64,000 nucleotides of DNA. Source: Mycobacterium heckeshornense (GTDB taxonomy: Bacteria; Actinomycetota; Actinomycetes; Mycobacteriales; Mycobacteriaceae). The translations under genes and the position numbers were made by a program. The notes below the pieces were generated by a model, which was given only the letters and a program-made list of their open reading frames with translations, searched no databases and had not been told where the DNA came from. Below are positions 1 through 64,000 of the stretch, one piece after another (positions within the stretch are counted from its first letter, which is position 1; every line of letters starts with the position of its first letter). The stretch lies in assembly GCF_016592155.1 (NCBI RefSeq), contig NZ_AP024237.1:2418001-2482000 (forward strand). The letters are read 5' to 3'.

Positions 1-276
1 GCGGCCGTGGCACGGTTTTCCGCGGTGGCGAAAATCGGTCCGCTGGAGTTCGGCGGGTTCATCGCCTGGTTGATCTGGCTGGTGCTGCACCTGGCCTACC
101 TGATCGGCTTCAAGTCGAAGCTCACCACGTTGCTGTCGTGGACGGTGACGTTCCTGAGCACCCGCCGTGGCCAGCTCACCATCACCGAGCAACAGGCATT
201 CGCCCGCACCCGCCTCGAGCAGCTGGCGGTGCTGGCAGCTGAGGCGCACCGTGGTGAGACCAGGGTGGCCAGCTAG
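1..276 (+). CDS. ndh: NADH dehydrogenase type II, C-terminal fragment
   Basis: Only the last 91 codons are in the window; the frame is open from base 1. The visible part has a hydrophobic segment (about residues 16-38 of the fragment, FIAWLIWLVLHLAYLIGF) followed by a short amphipathic tail (TFLSTRRGQLTITEQQAFAR) that I recognise as the membrane-anchoring C-terminus of mycobacterial Ndh (Rv1854c type). The enzyme is a single-subunit FAD enzyme that passes electrons from NADH to menaquinone without pumping protons. The stop codon overlaps by four bases the stop of the convergent thioesterase gene. In M. tuberculosis the urease operon separates these two genes; here nothing does. Confidence 0.9.
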   Translation, partial: AAVARFSAVAKIGPLEFGGFIAWLIWLVLHLAYLIGFKSKLTTLLSWTVTFLSTRRGQLTITEQQAFARTRLEQLAVLAAEAHRGETRVAS

Positions 277-698
277 CTGCCCGGTTCAGCGTGGAGGTTC
301 TGCAAGCGGACCTGGCCACGGGCAACTGTCCGCTCGTCGGCGTCGGTAATGGTGACCAGCCACAGCTGCTGAAGTCGGCCGCGGTGCACCGGGGTGGCGA
401 TGCCGTACACGGTTCCCGCGCGGATGGCGCGCAGGAAATCGGTGTTGTTGTTCACACCCACCACCGAGCCGCCGCCGTGCGCATTAAGCCAGGTCCATGC
501 CGACACGCTGGCCATGCTCTCGATCATCGAGCAGTAGACGCCGCCGTGCACGATCCCCATGGGCTGCAACAGTTTCGGCTGAATCTCCAGCTGGGCCCGC
601 GCGCCGTCGGGACTCAATTCGGTGAATGTCAGCCCGATCTCGTTGTCGAACGGGGCGGTGAAATCCGGCGGCAGCGCCGGGTCGGGCAGCGGGTGCAC
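273..698 (-). CDS. PaaI-family hotdog thioesterase (Rv1847-like)
   Basis: A 141-residue single-domain hotdog protein, the usual length for the family. The segment GIVHGGVYCSMIES is the hallmark helix region of PaaI/YdiI-type acyl-CoA thioesterases, in which the HGG backbone binds the thioester and the acidic residue (E in MIES) is catalytic. NNNTDFLR and RGQVRLQNL match the mycobacterial Rv1847 subgroup. The physiological acyl-CoA substrate is unknown. The start is a GTG; no better ATG lies in frame. The gene runs convergent to ndh, and upstream sits a strong hairpin (757-789) that separates it from the iron-reductase-like gene, so it is probably transcribed on its own. Confidence 0.82.
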   Translation of the reverse strand: MHPLPDPALPPDFTAPFDNEIGLTFTELSPDGARAQLEIQPKLLQPMGIVHGGVYCSMIESMASVSAWTWLNAHGGGSVVGVNNNTDFLRAIRAGTVYGIATPVHRGRLQQLWLVTITDADERTVARGQVRLQNLHAEPGS

Positions 699-756
699 GC
701 CCTCGTGTCTACACCATGGAGCTGCCGATGCCGACGGCCGGAGGTCGGTAAACGCG

Positions 757-789
757 GGCGAGCCCCGCGCCGGTGTCGCGGGGCTCGCC
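757..789 (-). terminator. strong hairpin terminator
   Basis: A perfect 13-bp inverted repeat, GGCGAGCCCCGCG at 757-769 and its complement at 777-789, with a 7-nt loop. It has no U-tract, as is common in mycobacteria. It lies between the leftward iron-reductase-like gene and the leftward thioesterase gene and is best read as the terminator of the former. The pairing is seen directly; the direction is inferred. Confidence 0.6.
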
Positions 790-819
790 GATCGAGTTGA
801 CCGGGGGTCACTGCAGCCC

Positions 820-840
820 TCAGGACTCTGCCACGGTCAT
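820..840 (-). other. six-codon mini-ORF behind an iron-box-like site
   Basis: The codons ATG ACC GTG GCA GAG TCC TGA (MTVAES) start 25 nt downstream of the IdeR-like site at 866-884 and follow a purine-rich GCGAGGGA stretch. It could be a leader peptide, or the 5' stump of an iron-regulated gene whose body was deleted, since a terminator hairpin follows within 35 bp. Chance occurrence is also possible. Confidence 0.25.
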
Positions 841-860
841 TCCCTCGCTCGATCCACGCC

Positions 861-1643
861 TCAGCATAGGCAAGGCTGTCCTAATTTTGCAAGGCCTGAC
901 GAAGACTGCCCGCGCCGGCGTCGAACCGACGGGCCCCGCACCGGCAGGCCGAAGTCGACCAGCGCCTCGAGCACTGCCTGACCCCGCCGCATGCCGGTGA
1001 GCTCGCACGTGCCCGCCAGCTGCGGCACCTGAGTGGCAGCCGCGACCACCGCCGACCCGACCAGCTGCCACATGGTCGCCACCGGGATGGCCGCCGTGCT
1101 GACCTCGTGCAGTTTGGCGAATAACGGCGCCAGCGTGCGATGACAGCGGTGTGCTACCCAGACGGCCAGGGCCGATTCGCTGGGCAGGCGCACCACCTTG
1201 CACAATTCTGCGTCGTGAGCCAGCCCGCGCAGCGTGGGGTCGACGACCGCGACCCAGTCGATGGCGCCCTCGGCGTCGACGTGGACCCAGAGGTTCTCCA
1301 AGCCGGGGTCCCACGCCCGTCCTTCCAGCACGACCAGGGCCACCACGCGTCCGATCACCGTGTGGACAAGGGTGTCGGCCAGTTGCCGGGCCGCAGCGCT
1401 TCGGCCCATGTCGGCGGCGGCGTTGTCGAACATCACCCGCAGCCGGTCGGTGGTCAGCGCCGACGCCAGCGGCCACCACCGGCGCCGGCAGACGTCGGCC
1501 AGCACCGCGACACCGTAGACCCTCGGGCAGGCGGGATACAGCTCGCGGAGGCGCCGGCTCGATTCGTGCAGGGGCAGCGGCCGCTCGATGGCCATTGCCG
1601 CGATTAACGGGTCTTCGCGTAGCACCGACACCACAACCTCCAT
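861..1643 (-). CDS. FhuF-like ferric siderophore reductase family protein, IdeR-controlled
   Basis: A 260-residue protein with no M. tuberculosis counterpart at this position. Its length and overall pattern (RLRELYPACPRVYG, HTVIGRVVALVV, NLWVHVDAEGAIDW, VAHRCHR) remind me of actinobacterial iron-reductase (FhuF/IucC-like) proteins, which release iron from siderophores in the cytoplasm. The C-terminal CC-x10-C-x2-C cluster motif of FhuF is not visible; only a terminal CLC is present, so either the cluster is lost or the family call is wrong. I chose the ATG at 1643 because the longer frame would start inside the IdeR box. With the box at -7 to -25 there is little room for a leader. The iron link rests mainly on the operator. 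Confidence 0.5.
   Translation of the reverse strand: MEVVVSVLREDPLIAAMAIERPLPLHESSRRLRELYPACPRVYGVAVLADVCRRRWWPLASALTTDRLRVMFDNAAADMGRSAAARQLADTLVHTVIGRVVALVVLEGRAWDPGLENLWVHVDAEGAIDWVAVVDPTLRGLAHDAELCKVVRLPSESALAVWVAHRCHRTLAPLFAKLHEVSTAAIPVATMWQLVGSAVVAAATQVPQLAGTCELTGMRRGQAVLEALVDFGLPVRGPSVRRRRGQSSSGLAKLGQPCLC
866..884 (-). promoter_or_regulatory. second, weaker IdeR-like box
   Basis: The minus strand reads TTAGGACAGCCTTGCCTAT, about 13 of 19 matches to TTAGGTTAGGCTAACCTAA, and it resembles the known mycobacterial bfrA/mbt iron boxes in its CAGCCT core. It falls in the last codons of the iron-reductase-like gene and ahead of the MTVAES mini-ORF. Binding by IdeR is inference. Confidence 0.35.
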
Positions 1644-1649
1644 CACAAT

Positions 1650-1668
1650 ATAGGTTAGGCTAACCATA
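1650..1668 (-). promoter_or_regulatory. IdeR iron box
   Basis: The 19-mer ATAGGTTAGGCTAACCATA contains the perfect 13-bp palindrome GGTTAGGCTAACC and matches the IdeR consensus at 16 of 19 positions. It ends 7 bp upstream of the chosen ATG of the iron-reductase-like gene, where a bound repressor would block RNA polymerase. Iron-replete cells should therefore silence this gene. Confidence 0.8.
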
Positions 1669-1808
1669 CTAATAATGCCGGGGGCACGCTATGACGGCAA
1701 TCACACCGACGGCCGTCATCCGGCCCTGGGCACCGTTGCGGCTTCCGTACGACCGTCAGTAGTAAGCGGGGGTAGGCTGTTCGCAGTCGCTGAGGAGATG
1801 AACGAACC

Positions 1809-2225
1809 ATGGCCAAGCTCACGCGTCTGGGGGACCTGGAACGTGCTGTGATGGATCACCTGTGGTCCGCGCCCGAGCCCCAAACGGTCCGCCAGGTCCA
1901 CGAAGCGTTGTCGGCGCATCGCGATTTGGCCTACACCACCGTGATGACGGTGTTGCAACGGTTGGCCAAGAAGAACCTGGTCTCCCAAATCCGCGACGAC
2001 CGGGCACATCGGTACGCGCCCGTGCACAGCCGCGACGAGCTGGTGGCCGGGCTCATGGTCGACGCGCTGGACCAGGTGGCCGACTCGGGCAGCCGGCAGG
2101 CGGCGTTGGTGCATTTCGTGGAGCGGGTCGGCGCCGACGAAGCCGACGCGCTGCGGCGGGCGCTCGACGACCTGGAAGCCGGCCACCGCAAAGCCCCGCC
2201 TGCTAGCGCGGGGCCGGAGGACTGA
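1809..2225 (+). CDS. blaI: BlaI-family winged-helix repressor
   Basis: A 138-residue protein with the BlaI/MecI winged-helix core in the first 80 residues (LGDLERAVMDHLW, TVRQVHEALSAHRDLAYTTVMTVLQRLAKKNLV) and a helical dimerisation tail. It is the counterpart of Rv1846c, the repressor that controls blaC, the adjacent M56 peptidase gene and other targets; dissociation is triggered by beta-lactam exposure. A TAGTA half-site lies upstream near 1757-1762, but I could not find a full symmetric operator. The membrane peptidase gene follows after 14 bp, as in blaI-blaR pairs. Confidence 0.93.
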   Translation: MAKLTRLGDLERAVMDHLWSAPEPQTVRQVHEALSAHRDLAYTTVMTVLQRLAKKNLVSQIRDDRAHRYAPVHSRDELVAGLMVDALDQVADSGSRQAALVHFVERVGADEADALRRALDDLEAGHRKAPPASAGPED

Positions 2226-2239
2226 GGGACACTGGCAGC

Positions 2240-3190
2240 GTGTCCGCGCTGGCCTTCACCATTCTCGCGGCGCTGCTGGTCGGCCCGGTACCGGCCCTGT
2301 TGGCGCGTGCCGACTGGCCGTTGCGGGCTCCGCGGGCCACGGTCGTGTTATGGCAAGCGATCGCGCTTGCCGCGGTGCTGTCGGCGTTCAGTGCCGGTAT
2401 CGCGATCGCCAGCCGGTTGTTAATGCCCGGCGCCGACGGGCGGCCGACGGCCAGCGTCGTCGGGGGTATCGGGCGGCTCGGCTGGCCGTTGTGGATGCTG
2501 TACGTCGGCGTGTTCGCGCTCACCATACTGGTCGGTGCGCGCCTGGCAGTGGCGGTGCTGCGGGTGGCGATCGACACCCGTCGCCGGCGTGCCCACCACC
2601 GCATGCTGGTCGACCTGCTCGGCGTCGCTGGTCACGGGGTGTCCGCCCAGGTCGGCACGAGGGCCCGCGACCTGCGCATCCTTGGGGTGGCCCAACCGCT
2701 CGCGTACTGTCTGCCCGGCGTACGCAGCCGTGTGGTGCTCAGCGAAGGCACGCTGGCCGCCCTCACCGACGCCGAAGTCGCGGCCATCCTCAGCCACGAA
2801 CGCGCACATCTGCGGGCCCGCCACGACCTGGTTCTTGAGGGATTCACCGCGGTCCACGCCGCGTTTCCCCGGCTCGTGCGCAGCGCAGGGGCACTCGATG
2901 CCGTGCAGCTGCTGGTCGAGCTGCTCGCCGACGACGCGGCGGTGCGCACCGCGGGACGCACTCCCCTGGCCCGTGCGCTGGTGGCCTGCGCGTCCGGCCA
3001 GACCCCGTCGGCGGCGCTGGCCGCGGGCGGTCCCAGCACGGTGGTGCGGGTGCGCAGGCTGTCCGGGCGGGGTAACAGTCGCGTGCTGGCCGCAGCCGTC
3101 TACGCGGCCGCGGCCGCGGTGCTGGTGGTGCCGACAGTCGCGCTTGCCATACCGTGGCTGATCGAGCTGCAGCGCTTGTTTTTCTCCTAG
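2240..3190 (+). CDS. M56-family membrane zinc peptidase (BlaR1-like, Rv1845c)
   Basis: A 316-residue protein with hydrophobic segments at about residues 4-22, 36-58, 84-108 and a C-terminal one at about 290-310. The gluzincin motif HERAH (residues 186-190) is preceded by the conserved LTDAEVAAILS. Like Rv1845c it lacks the extracellular penicillin-binding sensor domain of staphylococcal BlaR1, so it is a protease without an obvious beta-lactam sensor. The neighbouring BlaI is the probable substrate or regulatory partner. It starts with GTG 14 bp after blaI and is very likely cotranscribed with it. Confidence 0.88.
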   Translation: MSALAFTILAALLVGPVPALLARADWPLRAPRATVVLWQAIALAAVLSAFSAGIAIASRLLMPGADGRPTASVVGGIGRLGWPLWMLYVGVFALTILVGARLAVAVLRVAIDTRRRRAHHRMLVDLLGVAGHGVSAQVGTRARDLRILGVAQPLAYCLPGVRSRVVLSEGTLAALTDAEVAAILSHERAHLRARHDLVLEGFTAVHAAFPRLVRSAGALDAVQLLVELLADDAAVRTAGRTPLARALVACASGQTPSAALAAGGPSTVVRVRRLSGRGNSRVLAAAVYAAAAAVLVVPTVALAIPWLIELQRLFFS

Positions 3191-3296
3191 GCAAGCTCGA
3201 GGTTGGGAAAAGAATACGTCCGGAGAGCCGAATCGTGCTGTGCCACAGTGTTCGGTGGAAGCTTGACGAAAGCCGCGAATCTGAGAGGCGAAACCG

Positions 3297-6216
<2,920 letters not shown>

Positions 6217-6388
6217 GCGGTATCGGCAGTGGTTTTCGCTACCATGTGTAACTTCACCCGTGCCGCATCGAGGGAAAGGGACGACGTGCCGCAGGCACCC
6301 GTCGAGACCCCGGCCGTCGGGCCGCGCGGCTGCGCGTCCTTACCGCGAGCAGACCTGCGTCTGCTCGGGGTGTGCGGCGGGCCCGTCG

Positions 6389-7756
6389 ATGAGCGCCGCC
6401 GTTACCCTGCTGAGCCTGCTGGCGATCGCGGCGCTCACCGCCGGTACCGCAATGTTCGTGGCGGCCGAGTTCTCGCTGACCACCCTGGAGCGCAGCACCG
6501 TCGACGCCAACGCGCGCCGCGGGGCCCGGCGTGACCACTTTGTGCAGCGCGCACACCGGACGCTGTCCTTTCAACTGTCCGGTGCTCAATTGGGTATCTC
6601 GATCACCACGCTGATCACCGGCTACCTCACCGAGCCGCTGGTGGCCGAGTTGCCGCACCCGGAGCTGGATGCGATCGGCATGCCGGACCGCCTCGCCGAC
6701 GCCCTCACCGCCTTCGTTGCGCTGGTGTTCGTCACCTCGCTGTCAATGGTGTTCGGCGAGCTGGTGCCCAAGTACCTCGCGATCGCGCGCCCGCTGCCCA
6801 CCGCGCGCGCAGTCGCAGGCCCGCAGCTGCTGTTTTCGCTGGCGTTCAAACCCGTCATCCGGCTGACGAACAACACCGCGAACTGGGTCCTGCGCAAACT
6901 GGGCATTCAACCGGCCCAGCGGCTACGGTCGGCCCGCTCGCCGCGGGAGTTGGTTTCGCTGGTGCGCACCTCGGCGCGCAGCGGGTCGCTGGACCCCGGC
7001 ACCGCGGCGTTGGTCAGCCGCTCGCTGCAGTTCGGCACGCTGACCGCGGAAGAGCTGATGACGCCGCGGTCGAAGATCGTGGCGTTGCAGACCGACGACA
7101 CCGTCGCCGACCTGGTGGCCGCCGCCACCGAGACCGGGTTCTCGCGGTTCCCGATCGTCGACGGCGACCTCGACGAGACCGTCGGCATCGTGCACGTCAA
7201 ACAGGTGTTCCAGGTCGCGCCCGCGGCTCGTGCACACACCAAGCTGACCGCGGTCGCGCAGCCGGTCGCGGTGGTGCCCTCGACCCTGGACGGCGACGCG
7301 GTGATGGCCCAGATCCGGGCGAGCGGCCTGCAGACCGCGCTGGTCGTCGATGAGTACGGCGGCACCGCCGGGATGGTCACCGTGGAGGATCTGATCGAGG
7401 AGATCGTCGGCGATGTGCGCGACGAGCACGACGACGCCACCCCGGATGTGGTCGCGGCCGGCAACGGGTGGCGGGTGTCGGGCCTGCTGCGCATCGACGA
7501 GGTAGCCACGGCCACCGGTTATCGCGCACCCGAGGGCGAATACGAGACGATCGGCGGGTTGGTGCTCCACGAGCTCGGCCACATACCCGTGGCCGGTGAA
7601 ACGGTCGAACTGACCGCGTTCGAACCCGATGGCCCATCGGACAACTCGGTTCGCTGGCAGGCAAAGGTGGTCCGGATGGACGGCCGACGCATCGACCTGC
7701 TCGAACTGACCGAACTGGGCCGTCGCGGCGATGGTCACGGCCAACGAGGGCGCTGA
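6389..7756 (+). CDS. CorC/HlyC-type CBS membrane protein (Rv1842c-like)
   Basis: A 455-residue protein, the same length as Rv1842c with the ATG at 6389. It has an N-terminal DUF21/CNNM membrane domain with three to four helices (residues about 5-25, 65-85, 95-115, 130-150), a CBS pair (about 210-335; [32 protein letters not shown]) and a C-terminal CorC_HlyC domain ending in the [16 protein letters not shown] region. Members of this CNNM/CorC family export or regulate Mg2+ and other divalent cations; the old name hemolysin is misleading. Its stop codon overlaps the start of the paralogue downstream (TGATG). Confidence 0.9.
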
Positions 7757-8820
7757 TGCGCGACCTGCTCGACGTGCTGCTGACCATGCTGCTGGTCAGC
7801 GCCAACGCGTTTTTCGTCGGTGCCGAATTCTCGCTGATCTCGGTGCGACGCGACCGGCTAGAGGCCCTCGCCGAGCAGGGAAAAGCACGTGCGGCCACGG
7901 TGATTCGCGCTGGAGAGCGATTGCCGCTGATGTTCGCCGGCGCCCAATTCGGCATCACGGTGTCTTCAATTCTGCTGGGCCGCATCGGCGAACCCGCGGT
8001 CGCCGATCTGTTGCGCACACCGTTGACGCTGCTGCATGCATCGGGTGCGCTGCTGCACACCGTGTCGTTTGTGGTCGCGCTGGCCGCGGTGGTGACGCTG
8101 CACGTATTGCTCGGCGAGATGGTGCCCAAGAACATCGCGATCGCCGGCCCGGAGAAGGCGGCGATGTTGCTGATTCCGCCGTACCTGCTCTATGTGCGGA
8201 CGGTGCGCCCGTTGATTGCGTTCTACAACTGGAGCGCCAACGCGATACTGCGACTGCTGCGGGTGCAGCCGAGAGATGAACTCGACGTCACCGTGTCCAC
8301 GGTTGAGCTCAGCGAGATGATCGCCGAATCGGTGTCGGAGGGGTTACTGGACCGTGACGAACATACCCGGCTCACCCGGGCGCTGCAGATCCGCAATCGC
8401 GTCGTTGCCGACGTCGCCGTTCCGGTCCATCATGTTCGCGCGGTGCGGGTAGCCCGGGCGGGCACGGGACCGACGGTCGGCGCGGTCGAAGAGGCGGTGG
8501 CCGACACTGGCTACTCCCGGTTCCCGGTGGTGGATCTTGGTGGCAGGTTCATCGGGTATCTGCACATCAAGGACGTGCTGTCGCTGGGCCCGCCGGACCT
8601 GCAAGACCCACAGGCGGTGATCGACCTGGCCGTGGTGCGCCCGCTGCCGCAGGTGCCGGCGTCAATGCCGCTGCCGGAGGCGCTGTCACGCTTGCGGCGC
8701 AGCAAAAGCCATCTGGCGCTGGCGACGTCCGACGGCCGGGACGTCGTCGCGATGGTTGCGCTGGAAGACCTGGTTGACGACCTGCTCGGCACGGTTCGTG
8801 ACGGAACGCACCGTGTCTGA
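7756..8820 (+). CDS. CorC/CNNM-type CBS membrane protein (Rv1841c-like)
   Basis: A 354-residue paralogue of the preceding gene, starting within its stop codon, so the two are translationally coupled and probably form a heteromer. The DUF21 membrane domain (FVGAEFSLISVRRDR, AGAQFGITVSSILLGRIGEPAV) is followed by CBS motifs (about residues 215-345; GYSRFPVVDLGGRFIGYLHIKDVL, ALEDLVDDLLGTVRDG). It lacks the C-terminal CorC_HlyC domain that the first protein has. Divalent-cation transport or sensing is inferred from the family. Confidence 0.88.
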   Translation: MRDLLDVLLTMLLVSANAFFVGAEFSLISVRRDRLEALAEQGKARAATVIRAGERLPLMFAGAQFGITVSSILLGRIGEPAVADLLRTPLTLLHASGALLHTVSFVVALAAVVTLHVLLGEMVPKNIAIAGPEKAAMLLIPPYLLYVRTVRPLIAFYNWSANAILRLLRVQPRDELDVTVSTVELSEMIAESVSEGLLDRDEHTRLTRALQIRNRVVADVAVPVHHVRAVRVARAGTGPTVGAVEEAVADTGYSRFPVVDLGGRFIGYLHIKDVLSLGPPDLQDPQAVIDLAVVRPLPQVPASMPLPEALSRLRRSKSHLALATSDGRDVVAMVALEDLVDDLLGTVRDGTHRV

Positions 8821-9718
8821 GGAACCGGCCACGACCCTCACCGCGGCGGAATGGACCGCACGGGCCGACGCTTACCGTCGCCGGCTCGACGAATTCTTGG
8901 CCCCGCACGTCAAGCGCCGCCGGGCCGGCGAGTCGCATCCGGTGTGGGATTTTTTGTTCAGCTACTACACCCTGCGGCCCGGCCGGCTGCGGTGCTGGCA
9001 TCCCGGCTTTGGCGTGCAGCTCACCGGCCCGGAGGCGCTGCGCCGCTACCGGGGCCGCCGCGGCTACACCGTGGTCGGCGACGGCGTCACCGTCAGCCAC
9101 GCCTATCTGCGCAGCCGGATGGACCTTGTCAGATTCGTTGCCCAGCTGCTGGCTGCGACCGCGCAGCGGCCGGCTCAGCTGAACTGCTTCGGGCTGCACG
9201 AATGGGCCATGGTGTATCGCAGCAACACGGTGCGCCACGACCGTGTGCCGCTGCGCCTGTCCAGCGCGGCCATCGACGCGGTCGTTGAGTCAATGCCGTT
9301 GCGCTGCACACATTTTGATGCGTTCCGCTTCTTCACCGAAGCAGCGCGGCCGCGTAACGCCGCGCAGCTCAGTCGCGGCACGCAGCCAGCCAGCGAGCAA
9401 CCGGGGTGCCTGCACAGCACGATGGATCTCTACAAGTGGTGCTACAAGTTGGGCCCGCTAGTCGACTCCGGGTTGCTGCTTGACTGCCTGGAGCTGGCCG
9501 CCGCCGCCCGCGAAGTCGACATGCGAGCCAGCCCGTATGATCTCACCGGCTACGGATACCCGCCGATCGCCATCGAACACGGCGCCGGCCGCGCCGAGTA
9601 TGTGCGTTGCCAGCGGGCGATCGCGCAACGCGCGGCACCACTGCGCGGCGCGCTGTTAGCCCATTGTGACCTGCTGTTGCGGGTCGCCAACCGGGGCAGT
9701 GACGCTGCCTGCCGGTAG
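8798..9718 (+). CDS. conserved actinobacterial protein annotated as 3-methyladenine DNA glycosylase
   Basis: A 306-residue protein that I recognise from mycobacteria such as M. smegmatis, where the gene next to glcB carries the annotation 3-methyladenine DNA glycosylase. I see no helix-hairpin-helix or AlkA/Tag fingerprint, so I treat that function as unproven. Conserved-looking features are WDFLFSYYTLRPGRLRCWHPG, NCFGLHEWAMVYR, CTHFDAFRFF, LHSTMDLYKWCYKL and the C-terminal YGYPPIAIEHGAGRAEYV. The start is either GTG 8798 or GTG 8813; both overlap the end of the preceding gene. M. tuberculosis has vapBC13 and PE_PGRS34 in this place. Confidence 0.6.
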   Translation: MTERTVSEEPATTLTAAEWTARADAYRRRLDEFLAPHVKRRRAGESHPVWDFLFSYYTLRPGRLRCWHPGFGVQLTGPEALRRYRGRRGYTVVGDGVTVSHAYLRSRMDLVRFVAQLLAATAQRPAQLNCFGLHEWAMVYRSNTVRHDRVPLRLSSAAIDAVVESMPLRCTHFDAFRFFTEAARPRNAAQLSRGTQPASEQPGCLHSTMDLYKWCYKLGPLVDSGLLLDCLELAAAAREVDMRASPYDLTGYGYPPIAIEHGAGRAEYVRCQRAIAQRAAPLRGALLAHCDLLLRVANRGSDAACR

Positions 9719-9749
9719 GCTGAGCTAGTTGCCAGTGAGGAGGAACTTG

Positions 9750-11948
9750 ATGATCGAGCGTGTGCCGGTAGGGAATCTGCGAGTCGCGAAGGTGCTGTTC
9801 GACTTCGTCAACACCGAGGCGCTGCCGGGCACCGACATCGATCCGGACAGTTTTTGGGCGGGCGTCGACAAGGTGGTCACCGATCTTTCCCGGCAGAACC
9901 AGGAGCTGCTCGACCGCCGCGACGAACTGCAGGCCCAAATCGACAAGTGGCACCGGCACCGCGTCATCGATCCGCACGACCCGGATGCGTACCGGCAGTT
10001 CCTCACCGAAATCGGTTATCTGCTGCCCGAACCCGACGACTTCACCATCACCACCGCCAACGTCGACCCCGAAATCGCCACCACGGCGGGGCCGCAGCTG
10101 GTGGTGCCGGTCACCAATGCCCGGTTCGCGCTTAATGCCGCCAACGCCCGCTGGGGCTCGCTGTATGACGCGCTCTACGGCACTGATGTCATCCCTGAAA
10201 CCGACGGCGCCGAAAAAGGGCCTGGCTACAACAGAATTCGTGGTGACAAGGTGATCGCCTATGCACGCAGGTTCCTCGATGGCGCAGTGCCGCTGGGCAA
10301 CGGATCCTGGTCAGAACTGACCCGCCTGGCCGTCGATGGCGGCCAGCTCGTCGCCACGCTGGCCGACGGGCTGCACACCACGCTGGCCGACCCGGCCCAG
10401 TTCGCCGGCTACACCGGTGATGCCGCGGCGCCGGACTCGGTGCTACTGGTCAACCACGGGTTGCACATCGACATTGTGATCGACCCGGAGTCGCCCGTCG
10501 GCAAGACCGACCGGGCCGGCATCAAAGACGTGATCCTGGAATCGGCGGTCACTACGATCATCGATTTCGAAGACGCGGTCGCCGCCGTCGACGCCGAGGA
10601 CAAAACCCGCGCATACCGCAACTGGCTCGGCCTGAACAAAGGCGACCTGTCAGCCGAGGTCAACAAGGACGGCCGGACCTTCACCCGGGTGCTCAACCAG
10701 GACCGCCGCTACACCACCCCGGACGGCGGTGAGCTGGTGCTGCCCGGGCGCGCGTTGCTGTTCGTCCGCAACGTCGGTCACCTGATGACCAACGACGCCA
10801 TCGTCGACGCCGACGGCAACGAGGTGTTCGAGGGCATCCAGGACGCGCTGTTCACCGGTCTGTGCGCCATTCACGGGCTGAAGTCCTCCGACGTCAACGG
10901 GCCGCTCGTCAACAGCCGCACCGGCTCGATTTACATCGTCAAGCCGAAGATGCACGGGCCGGACGAGGTTGCCTTCACCACCGAGCTGTTCAGCCGGGTC
11001 GAAGACGTGCTCGGGCTGCCGCAGAAGACCCTGAAGGTCGGGGTCATGGACGAGGAGCGGCGCACCACCGTCAACCTCAAGGCCTGCATCAAGGCCGCCG
11101 CCGACCGGATCGTGTTCATCAACACTGGTTTCCTGGACCGCACCGGCGACGAGATCCACACCTCGATGGAGGCCGGTCCGATGGTGCGCAAAGGTGCCAT
11201 GAAGACCCAGCCGTGGATCCTGGCCTACGAGGACAACAACGTCGATGTCGGCCTGGCCACCGGTTTCGCCGGCCGGGCCCAGATCGGCAAGGGCATGTGG
11301 ACGATGACCGAGCTGATGGCCGACATGGTCGAGCAGAAGATCGCCCAGCCCCGCGCCGGGGCCAGCACCGCATGGGTACCCTCACCCACCGCCGCGACCC
11401 TGCATGCGTTGCATTACCACCAGGTCGACGTGGCGGCCGTGCAAAAGGAGCTGGCCGGCAAGCGGCGGGCCACGATCGAGGCGCTGCTGACCATCCCGCG
11501 GGCCAAGGAATTAGCTTGGGCGCCTGAGGAAATCCGCGAAGAGGTGGACAACAACTGCCAGTCGATTCTGGGTTACGTGGTCCGTTGGATCGACCAGGGC
11601 ATCGGCTCGTCGAAGGTCCCTGACATCCACAACATCGACCTGATGGAGGACCGCGCGACCCTGCGGATCTCCAGCCAGTTGCTGGCGAATTGGCTGCGCC
11701 ACGGCGTGATTACCGCCGAGGATGTGCGGGCCGGTCTGGAGCGCATGGCCCCGATGGTCGACCGGCAAAACGCCGGGGACCCGGCCTACCGGCCGATGGC
11801 ACCGAACTTCGACGACAGCATCGCCTTCCTGGCGGCCCAGGACCTGATCTTGTCCGGCACCGCGCAACCCAACGGTTACACCGAGCCGATCCTGCACCGC
11901 CGCCGTCGCGAGTTCAAAGCCCGGTTCGGCGACGCGGCCGGCGGGTGA
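9750..11948 (+). CDS. glcB: malate synthase G
   Basis: A 732-residue enzyme, close to the 741 of M. tuberculosis GlcB. It condenses glyoxylate with acetyl-CoA to malate in the glyoxylate shunt. The N-terminus [21 protein letters not shown] matches the family and is preceded by a GAGGAGG ribosome-binding site at 9737-9743. Isoform-G landmarks are [48 protein letters not shown] (catalytic Arg and Glu), [13 protein letters not shown] and the C-terminal lid. In M. tuberculosis this protein is also found outside the cytoplasm as an adhesin; nothing in the sequence shows a signal peptide. Confidence 0.97.
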
Positions 11949-12044
11949 TTTCGGCTGCAAATGCAGTAGCTACCGATGAGTAGACTCGGCGCCGAATCGG
12001 CACCAGCGCGATGATAGGTCCACGGAGAGGGTGCAGGCACCGGC

Positions 12045-14117
12045 ATGGGTAGGCACAGCATGCCCGAGCCCGAGGATTCCGCCGCCGAACCGTCCGACGA
12101 GCTGACGGACGACTTCTCGGGCTCGGATGACGACACGGGCCGCCACTTTGTCAGTGGCCCCGATACTGTCGGCTACCCGCCGCAGCGGCCCTTCGCGCGG
12201 TATGCGGACGCCGCGCGCGACGACTACCTAGAGGATTTCACCGACGACGTGTTCGACGACGTGATCGAGCACGGCGAACCCGGCGGCAGCTACGCCGACG
12301 AGGCCGGCGGGGACTACCCGGATTCGTCCCGGGCCGGCCGGTCGGCGGTGGCCACACCCCCGTCCACCGGCGGCGGTCACCGCAGCCAGTGGCGCGGCGG
12401 ACACCGCAGCGAGGGCGGACGCCGTGGCGTCAGCATCGGCGTGGTCGCGGCCCTGGTGGCGGTCGTGGTCGTGGTGACGGCGGTGATCCTGTGGCGGTTT
12501 TTCGGCGATGCGTTGTCTCACCGCTCCCAGACCGCTGCCACGCGCTGCCTCGGGGCCAAGGAGACCGTTGCCGTCATCGCGGACGCGTCGATCGCTGACC
12601 GTGTGCAGCAGTTCGCGGACCGCTACAACGAGTCAGCCACCCCGGTCGGTGACCACTGCATGCAGGTCGGCGTCAAGTCCGCCAGCTCCGATGCCGTCGT
12701 CAACGGGTTCATCGGCAACTGGCCGGCGGAGCTCGGCAGCCGGCCTGCGCTGTGGATACCGGGCAGCTCGGTGTCGGCGGCGCGGCTGGCGGCGGCGGTC
12801 GGGCAGCAAACGATCAGCGATAGCCGCTCGCTGGTCACGTCGCCGGTGCTGATCGCGGTGCGGCCCGAGTTGCAGCGCGCCCTCACCGGCCAGAGCTGGA
12901 AGTCGCTGCCGGGCCTTCAGACCAAACCGGACGCCCTGACCGGTTTGCAGCTGCCCGGGTGGGGATCGCTACGGCTGGCGCTGCCGCTCAGCGGCAACAG
13001 CGACGCGGCGTATTTGGCGGCGGAAGCGGTGGCGGCCGCATCCGCGCCGCCCGGAGCCGCGGCCACCGCGGGAAGCGGCGCGGTGCGAACGCTGGTCGAC
13101 GCCCAGCCGAAGCTGGCCGACAATTCGCTGACCGCGGCCATGAACGCGCTGCTCCAGCCCGGCGACCCGGCAGGCGCGCCGGTGCACGCGGTGGTCACCA
13201 CCGAGCAGCAGCTGTTCCAGCGCGGACAGTCCGGCGACGCGGCCGGCACGTTGAGTTCCTGGCTGCCGCCGGGCCCGGCCGCGGTCGCGGACTATCCGAC
13301 CGTGTTGCTCAGCGGGTCGTGGCTGTCGCAGGAGCAAGTCACCGCCGCCAGCGCGTTCGCCCGGTTCATGCACAAGCCCGACCAGCTGGCCGAGCTGGCC
13401 AAGGCTGGCTTCCGCGTACCGGGCGTGCGACCGCCGAAAAGCGATGTCACCAGCTTCGCGCCGCTGTCATCGACCCTGAAGGTCGGCGACGACGCCCTGC
13501 GCGCCACCCTGGCCAACGCACTGACCACGCCGGCGGGTGGACCGGTTGCCACCATCATGCTCGAGCAGTCGATGACCACCGAGGAGGGCGGCAAAACACG
13601 GTTGGCCAACGTCGTCGCCGCACTGAACAACCGGATCCGGGCGTTGCCGCCGACCTCGGCGGTCGGGCTGTGGACGTTCGACGGCAAAGAAGGTCGGACC
13701 GAGGTGTCCACCGGGCCGCTGGACGACCCGGTGAACGGTCAGCCCCGCTCGGCGGCGCTGACCGCCGCGCTGGACAAGCAGTATTCCACACCCGGCGGTG
13801 CGGTGTCGTTTACCACACTGCGACTGGTCTACAACGATGCCCTGGCCAATTTCCATGCTGGACAGGCGAATTCGGTGCTGGTGATCACCGCGGGGCCGCA
13901 CACCGACCAGACTCTTGACGGGCCCGGGCTGCAGGAGTTTATCCGCCGAAGCGTCGACCCGGCCAAGCCCATCGCGGTGAACATCATCGACTTCGGCGCC
14001 GATCCGGACCGGCCGACCTGGGAGGCTGTCGCCCGCCTCAGCGGCGGTGGCTATCAGAACCTGCCGACCTCGGCGTCCCCTGACCTGGCCACCGCGATCA
14101 CGACCTTCTTGAGCTGA
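12045..14117 (+). CDS. membrane-anchored VWA / substrate-binding-like protein (Rv1836c-like)
   Basis: A 690-residue protein with an acidic, low-complexity cytoplasmic N-terminus (residues 1-125, rich in D, E, G), one transmembrane helix at about 130-152 (GVVAALVAVVVVVTAVIL) and a large exported part. The exported part holds an extracellular-solute-binding-like fold (about 165-470) and a von Willebrand A-type domain (about 485-690). Its MIDAS-like features are weak: the expected DxSxS appears as EQSMTTEEGG, so metal binding is doubtful. It corresponds to Rv1836c, whose function is not established. The start MGRHS is conserved. Confidence 0.8.
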   Translation: MGRHSMPEPEDSAAEPSDELTDDFSGSDDDTGRHFVSGPDTVGYPPQRPFARYADAARDDYLEDFTDDVFDDVIEHGEPGGSYADEAGGDYPDSSRAGRSAVATPPSTGGGHRSQWRGGHRSEGGRRGVSIGVVAALVAVVVVVTAVILWRFFGDALSHRSQTAATRCLGAKETVAVIADASIADRVQQFADRYNESATPVGDHCMQVGVKSASSDAVVNGFIGNWPAELGSRPALWIPGSSVSAARLAAAVGQQTISDSRSLVTSPVLIAVRPELQRALTGQSWKSLPGLQTKPDALTGLQLPGWGSLRLALPLSGNSDAAYLAAEAVAAASAPPGAAATAGSGAVRTLVDAQPKLADNSLTAAMNALLQPGDPAGAPVHAVVTTEQQLFQRGQSGDAAGTLSSWLPPGPAAVADYPTVLLSGSWLSQEQVTAASAFARFMHKPDQLAELAKAGFRVPGVRPPKSDVTSFAPLSSTLKVGDDALRATLANALTTPAGGPVATIMLEQSMTTEEGGKTRLANVVAALNNRIRALPPTSAVGLWTFDGKEGRTEVSTGPLDDPVNGQPRSAALTAALDKQYSTPGGAVSFTTLRLVYNDALANFHAGQANSVLVITAGPHTDQTLDGPGLQEFIRRSVDPAKPIAVNIIDFGADPDRPTWEAVARLSGGGYQNLPTSASPDLATAITTFLS

Positions 14118-14328
14118 GCCGTTGCGCACCGACAAGGCCGCGCGCGTGAACGCCCCGAGATCCGAGGTGAGGGCGCAGCGCCCGCGACAACGTCAGCCAG
14201 AACCACTGGCCTGCTGCCAGGATCATGGCCCGGAAATCATAAGAGCGGGAAGGAAATCCGTATAGCAGAACACCACACTGCGCAAGCACGATTCGGCTTA
14301 CCATCTCAATCGGCACCAAAGGAGCACA

Positions 14329-15201
14329 ATGGCTGTCGGTTTCACCCCTGATCCGTCGCTGTACCCGTTCACGTCGCATTGGTTCGACTCGACCCGGGGC
14401 CGGGTGCACTACATCGACGAGAGCTCAACAGGCGGCAATGGTGTGCCGATCGTGTTCTGCCACGGCAACCCGACGTGGAGCTTCCTGTACCGCGACATCA
14501 TCATCGCGCTGCGCGACAAGTTCCGTTGCATCGCCCCGGACTACCTGGGTTTCGGGCTGTCGGAGCGTCCATCCGGTTTCGGATATACCGTCGAGGAGCA
14601 TGCCGGCGTGGTTGGCGACCTGGTCGACCACCTCGGTCTCGATGGTTACCTGACCATGGGTCAAGACTGGGGCGGCCCGATCAGCCTGGCGGTCGACGTC
14701 GCCCGCGCCGACCGGGTGCGCGGCGTCATCTTGGGCAACACCTGGTTCTGGCCGGCGGACGGGCTGCGACCGAAAGTATTCAGCAAGGTGATGTCGAGCG
14801 CGCCCATGCAGCACGCGATCTTGCACCGGAATTTCTTTGTCGAGCGGCTGATTCCGGCCGGAACCTCGCGGCGGCTGAACCCGGCGGTGATGGCGCACTA
14901 CCGCGGGGTGCAGCCGACCCGGCAGGACCGGGTGGGTGTGGCCCGGTTGCCCAAAGAAATCCTGGCCGCACGTCCGCTCCTGGAGCGGCTCTCCACCGAG
15001 GTGCCCGCACGGCTGGGTTCCAAACCTGCTCTGCTGGTGTGGGGGATGAAGGATCCTGCGTTTCCGCCAGGCCAGTCGCTGCCGCGGATGCGCGCGGCCT
15101 TCCCCGATCACGTTGTCGTCGAGTTGCCCAACGCCAAGCACTTCATCCAGGAAGACGCGCCGGATCGCATCGCCGAGGCGATCACCGAGCGCTATGGCTG
15201 A
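14329..15201 (+). CDS. haloalkane dehalogenase (DmbC/Rv1833c type)
   Basis: A 290-residue alpha/beta-hydrolase. The halide-stabilising pair and nucleophile are visible: HGNPTWSFLYRD (Asn and oxyanion region) and GQDWGGP with the nucleophilic Asp followed by Trp. The catalytic His is in KHFIQEDAPD, and an acidic residue lies in VWGMKDPAFPP. The family hydrolyses carbon-halogen bonds of haloalkanes; the natural substrate in mycobacteria is unknown. A clear ribosome-binding site, AAAGGAGCAC, precedes the ATG. It converges on gcvB with 11 bp between the stop codons. Confidence 0.9.
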   Translation: MAVGFTPDPSLYPFTSHWFDSTRGRVHYIDESSTGGNGVPIVFCHGNPTWSFLYRDIIIALRDKFRCIAPDYLGFGLSERPSGFGYTVEEHAGVVGDLVDHLGLDGYLTMGQDWGGPISLAVDVARADRVRGVILGNTWFWPADGLRPKVFSKVMSSAPMQHAILHRNFFVERLIPAGTSRRLNPAVMAHYRGVQPTRQDRVGVARLPKEILAARPLLERLSTEVPARLGSKPALLVWGMKDPAFPPGQSLPRMRAAFPDHVVVELPNAKHFIQEDAPDRIAEAITERYG

Positions 15202-15212
15202 TCCGCCGATCG

Positions 15213-18044
15213 CTACTGCGCAAATTCCTGCACCGGCGGGCAGGAACACACCAGGTTGCGGTCGCCGTAGGCGCCGTCGATGCGGCGCACCGGCGGCCAC
15301 ACCTTGGGGCGGAACGTCCTACCGAGCGGATAGGCGGCCTGCTCGCGGGTATACGGGTGAGTCCAGTCGGAGACCAGCAGGCACTCGGCGGTGTGTGGGG
15401 CGCCGCGCAGCGGATTGTCGTCGATCGGCCACTGGCCCGCGGCCACCTTGTCGATTTCGGCGCGAATCGCGATCATCGCCTGGCAGAACGCGTCGATTTC
15501 GGCCAGGTCTTCGCTTTCGGTGGGCTCGACCATCAGCGTGCCGGCCACCGGGAAGCTCATTGTCGGTGCGTGAAAACCATAGTCGGCCAAGCGCTTTGCG
15601 ACATCGTCGACGGTTACGCCGGTTGACTTGGTAATCGGGCGCAGATCGAGGATGCACTCGTGGGCGACCATGCCGTTCTCGCCGGTGTAGAGCACCGGGT
15701 AGTACTCGTCGAGGCGGCGGGCGATGTAGTTGGCCGACGCGATCGCGGTCAGCGATGCCCGGCGCAGGCCATCGGCGCCCATCATCCGGATGTAGGCCCA
15801 GGTGATCGGCAGGATCGAGGCCGACCCGTAGGGTGCCGACGCTACCGGGCGCCCGCCGGGCAGCTCCGGGGCATACGGGTGCCCGGGCAGGAACGGGGCC
15901 AGATGTGAGCGCGCCACTATCGGCCCCACGCCGGGCCCCCCGCCGCCGTGCGGGATGCAAAACGTCTTGTGCAGGTTCAGGTGGCTGATGTCGCCGCCGA
16001 ATTTACCGGGCCGCGCCAGTCCCACCAGCGCGTTGAGGTTGGCGCCGTCCACGTACACCTGGCCGCCGGCCCCGTGCACGGCCGCGCAGATCTCGGCGAT
16101 GTCGTGCTCGTACACGCCATGCGTGGACGGGTAGGTGATCATCAGCGCCGCCAGCCGATCCGCGTGCTCGGTGATTTTGGCGCGCAGATCGTCAAGGTCG
16201 ACGTCGCCGTTGTCGCGGCAGGCCACGACAACCACCCGCATCCCGGCCAGCGCCGCCGACGCGGCGTTGGTGCCGTGCGCGCTGGACGGGATCAGGCACA
16301 CGTCGCGGTGGGGTTCGCCACGGCTGGTGTGGTAGTCGCGGATGGCCAGCAGCCCCGCGTACTCGCCCTGCGAACCCGCGTTGGGTTGCAGCGACACCGC
16401 GTCGTAGCCGGTCATGTGGACCAGCCAGGTTTCCAGCTGGTGGATTAGCGCGCGAAGCCCGGCGGCGTCGGCGGGGGGCGCGAAGGGATGCAGCCGCGCG
16501 AACTCCGGCCAGGTGATCGGCTCCATCTCGGCGGCGGCATTGAGCTTCATCGTGCACGAGCCCAGCGGAATCATGCTGCGGTCCAACGCCACATCGCGGT
16601 CGGCCAGTGTGCGCAGGTAGCGCATCATCGATGTCTCGGTGCGGTAACTGGTGAACGCCGGATGTGTCAGAAACGCCGACGTGCGCGTCTCGATATCGAT
16701 GAAGCGTGGCTCAGCCGGGGATACCCCAAAGGCCTGCAGCACGGCGGCCACATGGGCATCGGTAGTGGCCTCGTCGCACGACACCGAGACGTGGTCGTCA
16801 TCGAACCGCCACAGGTTGATGCCGTTGGCCTTTGCCGCGCCGATCACCTCATCGACCCGGCCCGGCACCCGCGCCAGCACGGTGTCGAAGAACGTGTCGT
16901 GCACCAACGCGTCGCCCAGCGCGGCCGCGATCTGTTCGGCATAACGGTGCACGCGGCGGGCGATCGCGGTCAGCCCGTCGGCGCCGTGATAGCTCGCGTA
17001 CATCGCGGCGATCACCGCCAGCAGCACCTGCGCGGTGCAGATGTTGCTGGTGGCCTTGTCACGACGGATGTGTTGCTCGCGAGTTTGCAGCGCCAAGCGA
17101 TACGCCGGCGCGCCGTCGCTGTCGACGGATACCCCGACCAGCCGGCCTGGCATCTGGCGGGCGTGCTTGGCGTGCACCGACAAGTAGCCCGCGTGGGGGC
17201 CACCGAATCCCATTGGCACACCGAATCTTTGGGTGGTGCCGAATGCGACGTCGGCGCCGAACTCCCCGGGCGGAGTGATCAGCGTCAACGCCAGCAGATC
17301 GGCGCCGACGGCGGCCAGCGCGCCGCGTTCGTGGGCCTGCGCCACCACCGTGCTCCAGTCGGTGATGCGTCCGCTGGCCCCCGGCAGTTGGGTGATGACG
17401 CCGAACAACTCGCCGGGGGGCAGGCCGTCACGCAGGTCGGTGGTGACGATCTCGATGCCCAGCGGCTGGGCGCGGGCGGCGAGGATGGCGGCGGTCTGGG
17501 TGAACAGGTCGACATCAACCACCAGCCGGCCAGCCCCTTTACCACGTGCCACGCGGTACATCAGGGTCATTGCCTCGGCGGCGGCGGTGCCTTCGTCGAG
17601 CAGCGATGCGTTCGCGACCTCGAGGCCAGTGAGATCAGCGACCATGGTCTGGAAATTCAGCAGCGCTTCCAGCCGACCCTGGCTGATCTCGGGCTGATAC
17701 GGCGTGTAGGCGGTGTACCAGGCCGGGTTTTCCAGGATGTTGCGGCGCAGCACCGCCGGGGTGAACGTGTCGTAGTAGCCCTGCCCGATCATTGACACTG
17801 CGACCGTGTTGGCGGCGGCCAGTGCCCGCAGCTCAGCCAGCGCCTCGTCTTCGCTGACCGCGGGCGGCAGCTTGTCCAGCCCGGGGGCCGAGCCGTCGGC
17901 GGTTGGCGGGTCGAGGATGCCTGCGGGCACCGCCCGGGCGGCCAGCTCGTCGAGCGAGTCGACGCCGATGACGGCGAGCATGGCCGCGATCGCGGCACTG
18001 TCTGGGCCGATGTGACGATCGGCGAACGATGACAACTGGGACAC
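15213..18044 (-). CDS. gcvB: glycine dehydrogenase (decarboxylating), P protein
   Basis: A 943-residue single-chain P protein of the glycine cleavage system. It decarboxylates glycine with pyridoxal phosphate and hands the aminomethyl group to lipoyl-GcvH. The N-terminal (about 1-440) and C-terminal (about 450-940) halves are both PLP-fold; the cofactor lysine lies in [17 protein letters not shown]. The GTG at 18044 gives [10 protein letters not shown] near the N-terminus, as in M. tuberculosis, and follows AGGAG by 8 nt; the frame is open further upstream but that part overlaps the riboswitch. Expression should be switched on by glycine through the upstream tandem aptamers. Its partner gcvH lies 3.4 kb away on the same strand. 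Confidence 0.97.
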
Positions 18045-18084
18045 GGGCGAAACTCCTGGCATCGGCAGAGGGACCATCCTTGGC

Positions 18085-18282
18085 CCTCCCCCTCTGTCTT
18101 CACCCGTTCGCGGGCGCCTGAGAGATTCAGCGCTGACCGCCTTTCCCCATCGGCGGGTGACCGGTGTCACCGCTTTCCAGAGGCATCGTGTCTTAACGCG
18201 GTCCGGGTGCCTGAGAGGTTGGCGGAGAGGTGTTGCTCCTTCGGCGTCCGTGGCTGGCGGTCACGGAACTCTCCCGCGCCGA
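18085..18282 (-). promoter_or_regulatory. tandem glycine riboswitch of gcvB
   Basis: Two glycine aptamers stand in series in the 5' leader. Read on the minus strand, aptamer I (about 18282-18200) begins GCGCGGGAGAG, holds GCCGAAGGAGCAA and closes with CCTCTCAGGCACCCGG. Aptamer II (about 18180-18085) contains GGAAAGCGGTGAC, CGATGGGGAAAGG, TCTCTCAGGCGCCCG and ends in GACAGAGGGGGAG. These are the standard conserved elements of the family. The expression platform runs into the gcvB ribosome-binding site, so control may be translational or by termination. Confidence 0.92.
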
Positions 18283-18390
18283 GTCGATGCGCGGCTGATT
18301 GTACCGAGCGGCTCTGCCTGATGGCGAGCGGGTGTCGATGCCGCCGACACGCCGCGTGACACGCACAATTGCGCCAGCGCGCGAAAGCCG

Positions 18391-19035
18391 TCAGCCGATC
18401 TTGCGGTCGCGGTGCTTGCGCCGCGAGGCCAGCTCGTCCTCCGGTGCGGCGATCGACTCGCCACCGTCGGCGCGTTCGCCGGGGAAGTCGGCGATCACGC
18501 CGGTCAGCTCCCGCATCGCACCCGAGACCGCGATGCCGAACACGCCCTGCCCGCCCTGCAACAGGTCGACCACCTCCTCGGCGGAGGTGCACTCGTAGAC
18601 CGTCGTGCCATCGGAGAACAGCGTGATGTTGGCCAGGTCCTGCACACCGCGTTGGCGCAGATGGTCGACCGCAACCCGGATGTTGTGCAGCGAGATACCG
18701 GTATCGAGCAGCCGCTTGACGATCTTGAGGACCAGGATGTCTTTGAACGAATACAGCCGCTGGCTGCCGGAGCCGGCCGCGCTGCGGATCGACGGCACCA
18801 CCAGCGAGGTGCGCGCCCAGTAGTCCAGTTGGCGGTAGGTGATGCCGGCGATCTGGCAGGCGCTGGGGCCGCGGTAGCCGACGAGCTCGTCGGGCACCGA
18901 ATCGTCCGGGAACAAGCCGGCTTGCACGGGTTCGCTCGGGGCGGAAACGGCGGGATCCGGCTTGGGGGCATCACCCTCACCCGCGACGGACCCGGACTCA
19001 AGGTCTAGCTGATCTTGACGTGGTTGGTCGCCCAC
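18391..19035 (-). CDS. resR: MerR-like transcriptional regulator ResR (Rv1830-like)
   Basis: A 214-residue protein. An acidic variable N-terminus (1-45) leads into a MerR-type winged helix (about 55-130; [40 protein letters not shown]) and a C-terminal domain that is almost identical to Rv1830. Rv1830 (resR) is a regulator in which clinical M. tuberculosis mutations affect recovery from antibiotics and cell growth and division. The start is the GTG at 19035 ([15 protein letters not shown]), preceded by GAGAGGAAGC and matching the Rv1830 N-terminus; the longer frame from 19059 is less likely. The protein ends in a basic cluster, [10 protein letters not shown]. Confidence 0.9.
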
Positions 19036-19242
19036 GATGCTTCCTCTCGCCGATGTCACTGACTGCCCTGCAGCCGCGCTTGCTCAGGCCCGAGTGCTTG
19101 AGAGCATACGCTTTTGGACAAGCCGTCGTGCTCCTCGTCACGATCAAGCCGCCATCAAAGTATGGCCGGGATCGGGGTCGCGTGATGCTATCCGGGGGGC
19201 GTGTCGAGGTCCAAGTCACACATGAGACGCATCCGTAACATA

Positions 19243-19269
19243 GCGGACGGCGCTCAACGCGCCGTCCGC
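19243..19269 (-). terminator. hairpin between the Rv1829-like gene and resR
   Basis: GCGGACGGCG (19243-19252) pairs perfectly with CGCCGTCCGC (19260-19269) around a 7-nt loop. It lies downstream of the Rv1829-like gene and its minisatellite and upstream of resR on the same strand, so it probably separates the two transcripts. Confidence 0.6.
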
Positions 19270-19274
19270 CGTGC

Positions 19275-19418
19275 CGCTTCGCGGGCCGCATCGTCACCGG
19301 ACGGGGTTGGATGGTCCGGCTCCTCCTCAGCCCGCTTCGCGGGCCGCATCGTCACCGGACGGGGTTGGATGGTCCGGCTCCTCCTCAGCCCGCTTCGCGG
19401 GCCGCATCGTCACCGGAC
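19275..19418. repeat. 58-bp tandem minisatellite (MIRU/VNTR-like), about 2.5 copies
   Basis: The phrase CGCTTCGCGGGCCGCATCGT starts at 19275, 19333 and 19391, giving an exact 58-bp period; the visible copies are identical. The third copy is cut off after CACCGGA, directly at the stop codon of the Rv1829-like gene. Unit length, position at a 3' gene end and the GGAGGAGCC-rich character on the minus strand match mycobacterial MIRU elements. Confidence 0.88.
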
Positions 19419-19912
19419 TAGGTGGCCTTGAAGTCGTCGGGGGACACACTGTCGAGGAATTCCTTGAACTTCTCCACTTCGTCCTCACGCACCGCGCTGG
19501 TGGGTTCCTCGTCGCTCTCGTCCGGAATCAGCAAACCCGCCTCGGCGAGCACGGCCTCCTCGACGTAAATCGGCACGCCGACCCGCAGCGCGATGGCCAC
19601 CGAGTCCGACGGCCGCGCCGACACTCTGATGTTGCGGTCGAAGATCAGGTCAGCGTAGAAGGTTCCCTCCTGCAAGTCGACGATCCTCACCTCTTTGAGG
19701 GTATGGCCAAGGGCGGCAATCACATCGCGGATCAAGTCATGTGTCAGCGGACGGGGCGGCTCGACACCCTGCTGCTCCAGGGCGATGGCCGCGGCCTCTG
19801 ACTGGCCGATCCAGATCGGCAGATACCGGTCACCGTTTGCTTCGCGCAGCAACAGCACCGGCTGGTTCTGCGGCTGCTCGACGCGAATGCCGACCACGCG
19901 AACTTCACCCAT
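19418..19912 (-). CDS. bifunctional nuclease family protein (DUF151, Rv1829-like)
   Basis: A 164-residue protein with the DUF151/BFN core (about residues 1-135): VLLLREANGDRYLPIWIGQSEAAAIALEQQG, THDLIRDVIAALG and the block RPSDSVAIALRVGVPIYVEE. A Glu/Asp-rich tail (PDESDEEPTSAVREDEVEKF) follows. Plant members have nuclease activity; the bacterial role is unclear. It sits among the garA-gcvH-MerR genes in the conserved mycobacterial order. Its stop codon abuts the 58-bp repeats. Confidence 0.88.
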   Translation of the reverse strand: MGEVRVVGIRVEQPQNQPVLLLREANGDRYLPIWIGQSEAAAIALEQQGVEPPRPLTHDLIRDVIAALGHTLKEVRIVDLQEGTFYADLIFDRNIRVSARPSDSVAIALRVGVPIYVEEAVLAEAGLLIPDESDEEPTSAVREDEVEKFKEFLDSVSPDDFKAT

Positions 19913-20022
19913 GTGTGTCTGCCCTCCGCACGTGCCGTCATGTCCGACTCGACCTGGCGTGGCGTCATGGGACTACGAGACTCAGCCCGCCGAACACCAA
20001 GCTCTCGAACGAAGTCTAATCC

Positions 20023-20757
20023 TCAGCGGCGAAGAACGTCGCGTACGGCCGACTTGATCAGCGCGGTGTGCAAGGTGATCGCCAGCGTCGCCACCTCACG
20101 TGCCAAGTCGTCGGCGCGGTCGCGTGCACCGGCCTTGCCGGCCTTGACCACTGGCCCGGCGATCTGAGCGATGAGGTCGGACTGCCGGTCAGCCGCCGAG
20201 CGGAATGCCCGCAAGTGCCGCGGCTCGACGCCGTAGTCGGCCAGCGCCCGCGCGCACTGCAAAATGACGACCGCGTGCTCGTCGAAAAAACCGCCCGGCG
20301 CGGTGGTGATCACGCCCGCCTTGATCAGCGCGGCCAGCAATTCGCCGTCGACCCCTGAGCGTTCCAGCAGGTCTTCCCGGCTGAGCCGGATTTGAGTCGG
20401 GGCCACCGACGCGGTGTCTTCCGTCGCCGCGGTGCCTGTGATTGACACCAATCGCGGTACACCGTAGGGCGATCCGGAAGGCGGCAGCTCACCATCGGGC
20501 AGGGCATCCAGCTGCGCCTTGATCACCTTCAGGGGCAGGTAATGGTCCCGCTGGGCGGTGAGGATGAAGCGCAGCCGGGCGCAATCGTAGGCGGTGAACC
20601 GCCGATATCCCGACGCGGCGCGCTGCGGCGTGACTAACCCCTCGGCCTCCAGAAACCGAATCTTGGAGATCGTGATATCCGGGAACTCCGGCCGCAGCAG
20701 CTCCAGCACCGCTCCGATCGACATCCCGGTCAGCGCGGGCGTGTCAGGCGCGGTCAC
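20023..20757 (-). CDS. MerR-family regulator (Rv1828-like)
   Basis: A 244-residue protein with an N-terminal MerR-type helix-turn-helix and wing (about 10-80; [60 protein letters not shown]) and a C-terminal effector region of unknown ligand. The GTG start overlaps the garA stop by four bases (GTGA), so translation is coupled to garA. It corresponds to Rv1828. Confidence 0.92.
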
Positions 20758-21227
20758 GGGCTAGCGGATCCCCCATCCTGGCTGGGCTTGGGACCGGTCA
20801 AAAACACCAAGCGAAACTTCCCGATCTGGACTTCGTCGCCGTTTGCCAGCACGGCCGAGTCGACCGGCTCGCGATTGACATACGTGCCGTTGAGGCTGCC
20901 GACGTCGACGACATGGAACTCGTCACCTTCCAGCCGGAATTCGGCGTGGCGGCGACTTACGGTGACATCGTCGAGGAAGATGTCGCTGTCGGGATGCCGG
21001 CCCGCCGACGTGGTCGGTTGATCCAGCAGGAACCGGGATCCTGCGTTCGGGCCCCGCTTGACGACCAGCAGCGCCGAGCCAGCGGGCAGCCCCTCGACCC
21101 CGGAAACCGCGGCGTCGGCGCCGGCCTCGGCGGGTGCCTCCAGTTCGTTGAGGAAGTCCGAGCGGAAGACCGATGTCGTCTCCACGGTGACTTCATCAGA
21201 GTTCTGGTCGTTTTCCTTCTCCGTCAC
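20754..21227 (-). CDS. garA: FHA-domain regulator of central carbon metabolism
   Basis: A 157-residue protein. The disordered N-terminus carries the phosphorylation motif TVETTSVF (Thr17/Thr18, equivalent to the PknG and PknB sites of M. tuberculosis GarA), followed by an FHA domain (about 50-145) with [22 protein letters not shown] and NGTYVN. Unphosphorylated GarA binds and inhibits alpha-ketoglutarate decarboxylase and NAD-dependent glutamate dehydrogenase and stimulates glutamate synthase; self-binding of the phosphorylated tail turns it off. The start is the GTG at 21227, seven bases after GAGGAGC; the frame runs on upstream without protein-like content. Confidence 0.95.
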
Positions 21228-21437
21228 CGGCTGCTCCTCACTGGCCGCTGTAGCGTTGTCTGACCGGCCCGCGGGTCCGGTCTTCGGCCGCTTTTCCCTC
21301 GTTGTCTCGACCGTACCGCGCACCGGTGCCCGATGTGCCAACCACTGCAGGATCACCGGACCCGATGTCCGGCTGCAGCCCGGGGACTGCCCCATGCGTG
21401 CGGTCGCCACGGTGAGCGAAGGGGACCTTAACAATCG

Positions 21438-21836
21438 TCATTCGGTCAGCGTCCCGCGGTAGGCGTCGGCGTCGAGCAGCGCGGCGAATCCCTGTTCGAG
21501 GGTCTCGCTCCCGTCGACCTCAAGGTCGAGCAACCAACCCGCACCGTACGGGTCGGAGTTCACCAGTTGCGGGCTGGATTCCAGATCTTTGTTGACGGCA
21601 ATCACTTTCGCTGAGACGGGTGCATAGAGGTCCGAAACCGACTTGGTGGATTCCACCTCACCGAAGGATTCGCCCGCGGTTACGTCGGTGCCGACCTCGG
21701 GCAACTGCACGAAGACGACGTCGCCGAGCGATGACTGCGCGAAGTCGGTAATCCCCACCCGCACGGTAGTTTCCCCGGTGCGACGTACCCATTCGTGCTC
21801 AGCGGTGTAGTGCAGATCGGGCGGGATTTCGGTCAC
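21438..21836 (-). CDS. gcvH: glycine cleavage system H protein
   Basis: A 132-residue lipoyl carrier protein. Lys65 in [18 protein letters not shown] is the lipoylation site, and the N-terminal [12 protein letters not shown] and central [22 protein letters not shown] match the family. It shuttles the aminomethyl group between GcvB and GcvT. It is not linked to the glycine riboswitch of gcvB and lies directly upstream of garA with a 210-bp spacer. Confidence 0.96.
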
Positions 21837-21862
21837 GGTGGTCCTGTTCTAGTCGGCGTAAC

Positions 21863-22729
21863 TTATTTGACTGCCTGAGCGTATTGGCGTGGTTTTGGTT
21901 GTCGCAAGGCGGTGACGTCGATGCGATCCGACTGTTGCACCGACATTCGGCCGCCCACGCGTTTGATGCTGTCTACCGCACCACCGGGGATATTCATCGC
22001 TGCCGCCAGCGTTGGTGGATCACCAACGGCCAGAACCGAATACGGCGGAGACAGGGTTTTCCCGTCGATGGCCAGCGCGCCGGGAGCGCCGAGTATCCAG
22101 GTGTCGACACCGACACGCAGCGCCTGGTGCGCGTCGTTGATCTCGATGGCCTCGGCGCCGGCGGCTCGCAGCTCGTTGATCACATCGAGCATCGCCTCCG
22201 GCGCGACACCCGGACCCGGGTCGTCGATTCTGACGCTCACGCCGGGGCCGGTGGCACCGACGGTACCCGCCAGAATGGACAGTGCCGCGAGCCTGGCCCG
22301 GGCGTTGTCGATGGCGGCCTGGTTGCTACTGCCCGATGCCTGTAACGAGCTCAATGTCTGCTGCAAGTCGGTGACTTCGGTGTTCAGCGTGGCCTCACGC
22401 CGGCGCAGCGAGTCCAGCAGCACCAGCAGATCGGCAGGGCGGGCGGTTTCCAGCGAATCACCGGACTCGTTCTGGCGAACCTGGGTGACGATCGCCACGC
22501 CCAACACAAAGCACAGCAGGATCGCCAACCCGCCGAATACCAACTGTGAACGGCCCCGGCGCAATACGCCGCCAAGGTCGGATCGCCGCAGCCACCCGAG
22601 CTTGGGCCGTGGGTAGTCCGGCGGCAATTCGTGGCGTCCGTGCAGCGCGGCTGCCTCAGCCTGGGAGTCGTGGTGTTGCTCGGCGTTGCCGCCGCCACGT
22701 GCTGCCGGTTGGTCAGTCATCGCTGTCAA
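21863..22729 (-). CDS. DUF881 membrane-anchored protein (Rv1825-like)
   Basis: A 288-residue protein with an N-terminal cytoplasmic stretch, one transmembrane helix (about 58-80; LVFGGLAILLCFVLGVAIV), a coiled-coil (about 90-135) and a DUF881 domain (about 140-265; GPGVSVRIDDPGPGV, INELRAAGAEAIEINDAHQAL). It pairs with the second DUF881 protein and the small basic protein in between; such clusters in Gram-positive bacteria suggest a role near the envelope or division machinery, but no function is established. It overlaps the small basic protein gene by four bases. Confidence 0.88.
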   Translation of the reverse strand: MTAMTDQPAARGGGNAEQHHDSQAEAAALHGRHELPPDYPRPKLGWLRRSDLGGVLRRGRSQLVFGGLAILLCFVLGVAIVTQVRQNESGDSLETARPADLLVLLDSLRRREATLNTEVTDLQQTLSSLQASGSSNQAAIDNARARLAALSILAGTVGATGPGVSVRIDDPGPGVAPEAMLDVINELRAAGAEAIEINDAHQALRVGVDTWILGAPGALAIDGKTLSPPYSVLAVGDPPTLAAAMNIPGGAVDSIKRVGGRMSVQQSDRIDVTALRQPKPRQYAQAVK

Positions 22730-23058
22730 GCCCCGAACAGCCGGCGCCGCAACGCGGCGGTGTTACCGAAGATCCGGATGCCCAGCACCACGATGATCGC
22801 GGTCGACAATTGCGTTCCGACGCCAAGTTGGTCGCCGACGTAGACGATGAGCGCGGCAACGAGCACGTTGAACACAAACGACACCACGAAGACCTTCGGA
22901 TCGAAAATCCGCTCCAAATAGGCTCGCAATCCACCGAACACCGCGTCGAGCGCGGCGACCACGGCGATGGGCAGGTAGGGCTGGATGACCTCGGGCACGC
23001 TGGGGTGGAAGACCAGGCCCAGCACAATGCCCACCACGAGCGCCGCGAGGCCGATCAT
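22726..23058 (-). CDS. small basic protein family (DUF1290, Rv1824-like)
   Basis: A 110-residue membrane protein with three hydrophobic helices (about residues 2-20, 27-45, 60-90), containing PEVIQPYLPIAVVAALDAVFGGLRAYLE, the core of the sbp/DUF1290 family. It lies between two DUF881 genes, the usual arrangement. The function is unknown. Confidence 0.85.
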   Translation of the reverse strand: MIGLAALVVGIVLGLVFHPSVPEVIQPYLPIAVVAALDAVFGGLRAYLERIFDPKVFVVSFVFNVLVAALIVYVGDQLGVGTQLSTAIIVVLGIRIFGNTAALRRRLFGA

Positions 23059-23120
23059 GTCTGCCCGGCCTGTGCCGTCGCGTTTGCTGGTTTTGATGTC
23101 ATCGGAATTCCCGTCGGTGT

Positions 23121-24038
23121 TCAGGGCCCAAACTGCTTGGCGAACTTAACATCCCGCGTGGCACCGGCAGGCAGCGCCAGACCGTCGCCGACGCTGACGG
23201 CCACACCGACACCGTAAGAGACCTCCAGCAGCCGGAGCCGATGCAGACCCGGGCTGCGGTCGAAGAGCTCGCGCATGGCATGCGGCGGGCCCACTGCCAG
23301 GATCGTGTACGGCTTGGTGATCGGATTATTGTCGACGAGGATCGCGCCGCCCGCCTGTCGGACCGTGACATTGGGTCCGATCCGCACACCGCCGACCGCG
23401 ACGGCCTCCGCGCCGCTGGCCCATAACGAGTTGACCACTAGCTGCAGGTCGCGGTCGAGGATGATTTGCCGGCCGCCGGCCACCCGCTGCTTGGAGACGT
23501 CGGACAGATTCGGGCCAACACCCGGGTCGGTCACCGTCACGGTCAGACCCGGACCGATGACCGGCGTGCCGGCCGATGCCGACTCCAGCTTGTCGAGGTT
23601 ACCGAGTAGCCGCCGCCCTTGCCCGTCGGCGACCAATGCGCGCCGCTGCACATCGTCGACGTGCGCGGCGAGCGCGTCGCGGCGCGCGGTGAGCTGGTTG
23701 GTGGATGCTTCCGCCGCACGCACACTGGCGGCCAGCACCTGCTGGGCCGCGCTGACGCCGGGGGCAACCGAGCGGGCTTGCGCGACGGCGGCGGCGAACA
23801 CCGCGGCCACCAGCAACGCCGCCGCCGCTTGCCAGACCCGTCCCAAGACGCGGGCCCGGCGGGTCGGTGGCGTGGTGGCGCGGGCACGTTCGGCGGCCGC
23901 CGCAGCGTAGCCGGGATCGAGGTGCTCGGAGAGCAGCGCACGCAGTAGCGACGGCACGGGGATGAGCTGCGGTCGCCCGGCCTCGTGTGCGCTGCGGCCC
24001 GCCTCGGGGTCGTAGCCGCCCAGCGAGGGGTCACCCAT
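23121..24038 (-). CDS. DUF881 membrane-anchored protein (Rv1823-like)
   Basis: A 305-residue paralogue of the DUF881 protein above. The transmembrane helix is at about 68-88 ([17 protein letters not shown]), followed by a coiled coil (about 95-145) and the DUF881 domain (about 150-285; [42 protein letters not shown]). Its start overlaps the end of pgsA2 by eight bases, which makes a pgsA2-DUF881-sbp-DUF881 operon. Confidence 0.88.
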
Positions 24039-24645
24039 CGTCTGTGCTATCCGCTGACGGCGCCCGGACCCTGGGCATTCGGCGCATCACAAGCACAACC
24101 TGTACCAGATACATAACGAATGCCCACAGATACACATACAAACCCCAGATCAAAAACGCCCACCCGCACGCCAGTACCACCCGGCTCCACAACGCATGCG
24201 ACTGTCCCAGCAAAATCAGCGGAAAACCTGACATCAGGCCGAACGTCGCGGCCTTGCCGATGTAGGTCACCGGCAGCGCCGTCAGCCCGCGGCTGCGCAA
24301 CAGCGGCAGGGTCGTGGCCAGCAGCGCATCGCGTGCCAGCAGGGTGCCGATAACCCACCACGACACGATCCCGCGCAGGCCGAACGCGATCGGCACCGTC
24401 ACCATGTAAAGCCGGTCCACCGCGGGATCGAGCAACTCGCCCAACCTTGACGCCTGATTCAGTAACCGCGCGATCTTGCCGTCGGCCCAGTCGGAGCCAC
24501 CACTGAAAATCAGGATCGCCACCGCCCAGCCGTCGGCGTGCGCCACCAGCAGGACATAGAAGAACGCAGGGATCAGCGCCAGCCGGATTACGCTCAGCAC
24601 GTTGGGCACCGTCAGCACGCGGTCGCGTGCGGGCCCCGGCTTCAT
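24031..24645 (-). CDS. pgsA2: CDP-alcohol phosphatidyltransferase PgsA2
   Basis: A 204-residue integral membrane enzyme. The CDP-alcohol phosphotransferase motif D-x2-D-G-x2-A-R-x8-G-x3-D-x3-D is complete in [20 protein letters not shown] followed by LLDPAVDR. Five to six transmembrane helices are evident. It is annotated as a phosphatidylglycerophosphate or cardiolipin synthase; the exact alcohol substrate cannot be told from sequence. The ATG at 24645 gives the N-terminus [21 protein letters not shown], as in Rv1822; upstream codons do not look coding. Confidence 0.92.
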
Positions 24646-24671
24646 GTGGCGTGACCTTAAGGCAACCCGGG

Positions 24672-26996
24672 CTACCGGAAGACCCCGGGCAGGCTCAGCG
24701 CGGACAGCGTGTCGTCGGCCAGCGGGTTGTCGCGGACCATGTAGGTCCACGTCGACGTCGGGCGGGCCAGCTTGGACAGATCCACGCCCGGCTCGTCCTC
24801 GATGGCCGGGGAGGTTTCGAACGTCTGCTGGGCCGCCTCGATCGCGTCGGCGGCTAACGACGCGAATGCGTCGACCGCCATCCGGTGGAACTCGTCGAGT
24901 GGATTCTGCCGGCCCAGGGCACGCAAGTGGATGCTCTCCCGAATATCGGCGAGATAGGCCAGGTGATCGGCCCAGCCGCGGTCGAGGTGATAGAGCATGA
25001 TCAGCCGGCAGATCTTTTCCAGGCGGTCTTCGGACAGCTCCTCGGCCAGCTCGGCGTAGCGCTTGGGTGACAGTTCGGCCAGTTCCTTGCGGGCGGTGTC
25101 AGTGCTGAGCAGCGCGTTGCGCCGCTCGACGATGATCGCCCGCTGCTGGGCGATCAACTGGTTGTAGCGCCACGTGTTGGCGTGGATGTCGAGAAGCTTG
25201 CCCTCGGCGACACGCTGGGCATGGTCGAGCAGGCCGGCCGCCTTGGGGCTGGTGATCCGGCCGTTCTCGTCGGTGGCCGTCGGCAGTTTGCGCTGCTCCA
25301 GGTTGGCGGTGACGACGTCGTCCTCCCAGCTGGCGAAGAACACCGACGAGCCCGGATCGCCCTGGCGGCCGGCCCGCCCCCGCAGCTGGTTGTCCAGCCG
25401 CTCGGTGTGGTGCCGGCCGGTGCCCACCACGTGCAGCCCGCCTAATTCCGCGACCCGGTCGTGGTCGGCTTCGTCGGACCCGCCGAGTCGGATGTCGGTG
25501 CCGCGCCCGGCCATCTGGGTGGACACCGTGACCGCGCCGAATTTGCCGGCCTCGGCGATCACCCGTGCCTCCTCGGCGTCGTTTTTGGCATTGAGAACCA
25601 CCGCGGGAACCCCACGGCGCAGCAGCCGTTCGTGCAGGTCCTCGGACTCGGCCACGTCGCGGGTGCCGACCAGCACCGGCTGGCCGGTCTCGTGCACCTC
25701 GATGATGTGCTCGACGATTGCGTCGTTCTTGGCGGCGGCGGTGATGTAGACCCGGTCGGCCTCGTCCTCGCGGATGTTGGGCTTGTTCGGCGGAATCGGT
25801 GATACACCAAGCTGGTAGAACTGGCGCAGCTGCTCACCGGCGGCCAGCGCGGTGCCGGTCATCCCGCACACGGTCGGGTAGCGGTTGATCAGTGCCTGCA
25901 CCGTGATCGTGTCGAGCACCTCACCGGTTTCGGTGGTTTCGATACCCTCTTTGGCCTCGACGGCGGCCTGCAGTCCGTCCGGCCAGCGCTGCAGCTGCGC
26001 GATGCGGCCCCGCGAGGCGTTGATCAGGTGCACGGCGTCGTCGCGGACGATGTAGTGCACGTCGCGCTGCAGCAGCACATGGGCGTGCAGAGCGACGTTG
26101 ACCTCGGTGAGCGTGGTGCCGACATGCTCCTCGGAGTACAGGTCGATGCCGCCCAGCGCCTTTTCGATCTTGCGGGCACCGGTCTCGGTGAGGTGGACGT
26201 TGCGGTTGTCGACGTCGGTGTCGTAGTCCTCGCCGGGCTGCAGTTCGCCGACCAGCCGGATGATTTCCAGCCGCGGGGTCTCCCGGTGCGTGGTTCCGGC
26301 CAAAACCAGCGGCACCAGCGCCTCATCGACGAGCACCGAGTCGGCCTCGTCGATCAGCGCGACGTCGGGGTCCGGCGATACCAGGTCGGCGACGTCGGTG
26401 ACCAGCTGGTCGCGCAGCACGTCGAAGCCGATCTCGTTGACCGAGGCATACGTGACGTCGCACGTGTAGGCTGCGCGGCGTTCGTCGGCGCTCGATTCAG
26501 CCGTGATCCAGCCGACAGTCAAGCCCAGCGCCCTGATCAAAGGGCCCATCCATTCGGCGTCGCGGCGAGCCAGGTAGTCGTTGATGGTGACGACGTGCAC
26601 ATGCCGGCCGGCCAGCGCATACCCCGCCGCGGCGATCGCCCCGGCCAGGGTTTTGCCCTCGCCGGTGGCCATTTCGATCACATCGCCGGCCAGCATCCGC
26701 AGCGCGCCGAACAGCTGCACGTCGAACGGGCGCAGGCCGGTGGACCGCTCGGCGGCTTCCCGGGCGATCGCCAGGAACTGCGGGATGTCGGCGGACTCGG
26801 CGAGATCGTCGAGCCTGAGCAGCTGAGCAGCCTTACGCAGTTGCTCGTCGTTGAGACCGGCGGCTTTCTCGTCGTATTCGGCCGACGCGCGGACCTGGGC
26901 CAGGGATCGGGATTGGTTCTTTTCCGTGCTGGCGCCCAGCAGCCGCCAGAATCGGCTGCTCAGGCGGCCCGGCTGAGCGGCGGTGGTCTTGGGCAC
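24672..26996 (-). CDS. secA2: accessory Sec ATPase SecA2
   Basis: A 774-residue preprotein translocase ATPase that exports a subset of proteins through SecYEG. Visible are the Walker A motif EMATGEGKT, the DEAD-like [11 protein letters not shown], the motif [24 protein letters not shown] and the helical scaffold. It is shorter than SecA1 and lacks the zinc-binding C-terminus. The GTG at 26996 ([17 protein letters not shown]) was chosen because homology begins there; the annotated M. tuberculosis protein is somewhat longer. It is followed after 26 bp by pgsA2. Confidence 0.95.
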
Positions 26997-27101
26997 AGAA
27001 CAACGGTACGCGCGACGTCGCCAGGGTGAGCGGGCGCGTCTGCACGCGACACGCCGGTCGCTGGCGGGCAATTGCGCCCGCTCGCGGCCAAAAACCAGCG
27101 G

Positions 27102-28739
27102 TCAGGCCAAATTCGATCGACGGGGGTAGGCGACCGTGGGATCGGTGAGGACGTTGACCACGGCGGGCAGCCCGCAGCCGAACGCACGTTCCAGAGCCGG
27201 GCGCAGCTCGTCGGGCGTCGACACCAACTCTCCGTGGCCGCCCAGCACGCGGGCCATCTCGTCATAGCGAGTGCCCGGCCGAAGTTTAGCCACCACCGAA
27301 TAGCCGTACAGGGCCTCCATGGGGTGTTTTTCCAACGCCCAGATCCCGTTGTTGCCGACCACCGAGACGACCGGCACACCGTGACGAACCAGGGTGTCCC
27401 ACTCCATGCCGGAAAACCCGAACGCACCGTCGCCTTGCAACAGCACCACCTGACGCTCCGGCCGGGCCAGCTTGGCGGCCAGCGCGTAGCCCGGGCCTGA
27501 GCCAAGGCAGCCGAACGGGCCGCTGTCGAGCCAGGCACCCGGGACATAGCTGTCGATCATCCGGCCGCCGTAGGAGCCGAAGTCGCCGGCGTCGATCACG
27601 ACGATCGCGTCACGGTCCAATAGCGACGCCAGCTCGGCATACACCCGCATCGGGTGCAAGGGCACCCGGTCGTCGGCCAGCTCGGCGCGTTCAAGGTCAC
27701 GCGCAGCGGATTCCGCCGTCCGCAGCAGACCAATCCAGTCCTCGTGCTCATGCCCGCTCGCTTCGGCAAGTGCCGTCATGGTGGCCGCCAGGTCGCCGTA
27801 GAGCCCGGCTGCGATCGGACGCGAATGCTCGCGGTCCGGTTGGACGCGGTCAGCCACAATGAGCTGGGTCTGCGGCCCGAACACCGCGCCGAAACCCAGC
27901 CGAAAATCCATCGGCACCCCGACGACCACCGCAACGTCGGCTTCTCCCAACGCTTTTGAACGCACTCGCGAGAACGCCAGCGGGTGGTCGGCGGGCACCG
28001 CGCCGCGCGCCATCCCGTTCATCAGCACCGGTATGCGCCGCTCCTCAGCCAGACGCAGCAGCGCGGCCTCGGCGTGGCCCCACCACACGTTGGTGCCTGC
28101 CATGATCACCGGGCGCTGCGCTTGAGCCAGCAGGCGGGCGGCGCGGTCCAGTGCGTCACCGTCCGGCGGCGACGGCGCCGGAAGGTCGGTCAGCGCGCCG
28201 GGGCCGCCGTCGTCGTCGCACGGCGAAAACACGTGGTCCATCGGGAAATCGACGAATGCCACACCTGAGGGGGCGGCCAGCGTTGCGCGCAGCGCGTCGT
28301 CGACGAGTCGTCCGCAGTCGTCGGCGGACTTCGCGGTGGCGGCAAACTTGGCCAGTGGCGCCACGAACGGCACATGGTCGATCTCCTGCAATGACCCCAT
28401 GCCCCACCGCGCCGCCGGCGCTCGCCCGCCCAGCACCAACAGCGGCGACTGGTTTTGCTGCGCGGCCGCCATCGCACTCATCCCGTTGGTGACGCCGGGA
28501 CCGGCGGTCAACGCTGCCACTCCCGGTACCCGGGTCACTTTCGACCAGCCCTCGGCGGCGAACGCGGCGGTTTGTTCGTGACGGGTGTCGATGAGCCGAA
28601 TTCCCTCGCTGTGACAGCCGTCGTAGATGGAAAACAAGTGCCCACCGGACAGGGTGAACATCGTGTCGATCCCGCTGGCCCGCAACCGGCGGGCAATGAG
28701 CCGGCCGGCATGCACGGTAGTCGGCGCGTCGCTACTCAC
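27102..28739 (-). CDS. ilvG: acetolactate-synthase-like thiamine diphosphate enzyme
   Basis: A 545-residue protein with the three domains of the TPP family: N-terminal pyrimidine-binding (Glu in [14 protein letters not shown]), a central domain and the C-terminal pyrophosphate-binding motif [15 protein letters not shown] ending in VVGNN. It corresponds to Rv1820. True acetohydroxyacid synthase activity is not certain from sequence; related enzymes act on oxalyl-CoA or other 2-oxo acids. A GTG starts the gene, and bacA begins 64 bp away in the opposite direction, so the two share a divergent promoter region. Confidence 0.88.
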
Positions 28740-28803
28740 CCGGCGAGCCTAACCGTAGCTCCGGTAACTTCGCGGGAAAGTTTCGTCGAGCAGAGGTCGG
28801 ATC

Positions 28804-30717
28804 GTGGAACTGTTCAAGCCCTCCATTGATTGGGGTCATGCCCTGGTGGACTCGATGTCCTGGGTGGCGGAGGCGTGGGCGGTCAGCGCGGTGTGTGTGA
28901 TCGTCGTGCTGGTGGTCCTGCGGTTTGTCACCCCGTGGGGTCACCAGTTCTGGCGCATCACCGGTGACTATTTCACCGGCCGGCACAGCATTCGGGTCTG
29001 GCTGATGCTGGGCGTGCTGCTGCTGTCGGTCGTGCTTGCCGTGCGCCTCAACGTGCTGTTCAGCTACCAGGCCAACGACCTGAACTCATCGGTCCAGACC
29101 GCTGTACAAGGCATGGCAACCGGTAATCAGGCGGTGAAACGCTCTGGGGTGCATGGCTTTTGGATGTCCATCCTAGTGTTCAGCGTGATGGCGGTGCTGC
29201 ACGTGCTGCGGATCATGCTCGATATCTACCTGACCCAGCGCTTTATCGTGGCTTGGCGAGTCTGGCTCACCGACCGGCTGACCGGCGACTGGCTAGGCGG
29301 GCGGTCTTACTACCGGGGCCGCTTCATCGACGCCACCATCGACAACCCCGACCAGCGCATCCAGCAAGACATCGACGTGTTCACCGCCGGGGTCGGGGCT
29401 ACCCCCAACGTGCCATCGAACGGCAGCACCAACACCCTGCTGTTCGGGGCGGTTGACTCGGTGCTGTCGGTGTTTTCCTTCACCGCCATTTTGTGGAACT
29501 TATCCGGCCCGCTGACCGTGTTCGGCGTGCACATACCCAAAGCCATGTTCTGGGTGCTCATCTTCTATGTGTTCGCGGTGACCGTCATCGCATTCCGGAT
29601 CGGGCGCCCACTGATCTGGCTCAGCTTCCGCAACGAGCTCACCAACGCCGCGTTCCGCTACGCGCTGGTGCGCGTGCGAGACGCCGCCGAGGCGGTCGGG
29701 TTCTACCGCGGTGAGCGCGCCGAGCGGGTGCAGCTCGGCCAGCGGTTCCGGCCCATCATCGACAACTACCTGCGATTCATCAACCGCACCATCGGCTTTT
29801 CCGGATGGAATCTGTCGGTGAGCCAGGCGATTGTGCCGCTGCCTTGGGTGCTACAAGCGCCGAGGCTGTTCTCCGGACAGATCAAGTTTGGTGACGTCAC
29901 ACAGACCGCGACGGCATTCAGCAGCATCCACGACGGCCTGTCCTTCTTCCGCAACGCCTACGACTCGTTCGCCAGCTACCGAGCCGCGATCATCCGGCTC
30001 AACGGCCTGGTCGAGGCCGACCAACAAGCCCGTGAGCTGCCCGAGATCCTTACCACACCCAGCACCGACGACGGCGTCGACATCGAGGGCGTCGAGGTGC
30101 GCACGCCGGAGGGAGACCAGCTCATCGATTGCCTCGACGTGCACCTGTCGGCCGGTGAGGCGTTGGTGATCACCGGGCCGTCCGGAAGCGGTAAGACGAC
30201 GCTGCTGCGCAGTCTTGCCGAGTTGTGGCCTTACGCCTCGGGGACGTTGCGGCGGCCTGATGCCGCTGACGAGACGATGTTCCTCTCACAGTTGCCGTAT
30301 GTGCCGCTGGGCGATCTGCGTGCGGTGGTGTCCTATCCCGCCTCGCCGGGTGACATTCCCGACAGCGCGCTGCGCGACGTGTTGGTGAAAGTGGTCCTGC
30401 CGCACCTGGTCGACCGCCTCGACGAAGAGCAGGACTGGGCGAAGGTGCTCTCCCCCGGCGAACAACAGCGTGTGGCCTTCGCCCGGGTGCTGTTAACCAA
30501 GCCCAAGGCGGTGTTCCTCGACGAGGCCACGTCGGCGATCGATGAGGGACTGGAGTTGGCGCTTTATCAGCTGCTGCGCAACGAGTTGCCGGACACCATT
30601 GTGGTCAGCGTCAGTCACCGCAGCACTGTCGAGCCGTATCACGATCATCGCCTGCAGCTGCTCGGCGAAGGCCGCTGGCGCCTGAGCCGGGTCGAGGAGG
30701 AGCCGGCGCCGGTCTAG
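28804..30717 (+). CDS. bacA: BacA/SbmA-type ABC transporter (Rv1819c-like)
   Basis: A 637-residue fusion of an SbmA/BacA membrane domain with six helices (about residues 1-360) and an ABC ATPase (about 400-630). The ATPase has Walker [15 protein letters not shown], signature [16 protein letters not shown] and Walker [14 protein letters not shown]. The M. tuberculosis homologue imports cobalamin and peptides such as bleomycin through a large aqueous cavity. The start is GTG. PE_PGRS33, adjacent in M. tuberculosis, is missing. Confidence 0.94.
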
Positions 30718-30741
30718 CCGCGGCGCCGGGTCGCCGCATCA

Positions 30742-30805
30742 GCGCGAGCAGACGCAAAATCGCCCTAAACCGCCTGTCGCAGCGCGATTTTACGTCTGCT
30801 CGCGC
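30742..30805. terminator. bidirectional hairpin between bacA and the flavoprotein gene
   Basis: A 22-bp inverted repeat: GCGCGAGCAGACGCAAAATCGC at 30742-30763 and its complement, with one mismatch, at 30784-30805, around a 20-nt loop. It lies between two convergent genes. The right arm contains the TAA stop codon (30790-30792) and the last codons of the flavoprotein gene. Confidence 0.65.
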
Positions 30806-32256
30806 GCGGCCGCCGCAGCATGGGCGCCCGCGCGGCGGCCGAAGAACGACCCCTCACCAAGCTGGGTGCCGCTGGCGTATCCCTTGCCGTCCTGGGCGAT
30901 ATTGGATGCGCACGCTCCGACCGCGTATAAACCGGGGATGACGGTGTCGTCATCGCGCAGCACCTGACCATCGACCGACGTCGACAGCCCGCCGAGGGTG
31001 AACCCGGCATACATCGCCTTGCCCAGCGACAGGTCGAACGCCCCCCACGGCCCTTTGTCTTGCGGGGCAAGGAATTCCGGCTGCTTGTGAAAGTCCGGAT
31101 CTTCACCGCGAGCCGCGAACTCGTTGTAGCGCTCCAGCGTCGCAACCAGATTGCCCTCCGGGATGCCCAACGCGGCTTCCATCTCGGCCACGGTCTCCCA
31201 GCCGTCGATCAACGGCACCAGCGGTACGTGCGGACGCTGCAGGTGCGCCTCGTCGACGATCAGGAACGCCACGCTGTCGGGCTGGTCCATCACGAAACCC
31301 GAAGTGCGCGAATGGTAGGAGTCTTCGGCGACGAACCGCTTGCCGAACTTGTTGACGATGATGCCGGTCAGCAGGATCGCCGGCGGGTACGCCGGCGCCG
31401 TGATGAAGACCTGCTCCATGTGCTCGGTGGCGCCACCGACCGACATCCCTAGTCGGATACCCAGGCCGTCGTCGTAGGTATTACCCAGCACGAACGGCTT
31501 TTCGGCCAGCTTCGGCGTGTAGGCCGCCACCATCGCCTTGTTCATCACAAAGCCACCCGCGGCGATGATCACCGACTTCGCCTTAACCGCACCGGTTTCG
31601 GTGAAATGCTTCCACACCACGCCGGTCACCGCGCCCGAGCCGTCCACGACCAATTGCGTCGCGCCGGTCTCGTAGCGAATCTCTACACCGAGGCTCTCGG
31701 CGCGTTTGAGCAGCAGGTCGATCACCAGCTTGGCACCCTCGGTGTCACCGGGCACCGGCACCTTGTGGCCGCGCGGCGCCGGTACCGCTCTTTCGAAGAA
31801 CGGCCACACCTTTTCGTTGCCGGTGTACATCAACCCTTCGGTGTTGGGCTGGATCACCGCCTTTTCCGGATAGAAGCTGCGTTCGAACTGAAAACCCAGA
31901 CCTTCCAACCAGTTGAAGTGCTCGACCGAGCCGTCGCAATAGGCGCGAATCTTCTCGTAATCAGGGTCGCGCGACACCGCGACAAGATATTTGTACATCT
32001 CGTCCGGCGAATCCGGATGCCCGGTCGCCTGTTGCACCGCGGTCCCGCCGCCGAGGTAGAAGTGTCCGCCGGCCATGGCGGTGGTCCCGCCGGCTGCCGC
32101 GGCCCGCTCCAACACCAGCACCCGGGCGCCGGCGGCCGCCGCGCTCACCGCCGCGCAGCCACCGGCGATGCCGAAACCGATCACCACCACGTCGACGTCA
32201 TCCGACCACGAGGTCACCTCGTTCGCGTTGACCGCTGCCGGGATTTGGGTGCTCAT
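30790..32256 (-). CDS. FAD-dependent fumarate-reductase/ketosteroid-dehydrogenase-like flavoprotein (Rv1817-like)
   Basis: A 488-residue flavoprotein. The dinucleotide-binding fingerprint VVVIGFGIAGGCAAVSAAAAG is at residues 24-44 and is followed by GTTAMAGGHFYLGGG. The C-terminal FAD contact GLYAVGACASN and the ending KGYASGTQLGEGSFFGRRAG match the FAD_binding_2 family. Members include fumarate reductases and 3-ketosteroid delta-1-dehydrogenases; the substrate is not known. It overlaps the upstream VOC gene by four bases (ATGA), implying coupled translation, and ends inside a terminator hairpin. Confidence 0.88.
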   Translation of the reverse strand: MSTQIPAAVNANEVTSWSDDVDVVVIGFGIAGGCAAVSAAAAGARVLVLERAAAAGGTTAMAGGHFYLGGGTAVQQATGHPDSPDEMYKYLVAVSRDPDYEKIRAYCDGSVEHFNWLEGLGFQFERSFYPEKAVIQPNTEGLMYTGNEKVWPFFERAVPAPRGHKVPVPGDTEGAKLVIDLLLKRAESLGVEIRYETGATQLVVDGSGAVTGVVWKHFTETGAVKAKSVIIAAGGFVMNKAMVAAYTPKLAEKPFVLGNTYDDGLGIRLGMSVGGATEHMEQVFITAPAYPPAILLTGIIVNKFGKRFVAEDSYHSRTSGFVMDQPDSVAFLIVDEAHLQRPHVPLVPLIDGWETVAEMEAALGIPEGNLVATLERYNEFAARGEDPDFHKQPEFLAPQDKGPWGAFDLSLGKAMYAGFTLGGLSTSVDGQVLRDDDTVIPGLYAVGACASNIAQDGKGYASGTQLGEGSFFGRRAGAHAAAAAREQT

Positions 32257-32759
32257 TGGCGCCGCTGCTCCTGTTTCACGTAGTCGAAAAACGCCCGGAT
32301 CTCCTCGGAAACATGCGCGATCTCCACGAACGGCACGCCCGCGTGCGGCGCCGATACGTAGGCGAACCGCATCCCGCCGGGCATTAACCCCTCTTGTGCG
32401 ACGGCCGCCCCGTGCGCGGTGGCCGCGTCGACCATCGCGTCGAACTGGGCGGGGGTTTTCGCCTCGACGCAGACGTGGTGCAGGCCCGGTCCGCTGTCCC
32501 GCAAAAAGTCACTATAGATGTTCGGCCCGCGGACTGGCTCGAGCAGTTCCACCTGCATGTCACCGAGATAGCTCAGCGAGATGTTGGCGACGAAGTCGGC
32601 GGGCTGCCCGCGGTAGCGGCAGCTGTCCGACGCGAAATGCACCTCGGGCAGCCGAACCCATTTGCGGACACCTAACATGCCGGTAAGGGCCTTTTCCGTG
32701 GCATCCAAGTCGGCGGTAACCCAGGCGATCTGTACTGGCGATCCGGCGTGCAGGCTCAT
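32253..32759 (-). CDS. VOC/glyoxalase-fold protein
   Basis: A 168-residue vicinal-oxygen-chelate protein with two beta-alpha-beta-beta-beta halves: QIAWVTADLDATEKAL at the N-terminus and LHHVCVEAKTPAQFDAMVDA in the middle, with GGMRFAYVSAPHAGVPFVEI near the end. The His and Glu residues suit metal binding. It is translationally coupled to the flavoprotein gene downstream and may act on the same substrate, possibly a steroid or ring-cleavage product; that is inference. No equivalent sits at this place in M. tuberculosis. The ATG at 32759 fits the fold start. Confidence 0.8.
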   Translation of the reverse strand: MSLHAGSPVQIAWVTADLDATEKALTGMLGVRKWVRLPEVHFASDSCRYRGQPADFVANISLSYLGDMQVELLEPVRGPNIYSDFLRDSGPGLHHVCVEAKTPAQFDAMVDAATAHGAAVAQEGLMPGGMRFAYVSAPHAGVPFVEIAHVSEEIRAFFDYVKQEQRRQ

Positions 32760-32849
32760 CGACTGGCAGGATAGCCCAGTCCGGCGCCCCGCAGACATTC
32801 GTTGCCGCAGGCGGCCGCCCGCGGCATTCCCAATGCCGATGAACAAGTT

Positions 32850-33554
32850 CTAATTCGCGCCCGCAACGGCCTCATGCCAGGTCAATACGCCGACCAGCAC
32901 GCGGACCTGGGTATCGAAGATCGCTTCGGGGTCGGTGAGGGTGCCGGCACCGTAGCGCCCGAACACCTCGAGGTTGATCGCACCCACGATGGCGGCCCAC
33001 AACAGCAAACACTCGGCGATGACGCGATCGTCGCCCGGAAACCCGAAGTGATCGCGAATCCGTTGAAAGTCCGACGACATCGGCTGCGGCGCAGCGTGAT
33101 CGGTCAACATGATATCGCCGGTTGCGATCCCGGCGGCAACAGCGTCGAACAACGCGCCCAGCACCCGGGTGCTCGGTCCAACCGTCCGCTCCCCCGGTGC
33201 CTGATAGCCAGGCACCGGGCTGCCGTACAGCAGCGCCCACCTGGCCGGGTGCGTCAGAGCCCATCGACGTACCGCATGCGCGATCGCGAGGACGTCGTCA
33301 CTCCACACCTCAGCCATCGCGTCACGGGCCGCCTCGACCGCATCGGCCAGGTCGTTGTAGGCGTCGATGAGCAGCAACGTCAGCAACTCGTCGCGGCTGG
33401 CCACATATCGGTACACCGCCGAGGACACCATGCCCAGCTCGCGGGCGATCGCGCGCAGCGAGAGCCCGGCCGCCCCGTGCTCGACCAGGTGGCGGCGACC
33501 CAGCTCGACGATTTGCGCCTCGATACGCTGCCGCGAGACGTGCCGCGTGCCCAC
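32850..33554 (-). CDS. TetR-family transcriptional regulator (Rv1816-like)
   Basis: A 234-residue protein, the same length as Rv1816 when started at the GTG at 33554. The helix-turn-helix lies at residues about 10-55 (RIEAQIVELGRRHLVEHGAAG, LSLRAIARELGMVSSAVYRYV). The C-terminal ligand domain includes WALLYGSPVPGY and FGFPGDDRV. It is likely to regulate its neighbours, but no operator could be assigned. Confidence 0.88.
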   Translation of the reverse strand: MGTRHVSRQRIEAQIVELGRRHLVEHGAAGLSLRAIARELGMVSSAVYRYVASRDELLTLLLIDAYNDLADAVEAARDAMAEVWSDDVLAIAHAVRRWALTHPARWALLYGSPVPGYQAPGERTVGPSTRVLGALFDAVAAGIATGDIMLTDHAAPQPMSSDFQRIRDHFGFPGDDRVIAECLLLWAAIVGAINLEVFGRYGAGTLTDPEAIFDTQVRVLVGVLTWHEAVAGAN

Positions 33555-33595
33555 ATGGCCTAGTGTGACACGAAACGAGAACGGTGCTCTTGATT

Positions 33596-34297
33596 TCAGG
33601 TCTTCGGCGCGACGCCCGGCCGTTTGCTGCCCATCGTGGCCACGCCGACGTCCTCGCGGACTTGCTGGGAAGCGGCGACCCAGGACACCGCCGCCGGGAA
33701 CTGCCCCCACCGACTGTTGAATACCCCGACGATAATTGCCGAGCCGGAAGTGGGCGTGATGTACACCGGCCCGCCGGAGTCGCCGTTTTCACTGACGATG
33801 CCTTCGGACATGGTGAACCAGCCGTTGTTGACTCGCTCGACTGTGCCGCAGCTTTCACCGGTGACGACGCCGAAGTGGCAGACGGCCTGCCCGGGGCGCA
33901 CCACCAGAGCAGGATCTGAGCCCAGCACCCGCCCGCCGGGCAAGATGTTGTTCGCGGTCACGTCGTCGGCCAGCACAATCGCCTCATAGTCGGCGATCTG
34001 CTGGTCGGCCGCGACCGTCGACCCGTTGGGTGTGTTGTTCCGGAACGTCGCTTGATTGCCGATGACGTTGCCGTCCTTGTCGGTGACCGGGCCATGGCCG
34101 TGGCAGTGCCCGGCGGTGAAGGCGACGCGCAGCGCCGGATCGACATAGCCCAGTGTGCACAGGCGGGTGTCCTGGTGGATTTCCATGCCGGGAAACACCA
34201 GCGGCGGATCGGCGCGGGCTACCTGTGGCGCCGGCCATGCCGACAGTGCCGCGGCGGTGAGCGTCACCGCGAACGCAGAGAGTGCAGCCCGGCGCAC
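33596..34297 (-). CDS. secreted trypsin-like serine protease homologue (Rv1815-like)
   Basis: A 233-residue protein with a signal peptide (hydrophobic 8-25, cleavage likely after VARA, before DPPLVFPG). The full catalytic triad of an S1-like fold is visible: His in FTAGHCHG, Asp in IADYEAIVL and Ser in [10 protein letters not shown]. Four cysteines ([22 protein letters not shown]) may form two disulfides. It corresponds to Rv1815; substrate unknown. The GTG at 34297 was chosen because it places a short basic stretch ahead of the hydrophobic core. Confidence 0.85.
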
Positions 34298-34441
34298 ATC
34301 GACTCCGATCCGTCGGCGGCCGGCACAACCCCGGCCGAAGGTAGTGGCTGTGCAGACCATCGGCGCAGCGCTTCAAGACGTTACCGGCTTGCGGGCGGCA
34401 ACGAGGCGCGAGCCCGCAATTCGGCGGCGCTCAGCTTCTGC

Positions 34442-35332
34442 TTACGACGCGGGTTGCCAGCCGGGTGGTCCGAACACGTAGCCCAGTCGATCCCGCAGCC
34501 GGGTCGCCGAACGCACATCGCGGACGATCGCGACGTACTCGTAGGTCTGCAGCTTCCAGATATTGAAGGTGTCGACTTGCTTGGTCAGCCCATAGTGCGG
34601 CCGGAACAGCTCAGGTTGGAACGTGCCGAACAGCCGGTCCCAGATGATAAAGATGCCCCCGTAGTTCTTGTCCAGATATTGGGGGTCCATGCCATGATGC
34701 ACGCGGTGGTGTGACGGGGTGTTGACGACGAATTCGATCGGCCGCGGCAGCTTCCCGATCCGTTCGGTGTGCACCCAGAACTGATAGATCAGGTTCACCG
34801 AGAAGCTGGCGAACACCATCCAAGGCGGAATTCCCAACAGCGGCAACGGAATCCACATCAGGATCTCGCCGCTGTTATTCCACTTTTGGCGCAGTGCGGT
34901 GGCGAAGTTGAAGTACTGGCTGGAGTGATGCGACTGATGCGTGGCCCAGATCAGCCGAACCCGGTGAGCCATCCGGTGATAGGTGTAATAGAGGAGATCG
35001 ACGCCAAGGATCGCGATCATCCACGTGTACCAGCGGGTCGCCGGGAGATGCCAGGGCGCCAGATAGGTGTAGATGGCGGCGTAGCCGAGCAGCGCCAAAA
35101 ACTTCCAGCCCGCGGTGGTGACCAGCGACACCAGGCCCATCGAGATGCTGGCCCAGGAATCCGGGGCAAGGTACGCCCCGGAGGGCGGGCGCTGCGCCTT
35201 TTCGAGGTGTTCGAGCTTGCGCGCCGCGGACCACTCCACGATCAGCAGCACCAGGAAAAACGGTACCGCGAAGAGCACCGGATCGCGCATTTGTGCCGGC
35301 AGCACAGCCAGGAGATCCGCGATCGTATCCAC
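34442..35332 (-). CDS. erg3: sterol desaturase/fatty acid hydroxylase family membrane protein (erg3-like)
   Basis: A 296-residue membrane di-iron enzyme. The three histidine clusters are present: HRMAH, HQSHH and HRVHH (in NTPSHHRVHHGMD). At least four hydrophobic helices surround them. It is the counterpart of Rv1814 (erg3). A true sterol C5-desaturase role is doubtful in a bacterium without sterol synthesis; lipid hydroxylation is likelier. The start is the GTG at 35332; an internal ATG is also possible. Confidence 0.88.
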   Translation of the reverse strand: MDTIADLLAVLPAQMRDPVLFAVPFFLVLLIVEWSAARKLEHLEKAQRPPSGAYLAPDSWASISMGLVSLVTTAGWKFLALLGYAAIYTYLAPWHLPATRWYTWMIAILGVDLLYYTYHRMAHRVRLIWATHQSHHSSQYFNFATALRQKWNNSGEILMWIPLPLLGIPPWMVFASFSVNLIYQFWVHTERIGKLPRPIEFVVNTPSHHRVHHGMDPQYLDKNYGGIFIIWDRLFGTFQPELFRPHYGLTKQVDTFNIWKLQTYEYVAIVRDVRSATRLRDRLGYVFGPPGWQPAS

Positions 35333-35342
35333 GCCAGACAGA

Positions 35343-36101
35343 TTACGGCTCGTCCACGGTCCGCGGCGGCCCACTGCCGATGTCCGGCATGGGCGGCATG
35401 GAGTCGCTCGGCTCTCCGGCATACCAGTGCACGGCCTGGATGCCGGGTTGCAGGGACAGTTCGGCGACCAGGCGCTCAAGGCGTGCTGGCGCGTGACCAT
35501 CCATGAGCAGATAAGCGGTCAGCGCGACCGTGTCGTCGGCGGCTCGCCCGGTGTGAATCCCCCGCAGTATCAGGTCGTTGGCGCTGGTGTGCTGCACGAT
35601 CTGGGCCCGCGCGTATTTCTCGCTTTTGGGGCGGCAGATGAGCTGAATCTGGTAGGGCTGCTGGTCTTCGCTTTCTTCGACGGCATTGTCGTGGTCGATC
35701 AGCCGGCCAAGCGGACGTCCCAGCAGGTGGATGACGACCACGGTGCCGGTGGCGATCACGGCGAACAGCAGATGCCCGGATGCCGCCAGCACCCCCACGG
35801 CCGCCGAACACCACAGTGTCGCAGCGGTATTCAGGCCGCGGACGTTGAATCCCTCACGCAGGATGACCCCTCCGCCGAGAAACCCGACCCCGGACACCAC
35901 ATACGACGCCACCCTGGTCGGGCTGGTGTCGTCGGTGGCCACCGCATAGAGCACGAACAACGTCGCCCCGGTTGCCACCAGCGCGTTGGTGCGCAGACCC
36001 GCCATGCGTGCCCGCCACTGCCGCTCCAGCCCGATCAGCGCACCGCAGCCCAGCCCGACGGCCAGGCGCAACGCGAAATCGGCGAGGCTCAGCGTGTGCA
36101 C
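35343..36101 (-). CDS. mgtC: MgtC virulence-type Mg2+-limitation protein
   Basis: A 252-residue protein. The N-terminal membrane domain (1-135) has five helices with GALIGLERQWRARMAGLRTN and GVGFLGGGVILREG, the MgtC/SapB signature. The C-terminal part (145-252) is an ACT-like cytoplasmic domain ending with a Pro-rich tail. MgtC is required by M. tuberculosis and Salmonella for growth at low Mg2+ and in macrophages and modulates the ATP synthase in Salmonella. The GTG at 36101 follows AAGGAGAG. Residues 205-230 resemble the tails of two nearby PPE proteins. It lies at the distal end of a leftward series of PPE genes. Confidence 0.94.
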   Translation of the reverse strand: MHTLSLADFALRLAVGLGCGALIGLERQWRARMAGLRTNALVATGATLFVLYAVATDDTSPTRVASYVVSGVGFLGGGVILREGFNVRGLNTAATLWCSAAVGVLAASGHLLFAVIATGTVVVIHLLGRPLGRLIDHDNAVEESEDQQPYQIQLICRPKSEKYARAQIVQHTSANDLILRGIHTGRAADDTVALTAYLLMDGHAPARLERLVAELSLQPGIQAVHWYAGEPSDSMPPMPDIGSGPPRTVDEP

Positions 36102-36243
36102 GAGGCGGCTCTCCTTCCCCGGCGGCTGATTATGGGTATCAGTGTGGCGCAAACTCGACGAGGCCGGTGCGTAGTTAACCACGCATCGGTAAACAACAAG
36201 CGAAGCCGTTAACCAGCGCCGATGCGGCCCGGGCTTGACGCTG

Positions 36244-37656
36244 CTATCCCGACTGTGCGGTCGGCGGCACGATCGGTTTGCCGGTGCCAGATACATGCAC
36301 CGCGTGGACACCGGGCGACTTGGATAGTTGGTCCAGCAGGCTCTGCAGATGCGCCTGGTCGGTGTGCCAGTGTTGCACGGAGTCTGGCTTTTGTGACAGC
36401 TCGGCCAGGACACGCTTGAGTTTCTCTGGGGTGCTGTTGCTGCTGTCTTTGTCCGGACTCGGGTCGCCGCCCCGGGCCAGGGTTCCACCGAGGAGGCGGG
36501 GTGTGGTGCCGCCCAGGGCGCCACCCGCCAAACCGGCCAGGGCCAGCTGGCTGAACAAACTTCCCACGCCGTCCGCCGTGGCTGCGGGGGCGGCGGCCGC
36601 GCTGGTGCCGGACAACGCGCTGGCCGCCAGCCTGACCGTCGGGGTGGCTACCGCCCAGGTCGGGGGCACCGACAGCGTCCCGACCAAGCCCGCGTGGCCC
36701 ACCCCTGCCGAAACTGCTGACGCCGCCGCACCGGCCACGGCCACCGGCGATGTGCTCGACCCAAGCCCGGCCGCTAAAGCCTCGCTGGCAGCCGCGGCGC
36801 CGCCAGCCGGCAGCATGGTTTGCAATCCCCGCACGCCGGACACGAAACCGAAGATCAGAGTGATCAGAACGTCGTTGGCGGGCAGCATCAGTTTGGGTAC
36901 AGCCTCGACGTAGGCACTCAGCGTCGAAAATTGGGTCGCCGGATCCGTTGACCCGGTGAGGAAACTGAGAAAAGACGACAATGGGTCCGGCGGGTCAGCC
37001 GCGGCCGGCGCCGCGGCGCTCTGTAGCGCCGACGGCACCTGTGACATCAGATGCGGCAACGTCGACTGCGTGTCACCGGCCGATGTAGCGGTGGCGCTGG
37101 CGACCGCGGCGGCTTGACCCGCCCCGCTGTCCGCAGTAGTGGCGGGTGGTGGGGGCGTGAACGGCGTCAATCGGGTAGCGGCTGCCGACGCGGCCGCATA
37201 GCCGTACATGGCCGCGGCGTCTTGCGCCCACATCTCCGCATACTGCGTTTCAGTGGCCGCGATGGCCGCGGTGTTCTGCCCGAGAACATTGGTCGCCACC
37301 AGCGACGCAAGCCGGCTGCGGTTGGCTGCGATCAGCGGCGGAGGCACCACAGCGGCAAAAGCGGTCTCGTAGGCTGCCGCTGCGGCCCGGGCCTGGGCGG
37401 CCGCCTGCTCCGCCCGTGTGGCGGTAACGCTCACCCAGGCGGCATACGGTGCTGCGGCCGCCGCCATACGGGTAGCCGACGGACCCCGCCAGCTGGCGGT
37501 CAAACCGGCGATCACCGACGAGTAGGCCTCAGCGGCCGAACGCAGCTGGGCGGCTAATCCGTCCCAGGCCGTGGCAGCAGCCATGATCGATCCAGCTCCA
37601 GCGCCGGCGTACATTCGACCGGAGTTCACTTCCGGCGGCAGCAAGCCGAAATCCAT
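36244..37656 (-). CDS. PPE protein with MgtC-like C-terminal tail (PPE33-like)
   Basis: A 470-residue PPE-SVP protein. The PPE domain (1-175) starts [18 protein letters not shown] and includes GWRGPSA-type WxG-like and [22 protein letters not shown] regions. The SVP motif [14 protein letters not shown] is at about 335. Unusually, a further 63 residues (408-470) follow; they hold two helix-strand units, [20 protein letters not shown] and [19 protein letters not shown], like the end of MgtC encoded just downstream. Length and place fit PPE33. It would be exported by ESX-5 with a PE partner and EspG5. Confidence 0.88.
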
Positions 37657-37775
37657 TGTCGCACCCCTTAAATCGCTTCATAAATCGCGCCGGCTAGAGC
37701 TCTCGTTGTCTGAAACCCGAAAGCCATGTTTGCTCCTTGCTTCGTCAGCCCCGTTTCATCTGCGCTGCAACAGGT

Positions 37776-39014
37776 TTAGTCATCGTCGGGTATCACGATG
37801 ATGGTGGCGCTGGTTGCCGACCCCGAGGAAGCCGCACCACCGCCTAAACTAAGCGGTCGTGTTGTGGCGCCGCCGGTGCCGACCATGGCCCGTCCGGCCA
37901 AGCTTGACAGGGCCATGTTGCTGAACAGGCTTCCCTGACTGTCGGCCGCGATGGCCGCCGAGATGCCACCCTGGCCGGATTCAGGCAACGCTGCGGCCAC
38001 CGGCCTGATCGCCGGGGCTGCCACCGCCCAGCCCCCGGGCACCGACAATCCCCCGGCGAAACCCGCGCGGCCCATGCCCGCGGCTACCACCCCTCCTGAT
38101 GAACCCAGCAGACGCGTGCCCGAATCGAGCCCGCCCTCGAGCAGTCCACCGGTGGCGCCCGACTGCGCCCCGAACACCCTGGCAGCAATGCTGGTGTAGT
38201 TCTGTGCAGCGGTGGGCAAAAGATAGTTCTGGAACGCCAATAGATAAGGCACGCCACCAATCGGGAAATACGAGATCGGTGACGTCGGGCCGGTGATAAA
38301 CGTCAGCAACGACGACACCGGGTTGGGCGGATCGGCCGCCGCCGCGGGCGCCGCTGACGTCGGCGCAGCCAAGCCTTGCAGTGCCTGCGGCAGCGTCGAG
38401 ATCGCATGACGTAACGTCGATTCCGCCGTGCCAGCCGAGGTGCCGGCGGCTTGGGCGACCGCGGCGGCTTGACCCGCACCGCTGCCAGCATTGGTGGTCT
38501 GCGGCGGCGGGGTGAACGGCGTCAATCGGGTAGCGGCTGCCGACGCGGCCGCGTAGCCGTACATGGCCGCGGCGTCTTGCGCCCACATCTCCGCGTACTG
38601 CGCTTCGGTGGCCATGATCGCGGGGGTGTTTTGCCCGAAGACGTTCGTGGCGACCAGTGCCGTCAATTGTGCGCGGTTTGCCGCAATCACCGGTGGCGGC
38701 ACGGTCGCCGCAAACGCCGATTGATAGGCGGCGGCCGCTGCTTTGGCTTGTGCAGCGGTTTGTTCGGCCTGGACCCCAGTGGCACTCATCCAGGCCGCGT
38801 ACGCCGCGGCCGCCTGAGTCATCATCGTCGAGGACGGTCCCTGCCACTGCGCGGCTACATTTGCGATCGCCGACGAATACGACACCGCAGTGGAATTCAA
38901 TTGAGCAGCCAACCCATCCCAAGCCGCCGCGGCAGCCAGCATCGGTCCCGAGCCGGGACCGGCATACATTCGACCAGAGTTGATTTCCGGCGGTAACGCC
39001 CCAAAGTCAATCAT
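37776..39014 (-). CDS. PPE-SVP protein (PPE32-like)
   Basis: A 412-residue PPE protein starting [19 protein letters not shown] with the PPE domain at 1-175 and the SVP motif [14 protein letters not shown] at about 320. It ends in a hydrophobic-acidic tail, [11 protein letters not shown], shared in form with the PPE at 41722-43020. Length and place fit PPE32. The start could also be the ATG at 39023. A 119-bp gap separates it from the downstream PPE gene, so the two are probably cotranscribed. Confidence 0.88.
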
Positions 39015-39629
39015 CGAGAGCATCCCTCCCCGGGGTTTGTCAGTCGCGGCTGCATCCACAGCCCGGTACACCAAAACAAGTCGGTCGTGAACCAGCACTG
39101 CAGCCGGCGACTAGCCCGCCGCCCTCTGCAGCGATACCGGCGTGTGATTGGCAAGCCCTCAACTCCATACCGATGGGTCTGGCGGGCTGGATTTCCCACG
39201 ATCGTCGGCGCTCTCCCCATGCAGCAAAGGTGTATGCACACGGCCGTGAGCCCGCTCTGCAGAGCATCGCTGGGCGTGCCTCTTGGCTCGCAGGTCAACG
39301 GCGCCGGGAGGTATCAACCCCACTTGCTCATGGCACGTGCTGCGACTCTCTCAATCTCGCGTCAATCCGCGCCGAAGCGTAACGCTAGCCGACCCGTGTG
39401 ACAAGGATCACAGGAGATACACAGCAGAGTATCAGCGAGTCACCGGTTTGGATTCGTGCGCTTCGGTCAGTCCAACGTCGACCAGTTAGAGACCGTGCGA
39501 CGCGCACAACAACGTATCGCCCGGTGATCGATGTAGCGGGCGCTGACGCGAATTCCGCTTGCCCCGATCGTCGGCCATACTGATGCACGGGATTGCATAT
39601 GTATCCGGCAGCTACATAGGGTCGATACA
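39015..39629. other. 615-bp gap without a recognisable gene
   Basis: Only short frames with no family resemblance are present, and the base composition is less GC-rich than in the flanking genes. I see no M-box, tRNA or transposase remnant. It could hold a promoter for the PPE-PPE-mgtC group. Confidence 0.5.
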
Positions 39630-39947
39630 CTAACTCTTCGAAAGCTGTTGCGGGCAATAGTACTTCGCTGAAATTGCGGCGAACTGCGCTGCAGCGTCCA
39701 TGGTGAACGCGGGGTTATGGGTTTTAACGTCGTGGACTAGCTCCAGGCCGGATTCCCCGTGATTCAAGCACGTGCACACCGCTTGCGCGGCGCCGATCGC
39801 TTGATCCGCGCTCGGGTAGGTGATCCCCGATTGTTGCAAAGCTGTCAGGAACGCTGCGTCAGTGGCGACATCCCCCGGGTCGGCATAGGCCGGTGCAGCG
39901 ATGCCGATCATCGCCGAGACGCCCAGTAGTGCGAGCCGCAGCCTCAT
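39630..39947 (-). CDS. secreted DUF732 protein (Rv1810-like)
   Basis: A 105-residue small protein with a signal peptide (1-22, cleaved after AYA) and a DUF732 domain: DAAFLTALQQSGITYPSADQAIGAAQAVC and ITAK/ISAKYYCP with the paired cysteines. In M. tuberculosis Rv1810 lies between PPE33 and mgtC in the Mg2+-responsive PE20 operon; here it sits between two PPE pairs. The function is unknown. Confidence 0.87.
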   Translation of the reverse strand: MRLRLALLGVSAMIGIAAPAYADPGDVATDAAFLTALQQSGITYPSADQAIGAAQAVCTCLNHGESGLELVHDVKTHNPAFTMDAAAQFAAISAKYYCPQQLSKS

Positions 39948-40262
39948 GATTGACCTTTCTGCTATGTCGAAGCGATTTCTTAACTTCTTGGATCGTGGTG
40001 CAAACGTTCAGCAGCCCACCAGGCGATCGCAAAGGCATTGCAGATCAATGCTGTTGAGGTTTCAGCAGTATCCTCCCACCGGTTGGTCACTGCGTCATCA
40101 AGCCGAGATGCGGGTGATTGATTAGATAAACAGGGCCGCAATGTCGTTCGCGACGATGCCCGCCGGTTATCGTGGCTGCATCCCGCGGTCGCTGACGTGG
40201 CAGCCGCATTCACCACGACCATCCGCCCGCCAAATTGCCCGAACATCGAATGACGCTGCGGG
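39948..40262. other. 315-bp gap without a recognisable gene
   Basis: Nothing resembling a gene, riboswitch or repeat is evident. The region lies between the DUF732 gene and the upstream PPE gene on the same strand, and may be an untranslated part of a common transcript. Confidence 0.4.
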
Positions 40263-41651
40263 CTAGAACGACTGCACATTTGGCGGAAGGACCTTCGATT
40301 TGCCACCTTTGGTGAGGTGTACCGCGTGAACGCCGGGTTTCTTCGCCAACTGCTCCAGTAGGCCGTCGAGGCCTTCCGGATCGACGGTGTGATGTTGCAC
40401 GCTTTCCGGTTTCTGTGACAGTTGAGCGACCAGCCGCTGCAGCTGCTCCGGTGAATGGCTGTCTTTGAGGTTTTTCAACGGGGTCAGGCGGCTACGGTTG
40501 CCAGCGCGGGTCAGCGCAGTGGGAGCTCCCGCACCGAAAGCGCTGCCGACCATGCCCGCCGCCGACATCGAGCTGAGCAGGCTGCCCTCGCCGAGCGCGG
40601 CTGCCGGCACAGCATCTGGCGCGGTCGCAGACAACGCGGCGGCCACCGTCCTGATGGCCGGAGTGGCCACGGCCCAGCTGGGCGGTACGGACAACTTTCC
40701 GGCCAGCGTCCCGGCATTTCCCATGCTTCCCGATACCGCGCCGTATAGCGTGCCGCGGCCCCAGTGCGGCCAACCCAACCCAAGTCCAGCACCCAATCCC
40801 TCCCGCGGGATGTCGCCGAGTGCCTGGGACGGGGCGAACTTGAGGAACTGCGAGACGGGAAAATTGATCAGCAGCCCGATGTCGTTGAATTGTGTTGTCA
40901 GGCCAATCGGAACCTTTATCGCGTTGTACATGGCCGTGATCGTTGACGCGCCGCTCGGTCCAAAAAGGCCGTTCAGCGCATCGGTGATGGTCGTCGTGTA
41001 GTCGGTGGAAAGGTTTGCCAGCCATTGCAGCAGCGGGTTACCCGTTGTCAGCACCGACTGCGCGCTACCGGCGGCGGTGCCGGCCGCTTGAGTCACCGCG
41101 GCCGCCTGCCCGGCCAGGCCGCCCGCGTTAACGATCTGCGGTGCCGCGCTGAACGGTGTCACCTTGGCAGCGGTCGCCGACGAGGCAGCGTAGCCTTCCA
41201 TCGCCAGCGCGTCCTGGACCCACATCTCGCCGTATTGAGCTTCGGTCGCCGCGATCGCGGGGGTGTTCTGTCCGAAGATGTTCGTCGCCACCAGCGACGC
41301 GAGTCGGCTGCGGTTCGCTGCGATTTCGGCGGGTGGCACGTGCGCGGCCAACGCCGTCTCATAGGCGCTCGCCGCAGCGGTGGCCTGGGTCGCCGCTTCG
41401 GCGGCCTGTGCGGCGGTGGCCGACATCCACGCCACATACGGTGCGACCGCCGCGGCCATCGACATAGCCGACGGGCCAAGCCACGCCCCGCTGGTCAGAC
41501 CCGAGATCACTGACGAATAAGAGGCCGCTGCGGACTGGAGTTCAGCAGCCAGCCCATCCCAGGCCGCCGCCGCGGCGCGCATCGACCCCGATCCCGGGCC
41601 GCTGTAGATCCTGCCGGAGTTGATTTCCGGTGGAAGCGCTGCGTAAAACAT
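40263..41651 (-). CDS. PPE protein with MgtC-like C-terminal tail (second copy)
   Basis: A 462-residue PPE-SVP protein beginning [18 protein letters not shown]. The PPE domain is at 1-176, and the SVP motif GKLSVPPSWAVATP is at about 317. Residues 400-462 form the same two-unit tail as the PPE at 36244-37656: QLQRLVAQLSQKPESVQHH and LDGLLEQLAKKPGVHAVHL, ending VLPPNVQSF. It is preceded by a PPE gene of the IIVIP-tail type, so the arrangement IIVIP-PPE then MgtC-tail-PPE occurs twice in the island. Confidence 0.88.
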   Translation of the reverse strand: MFYAALPPEINSGRIYSGPGSGSMRAAAAAWDGLAAELQSAAASYSSVISGLTSGAWLGPSAMSMAAAVAPYVAWMSATAAQAAEAATQATAAASAYETALAAHVPPAEIAANRSRLASLVATNIFGQNTPAIAATEAQYGEMWVQDALAMEGYAASSATAAKVTPFSAAPQIVNAGGLAGQAAAVTQAAGTAAGSAQSVLTTGNPLLQWLANLSTDYTTTITDALNGLFGPSGASTITAMYNAIKVPIGLTTQFNDIGLLINFPVSQFLKFAPSQALGDIPREGLGAGLGLGWPHWGRGTLYGAVSGSMGNAGTLAGKLSVPPSWAVATPAIRTVAAALSATAPDAVPAAALGEGSLLSSMSAAGMVGSAFGAGAPTALTRAGNRSRLTPLKNLKDSHSPEQLQRLVAQLSQKPESVQHHTVDPEGLDGLLEQLAKKPGVHAVHLTKGGKSKVLPPNVQSF

Positions 41652-41721
41652 TGCTATTCCCCTTGATTCGTCTGCATGGCGAATCGGCCGGTGCTTGGCA
41701 GCCAGTGCGCGGCCGCGACCG

Positions 41722-43020
41722 TCATTCCTCCACCGCCGGTATCACGATGATCGTGGCTGTGGCAGGCTCGGCCTCTGCGGTGACGCTGCCCAGCGAGCTG
41801 GCCGTGAGGCCGCCGACGGGTCGGGTCGCGGCAGCCGCGATGCCACGTCCCGCCAAGCTCGACAGGGCCATCTGGCTGAACACGCCTTCCTCACCGGACA
41901 GCGAGGCCACTGGTGCGGCGGCAACGTTGGTGGGTAGCGTGGCGGCCAGCGTTCTGATCGCCGGCGCGGCTGTCGTCCAACCCTGGGGCACTGACAAAGA
42001 TCCGACTACCGCTGCGCGCCCCATGGCCCCCGACACCGGCCCAGTCCCCAATCCGGTCGGGCTCACAACAGATTTCAGCGAATCGCCCAGCGGTGCCAAT
42101 GCCCCCGTGGGTGGTTTGGGTCCGGCGAGCCAAGCGGCCGCACCCTGCCCGTTCTGGCCCCAGGCATATGCCTGCCCGAATGACAGGAACGGGCCGCCCG
42201 GTATCGTGCTCCAGCTCTGTGGTGAAAACGGGCCGGTCAGGGTTGACCAGATTGTGTTCCAGTTGGCCAGATCGGTCGAGAGTCCGGGCGGTAATTGCAG
42301 GTTGAACAGCGTCGGTAATGAAAGCCCTGACAACAAATTCGTCGACCCGGTCGTCGGCGACTCGGTGATGCCCGTTGCCAAGGTTTGTAGCGCCGTGGGC
42401 ATCGAGGTGATCAGCTGGGACAACTGCGTTGCCTTAGAGCTTGCGGAGCTGCTTGTGGCTTGGGTGACAGCGGCTGCTTGTCCAGCCGCGCCAGCCGGAT
42501 TGGTGGTCTGTGGCGGCTCGGTGAAAGGCGCCAATTGTGTCGCTGCCGCCGACGAGCCTGCGTAGCCATACATCGCCGCGGCGTCCTGGGCCCACATTTC
42601 GGCATAGTGAGCTTCTGTTGCAGCAATCGCCGGTGTGTTCTGACCCAGGATATTGGTGGCAATCAGCGTCATCAGCAGGCTGCGGTTGGCTGCGATCACC
42701 GGTGGTGGCACGGTCATGGCGAACGCCGTTTCGTAGGCGCTGGCTGCGGCTCTGGCTTGAGCAGCGGTTTGTTCAGCTTGCTCTGCGGCGCTGGTCAGCC
42801 ATGCCACATAGGGCGCCGCCGCCGAGGCCATCGATATTGCCGAGGGGCCCGACCACGCACTCGTCAGGCCCGAAACGGCAGACTGATAGGAAGACGCCGT
42901 GGCGGCCAGGTCAGCAGCGAGCCCATCCCAGGCCGCAGCGGCCGCCAGCATTGGCCCTGATCCTGGGCCGGCATACATCCGGCCAGAGTTGATCTCCGGC
43001 GGTAGTGCCCCGAAATCCAT
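41722..43020 (-). CDS. PPE-SVP protein (second IIVIP-tail copy)
   Basis: A 432-residue PPE protein starting [18 protein letters not shown], with PPE domain 1-175, the motif [14 protein letters not shown] at about 345 and the C-terminal tail [12 protein letters not shown], like that of the PPE at 37776-39014. A 70-bp spacer separates it from the downstream PPE. Export by ESX-5 is expected; function is inferred only from its surroundings of cation-transport genes. Confidence 0.88.
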
Positions 43021-43943
43021 GTTCTCAACCTCTAGTTAGTCTCCTGGCGGCTGCCACGGCATCTACTGCAGTTCATTGAATTCTGTTGGTGTCAACCAAC
43101 CGGATCGCAGCCACAGACCGCACCGGCCCACAAATCTCGCATCCGTATCTATTGGATTTGAATTGTCTTGCTGAAACGGATGTTCCGATGTTTCTCGCAT
43201 CGCGTGCGGCACGCGTCACCTCTCTCCCATTTATCTGCGATCATGCTGCGCGAAAATTGTTGGCTTCACGTTCCATGCAGGTAACGGCCGGTAAACCAGT
43301 CATCACTTGGCTGCGGCATAGGCCGCGAAAGTTGGCTCTGGCTAAACGTTTCCGCTTATAACGCGCAGATCGGACGACAAGCTCACGTGCAGTGGCCAGC
43401 CTGCGGTGACGCTGGTCTAATCATGCTGTTACACAGAAGAAATCACCAGCATTGGCCGTAATGGGCCAATCCTGGCAATTGGCTTCAGATAATTATCGGC
43501 GAGGCGAATACCCTACGATCCTCTAGTCCGCCACTGCATCTGGCGCCGGCGGTGGCGGCATCCGTGAACGGCAAGTCGCCGGGGCGCGCACGTTGCGTGC
43601 CGAAGCCTTGACGCGACCGTCGAGCGCCATTGATCCGGGCGGCAGGTATCCAGCTCCTGTGCCGGGACCAGCAGCCGGCAACGTACTGACGAAAAGCTAA
43701 TAGTCATTGCCGTCTCCTATTGGTGGAGACGCTACACCGTTATGGCTGCCTTCACGCTGGTGCTTGGCTGGGTATTAGCTGAGAGGTTGACCACTTTTGT
43801 GAGCGGTAAGCGTGCGGGGTGAGCATTCTGGCGTGTGGTGGTGAGGTCGTTGTAACACGACATTTACTCAGGGCTGCAAAATGTTTCGCCTGCTCTCGCT
43901 TACCGATACAAGCGCGGACTCGTCGGGTGCGTTGCGCTTGAGG
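43021..43943. other. 920-bp gap, possibly a decayed gene or mobile-element scar
   Basis: No gene can be supported. A 64-codon frame at 43513-43707 (-) has a decent ribosome-binding site and starts MTISFSSVRC, but its codon use is poor; the neighbouring frame reads more protein-like (LPAAGPGTGAGYLPPGSM) but lacks a start, as if frameshifted. Near 43790-43870 a stretch with TTGACCACTTTTGTGAGCGG and TGTAACACGACATTTAC reminds me of insertion-sequence ends, without a transposase. It interrupts the otherwise leftward cluster between the NRMT-like transporter and the PPE genes. Confidence 0.35.
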
Positions 43944-45617
43944 TCAGCCGCTGCCGAGCTGGACACCTTTGACTGCCAGCAGGATCGCCCCAATAATGAG
44001 ATAGCCTCGGAGCGCGAGCATGCCCAGGCGAGTTCCGACAGACCATTGAACCGGCTCCAGCAAGGCAAGTGGCGGCATCCGCCACGTTGCTCGGTCAGCT
44101 GTAGCTAATGCCCGAGAAAGATCCTCGGAAACCAGCCGTTTCGGCGACATACGGCCATTCCACTTCAGCACACCGAAAGTGACTGCGACGCAGATGACGA
44201 GACCGACCGCGAGGTCGTCTGCGATGGACATGATGTCCAGATCGGGAAACACCGTGGTCGTCATCAATACTCCGGACAACAGTAACAGCACGCCAACGAT
44301 CACCCCGGCAACGACGTTGAGCCAGCGCTGGTTTACCCACGGGCCCAGCACTTCCCGATCGTTGCAGAGCAGCAGCAAAAACACGGTTGCGCTGGGTAGG
44401 AGCAACCCTGCCAGCGCTTGCACGCCGGTCGTGATCAACCCCAGCGGCGCACCCGGAGTGAGCACGATCACGGCCGCGATCACCACCATGACGGTGTAAG
44501 ACAGGTAGAAGGGTTTAGCCTCGGTGAAGCCCCGGTGCAGCGAATGCTTGAGGCCGAACACGTCCCCGAACGCGTAGCTGGTGGCCAACGTCACCGCCGC
44601 CGCGCCGATGATCGAGCCGTCGAGCAGCACGATCGCAAAGAACGATCCCAGCACTGGATTGTGCTGGCCGAGTAAGTGCGCGAGCACACCGGCGTCAACG
44701 AAATGGCCGCGGCTACCAGTTGAACGCGCGGCCCAGTCGCCGGTCATCATCAACGCAACTGCCCCGATCACCACGACGAAGGCGCCCAGCGTGGTATCCG
44801 CCCGCTCATAGCCGATAAACCGTGGAGTGATCCGCTTGTCGACGACGTTGGACTGCTGGAAGAACAGCTGCCACGGCGCAACCGTGGTGCCAACAATGGC
44901 AATGATCAACAGCACGGCGTCCGAGGTAACTCCGCCGCTAATCCCGGGAATGACAAATGACTTCGCCGCACGGCCCCAGTCCGGATGCGACATTAACACC
45001 ATGGGAATCTGCAGCAGAGTGATCACGATGAACACGAGCATCGCGCGTTCCCAGCGGCGAAAGCTGCCGGTGACCATGATGGCGATCAGCGCCATCGCGG
45101 CGAAAGGGACGACTACATACCTGGGAATTCCCATGTAGTCGGCGGCCAAGCTGATGCCGATAAATTCGGTGACGAGAGTGAGGAAGTTCAACAGAAACAG
45201 GTCACCGACGGAAAACCAGCCCCAGCCGCGGCCAAACCGTTCGTTGATCAACCGCGCATGCCCAACCCCGGTCACGGCGCCCAGACGAACCACCATCTCC
45301 TGGTTGACGATCAGCACCGGGATCAACAGGAGAAGGACCCAAAGCATGCTGTAGCCGTAGTTTTGTCCCGCTTGCACGTATGTCGCAATACCTCCGGCGT
45401 CGTTGTCGCCGACCATGACGATCAGGCCAGGACCGATGATCGCCAACATGGTTGCCAGTCGGACTTTGAAGGTGCGCGGACGGTCGGAATCGCTAATGCT
45501 GATTCGGCCCAGTGCACCTTCGATGTCCCCGACGTGGGCGCTGTCCAGCACCGCGGTCGGCGTCGGTGCCTCCAGCGTCGCGTCGACGATGTCGCGGTCC
45601 AGGATGGTCATAGCCAA
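43944..45617 (-). CDS. Nramp-related divalent-metal transporter, NRMT-like (copy 1)
   Basis: A 557-residue protein with about 11 transmembrane helices and a 50-residue cytoplasmic N-terminus. It has the Nramp fold, but both metal-site motifs differ: helix 1 has DAGG (residues 73-76) in place of DPGN, and helix 6 has GTTVAPWQ (APWQ at 247-250) in place of MPHN. Loss of the Asn and Met ligands argues against Mn2+/Fe2+ selectivity and resembles the NRMT branch, which carries Mg2+. The start overlaps the end of the MgtE-domain/CBS gene by 10 bp, so the two are translated together. It lies on the transcript that starts from the leftward M-box. Confidence 0.85.
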   Translation of the reverse strand: MAMTILDRDIVDATLEAPTPTAVLDSAHVGDIEGALGRISISDSDRPRTFKVRLATMLAIIGPGLIVMVGDNDAGGIATYVQAGQNYGYSMLWVLLLLIPVLIVNQEMVVRLGAVTGVGHARLINERFGRGWGWFSVGDLFLLNFLTLVTEFIGISLAADYMGIPRYVVVPFAAMALIAIMVTGSFRRWERAMLVFIVITLLQIPMVLMSHPDWGRAAKSFVIPGISGGVTSDAVLLIIAIVGTTVAPWQLFFQQSNVVDKRITPRFIGYERADTTLGAFVVVIGAVALMMTGDWAARSTGSRGHFVDAGVLAHLLGQHNPVLGSFFAIVLLDGSIIGAAAVTLATSYAFGDVFGLKHSLHRGFTEAKPFYLSYTVMVVIAAVIVLTPGAPLGLITTGVQALAGLLLPSATVFLLLLCNDREVLGPWVNQRWLNVVAGVIVGVLLLLSGVLMTTTVFPDLDIMSIADDLAVGLVICVAVTFGVLKWNGRMSPKRLVSEDLSRALATADRATWRMPPLALLEPVQWSVGTRLGMLALRGYLIIGAILLAVKGVQLGSG

Positions 45618-46951
45618 TCACCGCCCGCCTCAGTAGCGCCGGCATCGTCTGTCGCGCAGCTTGGTTCGCGCATCCGGCGTGGGCCCGGTTCTCGCCGTCG
45701 CCAGTCGTCGGGGATGGACGCCTTGAGCACGTCATCGACGGTGACAACCCCCAAGACCCGATCGTCGTCGTCGATGACGGGAATGGTGTGCAGGTCGTAG
45801 TCCGCCATCAGCACCGCGACGTCGGCCAGGTCGGCATCCGCGGTTACCCGGATGGGATCCGAATCCATCAGTGTCGCAACTGCTTCTGCGGGCTCTGCCT
45901 GCAACAACTTAACGACCGATACCACGCCGGCCAGCCGACCGTGTTCATCGAGGACATGCACCTGCAAAAGCGCTTCCGGCTGGAGGGCCTGGGCGCAACC
46001 GATGACGGCCAACGCCTCGCCCGCGGTCGCCCATGTTCCGCACGAGACGACGTCGACGTTCATCAATCCACCTGCGCTGTTGGGGTTGAACCCCAAAAGG
46101 GTGATCACCTTGGTGCGCTGCGGCGCGGGCATCAAGTCGAGAACCCGGCGGCGGCGGCACTGGCGCAGGTCCATAACCGCGTCGGCCGCGTCGTCGGCGC
46201 GCATCCGGCTGAGCAATGCGGCGACGTCGCCGTCGGGCATGTCATCGAGCAACCGACTGGCCTTGTCTGGCTCGAGTTCTTCGAAGACGTCGGCCTGCAG
46301 TTCCGGGTTGCTGCGCACTCGGTCCAGGATTTCTCCGCCTTCGGCGGCGTCGGCCACTTCGAGCAGGTCGGCAATTTGTGCGGGTTTGAGCGCCGCTACC
46401 CGTCCGGAAACGCGACGCATGGCCACCGACTGGTCGTGCCCGATCAACGGTTCGAACGCCTTCCAGTCGCGGGAAGCCTGTCCGCCGGGTGTTTTCAGCA
46501 GTCCGAACAGACGCGGCGGTCGCCGGGTGTCCAGTCGCTTCAACACCCACCCATCTGGGCTGTGTTCGAGTTCGACGTCGTACGCGCGGACCAATTCGCC
46601 TGCGGCGACGTCGATCAGGCGATACCCGAGTACATCCGAGCGCAACAGCACCTCACCTTGACGGCGCTCGAACCGGCGCAAGTCAACCTCGTTCTGTGCC
46701 AGGACTACCCGCTCGGGATGCAGCCGCCGAATTGATGCGCTTTGAACGAATACCCGCCGACCGCCGACCGCGGCCACGATTCCGGTGATCAGGGGGTAGG
46801 TATCCGTACCGCGCAATCGGACGACGATGTCGTCAACCCTGCCCACCGACTCACCGGACGGCATCACCACGGGGGCGCGTAGCAACTGAGACAGATGAAC
46901 CAATGACGCTGCGGTCTGGACGTCAACGGGCTCGGCGGCTGGTTTGCTCAT
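45608..46951 (-). CDS. MgtE N-domain + CBS-pair protein lacking the membrane pore
   Basis: A 447-residue soluble protein. The N-terminal region (about 15-115) looks like a PRC-barrel (MPSGESVGRVDDIVVRL, FERRQGEVLLRSDVLGYRLIDV). It is followed by an MgtE N-terminal superhelical domain (about 165-290; LKPAQIADLLEVADAAEGGEI, ASRLLDDMPDGDVAALLSRM) and a CBS pair (about 300-420; DSDPIRVTADADLADVAVLM, VDDVLKASIPDDWRR). In MgtE channels these two domains sense cytoplasmic Mg2+ and gate the pore. Here the pore domain is missing and the NRMT-like transporter gene follows in overlapping frame, so I infer a detached gate for that transporter. Confidence 0.85.
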   Translation of the reverse strand: MSKPAAEPVDVQTAASLVHLSQLLRAPVVMPSGESVGRVDDIVVRLRGTDTYPLITGIVAAVGGRRVFVQSASIRRLHPERVVLAQNEVDLRRFERRQGEVLLRSDVLGYRLIDVAAGELVRAYDVELEHSPDGWVLKRLDTRRPPRLFGLLKTPGGQASRDWKAFEPLIGHDQSVAMRRVSGRVAALKPAQIADLLEVADAAEGGEILDRVRSNPELQADVFEELEPDKASRLLDDMPDGDVAALLSRMRADDAADAVMDLRQCRRRRVLDLMPAPQRTKVITLLGFNPNSAGGLMNVDVVSCGTWATAGEALAVIGCAQALQPEALLQVHVLDEHGRLAGVVSVVKLLQAEPAEAVATLMDSDPIRVTADADLADVAVLMADYDLHTIPVIDDDDRVLGVVTVDDVLKASIPDDWRRREPGPRRMREPSCATDDAGATEAGGDWL

Positions 46952-47004
46952 GGCTATCCCTTCTCAGATCGCAGTGCAGCAGCGGCAGTTCACGGCTACT
47001 TCGC

Positions 47005-47289
47005 CTAGGCCCAGCTGGAGCCGACGGCGGCGTCGGTGCTGGCCATGTTGCTGCTGGCGGTTTGCACCTTTTGGCCGTGGGCGTTGGCCTGCTCGTAGAT
47101 CACCTGGAAGTTGCGGCCCAGCTCGGTGATGAACTGCTGGCACGCCGTCGACCCGGCGCCACCCCAAAAGTCACCGGCGGCCAGCACGTCACGGATGATC
47201 GCCTGATGCTCGGCCTCCAACGCCGCCGCCTGCGCCCGTATCGTGGCACCGTGCGCATCGACGTCACCGAACTGATAGTTAATCGTCAT
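47005..47289 (-). CDS. esxN: WXG100 protein EsxN (copy A)
   Basis: A 94-residue Esx protein starting MTINYQFGDVDAHG, with the WGG turn (GDFWGGAG) between two helices. It matches EsxN of M. tuberculosis and differs from the second copy at 62023-62307 by one residue (STDAAV against STDSAV). It should form a secreted heterodimer with EsxM; here the EsxM gene is separated from it by an unusual extra gene. An ATG three codons upstream is possible but less conserved. Confidence 0.93.
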   Translation of the reverse strand: MTINYQFGDVDAHGATIRAQAAALEAEHQAIIRDVLAAGDFWGGAGSTACQQFITELGRNFQVIYEQANAHGQKVQTASSNMASTDAAVGSSWA

Positions 47290-47335
47290 TTTTCGCACTC
47301 CTTCACACGAGAAATGTTGTATGGCAGTGAATTAG

Positions 47336-47746
47336 CTACGCGATACGCCGCTTTGGGCGATTGGATCGGGATCGGTGTCCTTCGGTTGCTTGCCGACCGC
47401 TGTTTGCGTGTAGCGAGAAATGCCGCAGCGCCTTGTCTTGTAGGCGTGCACGGTAGTACGCCCATGGCAAACGCCGCTCGATCGGCGTTCCGACCATTTG
47501 CCCGAGAAGGTAATTGGCTTCCCGTGCTCGATATAACGCCGTTTGGACACGTGCCACACCGAACGCGTCGACCGGGCTGTGCGAAAGCCGGCCCAACGCC
47601 TCCAGTGCTTCGTTTAGTGCGGCGTTGATGTCTCCGCAGGCTTTGTGCACCTGCCGCTCCATGTTGGGCGGATTGGTCACGCGCCGCGCCCCGGATTGAT
47701 CGGCACGGTGGGAGCCCACGTCGGTGAGCGGGTGATTGATCGTCAT
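47336..47746 (-). CDS. unrecognised protein with an EsxN-like beginning
   Basis: A 136-residue protein between the esxM and esxN genes. The ribosome-binding site (TTAGGAGGGAGATC) and first codons MTINHPLTDVGSH follow the same pattern as EsxN (MTINxxxxDVxxH), but the rest is different: a predicted helical region NMERQVHKACGDINAALNEALEALGRL and VQTALYRAREANYLLGQMV, then a very basic tail (about 110-136, RSRSNRPKRR). No WxG turn is present. I do not recognise the family. It may be a chimera formed by recombination at an esxN start. Confidence 0.6.
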   Translation of the reverse strand: MTINHPLTDVGSHRADQSGARRVTNPPNMERQVHKACGDINAALNEALEALGRLSHSPVDAFGVARVQTALYRAREANYLLGQMVGTPIERRLPWAYYRARLQDKALRHFSLHANSGRQATEGHRSRSNRPKRRIA

Positions 47747-47780
47747 GATCTCCCTCCTAACGTGAGAAGCGCTGTAGCCG

Positions 47781-48077
47781 TTAGCTGCTCAGGATCTGCT
47801 GGGACGCCTGTTCCTGGGCCTCGTAGTTGTTGGCGTCGCGGATCAGCCCGTCCCGCACCCCGTGCAGCATGTTGACGATGTTGCGAAACGCCTGATTCAT
47901 CTGGCTCATGGTGTCGTAGGAGGTGGCCTGCGCAGACCCGCTCCAGCCGGCACCGGCAATGTTGACCGACGACGCCCACATCTTGCGGGCCTCGTCCTCC
48001 ACGGTCTGAGCGTGCACGTCGAAACGGCCCGCCATCGCCCGCATCTGGTCCGGATCGGTCATAAACCGAGTAGGCAT
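47781..48077 (-). CDS. esxM: WXG100 protein EsxM (copy A)
   Basis: A 98-residue full-length Esx protein starting [19 protein letters not shown] with the WSG turn (GAGWSGSA) and the ending [14 protein letters not shown]. The protein is identical to copy B at 62337-62633. It pairs with EsxN in the ESX-5 secretion pathway. Many modern M. tuberculosis strains carry a truncated EsxM; both copies here are intact. Confidence 0.94.
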
Positions 48078-48119
48078 CCGATATCTCCTGTCTCGCGATT
48101 TGTTTTGACTGTGTTGCCG

Positions 48120-49359
48120 TTATCCCGCGGCGGGCGAACGTGTCACCACCGTGGGGCGGAAGCCGTATTTCGGTGCAGCGGAAGCGGTACCGTTACCGGC
48201 GGCGTTGGCTAGCGGCATGCCTGGCATCCCTGCCGCGACGGCCGGCGGTGTCGCGAGCGGGGTGTTGCCCAATGCCGCGCCGAGACCGTTCACCGGCGGG
48301 GCCGCCGCAGTCCAGCTCGGCGGTACCGACAACGGTCCGATTGAGGCACCCTGCCCTAACGCGGCCGACACGCCGCTGCCCAAACTCCCAAGGCCGCCAA
48401 CGCCGCCGAGCGAGCCCAGCGGAGCAGCCGCTGCCGCTCCGCCGAGTGCATCGGACGCCGCGTTGCCCAACGCATCTTCGGCAGCGGCTGCCGAACCTCC
48501 GCCGGCGCTCATCAAACTTGTGAAGGCACCCAACGTGTTGCTGGGCATGTAGAACCCCGACGAGAAAATGGTGTTCCAGATATTGGCGTTGGGCCCCCAC
48601 TGGTTCCAGAGGTTGTCCAGCGCGGAGTTCCCCGATCCCTGTCCGGTCAGCAGGCCCAGGATGCCACCGAGCCCCGAGGACGACGACGACGTCGACGCGC
48701 CGGGCGATGCCAGGTTCTGCAAGGCCGCCGGGACCGCAGAAGTCAGCTGCGACAACGTCGACTGCGTGCTCGTCCCCGCTGCGCTACCGCTGGCCTGGCT
48801 CACCGCGGCCGACTGCGCTACCAATGCGCCGGGATTGGTGTTCTGCGCCGGCACGTTAAACGGGGTTAGTTGGGTGGCCGCCGCCGATGCGCCGGCATAG
48901 CCATACATCGCGGCCGCGTCCTGGGCCCACATCTCGGCGTAGTGCGCTTCGGTGGCCGCAATGGCCGGGGTGTTCTGCCCCAGAAAGTTGGTGGCCACCA
49001 GCGCGGCCAGCTGCGCGCGGTTGGCCGCGATCACCGGCGGAGGCACCGTCGCGGCGAACGCTGCCTCGTAGGCGCTTGCCGCCGCGGTGGCCTGTGCCGC
49101 AGTCTGCTCGGCCTGCCCGGCAGTGGTACCCATCCACGCGACATAGGGGGGCTGCCGCTGCAGCCATCGATGCCGAAGCAGGGCCCTGCCACCCCCCGCT
49201 GGTCAACGCTGAGATTACGTCACCGTAAGAAGCTGCAGTAGAACGCAATTCAGCTGCCAGAGAGTTCCAAGCCGCGGCGGCCGTCAGCATGGGTCCTGAT
49301 CCGGGGCCGGAATACATTCTTGCCGAATTAATTTCGGGCGGAAGGAGGCCGAAATCCAT
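48120..49359 (-). pseudogene. PPE gene broken by a +1 frameshift (PPE25-27 type)
   Basis: The start [18 protein letters not shown] at 49359 is followed by a normal PPE domain up to AAAAP, where a run of six G (49146-49151 on the plus strand) shifts the frame. Expected is GCA GCC CCC TAT GTC; one extra C on the coding strand is present. In the other frame the PPE continues ([20 protein letters not shown]) to the motif [15 protein letters not shown] and the C-terminus [13 protein letters not shown]. Restored, it would be 412 residues. The cause may be a sequencing error in the homopolymer, a true pseudogene or phase variation. It lies between the PE gene and esxM. Confidence 0.82.
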
Positions 49360-49385
49360 TGCCAAGGCCGTCACAACGCACCCCC

Positions 49386-49685
49386 TCACCCAGTCGCGAT
49401 GGTATTGGCGGCCTCAGTAGCCGCATATGAACTGGCGCTGGCGCCCAGAACGCGCACGAAAAATTCATGTACAGCTGCGGCCTGAGCGCTGACTGCCTGA
49501 TACATCTGTGCATGCGCGGCGAATTGTGTTGCAGTCAGCGCTGATACCTCGTCCGCTGCGGCGGGAATCACACCGGTGGTGGGTGCCGCGACAGCCGCAT
49601 TCTGGGCAGCCATCGCCGCGCCAATCCCCTGCAGATCGCCTGCTGCAGCGGCCAGCATCTCCGGCTGTGTGGTCACAAAAGACAT
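49386..49685 (-). CDS. PE protein (PE18/PE19/PE20-like)
   Basis: A 99-residue stand-alone PE domain: [20 protein letters not shown] at the start and [22 protein letters not shown] near the end, with the general ESX secretion signal YxxxD/E as YAATE. It has a good ribosome-binding site (TAAGGAGAATT). It is the first full-size gene after the leftward M-box riboswitch and its leader ORF, the position that PE20 holds in M. tuberculosis, and would pair with the PPE encoded next. Confidence 0.9.
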
Positions 49686-49806
49686 GGAAATTCTCCTTAC
49701 GCAGGCATGACGGAACCCAAAGCGGTGCGGTCGTGTCAGAGCACGTCAATGTCACGCACGCTCACCAACGAAGCGGTGCGTGTTAAATGAAGCGGCGCAA
49801 GCCGAT

Positions 49807-49887
49807 TCAGGCGGTGAAAAGAATGCCGGGGTCGGATCCGAACGAAACGGTCACCGAACTCGGATACGGACTATCACTAGGACTCAT
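49807..49887 (-). CDS. 26-residue leader peptide behind the leftward M-box
   Basis: A short ORF beginning MSPSDSPYPSS and ending GILFTA, preceded by a very strong Shine-Dalgarno, GAGGAGGTGAG. Its partner behind the rightward M-box is exactly the same length and shares SDSPY at residues 4-8, GS at 17-18, GI at 21-22 and the final Ala. The early Pro/Ser/Asp-rich run recalls Salmonella MgtL-type leader peptides that sense Mg2+ through unstable translation. Its role is inferred. Confidence 0.6.
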   Translation of the reverse strand: MSPSDSPYPSSVTVSFGSDPGILFTA

Positions 49888-49975
49888 TTCGCTCTCACCT
49901 CCTCACGGCCAGGGCACACGGGGGTGCCGTCACGTCGCACATTGGGGTGAGGCCGACCCGGCGAAGTGGCCGGGC

Positions 49976-50149
49976 GCGGCACCCCTCTCGTCAGAGCTTT
50001 GGCACTGCACGGCGTATCCGGTGTCGTCCCGGAAGCCACTTGGGCTCAACCCTTAAGCCGGGAGGAGCTGTCCTGACCCTGGGCGTCTTTCGACGTTCGG
50101 GGTCAGTGGCCTTTGTCCGTGCAGACGCCTCACCTAGCGAGGTGCTTGC
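49976..50149 (-). promoter_or_regulatory. M-box (ykoK) Mg2+ riboswitch, leftward copy
   Basis: Read on the minus strand, the RNA contains CTCGCTAGGTGAGGC, then CCACTGACCCCGAACGTCGA, AAGACGCCCAGGGTCAG and the closing GTGCCAAAGCTCTGACGAG. These are the conserved blocks of the M-box family, which folds and shuts off expression when Mg2+ is high. It is an inverted copy of 50445-50617 with about two substitutions and one indel over 174 nt. Downstream, GGGTGCCG near its 3' end can pair with CGGCACCC (49922-49931 region), a plausible terminator platform ahead of the leader ORF. It stands upstream of PE-PPE-esxM-esxN-MgtE-NRMT. Confidence 0.88.
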
Positions 50150-50156
50150 ATCGGCC

Positions 50157-50185
50157 ATCGTGGCACTTAAAGCCGCATCAGTCAA
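50157..50185 (-). promoter_or_regulatory. promoter of the leftward M-box transcript
   Basis: On the minus strand, TTGACT (50185-50180) and CACGAT (50162-50157) are 17 bp apart, a SigA-like arrangement. The predicted start point is at about 50149, exactly where sequence identity between the two M-box copies begins. Confidence 0.5.
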
Positions 50186-50408
50186 CCCGGACGCGGTGAT
50201 CTTCTGCAATCTTTTCGCACCGGCGTGCTGAGCTCGAGAGGCGGCCGGAATCGGCAGGTGTGAGCACGACTGGTCCTGCCCTTGGTTGTCAGACAGCGGG
50301 GCGCGCATCCAGAGCCGGCCCCGCTGTAGCGACCCAGGTGGCGTCACCTTCTGCCAACCACGGCGGTGCGGGCGCGCGACGGCGCGCACCGCAATTTTGG
50401 CCGAATGC

Positions 50409-50438
50409 TTGACGGGCACCGGGCGGGAAGGTCAACAT
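50409..50438 (+). promoter_or_regulatory. promoter of the rightward M-box transcript
   Basis: TTGACG at 50409-50414 and CAACAT at 50433-50438 are 18 bp apart. The predicted start point is at about 50445, the first base shared with the leftward M-box copy. The agreement at both ends supports the two assignments. Confidence 0.5.
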
Positions 50439-50444
50439 GAACGA

Positions 50445-50617
50445 GCAAGCACCTCGCTAGGTGAGGCGTCTGCACGGACAAAGGCCACTGACCCCGAACG
50501 TCGAAAGACGCCCAGGGTCAGGACAGCTCCTCCCGGCTTAAGGGTTGAGCCCAAGTGGCTTCCGGACGACACCGGATACGCCGTGCAGTGCCAAAGCCCT
50601 GTCGAGAGGGGTGCCGC
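50445..50617 (+). promoter_or_regulatory. M-box (ykoK) Mg2+ riboswitch, rightward copy
   Basis: The same RNA as the leftward copy: CTCGCTAGGTGAGGC near the 5' end, CACTGACCCCGAACGTCGAA, GACGCCCAGGGTCAGGAC and the 3' block CAGTGCCAAAGCCCTGTCGA. The terminal CTCG and CGAG can close P1. The following 90 nt hold a local hairpin (CGGGTGACACCCG region) and then the leader ORF. It controls the NRMT-like transporter and the K+ channel to its right. In M. tuberculosis M-boxes are known before Rv1535 and the PE20 operon. Confidence 0.88.
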
Positions 50618-50709
50618 CCGGTAGATTTTCGCCGAGTGCGCGATCCCCTGCCGTGCTGCGATCGGGTGACACCCGCGCGTGTCCCGGCCGTAAGGAGGTG
50701 AGGGCGCAG

Positions 50710-50790
50710 ATGAATTCGAGCGATAGTCCGTATCGGTATTCGGCGTCTGCTTCGCCCGGATCCTGCCGCGGCATCTCTGCTGTCGCCTGA
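50710..50790 (+). CDS. 26-residue leader peptide behind the rightward M-box
   Basis: A short ORF beginning MNSSDSPYRYS and ending GISAVA, preceded by AAGGAGGTGAG, a nearly perfect complement to the 16S rRNA 3' end. Length, SDSPY, GS, GI and the final Ala are shared with the leader peptide on the other strand, although the nucleotide sequences around them have diverged; this argues for selection on the peptide. It ends 185 bp before the transporter gene. Confidence 0.6.
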   Translation: MNSSDSPYRYSASASPGSCRGISAVA

Positions 50791-50974
50791 GCCCGGACTT
50801 CTCTGACGCAGGTCGGCCATCGCCGCCCTGCCACGGTGTGGGATGGCCGGGGGCGTCTGCACGTCCTGGACACCGCCCGCACCGCGACTTGGCTGTCGTG
50901 TTCGCCGAAATACCTTGAGCCATAATGTCTTTCCCACAACGTCCTCTGTTTTCCCACTAGATAGCGAGGAGCCG

Positions 50975-52768
50975 ATGACTTCCATCTCCACCGAGGTACA
51001 CGGACGTGTCGGCACACCGCCCACCGATGGCGCCACAGTCCAAACTGCACCGGATGTGACGCACCCGGCGATTGCCGGCGCATCCAGGCCGACAGCAATG
51101 GACGCCGCCCACGTCGGTGACATCATCGGCGCGTTCGGCCGGATCGCCAAGGACGCCACGGCGCCGGGCCGGACCCGCTGGCAGCGGTTGCGGACACTGA
51201 TGGTGATCACCGGACCAGGACTGATCGTCATGATCGGCGACAACGACGCCGGCGGTGTAGCGACCTACTCGGAGGTGGGTCAGAACTACGGGATGAGTCT
51301 GCTGTGGGTCTTGGTCTTGATGATCCCGGTGCTCTACGTCAACCAGGAGATGGTGCTGCGGTTGGGCGCGGTCACCGGCGTTGGCCACGCCAGACTCATT
51401 TTCGAACGGTTCGGCAAGTTCTGGGGCGCGTTCAGTCTGGGCGACTTGTTGATCCTCAACGCGTTGACCATTGTCACCGAATTCATCGGTGTTTCACTGG
51501 CGCTGGGATTTCTGGGCTGCCCTAAGACGGTTGCGATCCCGACCGCAGCGGTGTTGCTCTTCGCGGTGGTCGCCGGTGGCTCCTTCCGCCGCTGGGAACG
51601 GTTGATGTTCGTGCTGATCGCCGCCAACGTGGCGCTTGTCCCGGTGGTGTTGCTGGTGCATCCCAGCGTGGGCGAAAGTGCGCGCGGGCTGATTCCGTCG
51701 TTGCCGGGCGAACCTGACTCGATCGTGTTGATGGTAATCATCTCGATCGTAGGGACGACCGTGGCGCCGTGGCAGCTGTTCTTTCAGCAGTCGAACGTGG
51801 TGGACAAGCGCATCACGCCACGCTGGATTCCTTACGGCAGAGCAGATCTGGCCATAGGGATCGTTGGTGTCATCGGCGGGGGTATCGCGCTCATGGCGGC
51901 TACCGCGTTCGGTTTACGTGGCACCAACGACGCCGGCAACTTCGTCGACGCGGGAGCGGTGGCCTCCCAGTTGTCCCACCACGTCGGCCATACCGTAGGC
52001 GTGTTGTTTGCGATCGTGTTGCTGGACTGTTCGCTTGTCGGCGCCAACGTGATCGGGCTGTCTACCACCTACGCGCTCGGCGATGCCGTCGGTAAGCCCC
52101 ATTCGCTGCACTGGAAGGTCACTGAGGCCCCACTGTTTTACAGCACTTACGCTGCGCTGCTTGCGGTGTCGGCTGCGGTTGCCTTTAGCCCGGATCATGT
52201 CCTTGGCCTGATCACCCAGGGTGTGCAGGTTCTCGCCGGTATCTTGCTGCCTTCGGCGACAGTGTTTTTAGTATTGCTGTGCAACGACCGTCCCGTGCTG
52301 GGGCCATGGGCAAACACTTTCCGGCAGAACGCCTTAGCCTGGGCAATCGTCTGGTCGCTGGTCGTGCTGTCGCTAATGCTAACGGCGGTGACGCTGTTTC
52401 CCAACCTGTCGACGGAAACGCTCGAGGGCGGCCTGGTTGCCGGAGTTGTGATCGGCTTCCTCGGCGCGGCAATTGTTTTCGCAATCGGCTGGTACACCGA
52501 CCGTCGTGCTGCGGACGATACCGTCCCGTTGGGCGCACTGGATCCGGAACAGTTAGAGGAGCTCGACAACTTTCCGGAGTTGACCGGTGCCGATCGAAAA
52601 GCATTCCGGGACAGAGTCCGTGCAACCTGGCGCATGCCTGCTTTGGCAGCCCTACCTCGCCCGGTCATGTCTCCGGTGCGTCGGGCGGGGCTCTTGACGC
52701 TGCGCGTCTACCTCGTCCTTGCCGGTGTGTTGGTCGTCGTCAAAGTAGTCCAGGCAGGCGTGGGATGA
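50975..52768 (+). CDS. Nramp-related divalent-metal transporter, NRMT-like (copy 2)
   Basis: A 597-residue protein and clear paralogue of the transporter at 43944-45617. The cytoplasmic N-terminus (1-75) is followed by about 11 helices. Helix 1 carries DAGG (91-94) where Nramp has DPGN, and helix 6 carries GTTVAPWQ (APWQ at 264-267) where Nramp has MPHN, so Mg2+ or another hard divalent ion is the likeliest substrate. An extended loop (about 510-560) is rich in Asp/Glu. The ATG at 50975 follows GCGAGGAG. It is under the rightward M-box and should be induced at low Mg2+. Confidence 0.86.
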   Translation: MTSISTEVHGRVGTPPTDGATVQTAPDVTHPAIAGASRPTAMDAAHVGDIIGAFGRIAKDATAPGRTRWQRLRTLMVITGPGLIVMIGDNDAGGVATYSEVGQNYGMSLLWVLVLMIPVLYVNQEMVLRLGAVTGVGHARLIFERFGKFWGAFSLGDLLILNALTIVTEFIGVSLALGFLGCPKTVAIPTAAVLLFAVVAGGSFRRWERLMFVLIAANVALVPVVLLVHPSVGESARGLIPSLPGEPDSIVLMVIISIVGTTVAPWQLFFQQSNVVDKRITPRWIPYGRADLAIGIVGVIGGGIALMAATAFGLRGTNDAGNFVDAGAVASQLSHHVGHTVGVLFAIVLLDCSLVGANVIGLSTTYALGDAVGKPHSLHWKVTEAPLFYSTYAALLAVSAAVAFSPDHVLGLITQGVQVLAGILLPSATVFLVLLCNDRPVLGPWANTFRQNALAWAIVWSLVVLSLMLTAVTLFPNLSTETLEGGLVAGVVIGFLGAAIVFAIGWYTDRRAADDTVPLGALDPEQLEELDNFPELTGADRKAFRDRVRATWRMPALAALPRPVMSPVRRAGLLTLRVYLVLAGVLVVVKVVQAGVG

Positions 52769-52827
52769 CAGCAAGACGTCCCTGATATCGCTGCCCGCGA
52801 AGATTCGGGCCTGCCTCCACCTCAGCA

Positions 52828-54570
52828 ATGGGAGCCGCGAACGGCATGTACGGCCACATCCTTGTCAGCGGTGAGGATGCGCTGGCGACGACAATCATCA
52901 ATGAACTGAAAAGCGCCGGCGCGAGCGTTGTCAAGCTGTGCGACAGGGAGCTCGCCTCGGCGGCAATCGCCGACGCTGCTGCGGTTGTCTGCGCAGGTGA
53001 CGATGATGCAACAAATCTCGAAATCGCCTTGCTGGCAAGGAAAGCAAACCCACGTGTGCGCGTTGTGGCGCGGCTGGCCAACGACATCCTGCGCTCAGCT
53101 ATGGCCGCCGACAACGGACCGGGTGCGATTTTGAACGTGGCCGACCTGGTCGCCCCCGCGATCGTCGAAGCATGTCTGGCACATGCCGTGCATCCGTTCG
53201 AGGCGGCCGGCGTCAAATTCGTGGTGTGGGGCGCCGAGACGCCGCATGATGCGACCCTGCGCGAGCTCTACGGCGACCTGGCACCGGTGGCGGTCATCGG
53301 CGGCGAGAACTCCCCCAACCGCGACGAGGTGATGGTGTGTCCCGGCCGGGATGTGTCGGTATGCGGCGGCGACTGGGCAGCGATGATCGGGACCGCCGAC
53401 GAGATGGCTGCCCGTTCCATCACCTTCCCGCAACCGAGCAGAATACGCGCACGCCGACCCTGGTTGCGGCGGGTGCGTGACGCCGTGCGCACAATCCGTG
53501 ACGACGTCAACCCGGCGTTCTTCCCGTTATCAGCGGCCGGGCTGGTTCTGCTGATCGGCTCGACTGTCCTGTTGCGGTTCAGCTATCAGCGCCCGCCGGG
53601 TATGACCTGGCTTGACGCGTTGTACTTCAGCGCCGAGACGATCACGACGGTGGGCTACGGCGACGTCAGCTTTGTCCAACAGCCCACCTGGCTACGGGTG
53701 TTCAGCGTCGTGCTGATGTTCGTCGGCATGGCCACCACGGCTGTTCTGATCGCGTTCATCGCCGACCTGCTGCTGTCGCGCCGCTTCGTCCATACCGCCG
53801 GACGCCGACGCGCGCGTTATCTGCGTAACCACATCATCGTCGTCGGCCTCAGCGCGCTGGGGATCCGCGTCGTACGTGATCTCACCGCAGCCGGACATGA
53901 CGTCGCGGTGATCGAGCATGACGAGAGCAATCGCTTCTTGGCGGCAGCGGCTGAGCTCGACGCGCCGGTGGTCTTCGGCGACGCTACCCTGCGCGAGACA
54001 CTGGAATCTGCGCATGTTGAACGCGCCCGTGCGGTAGCTGTCCTGACCGGTGACGACATGGTCAACATCGAAATCGGAATCGTGCTTCGCGAAATGCTCG
54101 GCTTCCGGGAAGGCCCCGAACGCAATCGGTGGCTCGACGTTCCGATCGTGCTGCGCGTCTACGACCGCGCATTGGGCTTGGCGGTCGCGCAACGCTTTGA
54201 TTTCGAAAACGTCCGGTCCACCGTCGAACTGGCGGCACCCTGGTTTATCGGCGCCGCAATGGGCTTGCAGGTGCTCGGAACGTTTTCGGTCGGGCAACTC
54301 TGCTTCATGATCGGCGCCATGCATGTCGATGCGGGCAGCGAACTCGACGGCCTGCGCATGTCCGAGATGTCCACCCAGACTCGCGTCATCGCAGTTGCCC
54401 GGCCGAACGCGCCCGTGGAGCTGCACCCACGCCGCGACGCCCAGCTCAAGGCCGGCGATACCGCCTACCTCGTCGGCCCCTACCGTGAACTGCTGAGCAC
54501 GCTGCGCAAGGGGCAACCCTCGCAGGCACCCGCCGCGCTGATTACGGCAGCGCAGCGCGACCGCTGGTGA
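52828..54570 (+). CDS. RCK-gated potassium channel with two TrkA-N domains
   Basis: A 580-residue protein. Residues 1-200 form an N-terminal RCK/TrkA-N-like domain (MYGHILVSGEDALATTII). There follow transmembrane helix 1 (about 231-250), a pore loop with the K+ selectivity filter TVGYGD (274-279), transmembrane helix 2 (about 290-314), and a second RCK domain (about 334-560) with NHIIVVGLSALGIRVV for nucleotide binding and a TrkA-C-like end. RCK domains on both sides of a two-helix pore are seen in GsuK-type channels, which respond to nucleotides and divalent ions. It follows the NRMT-like gene by 59 bp in the M-box transcript. Confidence 0.88.
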   Translation: MGAANGMYGHILVSGEDALATTIINELKSAGASVVKLCDRELASAAIADAAAVVCAGDDDATNLEIALLARKANPRVRVVARLANDILRSAMAADNGPGAILNVADLVAPAIVEACLAHAVHPFEAAGVKFVVWGAETPHDATLRELYGDLAPVAVIGGENSPNRDEVMVCPGRDVSVCGGDWAAMIGTADEMAARSITFPQPSRIRARRPWLRRVRDAVRTIRDDVNPAFFPLSAAGLVLLIGSTVLLRFSYQRPPGMTWLDALYFSAETITTVGYGDVSFVQQPTWLRVFSVVLMFVGMATTAVLIAFIADLLLSRRFVHTAGRRRARYLRNHIIVVGLSALGIRVVRDLTAAGHDVAVIEHDESNRFLAAAAELDAPVVFGDATLRETLESAHVERARAVAVLTGDDMVNIEIGIVLREMLGFREGPERNRWLDVPIVLRVYDRALGLAVAQRFDFENVRSTVELAAPWFIGAAMGLQVLGTFSVGQLCFMIGAMHVDAGSELDGLRMSEMSTQTRVIAVARPNAPVELHPRRDAQLKAGDTAYLVGPYRELLSTLRKGQPSQAPAALITAAQRDRW

Positions 54571-54578
54571 GCGGCTGC

Positions 54579-56411
54579 TCAGTTGGCTTTCTTTTCGGCA
54601 ACCGCAGCACTGAGCCCTTCTGCGAGGTCTTCGCGGGTCAACTCCTTGAACCTGCGCAGCTGATCCTCGCTGAACTCCGCGACGTCACCGGCGAGCACCG
54701 CGTCGAGGTCCTCGTCGTCGAGCCGGAAGCTGCGGTGGTCACGCGCCTTCTCCACCACGTTGCGCACGAACCCGGCGTTACCCAGCACGTCGATACCGCG
54801 GATCAGGTCGCCGTCTTCGGAGATGTTCTCCTCGAGGTAGAACTTGGTGTAGGACGGGCGCAGCACCTCCACCGCTTCGTCGGTGAGCACGTCTTCGTTT
54901 TCCCGGCCCATCAATTTGGTCAGCGCGATCAACTCGTCCGGGGTGTAGCTGTAGAACTCGATCACCGTCGAAAACCGGCGCCGCAGACCAGGATTGACTT
55001 CGAGCATCCGCTCCATTGCCTTGGCGTAACCGGCGCCGAACACCACCAGCTCGTCACGGTGATTCTCCATGTACAGCAGCACCGTGTTGATGATCGCGTT
55101 ACCGTACGGGTCGCCCTGGTGGTAGCCGCGCTCGTGCAGCGTGTGCATCTCGTCGAAGAAAACCGCCCCGCCAAGCGCTTCTTCGAGCATCTCTTCGGTG
55201 TTCTTCTCCGCGTCTGCCATGTACCGGCCCAGCAGCTTGGACCGGCTGGTTTCCACCACCATCGGTTTGCGCAGCACCCCGAGACCACACAGCTGCTTGG
55301 TGAAAGCCCTTGCCACGGAGGTTTTTCCGGTACCAGGCGGGCCCAACAACAGGGTGTGACGTGACGTCACCGGCACCGGCAGGCCCATCTTGGCGCGCGC
55401 CAAGTTCACTTTCGTCGTGGATTTGATGAGCTTGATTTCGCGCTTGGCCTTCTCCATGCCGAGCATTGCGTTGAGCTCCGCATCGCCTTCGGCCAGATAC
55501 TTCTTGGCCATTTCGGCGTGACGCGCCGCCTCGGTTTGTTCGCGCGTGGGCGCGCTGTCGGGATCCCATGGATCGGTACGGGCTTCGATGGTTTCCGGGT
55601 CGGTGAGGACCAGTCGATAGTTGGGGTTGTCCAACGCTTCTCGGGCGGGGACGAACTTGGCGTCACGCGAGTACACCCGCCGCAGCAGCTCGACGGCTTC
55701 TTCTTCGCGACCCAGATGCCGCAGACACATGCCCTTGGTGTACATCGCGACGTTGGCCGCACCGGGCACTCGGTCGGCCTCGATCGCCTCTTCGGCGCGC
55801 CGGCAGGCCTCCTCGAACACCCCAAGTGAGGCCAGCGCGGTGGTCGCCATTGCGGCGCCTGCGGCTTTGAGCTCGGGTTGACGCCACGGGGTCGCCGGCG
55901 GGAACTGAGTCAGCACGTCGGGCCAGCGCTGGGTGCGGAAATGCAGCAAGCCGCGCACATATCGCACCAGTTCGGCGTCGAGGGGCTGGCGCGGCTGGGT
56001 TTCGTCGAGCAGCCGCGCGGCCTCCTCGTAGCGTTGTGCGCCGGTGAGAGCCGCTGCGTACGCGGCGGCCAGCGAGTCCACACTGGTGATTGCCAGCCGT
56101 AGGAACAGGCCGTCGGAGACCTGCGGACGAAACTCCAAGTCGGTGAGCCCCAGGCGGCGGATCTCCCAGCCGAATGTGTTGACCGCCGCCCACGCGTTGG
56201 CCAGCACCTCGATGCTTTGATCGCCGGCTAGCACCCGCGCCAGCCAGGCATCACACATGCCCGGATCGATCGTGGTGGCGGTGGTGAACATCTTCAACGC
56301 CACCTGCGGATTGTGGCTGGGCTGCAGTCCGCTGACGGAAATGCCGGACGCCAAGAGGCCGGCCACCATCGCGTTGCGGGCATCGGTGGCGGCAGCTTGC
56401 GGACTGCTCAT
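54579..56411 (-). CDS. eccA5: ESX-5 AAA+ ATPase EccA5
   Basis: A 610-residue cytosolic protein with an N-terminal TPR region (about 1-280) and a CbxX/CfqX-type AAA+ domain (about 310-600). Walker A is GPPGTGKT (357-364), and Walker B with the DE pair is in GGAVFFDEMHTLHERG. EccA ATPases probably release the EspG chaperone from PE-PPE cargo before secretion. It is the last gene of the eccD5-mycP5-eccE5-eccA5 block and overlaps eccE5 by four bases. It converges on the K+ channel gene with 8 bp between stops. Confidence 0.96.
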   Translation of the reverse strand: MSSPQAAATDARNAMVAGLLASGISVSGLQPSHNPQVALKMFTTATTIDPGMCDAWLARVLAGDQSIEVLANAWAAVNTFGWEIRRLGLTDLEFRPQVSDGLFLRLAITSVDSLAAAYAAALTGAQRYEEAARLLDETQPRQPLDAELVRYVRGLLHFRTQRWPDVLTQFPPATPWRQPELKAAGAAMATTALASLGVFEEACRRAEEAIEADRVPGAANVAMYTKGMCLRHLGREEEAVELLRRVYSRDAKFVPAREALDNPNYRLVLTDPETIEARTDPWDPDSAPTREQTEAARHAEMAKKYLAEGDAELNAMLGMEKAKREIKLIKSTTKVNLARAKMGLPVPVTSRHTLLLGPPGTGKTSVARAFTKQLCGLGVLRKPMVVETSRSKLLGRYMADAEKNTEEMLEEALGGAVFFDEMHTLHERGYHQGDPYGNAIINTVLLYMENHRDELVVFGAGYAKAMERMLEVNPGLRRRFSTVIEFYSYTPDELIALTKLMGRENEDVLTDEAVEVLRPSYTKFYLEENISEDGDLIRGIDVLGNAGFVRNVVEKARDHRSFRLDDEDLDAVLAGDVAEFSEDQLRRFKELTREDLAEGLSAAVAEKKAN

Positions 56412-57613
56412 CGGGTCGCCACCGCCTGGCCGGGTGACGGCGCCGGTGCCTGGCCGACCAGGACGGCGAGCTCGTCACCGTCACGCAACTCACGAGCGGG
56501 CACCACCAGCCGTGGACGTCGTGCCGGAACCGGCATGCTGGCGCACACCGCGTCCAGTTGGCGACCGGTGAGCCGGTTGAGTCCACTCCACACGCTTCGG
56601 CGAAGCCGCCGACTGCTGTGATAGCGCACCCACGCCGACACCTCAACCCCGCCGTGGCGTGGCCTCAGCCGAACCGTCACCGCGGTGGCCTCGGTGTCAG
56701 GCAGCCACAGCCGCTCCAGTGTCTCCGAAGTGATGTCGCGTGGCGAGACCCAAAAACTCGTGACGAATTCCTTGTACCCTTCGGGTTGCTTGTATTTGAG
56801 GCGGCGCCGCCGCGGACGGACGTGGGCCGGCTGCAGACCGGCGAGCACCGTGGCGTCCATGTCGTCGATCTCGCTGGCAGTCAAGGGTCGCGCCGTCCAG
56901 CGCCGGCGGTTGAGGTCATTGGCCAGCCGCTCGGTGGCGACCGCCAAGGTGGCAGCCACCGAATCACGTGCCGCCACCGCGGCAACGTTGCGCTGCGGAT
57001 CCATGCGCAACACCAGCCAGGTGTGATGCTCGTCGAGCGGATGACGGGCCTCCACCGGCCCGGTGTCGTCTAAGTCCACGCCGGAGATGTCGTCGCTGCC
57101 GGAAGCGCGGCGCGTTCCGACCGACACGATGTCGATTGCGTCAAGACGCACATCGAACTGGCGCATCCGCGCCGCCACCGCCTCCACCGGCAACCACGCC
57201 GGTGTCGCGTCGCGGTTGCGGTGCCTTCCCGACGGCGCCTCCTCATGCCCTTCCACCGCGACCACCGCCACCAGTTGGCCCTGATATTCGCGGATACCGA
57301 CCACCTCGCGGCCGAAACGACGCTGATGGTCGAGGGCGGGCGTGCATCCCTCGGTCAGGGTCATTTCCGGGTCGACAAACCGGTCCAGCACCCGGGCAAC
57401 GAGTGCGGAGGCGAGTGGGGTGCGCCGGTAAGTGACGACCGCGACGACCGTCACCAGCGCTGCCACCCCGACACCAGTCCACCAGGCGATGTGATTCGCC
57501 TGCCACGCGTCCGGCAGATTGCTCACCAGCGCCAGCACCGCGACGTCGATCAGGAACACCACGGTGAGCCGCGGCCATGACAGGTCGAGTCCGAACCTGC
57601 GCTGTGCTCTCAT
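56408..57613 (-). CDS. eccE5: ESX-5 membrane component EccE5
   Basis: A 401-residue protein with two N-terminal transmembrane helices (about residues 14-32 and 40-62) and a long periplasmic/cytosolic EccE domain (about 80-380). The length matches M. tuberculosis EccE5 with the ATG at 57613. EccE lies at the rim of the hexameric ESX-5 membrane complex with EccB, EccC and EccD. Four-base overlaps on both sides indicate translational coupling. Confidence 0.94.
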   Translation of the reverse strand: MRAQRRFGLDLSWPRLTVVFLIDVAVLALVSNLPDAWQANHIAWWTGVGVAALVTVVAVVTYRRTPLASALVARVLDRFVDPEMTLTEGCTPALDHQRRFGREVVGIREYQGQLVAVVAVEGHEEAPSGRHRNRDATPAWLPVEAVAARMRQFDVRLDAIDIVSVGTRRASGSDDISGVDLDDTGPVEARHPLDEHHTWLVLRMDPQRNVAAVAARDSVAATLAVATERLANDLNRRRWTARPLTASEIDDMDATVLAGLQPAHVRPRRRRLKYKQPEGYKEFVTSFWVSPRDITSETLERLWLPDTEATAVTVRLRPRHGGVEVSAWVRYHSSRRLRRSVWSGLNRLTGRQLDAVCASMPVPARRPRLVVPARELRDGDELAVLVGQAPAPSPGQAVATR

Positions 57614-59367
57614 GGCTGCCTCCCTTGTCGCCGCATCAACACCGCGCCGCCGACCACCGCGCCAGCCACCAGCAGGGCGGCGGCCAGCCCACCGGCAGCC
57701 ACCCACACCGGCGCCATGTTGCGGGGCGGCGGCGGCGGGGGCGGATTCAGCGGCGCAGACAACCGTTCCGGCGGCTTCACCGGACCGTCGGGCACGTCCC
57801 AGGTCAGCGCCGCCACCGGGTCGACGACCCCATAGCCGACCTGGTTGTCCACGCCCCGAGCCGGGGCCCTGGCGGTCCGGATCAACCGGTTGATGACCTG
57901 GTGCGCCGACAGCTGCGGGTATTTGGCGCGCACCAATGCCGCCACCCCGGACACGATCGCCGTCGAAAAGCTGGTGCCCGACGGTACCAGCAGCGAATTC
58001 TCCGGTCCCTCAACAGCATTGACCAAGCCGTTGTCGCGGGGTGAAAGGCCGACGATGTCGGTGCCCGGCGCCGCGATCGACACCCACGGTCCGGCCACGC
58101 TCATGTTGGCCATCGGCGCCCCGGAGGAATCCACCGCGCCCACCGTCAACACGTAGTCACTGAACCACGATGGCGTCACGACCGTGTTCACACCATTCCA
58201 GTCACGAGGATCGTTGGGCTGCAACGGATCAAAGACCGGATTCTGCTTGCAGTCTTTCTTGCTGGTGTCGCCGGCGGCGGTGACGATGACGGCGTCTTTG
58301 TCGACCGCCGCGTAACGGACTGCCGCACCGAGATCGGCTTGGTCGAGCACATTACGCACGCTCATGCATGTCACGTCGGAGATATTGATCACCGAGGCTC
58401 CCATGTTGGCGGCGTGCACGATCGCGCGGGCCATGGTGCGAATGCCGTCGGATTTTTGTCGTGTCTGCGGGTCCTCGTCTCCCCCGAATGGCTCCTTGGC
58501 GGTAAACGCCTGGCTCGTCTGGCGAATCGAAATTACCTCGACATCCGGGGCTATCCCGTTGAACGCATCCGGGGCTGCGGGCGGTTGCGGCGGAGCTGGC
58601 TCGCGGGGTCGCATGCGGTCTGCGCCGACCACCCGTCGGCCACCGGAATAGCTTGGCGCCGTGACGCTTCCATGCCCACGATTGACCGCGCCCGGTGCCT
58701 TCGGCGGCGGCGGCAGCCACGGGAACGCCGGCTGCTGAGCGGGAGCCTCCTCCGGAGGCGGGGCCGGCACCATGGTGATGGTCTGCGGTGGCGGCGGCGG
58801 TACCGACATGGTGATGGTCTGCGGCGGCGGAGGTGGCGGCGGCGGCTCGTTGGTGGGAACGGGCAGCGGCCTGCGCGCCGGCGGCTCGGCTGCCGCCGCG
58901 CCGGTTGCCGGCGCCGCGGCGATCATCGACGCCACCATCGTGCCGTGGGCGTCGCAGTCGGATAACCCGTCGCCCCCGGCCATCACGTAGTCGCCACCGG
59001 CAGTCAGGTGTGGCAGCCGCGGGTGAGGGGTCACGCCGGTGTCGATGACGGCCACCTTGACGCCGCCGCCGCGGCCAAACTGCCACGCCTCGGGCAGGTT
59101 CAGCATGTCCATATATTTCGGTTGCACCCGAAAGTCGCTGCCCGGCAACACCCCTACCTCGGTGCAGTACGAGCTCTGCCTCATCGGTTGTGCAGGTCCC
59201 GGCGGACCGTCAGGCGGTAGCGCTCCCGGATCGACTACAGGGGGAGCGATCGCTGCCGCCGACGGTGATCCGACCAGGCCACCCGTGGCCACCAGCAGCG
59301 TGGTTGCGGTTGCCCCGAGCGCCCGGCCACACCACCGCCGACCCTTACCGGTAGCGGATCGCTTCAT
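57610..59367 (-). CDS. mycP5: ESX-5 mycosin protease MycP5
   Basis: A 585-residue subtilisin-like protease. It has a signal peptide (1-40), the triad Asp109 (VAVIDTGV), His141 (DAHGTM) and Ser466 (SGTSFSTAIVSG), and a C-terminal transmembrane helix (about 552-575) with a basic tail. A long proline-rich insertion (about 155-245) holds two copies of PPPPPQTITM. Mycosins stabilise the ESX membrane complex and are needed for secretion even without their protease activity. It overlaps eccD5 by 23 bp. Confidence 0.96.
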   Translation of the reverse strand: MKRSATGKGRRWCGRALGATATTLLVATGGLVGSPSAAAIAPPVVDPGALPPDGPPGPAQPMRQSSYCTEVGVLPGSDFRVQPKYMDMLNLPEAWQFGRGGGVKVAVIDTGVTPHPRLPHLTAGGDYVMAGGDGLSDCDAHGTMVASMIAAAPATGAAAAEPPARRPLPVPTNEPPPPPPPPQTITMSVPPPPPQTITMVPAPPPEEAPAQQPAFPWLPPPPKAPGAVNRGHGSVTAPSYSGGRRVVGADRMRPREPAPPQPPAAPDAFNGIAPDVEVISIRQTSQAFTAKEPFGGDEDPQTRQKSDGIRTMARAIVHAANMGASVINISDVTCMSVRNVLDQADLGAAVRYAAVDKDAVIVTAAGDTSKKDCKQNPVFDPLQPNDPRDWNGVNTVVTPSWFSDYVLTVGAVDSSGAPMANMSVAGPWVSIAAPGTDIVGLSPRDNGLVNAVEGPENSLLVPSGTSFSTAIVSGVAALVRAKYPQLSAHQVINRLIRTARAPARGVDNQVGYGVVDPVAALTWDVPDGPVKPPERLSAPLNPPPPPPPRNMAPVWVAAGGLAAALLVAGAVVGGAVLMRRQGRQP

Positions 59368-60853
59368 AGACGTTCATCAGCCACAGCGCCAGCGGGAAAA
59401 TCGGCATCAGGCACAGGTATTCGATCCACTCCACAAACTTGCGGAACAACGGGCTGTAGATGGTGTTGGGCACCACCGCCGCCGCGGTCAATCCGGCCGC
59501 GGGAAGCAACACCAGTACCGCCACGCCGGCCGAAAGCACGGCGGGTGAACCCGACACCAGCACATACCGCACCGCGACGGCAGCGATGATCAGTACCGCC
59601 GTCGCTGCCAAAGTTATTGCCTGCCAACGGTCTACATACGAGCGGCCGCGCAGGATCAAGAACCCGAAGGTGAACGCGGCCAGCAGCAGCGGCAGCCAGC
59701 GCCGCCCCGCGTGCGGATCGCACAGGCCGGCAAGGCACACCACTGTGAGCACGCCGAGCCCGACCAGCAGGCCGGTCAAAAACGATCGGGCCCGCTCGGC
59801 GCGCAACAGCACATCGCGCACCGAGGCGGGGCCTTCCAAGGTGGGTTGCCCGCCACCGGAAACCACCACAGTGGTCGGCAGGTCGGGCCGCGCCTCGAAC
59901 ACCCACCGGCTGGTGGCCGACGGAAACACCGGCAGCCGGATGCCCGACAGCCAGCGCGACAGCGCCGGGGCACCGTGGTACATGAGCACGCAGGCCAGCA
60001 GCACGCAGGTCAGCAGCGTCACCGCGCTGGTCAGCAGCACCATCCGGGCGAGCCCCGCGGCTGTCGCCGCGGCGCACAGCGTCACCAGCGCCGTATAGAT
60101 GCCCAGCCGGCGGCCGGTGAACCGCATGACCAGCATGGCGGCGACACCGAACACCCCGAAGCCCAGCACCGCGTGCGGCGCGCCAACCGGTCCCGGGGCG
60201 GTGGTGGCTATTGCCACGGCCAGCGGCACCAGGCCGCTCAGCAGCAGGATGTCGCCGACCCGGCGATCGGGGACGGTTTTTGACCGGGCCAGAATCATCG
60301 CCGCCACCGTCAGCACCAGCACCGCGATCACCGCCGCGAACGGCGCCGGCAGCCACGATTCGTGCCGCCAGCGCCACCACCCCAGCAGGGCGCTGCCCAG
60401 CAGCACACCGACCGCCACCATCGTGGCGCCGACCTGCACCGCAACAACCGGGTCGATCGGGGCGAAACGCTTGGACAGGTTGGCCGCCACCGCCGTCGAG
60501 ATGTGCTCGATCACCTCGGATCGGTGTTCGGTGTCTTCGAGGAATTTAAGCCACAGCCGGTCGCCGTCGTAGACCTCTTGTTCGGTCAGCGACAGGTTTG
60601 GCCGCAGCGGTGTGCCGTCGACCAGGCACAGCATCCAGCGGCCGCGCCCCTTGGCTTCCAGCGGTGCTACCCCGAGCTCGCGCAACCGGGTGTTGACCAC
60701 TTTCAGCAGCGGGTCGACCATCACCGATATCGGGGCGTGGGCGTCCAGCACCACGCCGATCTGAACGTCGGCGGCCATGATGGCCACCACCGCCGCCTGA
60801 GGCGAGGCGATTGCTTCGGCGCCAGGCTGCGGCGCTTCAACTATCGCAGTCAT
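59345..60853 (-). CDS. eccD5: ESX-5 membrane channel component EccD5
   Basis: A 502-residue protein with an N-terminal ubiquitin-like cytosolic domain (about 25-115; VQIGVVLDAHAPISVMV, LTEQEVYDGDRLWLKF) and 11 hydrophobic helices from residue 140 onward. Two EccD copies per protomer line the inner-membrane vestibule of ESX-5. The ATG at 60853 follows a 172-bp gap after espG5. Confidence 0.95.
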   Translation of the reverse strand: MTAIVEAPQPGAEAIASPQAAVVAIMAADVQIGVVLDAHAPISVMVDPLLKVVNTRLRELGVAPLEAKGRGRWMLCLVDGTPLRPNLSLTEQEVYDGDRLWLKFLEDTEHRSEVIEHISTAVAANLSKRFAPIDPVVAVQVGATMVAVGVLLGSALLGWWRWRHESWLPAPFAAVIAVLVLTVAAMILARSKTVPDRRVGDILLLSGLVPLAVAIATTAPGPVGAPHAVLGFGVFGVAAMLVMRFTGRRLGIYTALVTLCAAATAAGLARMVLLTSAVTLLTCVLLACVLMYHGAPALSRWLSGIRLPVFPSATSRWVFEARPDLPTTVVVSGGGQPTLEGPASVRDVLLRAERARSFLTGLLVGLGVLTVVCLAGLCDPHAGRRWLPLLLAAFTFGFLILRGRSYVDRWQAITLAATAVLIIAAVAVRYVLVSGSPAVLSAGVAVLVLLPAAGLTAAAVVPNTIYSPLFRKFVEWIEYLCLMPIFPLALWLMNVYEAIRYR

Positions 60854-61025
60854 CGCTTCGCAGCCCGGTCAATAAATAGTGAATCCATCTGCTTCGCCTC
60901 GCAATTTCTAATTAGTCGTGCCGATTCCGGTCATCGAGCCAATTCTAGGGTATTTTGCTGAGTCTGCATCCCGACCGAATACGCAAGTGAAAGTTGTTGG
61001 CATGTCGCATATTCGACGTGTGTTG

Positions 61026-61937
61026 TTAAACTCTTCGATGCGTTTTCCACTCGCCGAAGGGAAGGGTCTCTAAAACGGTCTTCACCCCTACCTGCACCAG
61101 CTGCGGAGTGGCCGGGCAGATCGCCAGCCACGTTTCGCCCGAACCGGCGGTGCGGGCCTGTTGGTAGAGCGCGATACGACCACCCGACCCGTCTTTGAGC
61201 GACAACACCGACGCGCTGGGGCCTTTCGCGTCGTCGCGGTACTGTCGCGCGTACACCGCCGCCTCGGCCTGAGGATCCGCCAGCGCCTGCCCGAGTGCGG
61301 CCACGGTGGCCGCGCTGATGCCCAACCGCCGCAGATCCCCGCCGGAGAAGACGTTGAACCCGGCGCTCTGCCAGGCCTTGGTGGCTTCCAGCATTTCGTC
61401 CAGCGGCACGTTGACCGCGTTGATCTGTGCCGGTTCGGCGTGGTGAATGGACTCCAGCCCGTCGAACACCAGCGCCGCGATCGACGGGGTGTCGGTGATC
61501 GCGACGTCGTCGATGGTGATTTCGTCGGCCACCCGCACCGCCGACACCCAATGCGTTCCGCGGCGTGCCAGCACCACGCGGAACTCGTTGTCCGGGATGT
61601 CGCGCGAGCCGACCGGCTGCTCCTGTCCTTCCTCCGGTTCGATGACGCCGTAGCGCAGCTTGCCCCGCGAGAGCAGCGCGATGACCTCCAGATCAGGCGC
61701 GGCCAGCACCCGCATCCGCTCGGCCACCTGCTCGTTGACGTTGTCATCGACGACGATGCCCTGTTCGCGCATCACCTCCATGCCCGGATGCTCGTTGAGC
61801 CAGTCCATGGACTCGGTGGAGACGAAGGGCCGGGACCGCAGTTCGGGTGCGACGTGGCGGATGTCAAGCAACGCCTGCAGCAACCACAAGCCCTCGACAT
61901 TGACGGTGATGTCGGTGCGGGTGCTCTGCTGATCCAT
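61026..61937 (-). CDS. espG5: ESX-5 PE/PPE chaperone EspG5
   Basis: A 303-residue cytosolic chaperone that binds the hydrophobic tip of PPE proteins and keeps PE-PPE dimers soluble for ESX-5. The start MDQQSTRTDITVNVEGLWLLQALL and the core WLNEHPGMEVMREQGIVVD match the family; the length is near the 300 of M. tuberculosis. It should serve all PPE proteins encoded in this window. Confidence 0.95.
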   Translation of the reverse strand: MDQQSTRTDITVNVEGLWLLQALLDIRHVAPELRSRPFVSTESMDWLNEHPGMEVMREQGIVVDDNVNEQVAERMRVLAAPDLEVIALLSRGKLRYGVIEPEEGQEQPVGSRDIPDNEFRVVLARRGTHWVSAVRVADEITIDDVAITDTPSIAALVFDGLESIHHAEPAQINAVNVPLDEMLEATKAWQSAGFNVFSGGDLRRLGISAATVAALGQALADPQAEAAVYARQYRDDAKGPSASVLSLKDGSGGRIALYQQARTAGSGETWLAICPATPQLVQVGVKTVLETLPFGEWKTHRRV

Positions 61938-62022
61938 GGCTGCTCCTGTTGGCGTACTCGGACACTGCAGGACGCGGCAGCACACCGAATCATAGGTGTG
62001 CTGCCGCGCCTGCGGTGAGTGG

Positions 62023-62307
62023 TTAGGCCCAGCTGGAGCCGACGGCGCTGTCGGTGCTGGCCATGTTGCTGCTGGCGGTTTGCACCTTTTGGCCGTGGGC
62101 GTTGGCCTGCTCGTAGATCACCTGGAAGTTGCGGCCCAGCTCGGTGATGAACTGCTGGCACGCCGTCGACCCGGCGCCACCCCAAAAGTCACCGGCGGCC
62201 AGCACGTCACGGATGATCGCCTGATGCTCGGCCTCCAACGCCGCCGCCTGCGCCCGAATCGTGGCACCGTGCGCGTCGACGTCGCCGAACTGATAGTTAA
62301 TCGTCAT
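62023..62307 (-). CDS. esxN: WXG100 protein EsxN (copy B, core locus)
   Basis: A 94-residue protein that differs from copy A by one residue (STDSAV). It has the WGG turn and lies in the canonical ESX-5 place between esxM and espG5. The DNA of the two copies is almost identical, which suggests recent duplication or gene conversion. Confidence 0.95.
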   Translation of the reverse strand: MTINYQFGDVDAHGATIRAQAAALEAEHQAIIRDVLAAGDFWGGAGSTACQQFITELGRNFQVIYEQANAHGQKVQTASSNMASTDSAVGSSWA

Positions 62308-62336
62308 GGTCTAAGTCCTCCTAACGGCTCTGGTGG

Positions 62337-62633
62337 CTAGCTGCTCAGGATCTGCTGGGACGCCTGCTCTTGGGCCTCGTAGTTGTTGGCGTCGCGGATC
62401 AGCCCGTCCCGCACCCCATGCAGCATGTTGACGATGTTGCGAAACGCCTGATTCATCTGGCTCATGGTGTCGTAGGAGGTGGCCTGCGCAGACCCGCTCC
62501 AGCCGGCACCGGCAATGTTGACCGACGACGCCCACATCTTGCGGGCCTCGTCCTCCACGGTCTGAGCGTGCACGTCGAAACGGCCCGCCATCGCCCGCAT
62601 CTGGTCCGGATCGGTCATAAACCGAGTTGGCAT
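62337..62633 (-). CDS. esxM: WXG100 protein EsxM (copy B, core locus)
   Basis: A 98-residue protein identical to copy A, with the GAGWSGSA turn. It is followed after 29 bp by esxN, the normal operon order for the secreted heterodimer. The C-terminal half carries the composite secretion signal (YEAQE). Confidence 0.95.
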
Positions 62634-62741
62634 CTGATATCTCCTTAGCTCGAAATCAGCTGGCTGTGATGGATGTGGTGGCCGGACGGGCTACGTGATG
62701 GCGTAACCGCCGGCCCGGAAATACACGGCTGGCCCCCTTTC

Positions 62742-63956
62742 CTAACCGGCGTAGACCGGGCGTTGCACCACGGTGGGACGGACATCGAATCGTGGCGTAG
62801 ACGCCACCGGAGTAGGCCCGCTGCGGCCGGCCAGCGGTGCCAGCGGGGCACCGAGCATGCTTCCCGGGTTGGTGGAGCCGACGGCCGGGGCGGCGGCGCT
62901 GGCGGTGCTGGCCGGCAACGATGAGGCGACCGGATTGAACGCCGGAGCGGCCGACGCCCAGCTCTGCGGCACCGACAGCACGCCGACCGATGTGGCCCGG
63001 CCCAGGCCCGCCGTGACCGCGGCGCCGCCGAGGCCGGGTGAGGCCAGCGCGCCGGAGCCGCTGCCCAGCGCGGAGCCCACGGCCTGGAAGTTGCCGAACA
63101 TGCTCACCGCGGGAGTCACCGACCGCATCAGCGAGCCGGCCGAGCCGAGCATCGATGCGCCCGACGCGCCCAGCGACGCCGACGAGCCCGCCCCGGAGGA
63201 GGCCAACCCGGCGCCGGAGGTCAACGCCGTGGACGACGTCGTCAGACCCGTCAACGTCGACAGTGGCGGCGTGCCCGACGAGGACGACGACGCGGCCAGC
63301 GGCGCGGATGTCGTGGCGCTCAGTGGCATTGACGTCGTCGATGCCAGCGGCGACACGGTTTGCGCACTGGTGCCCGCCCCGGTGCCGGCGGCCTGCGCAA
63401 CCGCTCCGGCCTGCAAGGCAGCTGCGCCTTCAGTGGTGGTCGGCGTCGGCGGGACGAACGGCGTGAGTGTCGAGGCGGCCTGTGACGCACCGGCATAGCC
63501 GTACATGGCCGCGGCATCCTGCGCCCACATCTCCATGTAGTGGGCTTCGGTGGCCATGATCGCCGGCGTGTTCTGGCCGAAGAAGTTGGTCGCGATCAGC
63601 ATCATCAGCAGCGCGCGGTTGGCCGCGATGACCGGCGGGGGCACGGTCATCGCGAACGCCGCTTCGTAGGCGGCCACGGCCGCCTTGGCCTGGGTGGCGG
63701 TCTGCTCGGCCTGGGCCGCGGTGGCGCTAATCCACGACACGTACGGCGCGGCCGCGGCCGCCATCGATGCCGATGACGGCCCGGTCCAACCGCTGGTCAG
63801 TGTCGCGATCGTAGAGCCGTACGACGACGCCGTCGCATACAGCTCCGAGGCCAGTGCGTCCCAAGCCGCCGCGGCGGCCAGCATCGGCCCCGATCCCGGA
63901 CCGGCGTACATCCGCCCGGAGTTGATCTCCGGCGGCAACAGCCCGAAATCCAACAT
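62742..63956 (-). CDS. PPE-SVP protein at the core ESX-5 locus (PPE25-27 type)
   Basis: A 404-residue PPE protein starting [19 protein letters not shown] with PPE domain 1-175, a Ser/Thr/Ala-rich middle (180-290), the motif [19 protein letters not shown] at about 335 and the C-terminus [15 protein letters not shown]. The same C-terminal pattern (RPTVV) occurs in the frameshifted PPE at 48120-49359, which also precedes an esxM-esxN pair, so the whole PPE-esxM-esxN segment seems duplicated. Confidence 0.9.
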
Positions 63957-64000
63957 CGAGATAAGCCCCCGCCAGACCCGCTACTGGGCCGCGATCGCGT

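What the first reader, a model, noticed from the sequence alone, without database searches (positions are those of the whole stretch)
49976..50617. Divergent pair of M-box Mg2+ riboswitches controls an ESX-5 PE/PPE-Esx operon on one side and a cation-transport operon on the other
The sequence shows two inverted, about 98% identical 173-174-nt copies with all the conserved M-box blocks, each with its own TTGAC promoter starting exactly at the edge of identity. From family knowledge, the M-box turns genes off at high Mg2+, and in M. tuberculosis one precedes the PE20-PPE31 operon. A back-to-back arrangement that places PE, PPE, EsxM, EsxN, MgtE-domain and NRMT genes on one side and NRMT plus K+ channel genes on the other is not something I know to be described. 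The near identity suggests recent duplication with inversion.
Basis: partly seen in the sequence, partly recalled or inferred. Interest (0 to 1): 0.95.

Follow-up and report, generated by a model that had tools for sequence, protein, structure and literature searches.

The report
Back-to-back magnesium switches kept matched
Two nearly identical RNA elements, predicted to sense magnesium, sit back to back between two sets of genes predicted to import metal ions; the same paired layout occurs in four other mycobacteria, and the sequence pattern points to an old pair whose copies have likely been kept alike by DNA copying between them, not to a recent duplication.

Summary
Two full M-box aptamers (RF00380; 151.7 and 150.9 bits, cut-off 44) lie at 49976-50148(-) and 50446-50617(+), with 170 of 172 aligned bases identical plus one gap. 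Gene content is as read (PE, PPE, EsxM, EsxN, MgtE_N/CBS, NRMT; NRMT, K+ channel), but PPE is split over two frames. Both leaders carry the SD plus 26-codon uORF2 module recently described for the M. tuberculosis pe20 M-box. 'Recent duplication with inversion' is not supported: five of 396 Mycobacterium genomes have such a pair beside PE/PPE/Esx genes (orthology of one, G359, uncertain). Promoters and downstream leaders group by operon, aptamers by genome (AU: aptamer rejects by-operon, p=0.010 with five genomes, 0.001 without G359; downstream rejects by-genome, p=2e-43). That is concerted evolution centred on the aptamer, most simply gene conversion. An mgtC-side divergent pair in two other genomes is not homogenised. 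Predicted working: both halves switch on together at low Mg2+, an ESX-5-exported PE/PPE outer-membrane route plus inner-membrane NRMTs. Single M-boxes before PE/PPE and Nramp genes were already known; the divergent homogenised pair did not appear in the listings of my searches. Also, 7 of 9 Nocardia leaders carry uORF2. New variant of a known kind; regulation untested.

The parts
49976..50148 (-). M-box aptamer heading the PE/PPE/Esx/MgtE_N/NRMT side
   Evidence: RF00380 151.7 bits, model 1-169
50446..50617 (+). M-box aptamer heading the NRMT/K+ channel side
   Evidence: RF00380 150.9 bits, model 1-169
50157..50185 (-). predicted promoter, TTGAC ... CACGAT; TTGAC begins 37 nt upstream of the aptamer
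   Evidence: pattern, same offset in 10 of 10 pair leaders
50409..50438 (+). predicted promoter, TTGAC ... CAACAT; TTGAC begins 37 nt upstream of the aptamer
   Evidence: pattern, same offset in 10 of 10 pair leaders
49807..49887 (-). uORF2 (26 codons) after an AGGAGG Shine-Dalgarno; MSPSDSPYPSS...
   Evidence: family described in PMC12810186 (Rv1805A)
50710..50790 (+). uORF2 (26 codons) after an AGGAGG Shine-Dalgarno; MNSSDSPYRYS...
49386..49685 (-). PE protein
   Evidence: PF00934, E 6.7e-33
48120..49359 (-). PPE gene split over two reading frames: N-terminal part matched at 49147-49359, the rest at 48168-49148; left as found
   Evidence: tblastn pieces; PF00823 from profile position 76 and PPE-SVP
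47781..48077 (-). EsxM-like WXG100 protein, identical to the copy at 62337-62633
47336..47746 (-). 136-aa ORF of unknown family between EsxM and EsxN; homologs near M-boxes in four more genomes
   Evidence: no Pfam/NCBIfam hit
47005..47289 (-). EsxN-like WXG100 protein, 98.9% identical to the copy at 62023-62307
45608..46951 (-). MgtE_N + CBS protein (no MgtE membrane domain found by Pfam)
   Evidence: PF03448, PF00571
43944..45617 (-). NRMT-type Nramp transporter; ORF overlaps the MgtE_N ORF by 10 nt
   Evidence: PF01566; 7qia 197 bits; GDNDAGG, GTTVAPW
50972..52768 (+). NRMT-type Nramp transporter (the ORF itself is open from 50843)
   Evidence: PF01566; 7qia 197.5 bits; GDNDAGG, GTTVAPW
52828..54570 (+). 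K+ channel-like protein with TrkA_N domain
   Evidence: PF07885, PF02254
54579..56411 (-). EccA of the adjacent type VII locus (ESX-5 by recalled gene order); EccE, subtilase, EccD, EspG and two WXG100 genes follow to 62633
   Evidence: TIGR03922 773 bits

Best explanation
The locus is an old divergent pair of M-box leaders, each with a predicted promoter and a 26-codon uORF, that would switch on two metal-import gene sets together when Mg2+ is scarce, and whose aptamers have likely been kept alike within each genome by gene conversion. Shown here: both aptamers score as complete RF00380; promoters and uORFs sit at fixed offsets; across the pairs compared, promoters and downstream leaders fit grouping by operon side and aptamers fit grouping by genome. 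Inferred from M. tuberculosis pe20 work: with Mg2+ bound, the aptamer holds the 3' strand of P1 (SD1), an anti-SD masks SD2, uORF2 is not translated and Rho ends transcription; without Mg2+, SD1 takes the anti-SD, and uORF2 and the operon are expressed. Inferred from gene families: PE/PPE exported by the neighbouring ESX-5 would carry Mg2+ across the outer membrane, two NRMTs across the inner membrane, the MgtE_N/CBS protein would gate an NRMT by cytosolic Mg2+, and the K+ channel might balance charge. Also inferred: sequence exchange keeps the two sensors, and so their Mg2+ thresholds, matched.
For: RF00380 hits; four M-boxes in the genome, two of them this pair. Pairs beside PE/PPE/WXG100 genes in G000, G186, G060, G083, G359. 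Aptamer identity within genomes: G000 98, G186 98, G060 99, G083 92, G359 93%; same side G000 to G060 92-93%. Downstream 170 nt within genomes: 66, 65, 75, 59, 63%; PE side to PE side, G000 to G186 and G060, 95 and 83%. AU tests, five genomes: aptamer rejects by-side (p 0.0104), accepts by-genome (0.316); downstream rejects by-genome (2e-43), accepts by-side (0.375); upstream rejects by-genome (6e-6), accepts by-side (0.278). Without G359 the aptamer rejects by-side at p 0.001, the by-genome tree is 0.0002 log units from the best, and by-genome costs 76.5 (downstream) and 45.7 (upstream) log units; without G359 and G186 aptamer p 0.0006; G000 and G060 alone p 4e-10. Shared-site patterns summed over the 10 overlapping genome pairs: aptamer 68 by genome, 7 by side; downstream 39 and 162; upstream 16 and 65. 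The rv1535-like M-boxes of the same genomes go by locus: 89-98% among genomes, 82-89% to the pair. Control pair G031/G250: 0 by genome, 11 by side. uORF2 codons 2-10: pS 0.25-0.41, pN 0.11-0.18 in 5 overlapping sets. SD2 accessibility rises when the P1 3' strand is added in 15 of 17 leaders; window pair 0.34 to 0.63 and 0.44 to 0.60. NRMT.
Against: Homogenisation is strong in three genomes only (G000 and its near relative G186, and G060). In G359 the NR-side aptamer is nearer to G060 (95%) than to its partner (93%), and G359 has a second NR-type M-box on a short contig, followed by the 136-aa ORF's homolog, so which of its two is the ortholog is open. In G060 the NR-side downstream leader is nearer to PE-side leaders (75-79%) than to NR-side ones (66-69%), so exchange there may run past the aptamer, and the best downstream tree does not recover the sides cleanly. 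Bootstraps on the five-genome aptamer tree are 36-92. The gene next to the second M-box varies: NRMT in G000, G186, G060; a distant Nramp without the NRMT signature in G359; the 136-aa ORF's homolog and no recognised transporter in G083. The K+ channel follows in G000 and G060 and was not found in G186. The window's PPE gene is broken. Folding support is modest: 2 of 17 leaders shift the wrong way, and only 6 of 17 beat 95% of 50 shuffles; in the window's two, 6% and 38% of shuffles reach the value. An Nramp with an MgtE-like partner in Acidobacterium mainly rescued Mn transport (PMC4072509, passages). No expression data.
Confidence: 0.7

Rival explanations
1. Recent duplication with inversion in this lineage alone.
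For: 98% identity of the two copies.
Against: Pairs with side-specific promoters and leaders in other genomes; flanks reject by-genome grouping.
Confidence: 0.05
2. The aptamers look alike within a genome because selection tuned both copies in parallel to the same Mg2+ set point, without DNA exchange.
For: The M-box is strongly constrained; even rv1535-like M-boxes are 82-89% alike to the pair.
Against: 68 site patterns are shared within genomes and differ between them, 7 go the other way; parallel change at that many sites is unlikely. The rv1535-like copies in the same genomes do not follow the pair.
Confidence: 0.15
3. Homogenisation is a passive by-product of close inverted repeats and has no regulatory meaning.
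For: The pair with the longest spacer (G083, 869 bp) is the least alike of the five (92%).
Against: Pairs G031 and G250 have spacers of 362 and 495 bp and are not homogenised; on their partner side G250 has only NRMT fragments, none was found in G031, and a VWA-domain gene follows. That is one lineage only.
Confidence: 0.4
4. The + side M-box serves a manganese, not magnesium, transporter ('Mn-type' M-box of PMC12810186).
For: Class name in PMC12810186; Mn transport by an MgtE-associated Nramp (PMC4072509, passages).
Against: Both Nramps keep the NRMT site motifs and are nearest to EleNRMT by over 110 bits.
Confidence: 0.2

Closest known systems
M. tuberculosis pe20 (rv1806) M-box with uORF2/Rv1805A (PMC12810186, parts 1-4 of 6 read)
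   Same: Aptamer family, PE/PPE operon, SD2 and a uORF2 of the same kind with conserved N-terminus
   Different: mgtC at the operon end; no divergent partner or back-to-back pair is mentioned in the parts read. The paper calls the peptide specific for mycobacteria; here it is also in Nocardia
M-box-Nramp (nrmT) operons (PMC4072509, passages read)
   Same: M-box upstream of NRMT, with an MgtE-like fragment gene
   Different: Mostly Clostridia and Deltaproteobacteria; no PE/PPE, no divergent pair in the passages seen
M. avium ykoK leaders before MAV_2915 (PE), MAV_3236 and MAV_5197 (manganese/iron transporter) (PMC3774663, passages read)
   Same: Same kinds of target genes under M-boxes in one mycobacterium
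   Different: Listed at separate coordinates, not back to back
mgtC-side divergent M-box pair of G031/G250
   Same: Two M-boxes back to back, 362 and 495 bp apart
   Different: Aptamers not homogenised; no NRMT gene on the partner side, only fragments in G250

Membership tests
M-box (ykoK) riboswitch RF00380 | Covariance model score over gathering cut-off, full length | tested here: met
   151.7 and 150.9 bits, cut-off 44, model 1-169
M-box (ykoK) riboswitch RF00380 | Leader of a metal transport gene | tested here: met
   NRMT, MgtE_N/CBS downstream; co-transcription inferred
M-box (ykoK) riboswitch RF00380 | Mg2+-dependent folding and OFF control | not testable with these tools
   needs probing and reporters
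Mycobacterial translational M-box with uORF2 | SD2 plus conserved uORF2 downstream of aptamer | tested here: met
   26-codon ORF after AGGAGG in both leaders
Mycobacterial translational M-box with uORF2 | SD1 / anti-SD / SD2 alternative pairing | tested here: inconclusive
   15 of 17 leaders shift as expected, 6 of 17 beat 95% of shuffles
Mycobacterial translational M-box with uORF2 | Rho-dependent termination in the leader | not testable with these tools
   needs Term-seq or Rho depletion
NRMT magnesium transporters | Site residues Asp, Gly (helix 1), Thr, Ala, Trp (helix 6) of EleNRMT | tested here: met
   GDNDAGG and GTTVAPW in both proteins, alignment of the + side protein to 7qia
NRMT magnesium transporters | Mg2+ transport | not testable with these tools
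   needs transport assay
Concerted evolution by gene conversion | Paralogous copies more alike within than between genomes while flanks are not | tested here: met
   strong in three of five genomes
Concerted evolution by gene conversion | Direct observation of conversion tracts between strains | not tested
   one genome per species was available
PE20/PPE31-type outer-membrane Mg2+ route | Intact PE and PPE partners | tested here: not met
   PPE split over two frames in the window; whole in G186

The most novel reading that the evidence does not exclude
Two back-to-back riboswitches are held at one set point by repeated gene conversion between them, so that the outer-membrane and inner-membrane halves of a Mg2+ import route fire at the same Mg2+ level; when one operon decays, the matching is lost. 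This would be a case of a regulatory RNA pair maintained by concerted evolution.
Probability: 0.35. Interest if true: 0.72.

Novelty: new variant of a known kind. Interest (0 to 1): 0.5.

Why it matters
If right, one stretch of DNA would couple a PE/PPE outer-membrane route and inner-membrane magnesium transporters under matched sensors, giving a concrete genetic unit in which to test whether secreted PE/PPE proteins work with a dedicated inner-membrane carrier. It also shows that aptamers can follow a different history from their own promoters and expression platforms, which matters for tracing riboswitch ancestry from aptamer trees alone. The uORF2 in Nocardia widens a module so far described as mycobacterial.

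Tried and rejected
Recent duplication: rejected by flanks shared across genomes. Promoter swapping by inversion of the spacer between the repeats: site patterns in the upstream 60 nt favour the same side over the crossed pattern in 7 of 10 genome pairs, tie in 2 and tie three ways in none but G000-G083 (3, 3, 3), with G083-G359 at 2 to 1, so no sign of flipping. A hairpin between the uORF2 start region and its own 3' codons, suspected from single folds: codon-shuffle test gave p<0.05 in 3 of 95 leaders, dropped. Whole-uORF2 pN/pS was 1.01, 1.13, 0.58, 0.78 and 0.88 in the five sets, so only the first ten codons show clear protein-level constraint. The 136-aa ORF taken at first for EsxN: wrong, EsxN is the next ORF. 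More pairs among relatives: the 'relatives' draw gave 25 genomes already searched and 16 from the wider order, one of these with a single M-box. Counting relatives of the MgtE_N protein (96 of 396 genomes at E<=1e-80) served only to choose G282, G117 and others for fetching. Literature listings seen: 20 of 147, 20 of 79, 4 of 4, 15 of 42, 12 of 22, 5 of 6, 10 of 906, 12 of 27, 10 of 11. None of the listed titles or abstract openings describes a divergent M-box pair, riboswitch gene conversion or a Nocardia uORF2; the library holds open-licence papers only.

Full report
Observation. The genome (one contig, 4.96 Mb) has four M-boxes: this pair, one followed by uORF2 and an ORF of about 80 aa, which I take for the rv1535 type from memory, and one without a uORF2 before a long ORF that I did not identify (one search failed). 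The two copies match at 170 of 172 aligned positions with one gap, and the match ends at the aptamer edges. TTGAC starts 37 nt upstream of the aptamer in both, and in all ten leaders of the five pairs compared, so transcription would start at about the first aptamer base.

Genes. On the minus side: PE, a PPE gene split over two frames, EsxM, a 136-aa ORF of unknown family, EsxN, MgtE_N+CBS, and an Nramp. On the plus side: an Nramp and a K+ channel with a TrkA_N domain. Then come EccA, EccE, a subtilase, EccD, EspG and the second EsxN/EsxM pair; I call this locus ESX-5 from recalled gene order. EsxM is identical to, and EsxN 98.9% identical to, the copies 14-15 kb away in that locus. Both Nramps match EleNRMT (7qia) far better than any other solved Nramp and keep its binding-site motifs (residues from passages of PMC8806188). 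In the named loci L035-L114, 49 reading frames match both DAGG and GTTxAP; all 49 have Trp after AP (frames were chosen by those two motifs).

Leaders. Each aptamer is followed by AGGAGG and a 26-codon ORF, the uORF2 module that D'Halluin et al. describe for the M. tuberculosis pe20 and rv1535 M-boxes (PMC12810186, parts 1-4 of 6). Among 115 distinct leaders in the loci then fetched, a biased set, 95 have an SD followed by an ORF of 15-40 codons; I made no chance estimate for that rule, but 77 of the 95 share [DE]S[PWC] near the start. Protein-level constraint is clear in about the first ten codons only. Seven of nine Nocardia leaders have it, with GDSPYP at the start, against the statement in that paper that the peptide is specific for mycobacteria. 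The paper's alternative pairing (SD1, anti-SD, SD2) is weakly supported here: SD2 becomes more accessible with the P1 3' strand in 15 of 17 leaders, but only 6 of 17 beat 95% of 50 shuffles, and the window's two leaders do not.

How common. Of 396 Mycobacterium genomes, one per species, 199 have an M-box. Positions were listed for G000 and for all 165 others with two or more matches. Seven, this one included, have two M-boxes pointing away from each other within about 1 kb. Draft genomes broken into many contigs could hide more. Five (G000, G186, G060, G083, G359) have PE, PPE and WXG100 genes on one side; MgtE_N/CBS and NRMT follow in four (in G083 only 86 residues of MgtE_N match), and in G359 the contig ends first. 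The other side has the orthologous NRMT in three, a distant Nramp in G359, and only the 136-aa ORF's homolog recognised in G083. G359 has a further NR-type M-box elsewhere, followed by that homolog, so its pair may not be strictly orthologous. In G282, G117 and G071 there are two or three same-strand M-box-PE-PPE modules beside eccA instead. The remaining two pairs (G031, G250) have mgtC on one side. A Streptacidiphilus fuscans locus has another divergent pair.

Age and homogenisation. If the pair were a recent duplicate, its flanks would not have side-specific relatives elsewhere. They do. Downstream leaders are 95% (G186) and 83% (G060) alike on the PE side but 66% between the two sides of the window. 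Aptamers show the reverse: 98-99% within G000, G186 and G060, 92-93% between G000 and G060. With five genomes the aptamer rejects grouping by operon side (AU p 0.0104), and the downstream and upstream stretches reject grouping by genome (2e-43 and 6e-6), while the opposite constraint is accepted each time. Dropping G359, whose orthology is uncertain, sharpens this: aptamer p 0.001, and the by-genome tree is as good as the best. Site patterns over the ten genome pairs give 68 to 7 for the aptamer, 39 to 162 downstream, 16 to 65 upstream (the genome pairs overlap, so these are not independent counts). In the G031/G250 pair the aptamers follow their operon, 11 to 0. Weak points: G083 and G359 show little homogenisation (92 and 93%), G000 and G186 are near relatives, five-genome aptamer bootstraps are 36-92, and in G060 the NR-side downstream leader leans to the PE side (75-79% against 66-69%), so the exchanged stretch may run past the aptamer there. 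The pattern rests on about two strongly homogenised lineages.

Mechanism. I take the pair to be two OFF switches for one response, by analogy with pe20, whose Mg2+ control lies in the leader (Kolbe et al. 2020, PMC7755994, passages) and whose PE20-PPE31 were tied to Mg2+ uptake across the outer membrane (Wang et al. 2020, as cited in PMC12810186 and PMC7755994; not read). NRMTs would complete the route across the inner membrane; PMC4072509 (passages) already speculates that MgtE-like fragments give feedback on NrmT. The K+ channel's role is my guess. Exchange between the aptamers would keep both operons on one threshold; this last step is the least certain.

Verdict. Real, well placed and more than chance; single elements known; a divergent homogenised pair did not appear in the listings of the searches made. 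New variant of a known kind. On checking, confidence in the best explanation went from 0.72 to 0.70, because orthology in G359 is uncertain and the G060 leader is mixed; interest is unchanged.

Noticed in passing
48120-49359(-): First PPE gene split over two reading frames; the ortholog in G186 (L118 7798-8988) is whole. Real frame break or assembly error not decided; not mended.
   Followed up: partly
47005-48077 and 62023-62633 (-): EsxM copies identical and EsxN copies 98.9% identical between the M-box operon and the type VII locus.
   Followed up: partly
47336-47746(-): 136-aa ORF of unknown family between EsxM and EsxN; in G060, G083 and at a second M-box of G359 its homolog follows an NR-type M-box instead. 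The large protein search gave four proteins, itself included.
   Followed up: partly
L059, L062, L064, L065, L070, L075, L076 (Nocardia loci): uORF2-like ORF of 23-29 codons with GDSPYP after the M-box; the two other Nocardia leaders (L057, L060) did not show it.
   Followed up: yes
L131, L132, L133: Two or three same-strand M-box-PE-PPE modules beside eccA in G282, G117, G071.
   Followed up: partly
18084-18286(-): Tandem glycine riboswitch aptamers (RF00504, 60 and 44.5 bits).
   Followed up: no
L077 8029-8581: Divergent M-box pair in Streptacidiphilus fuscans, 211 bp apart.
   Followed up: partly
L120 3979-5160(+): M-box followed by a distant Nramp lacking both the classical and the NRMT signature; reading frame runs off the contig.
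   Followed up: partly
L118 12303-16799(-): Between NRMT and eccA, G186 has a cation-transporting P-type ATPase where G000 and G060 have the K+ channel.
   Followed up: no
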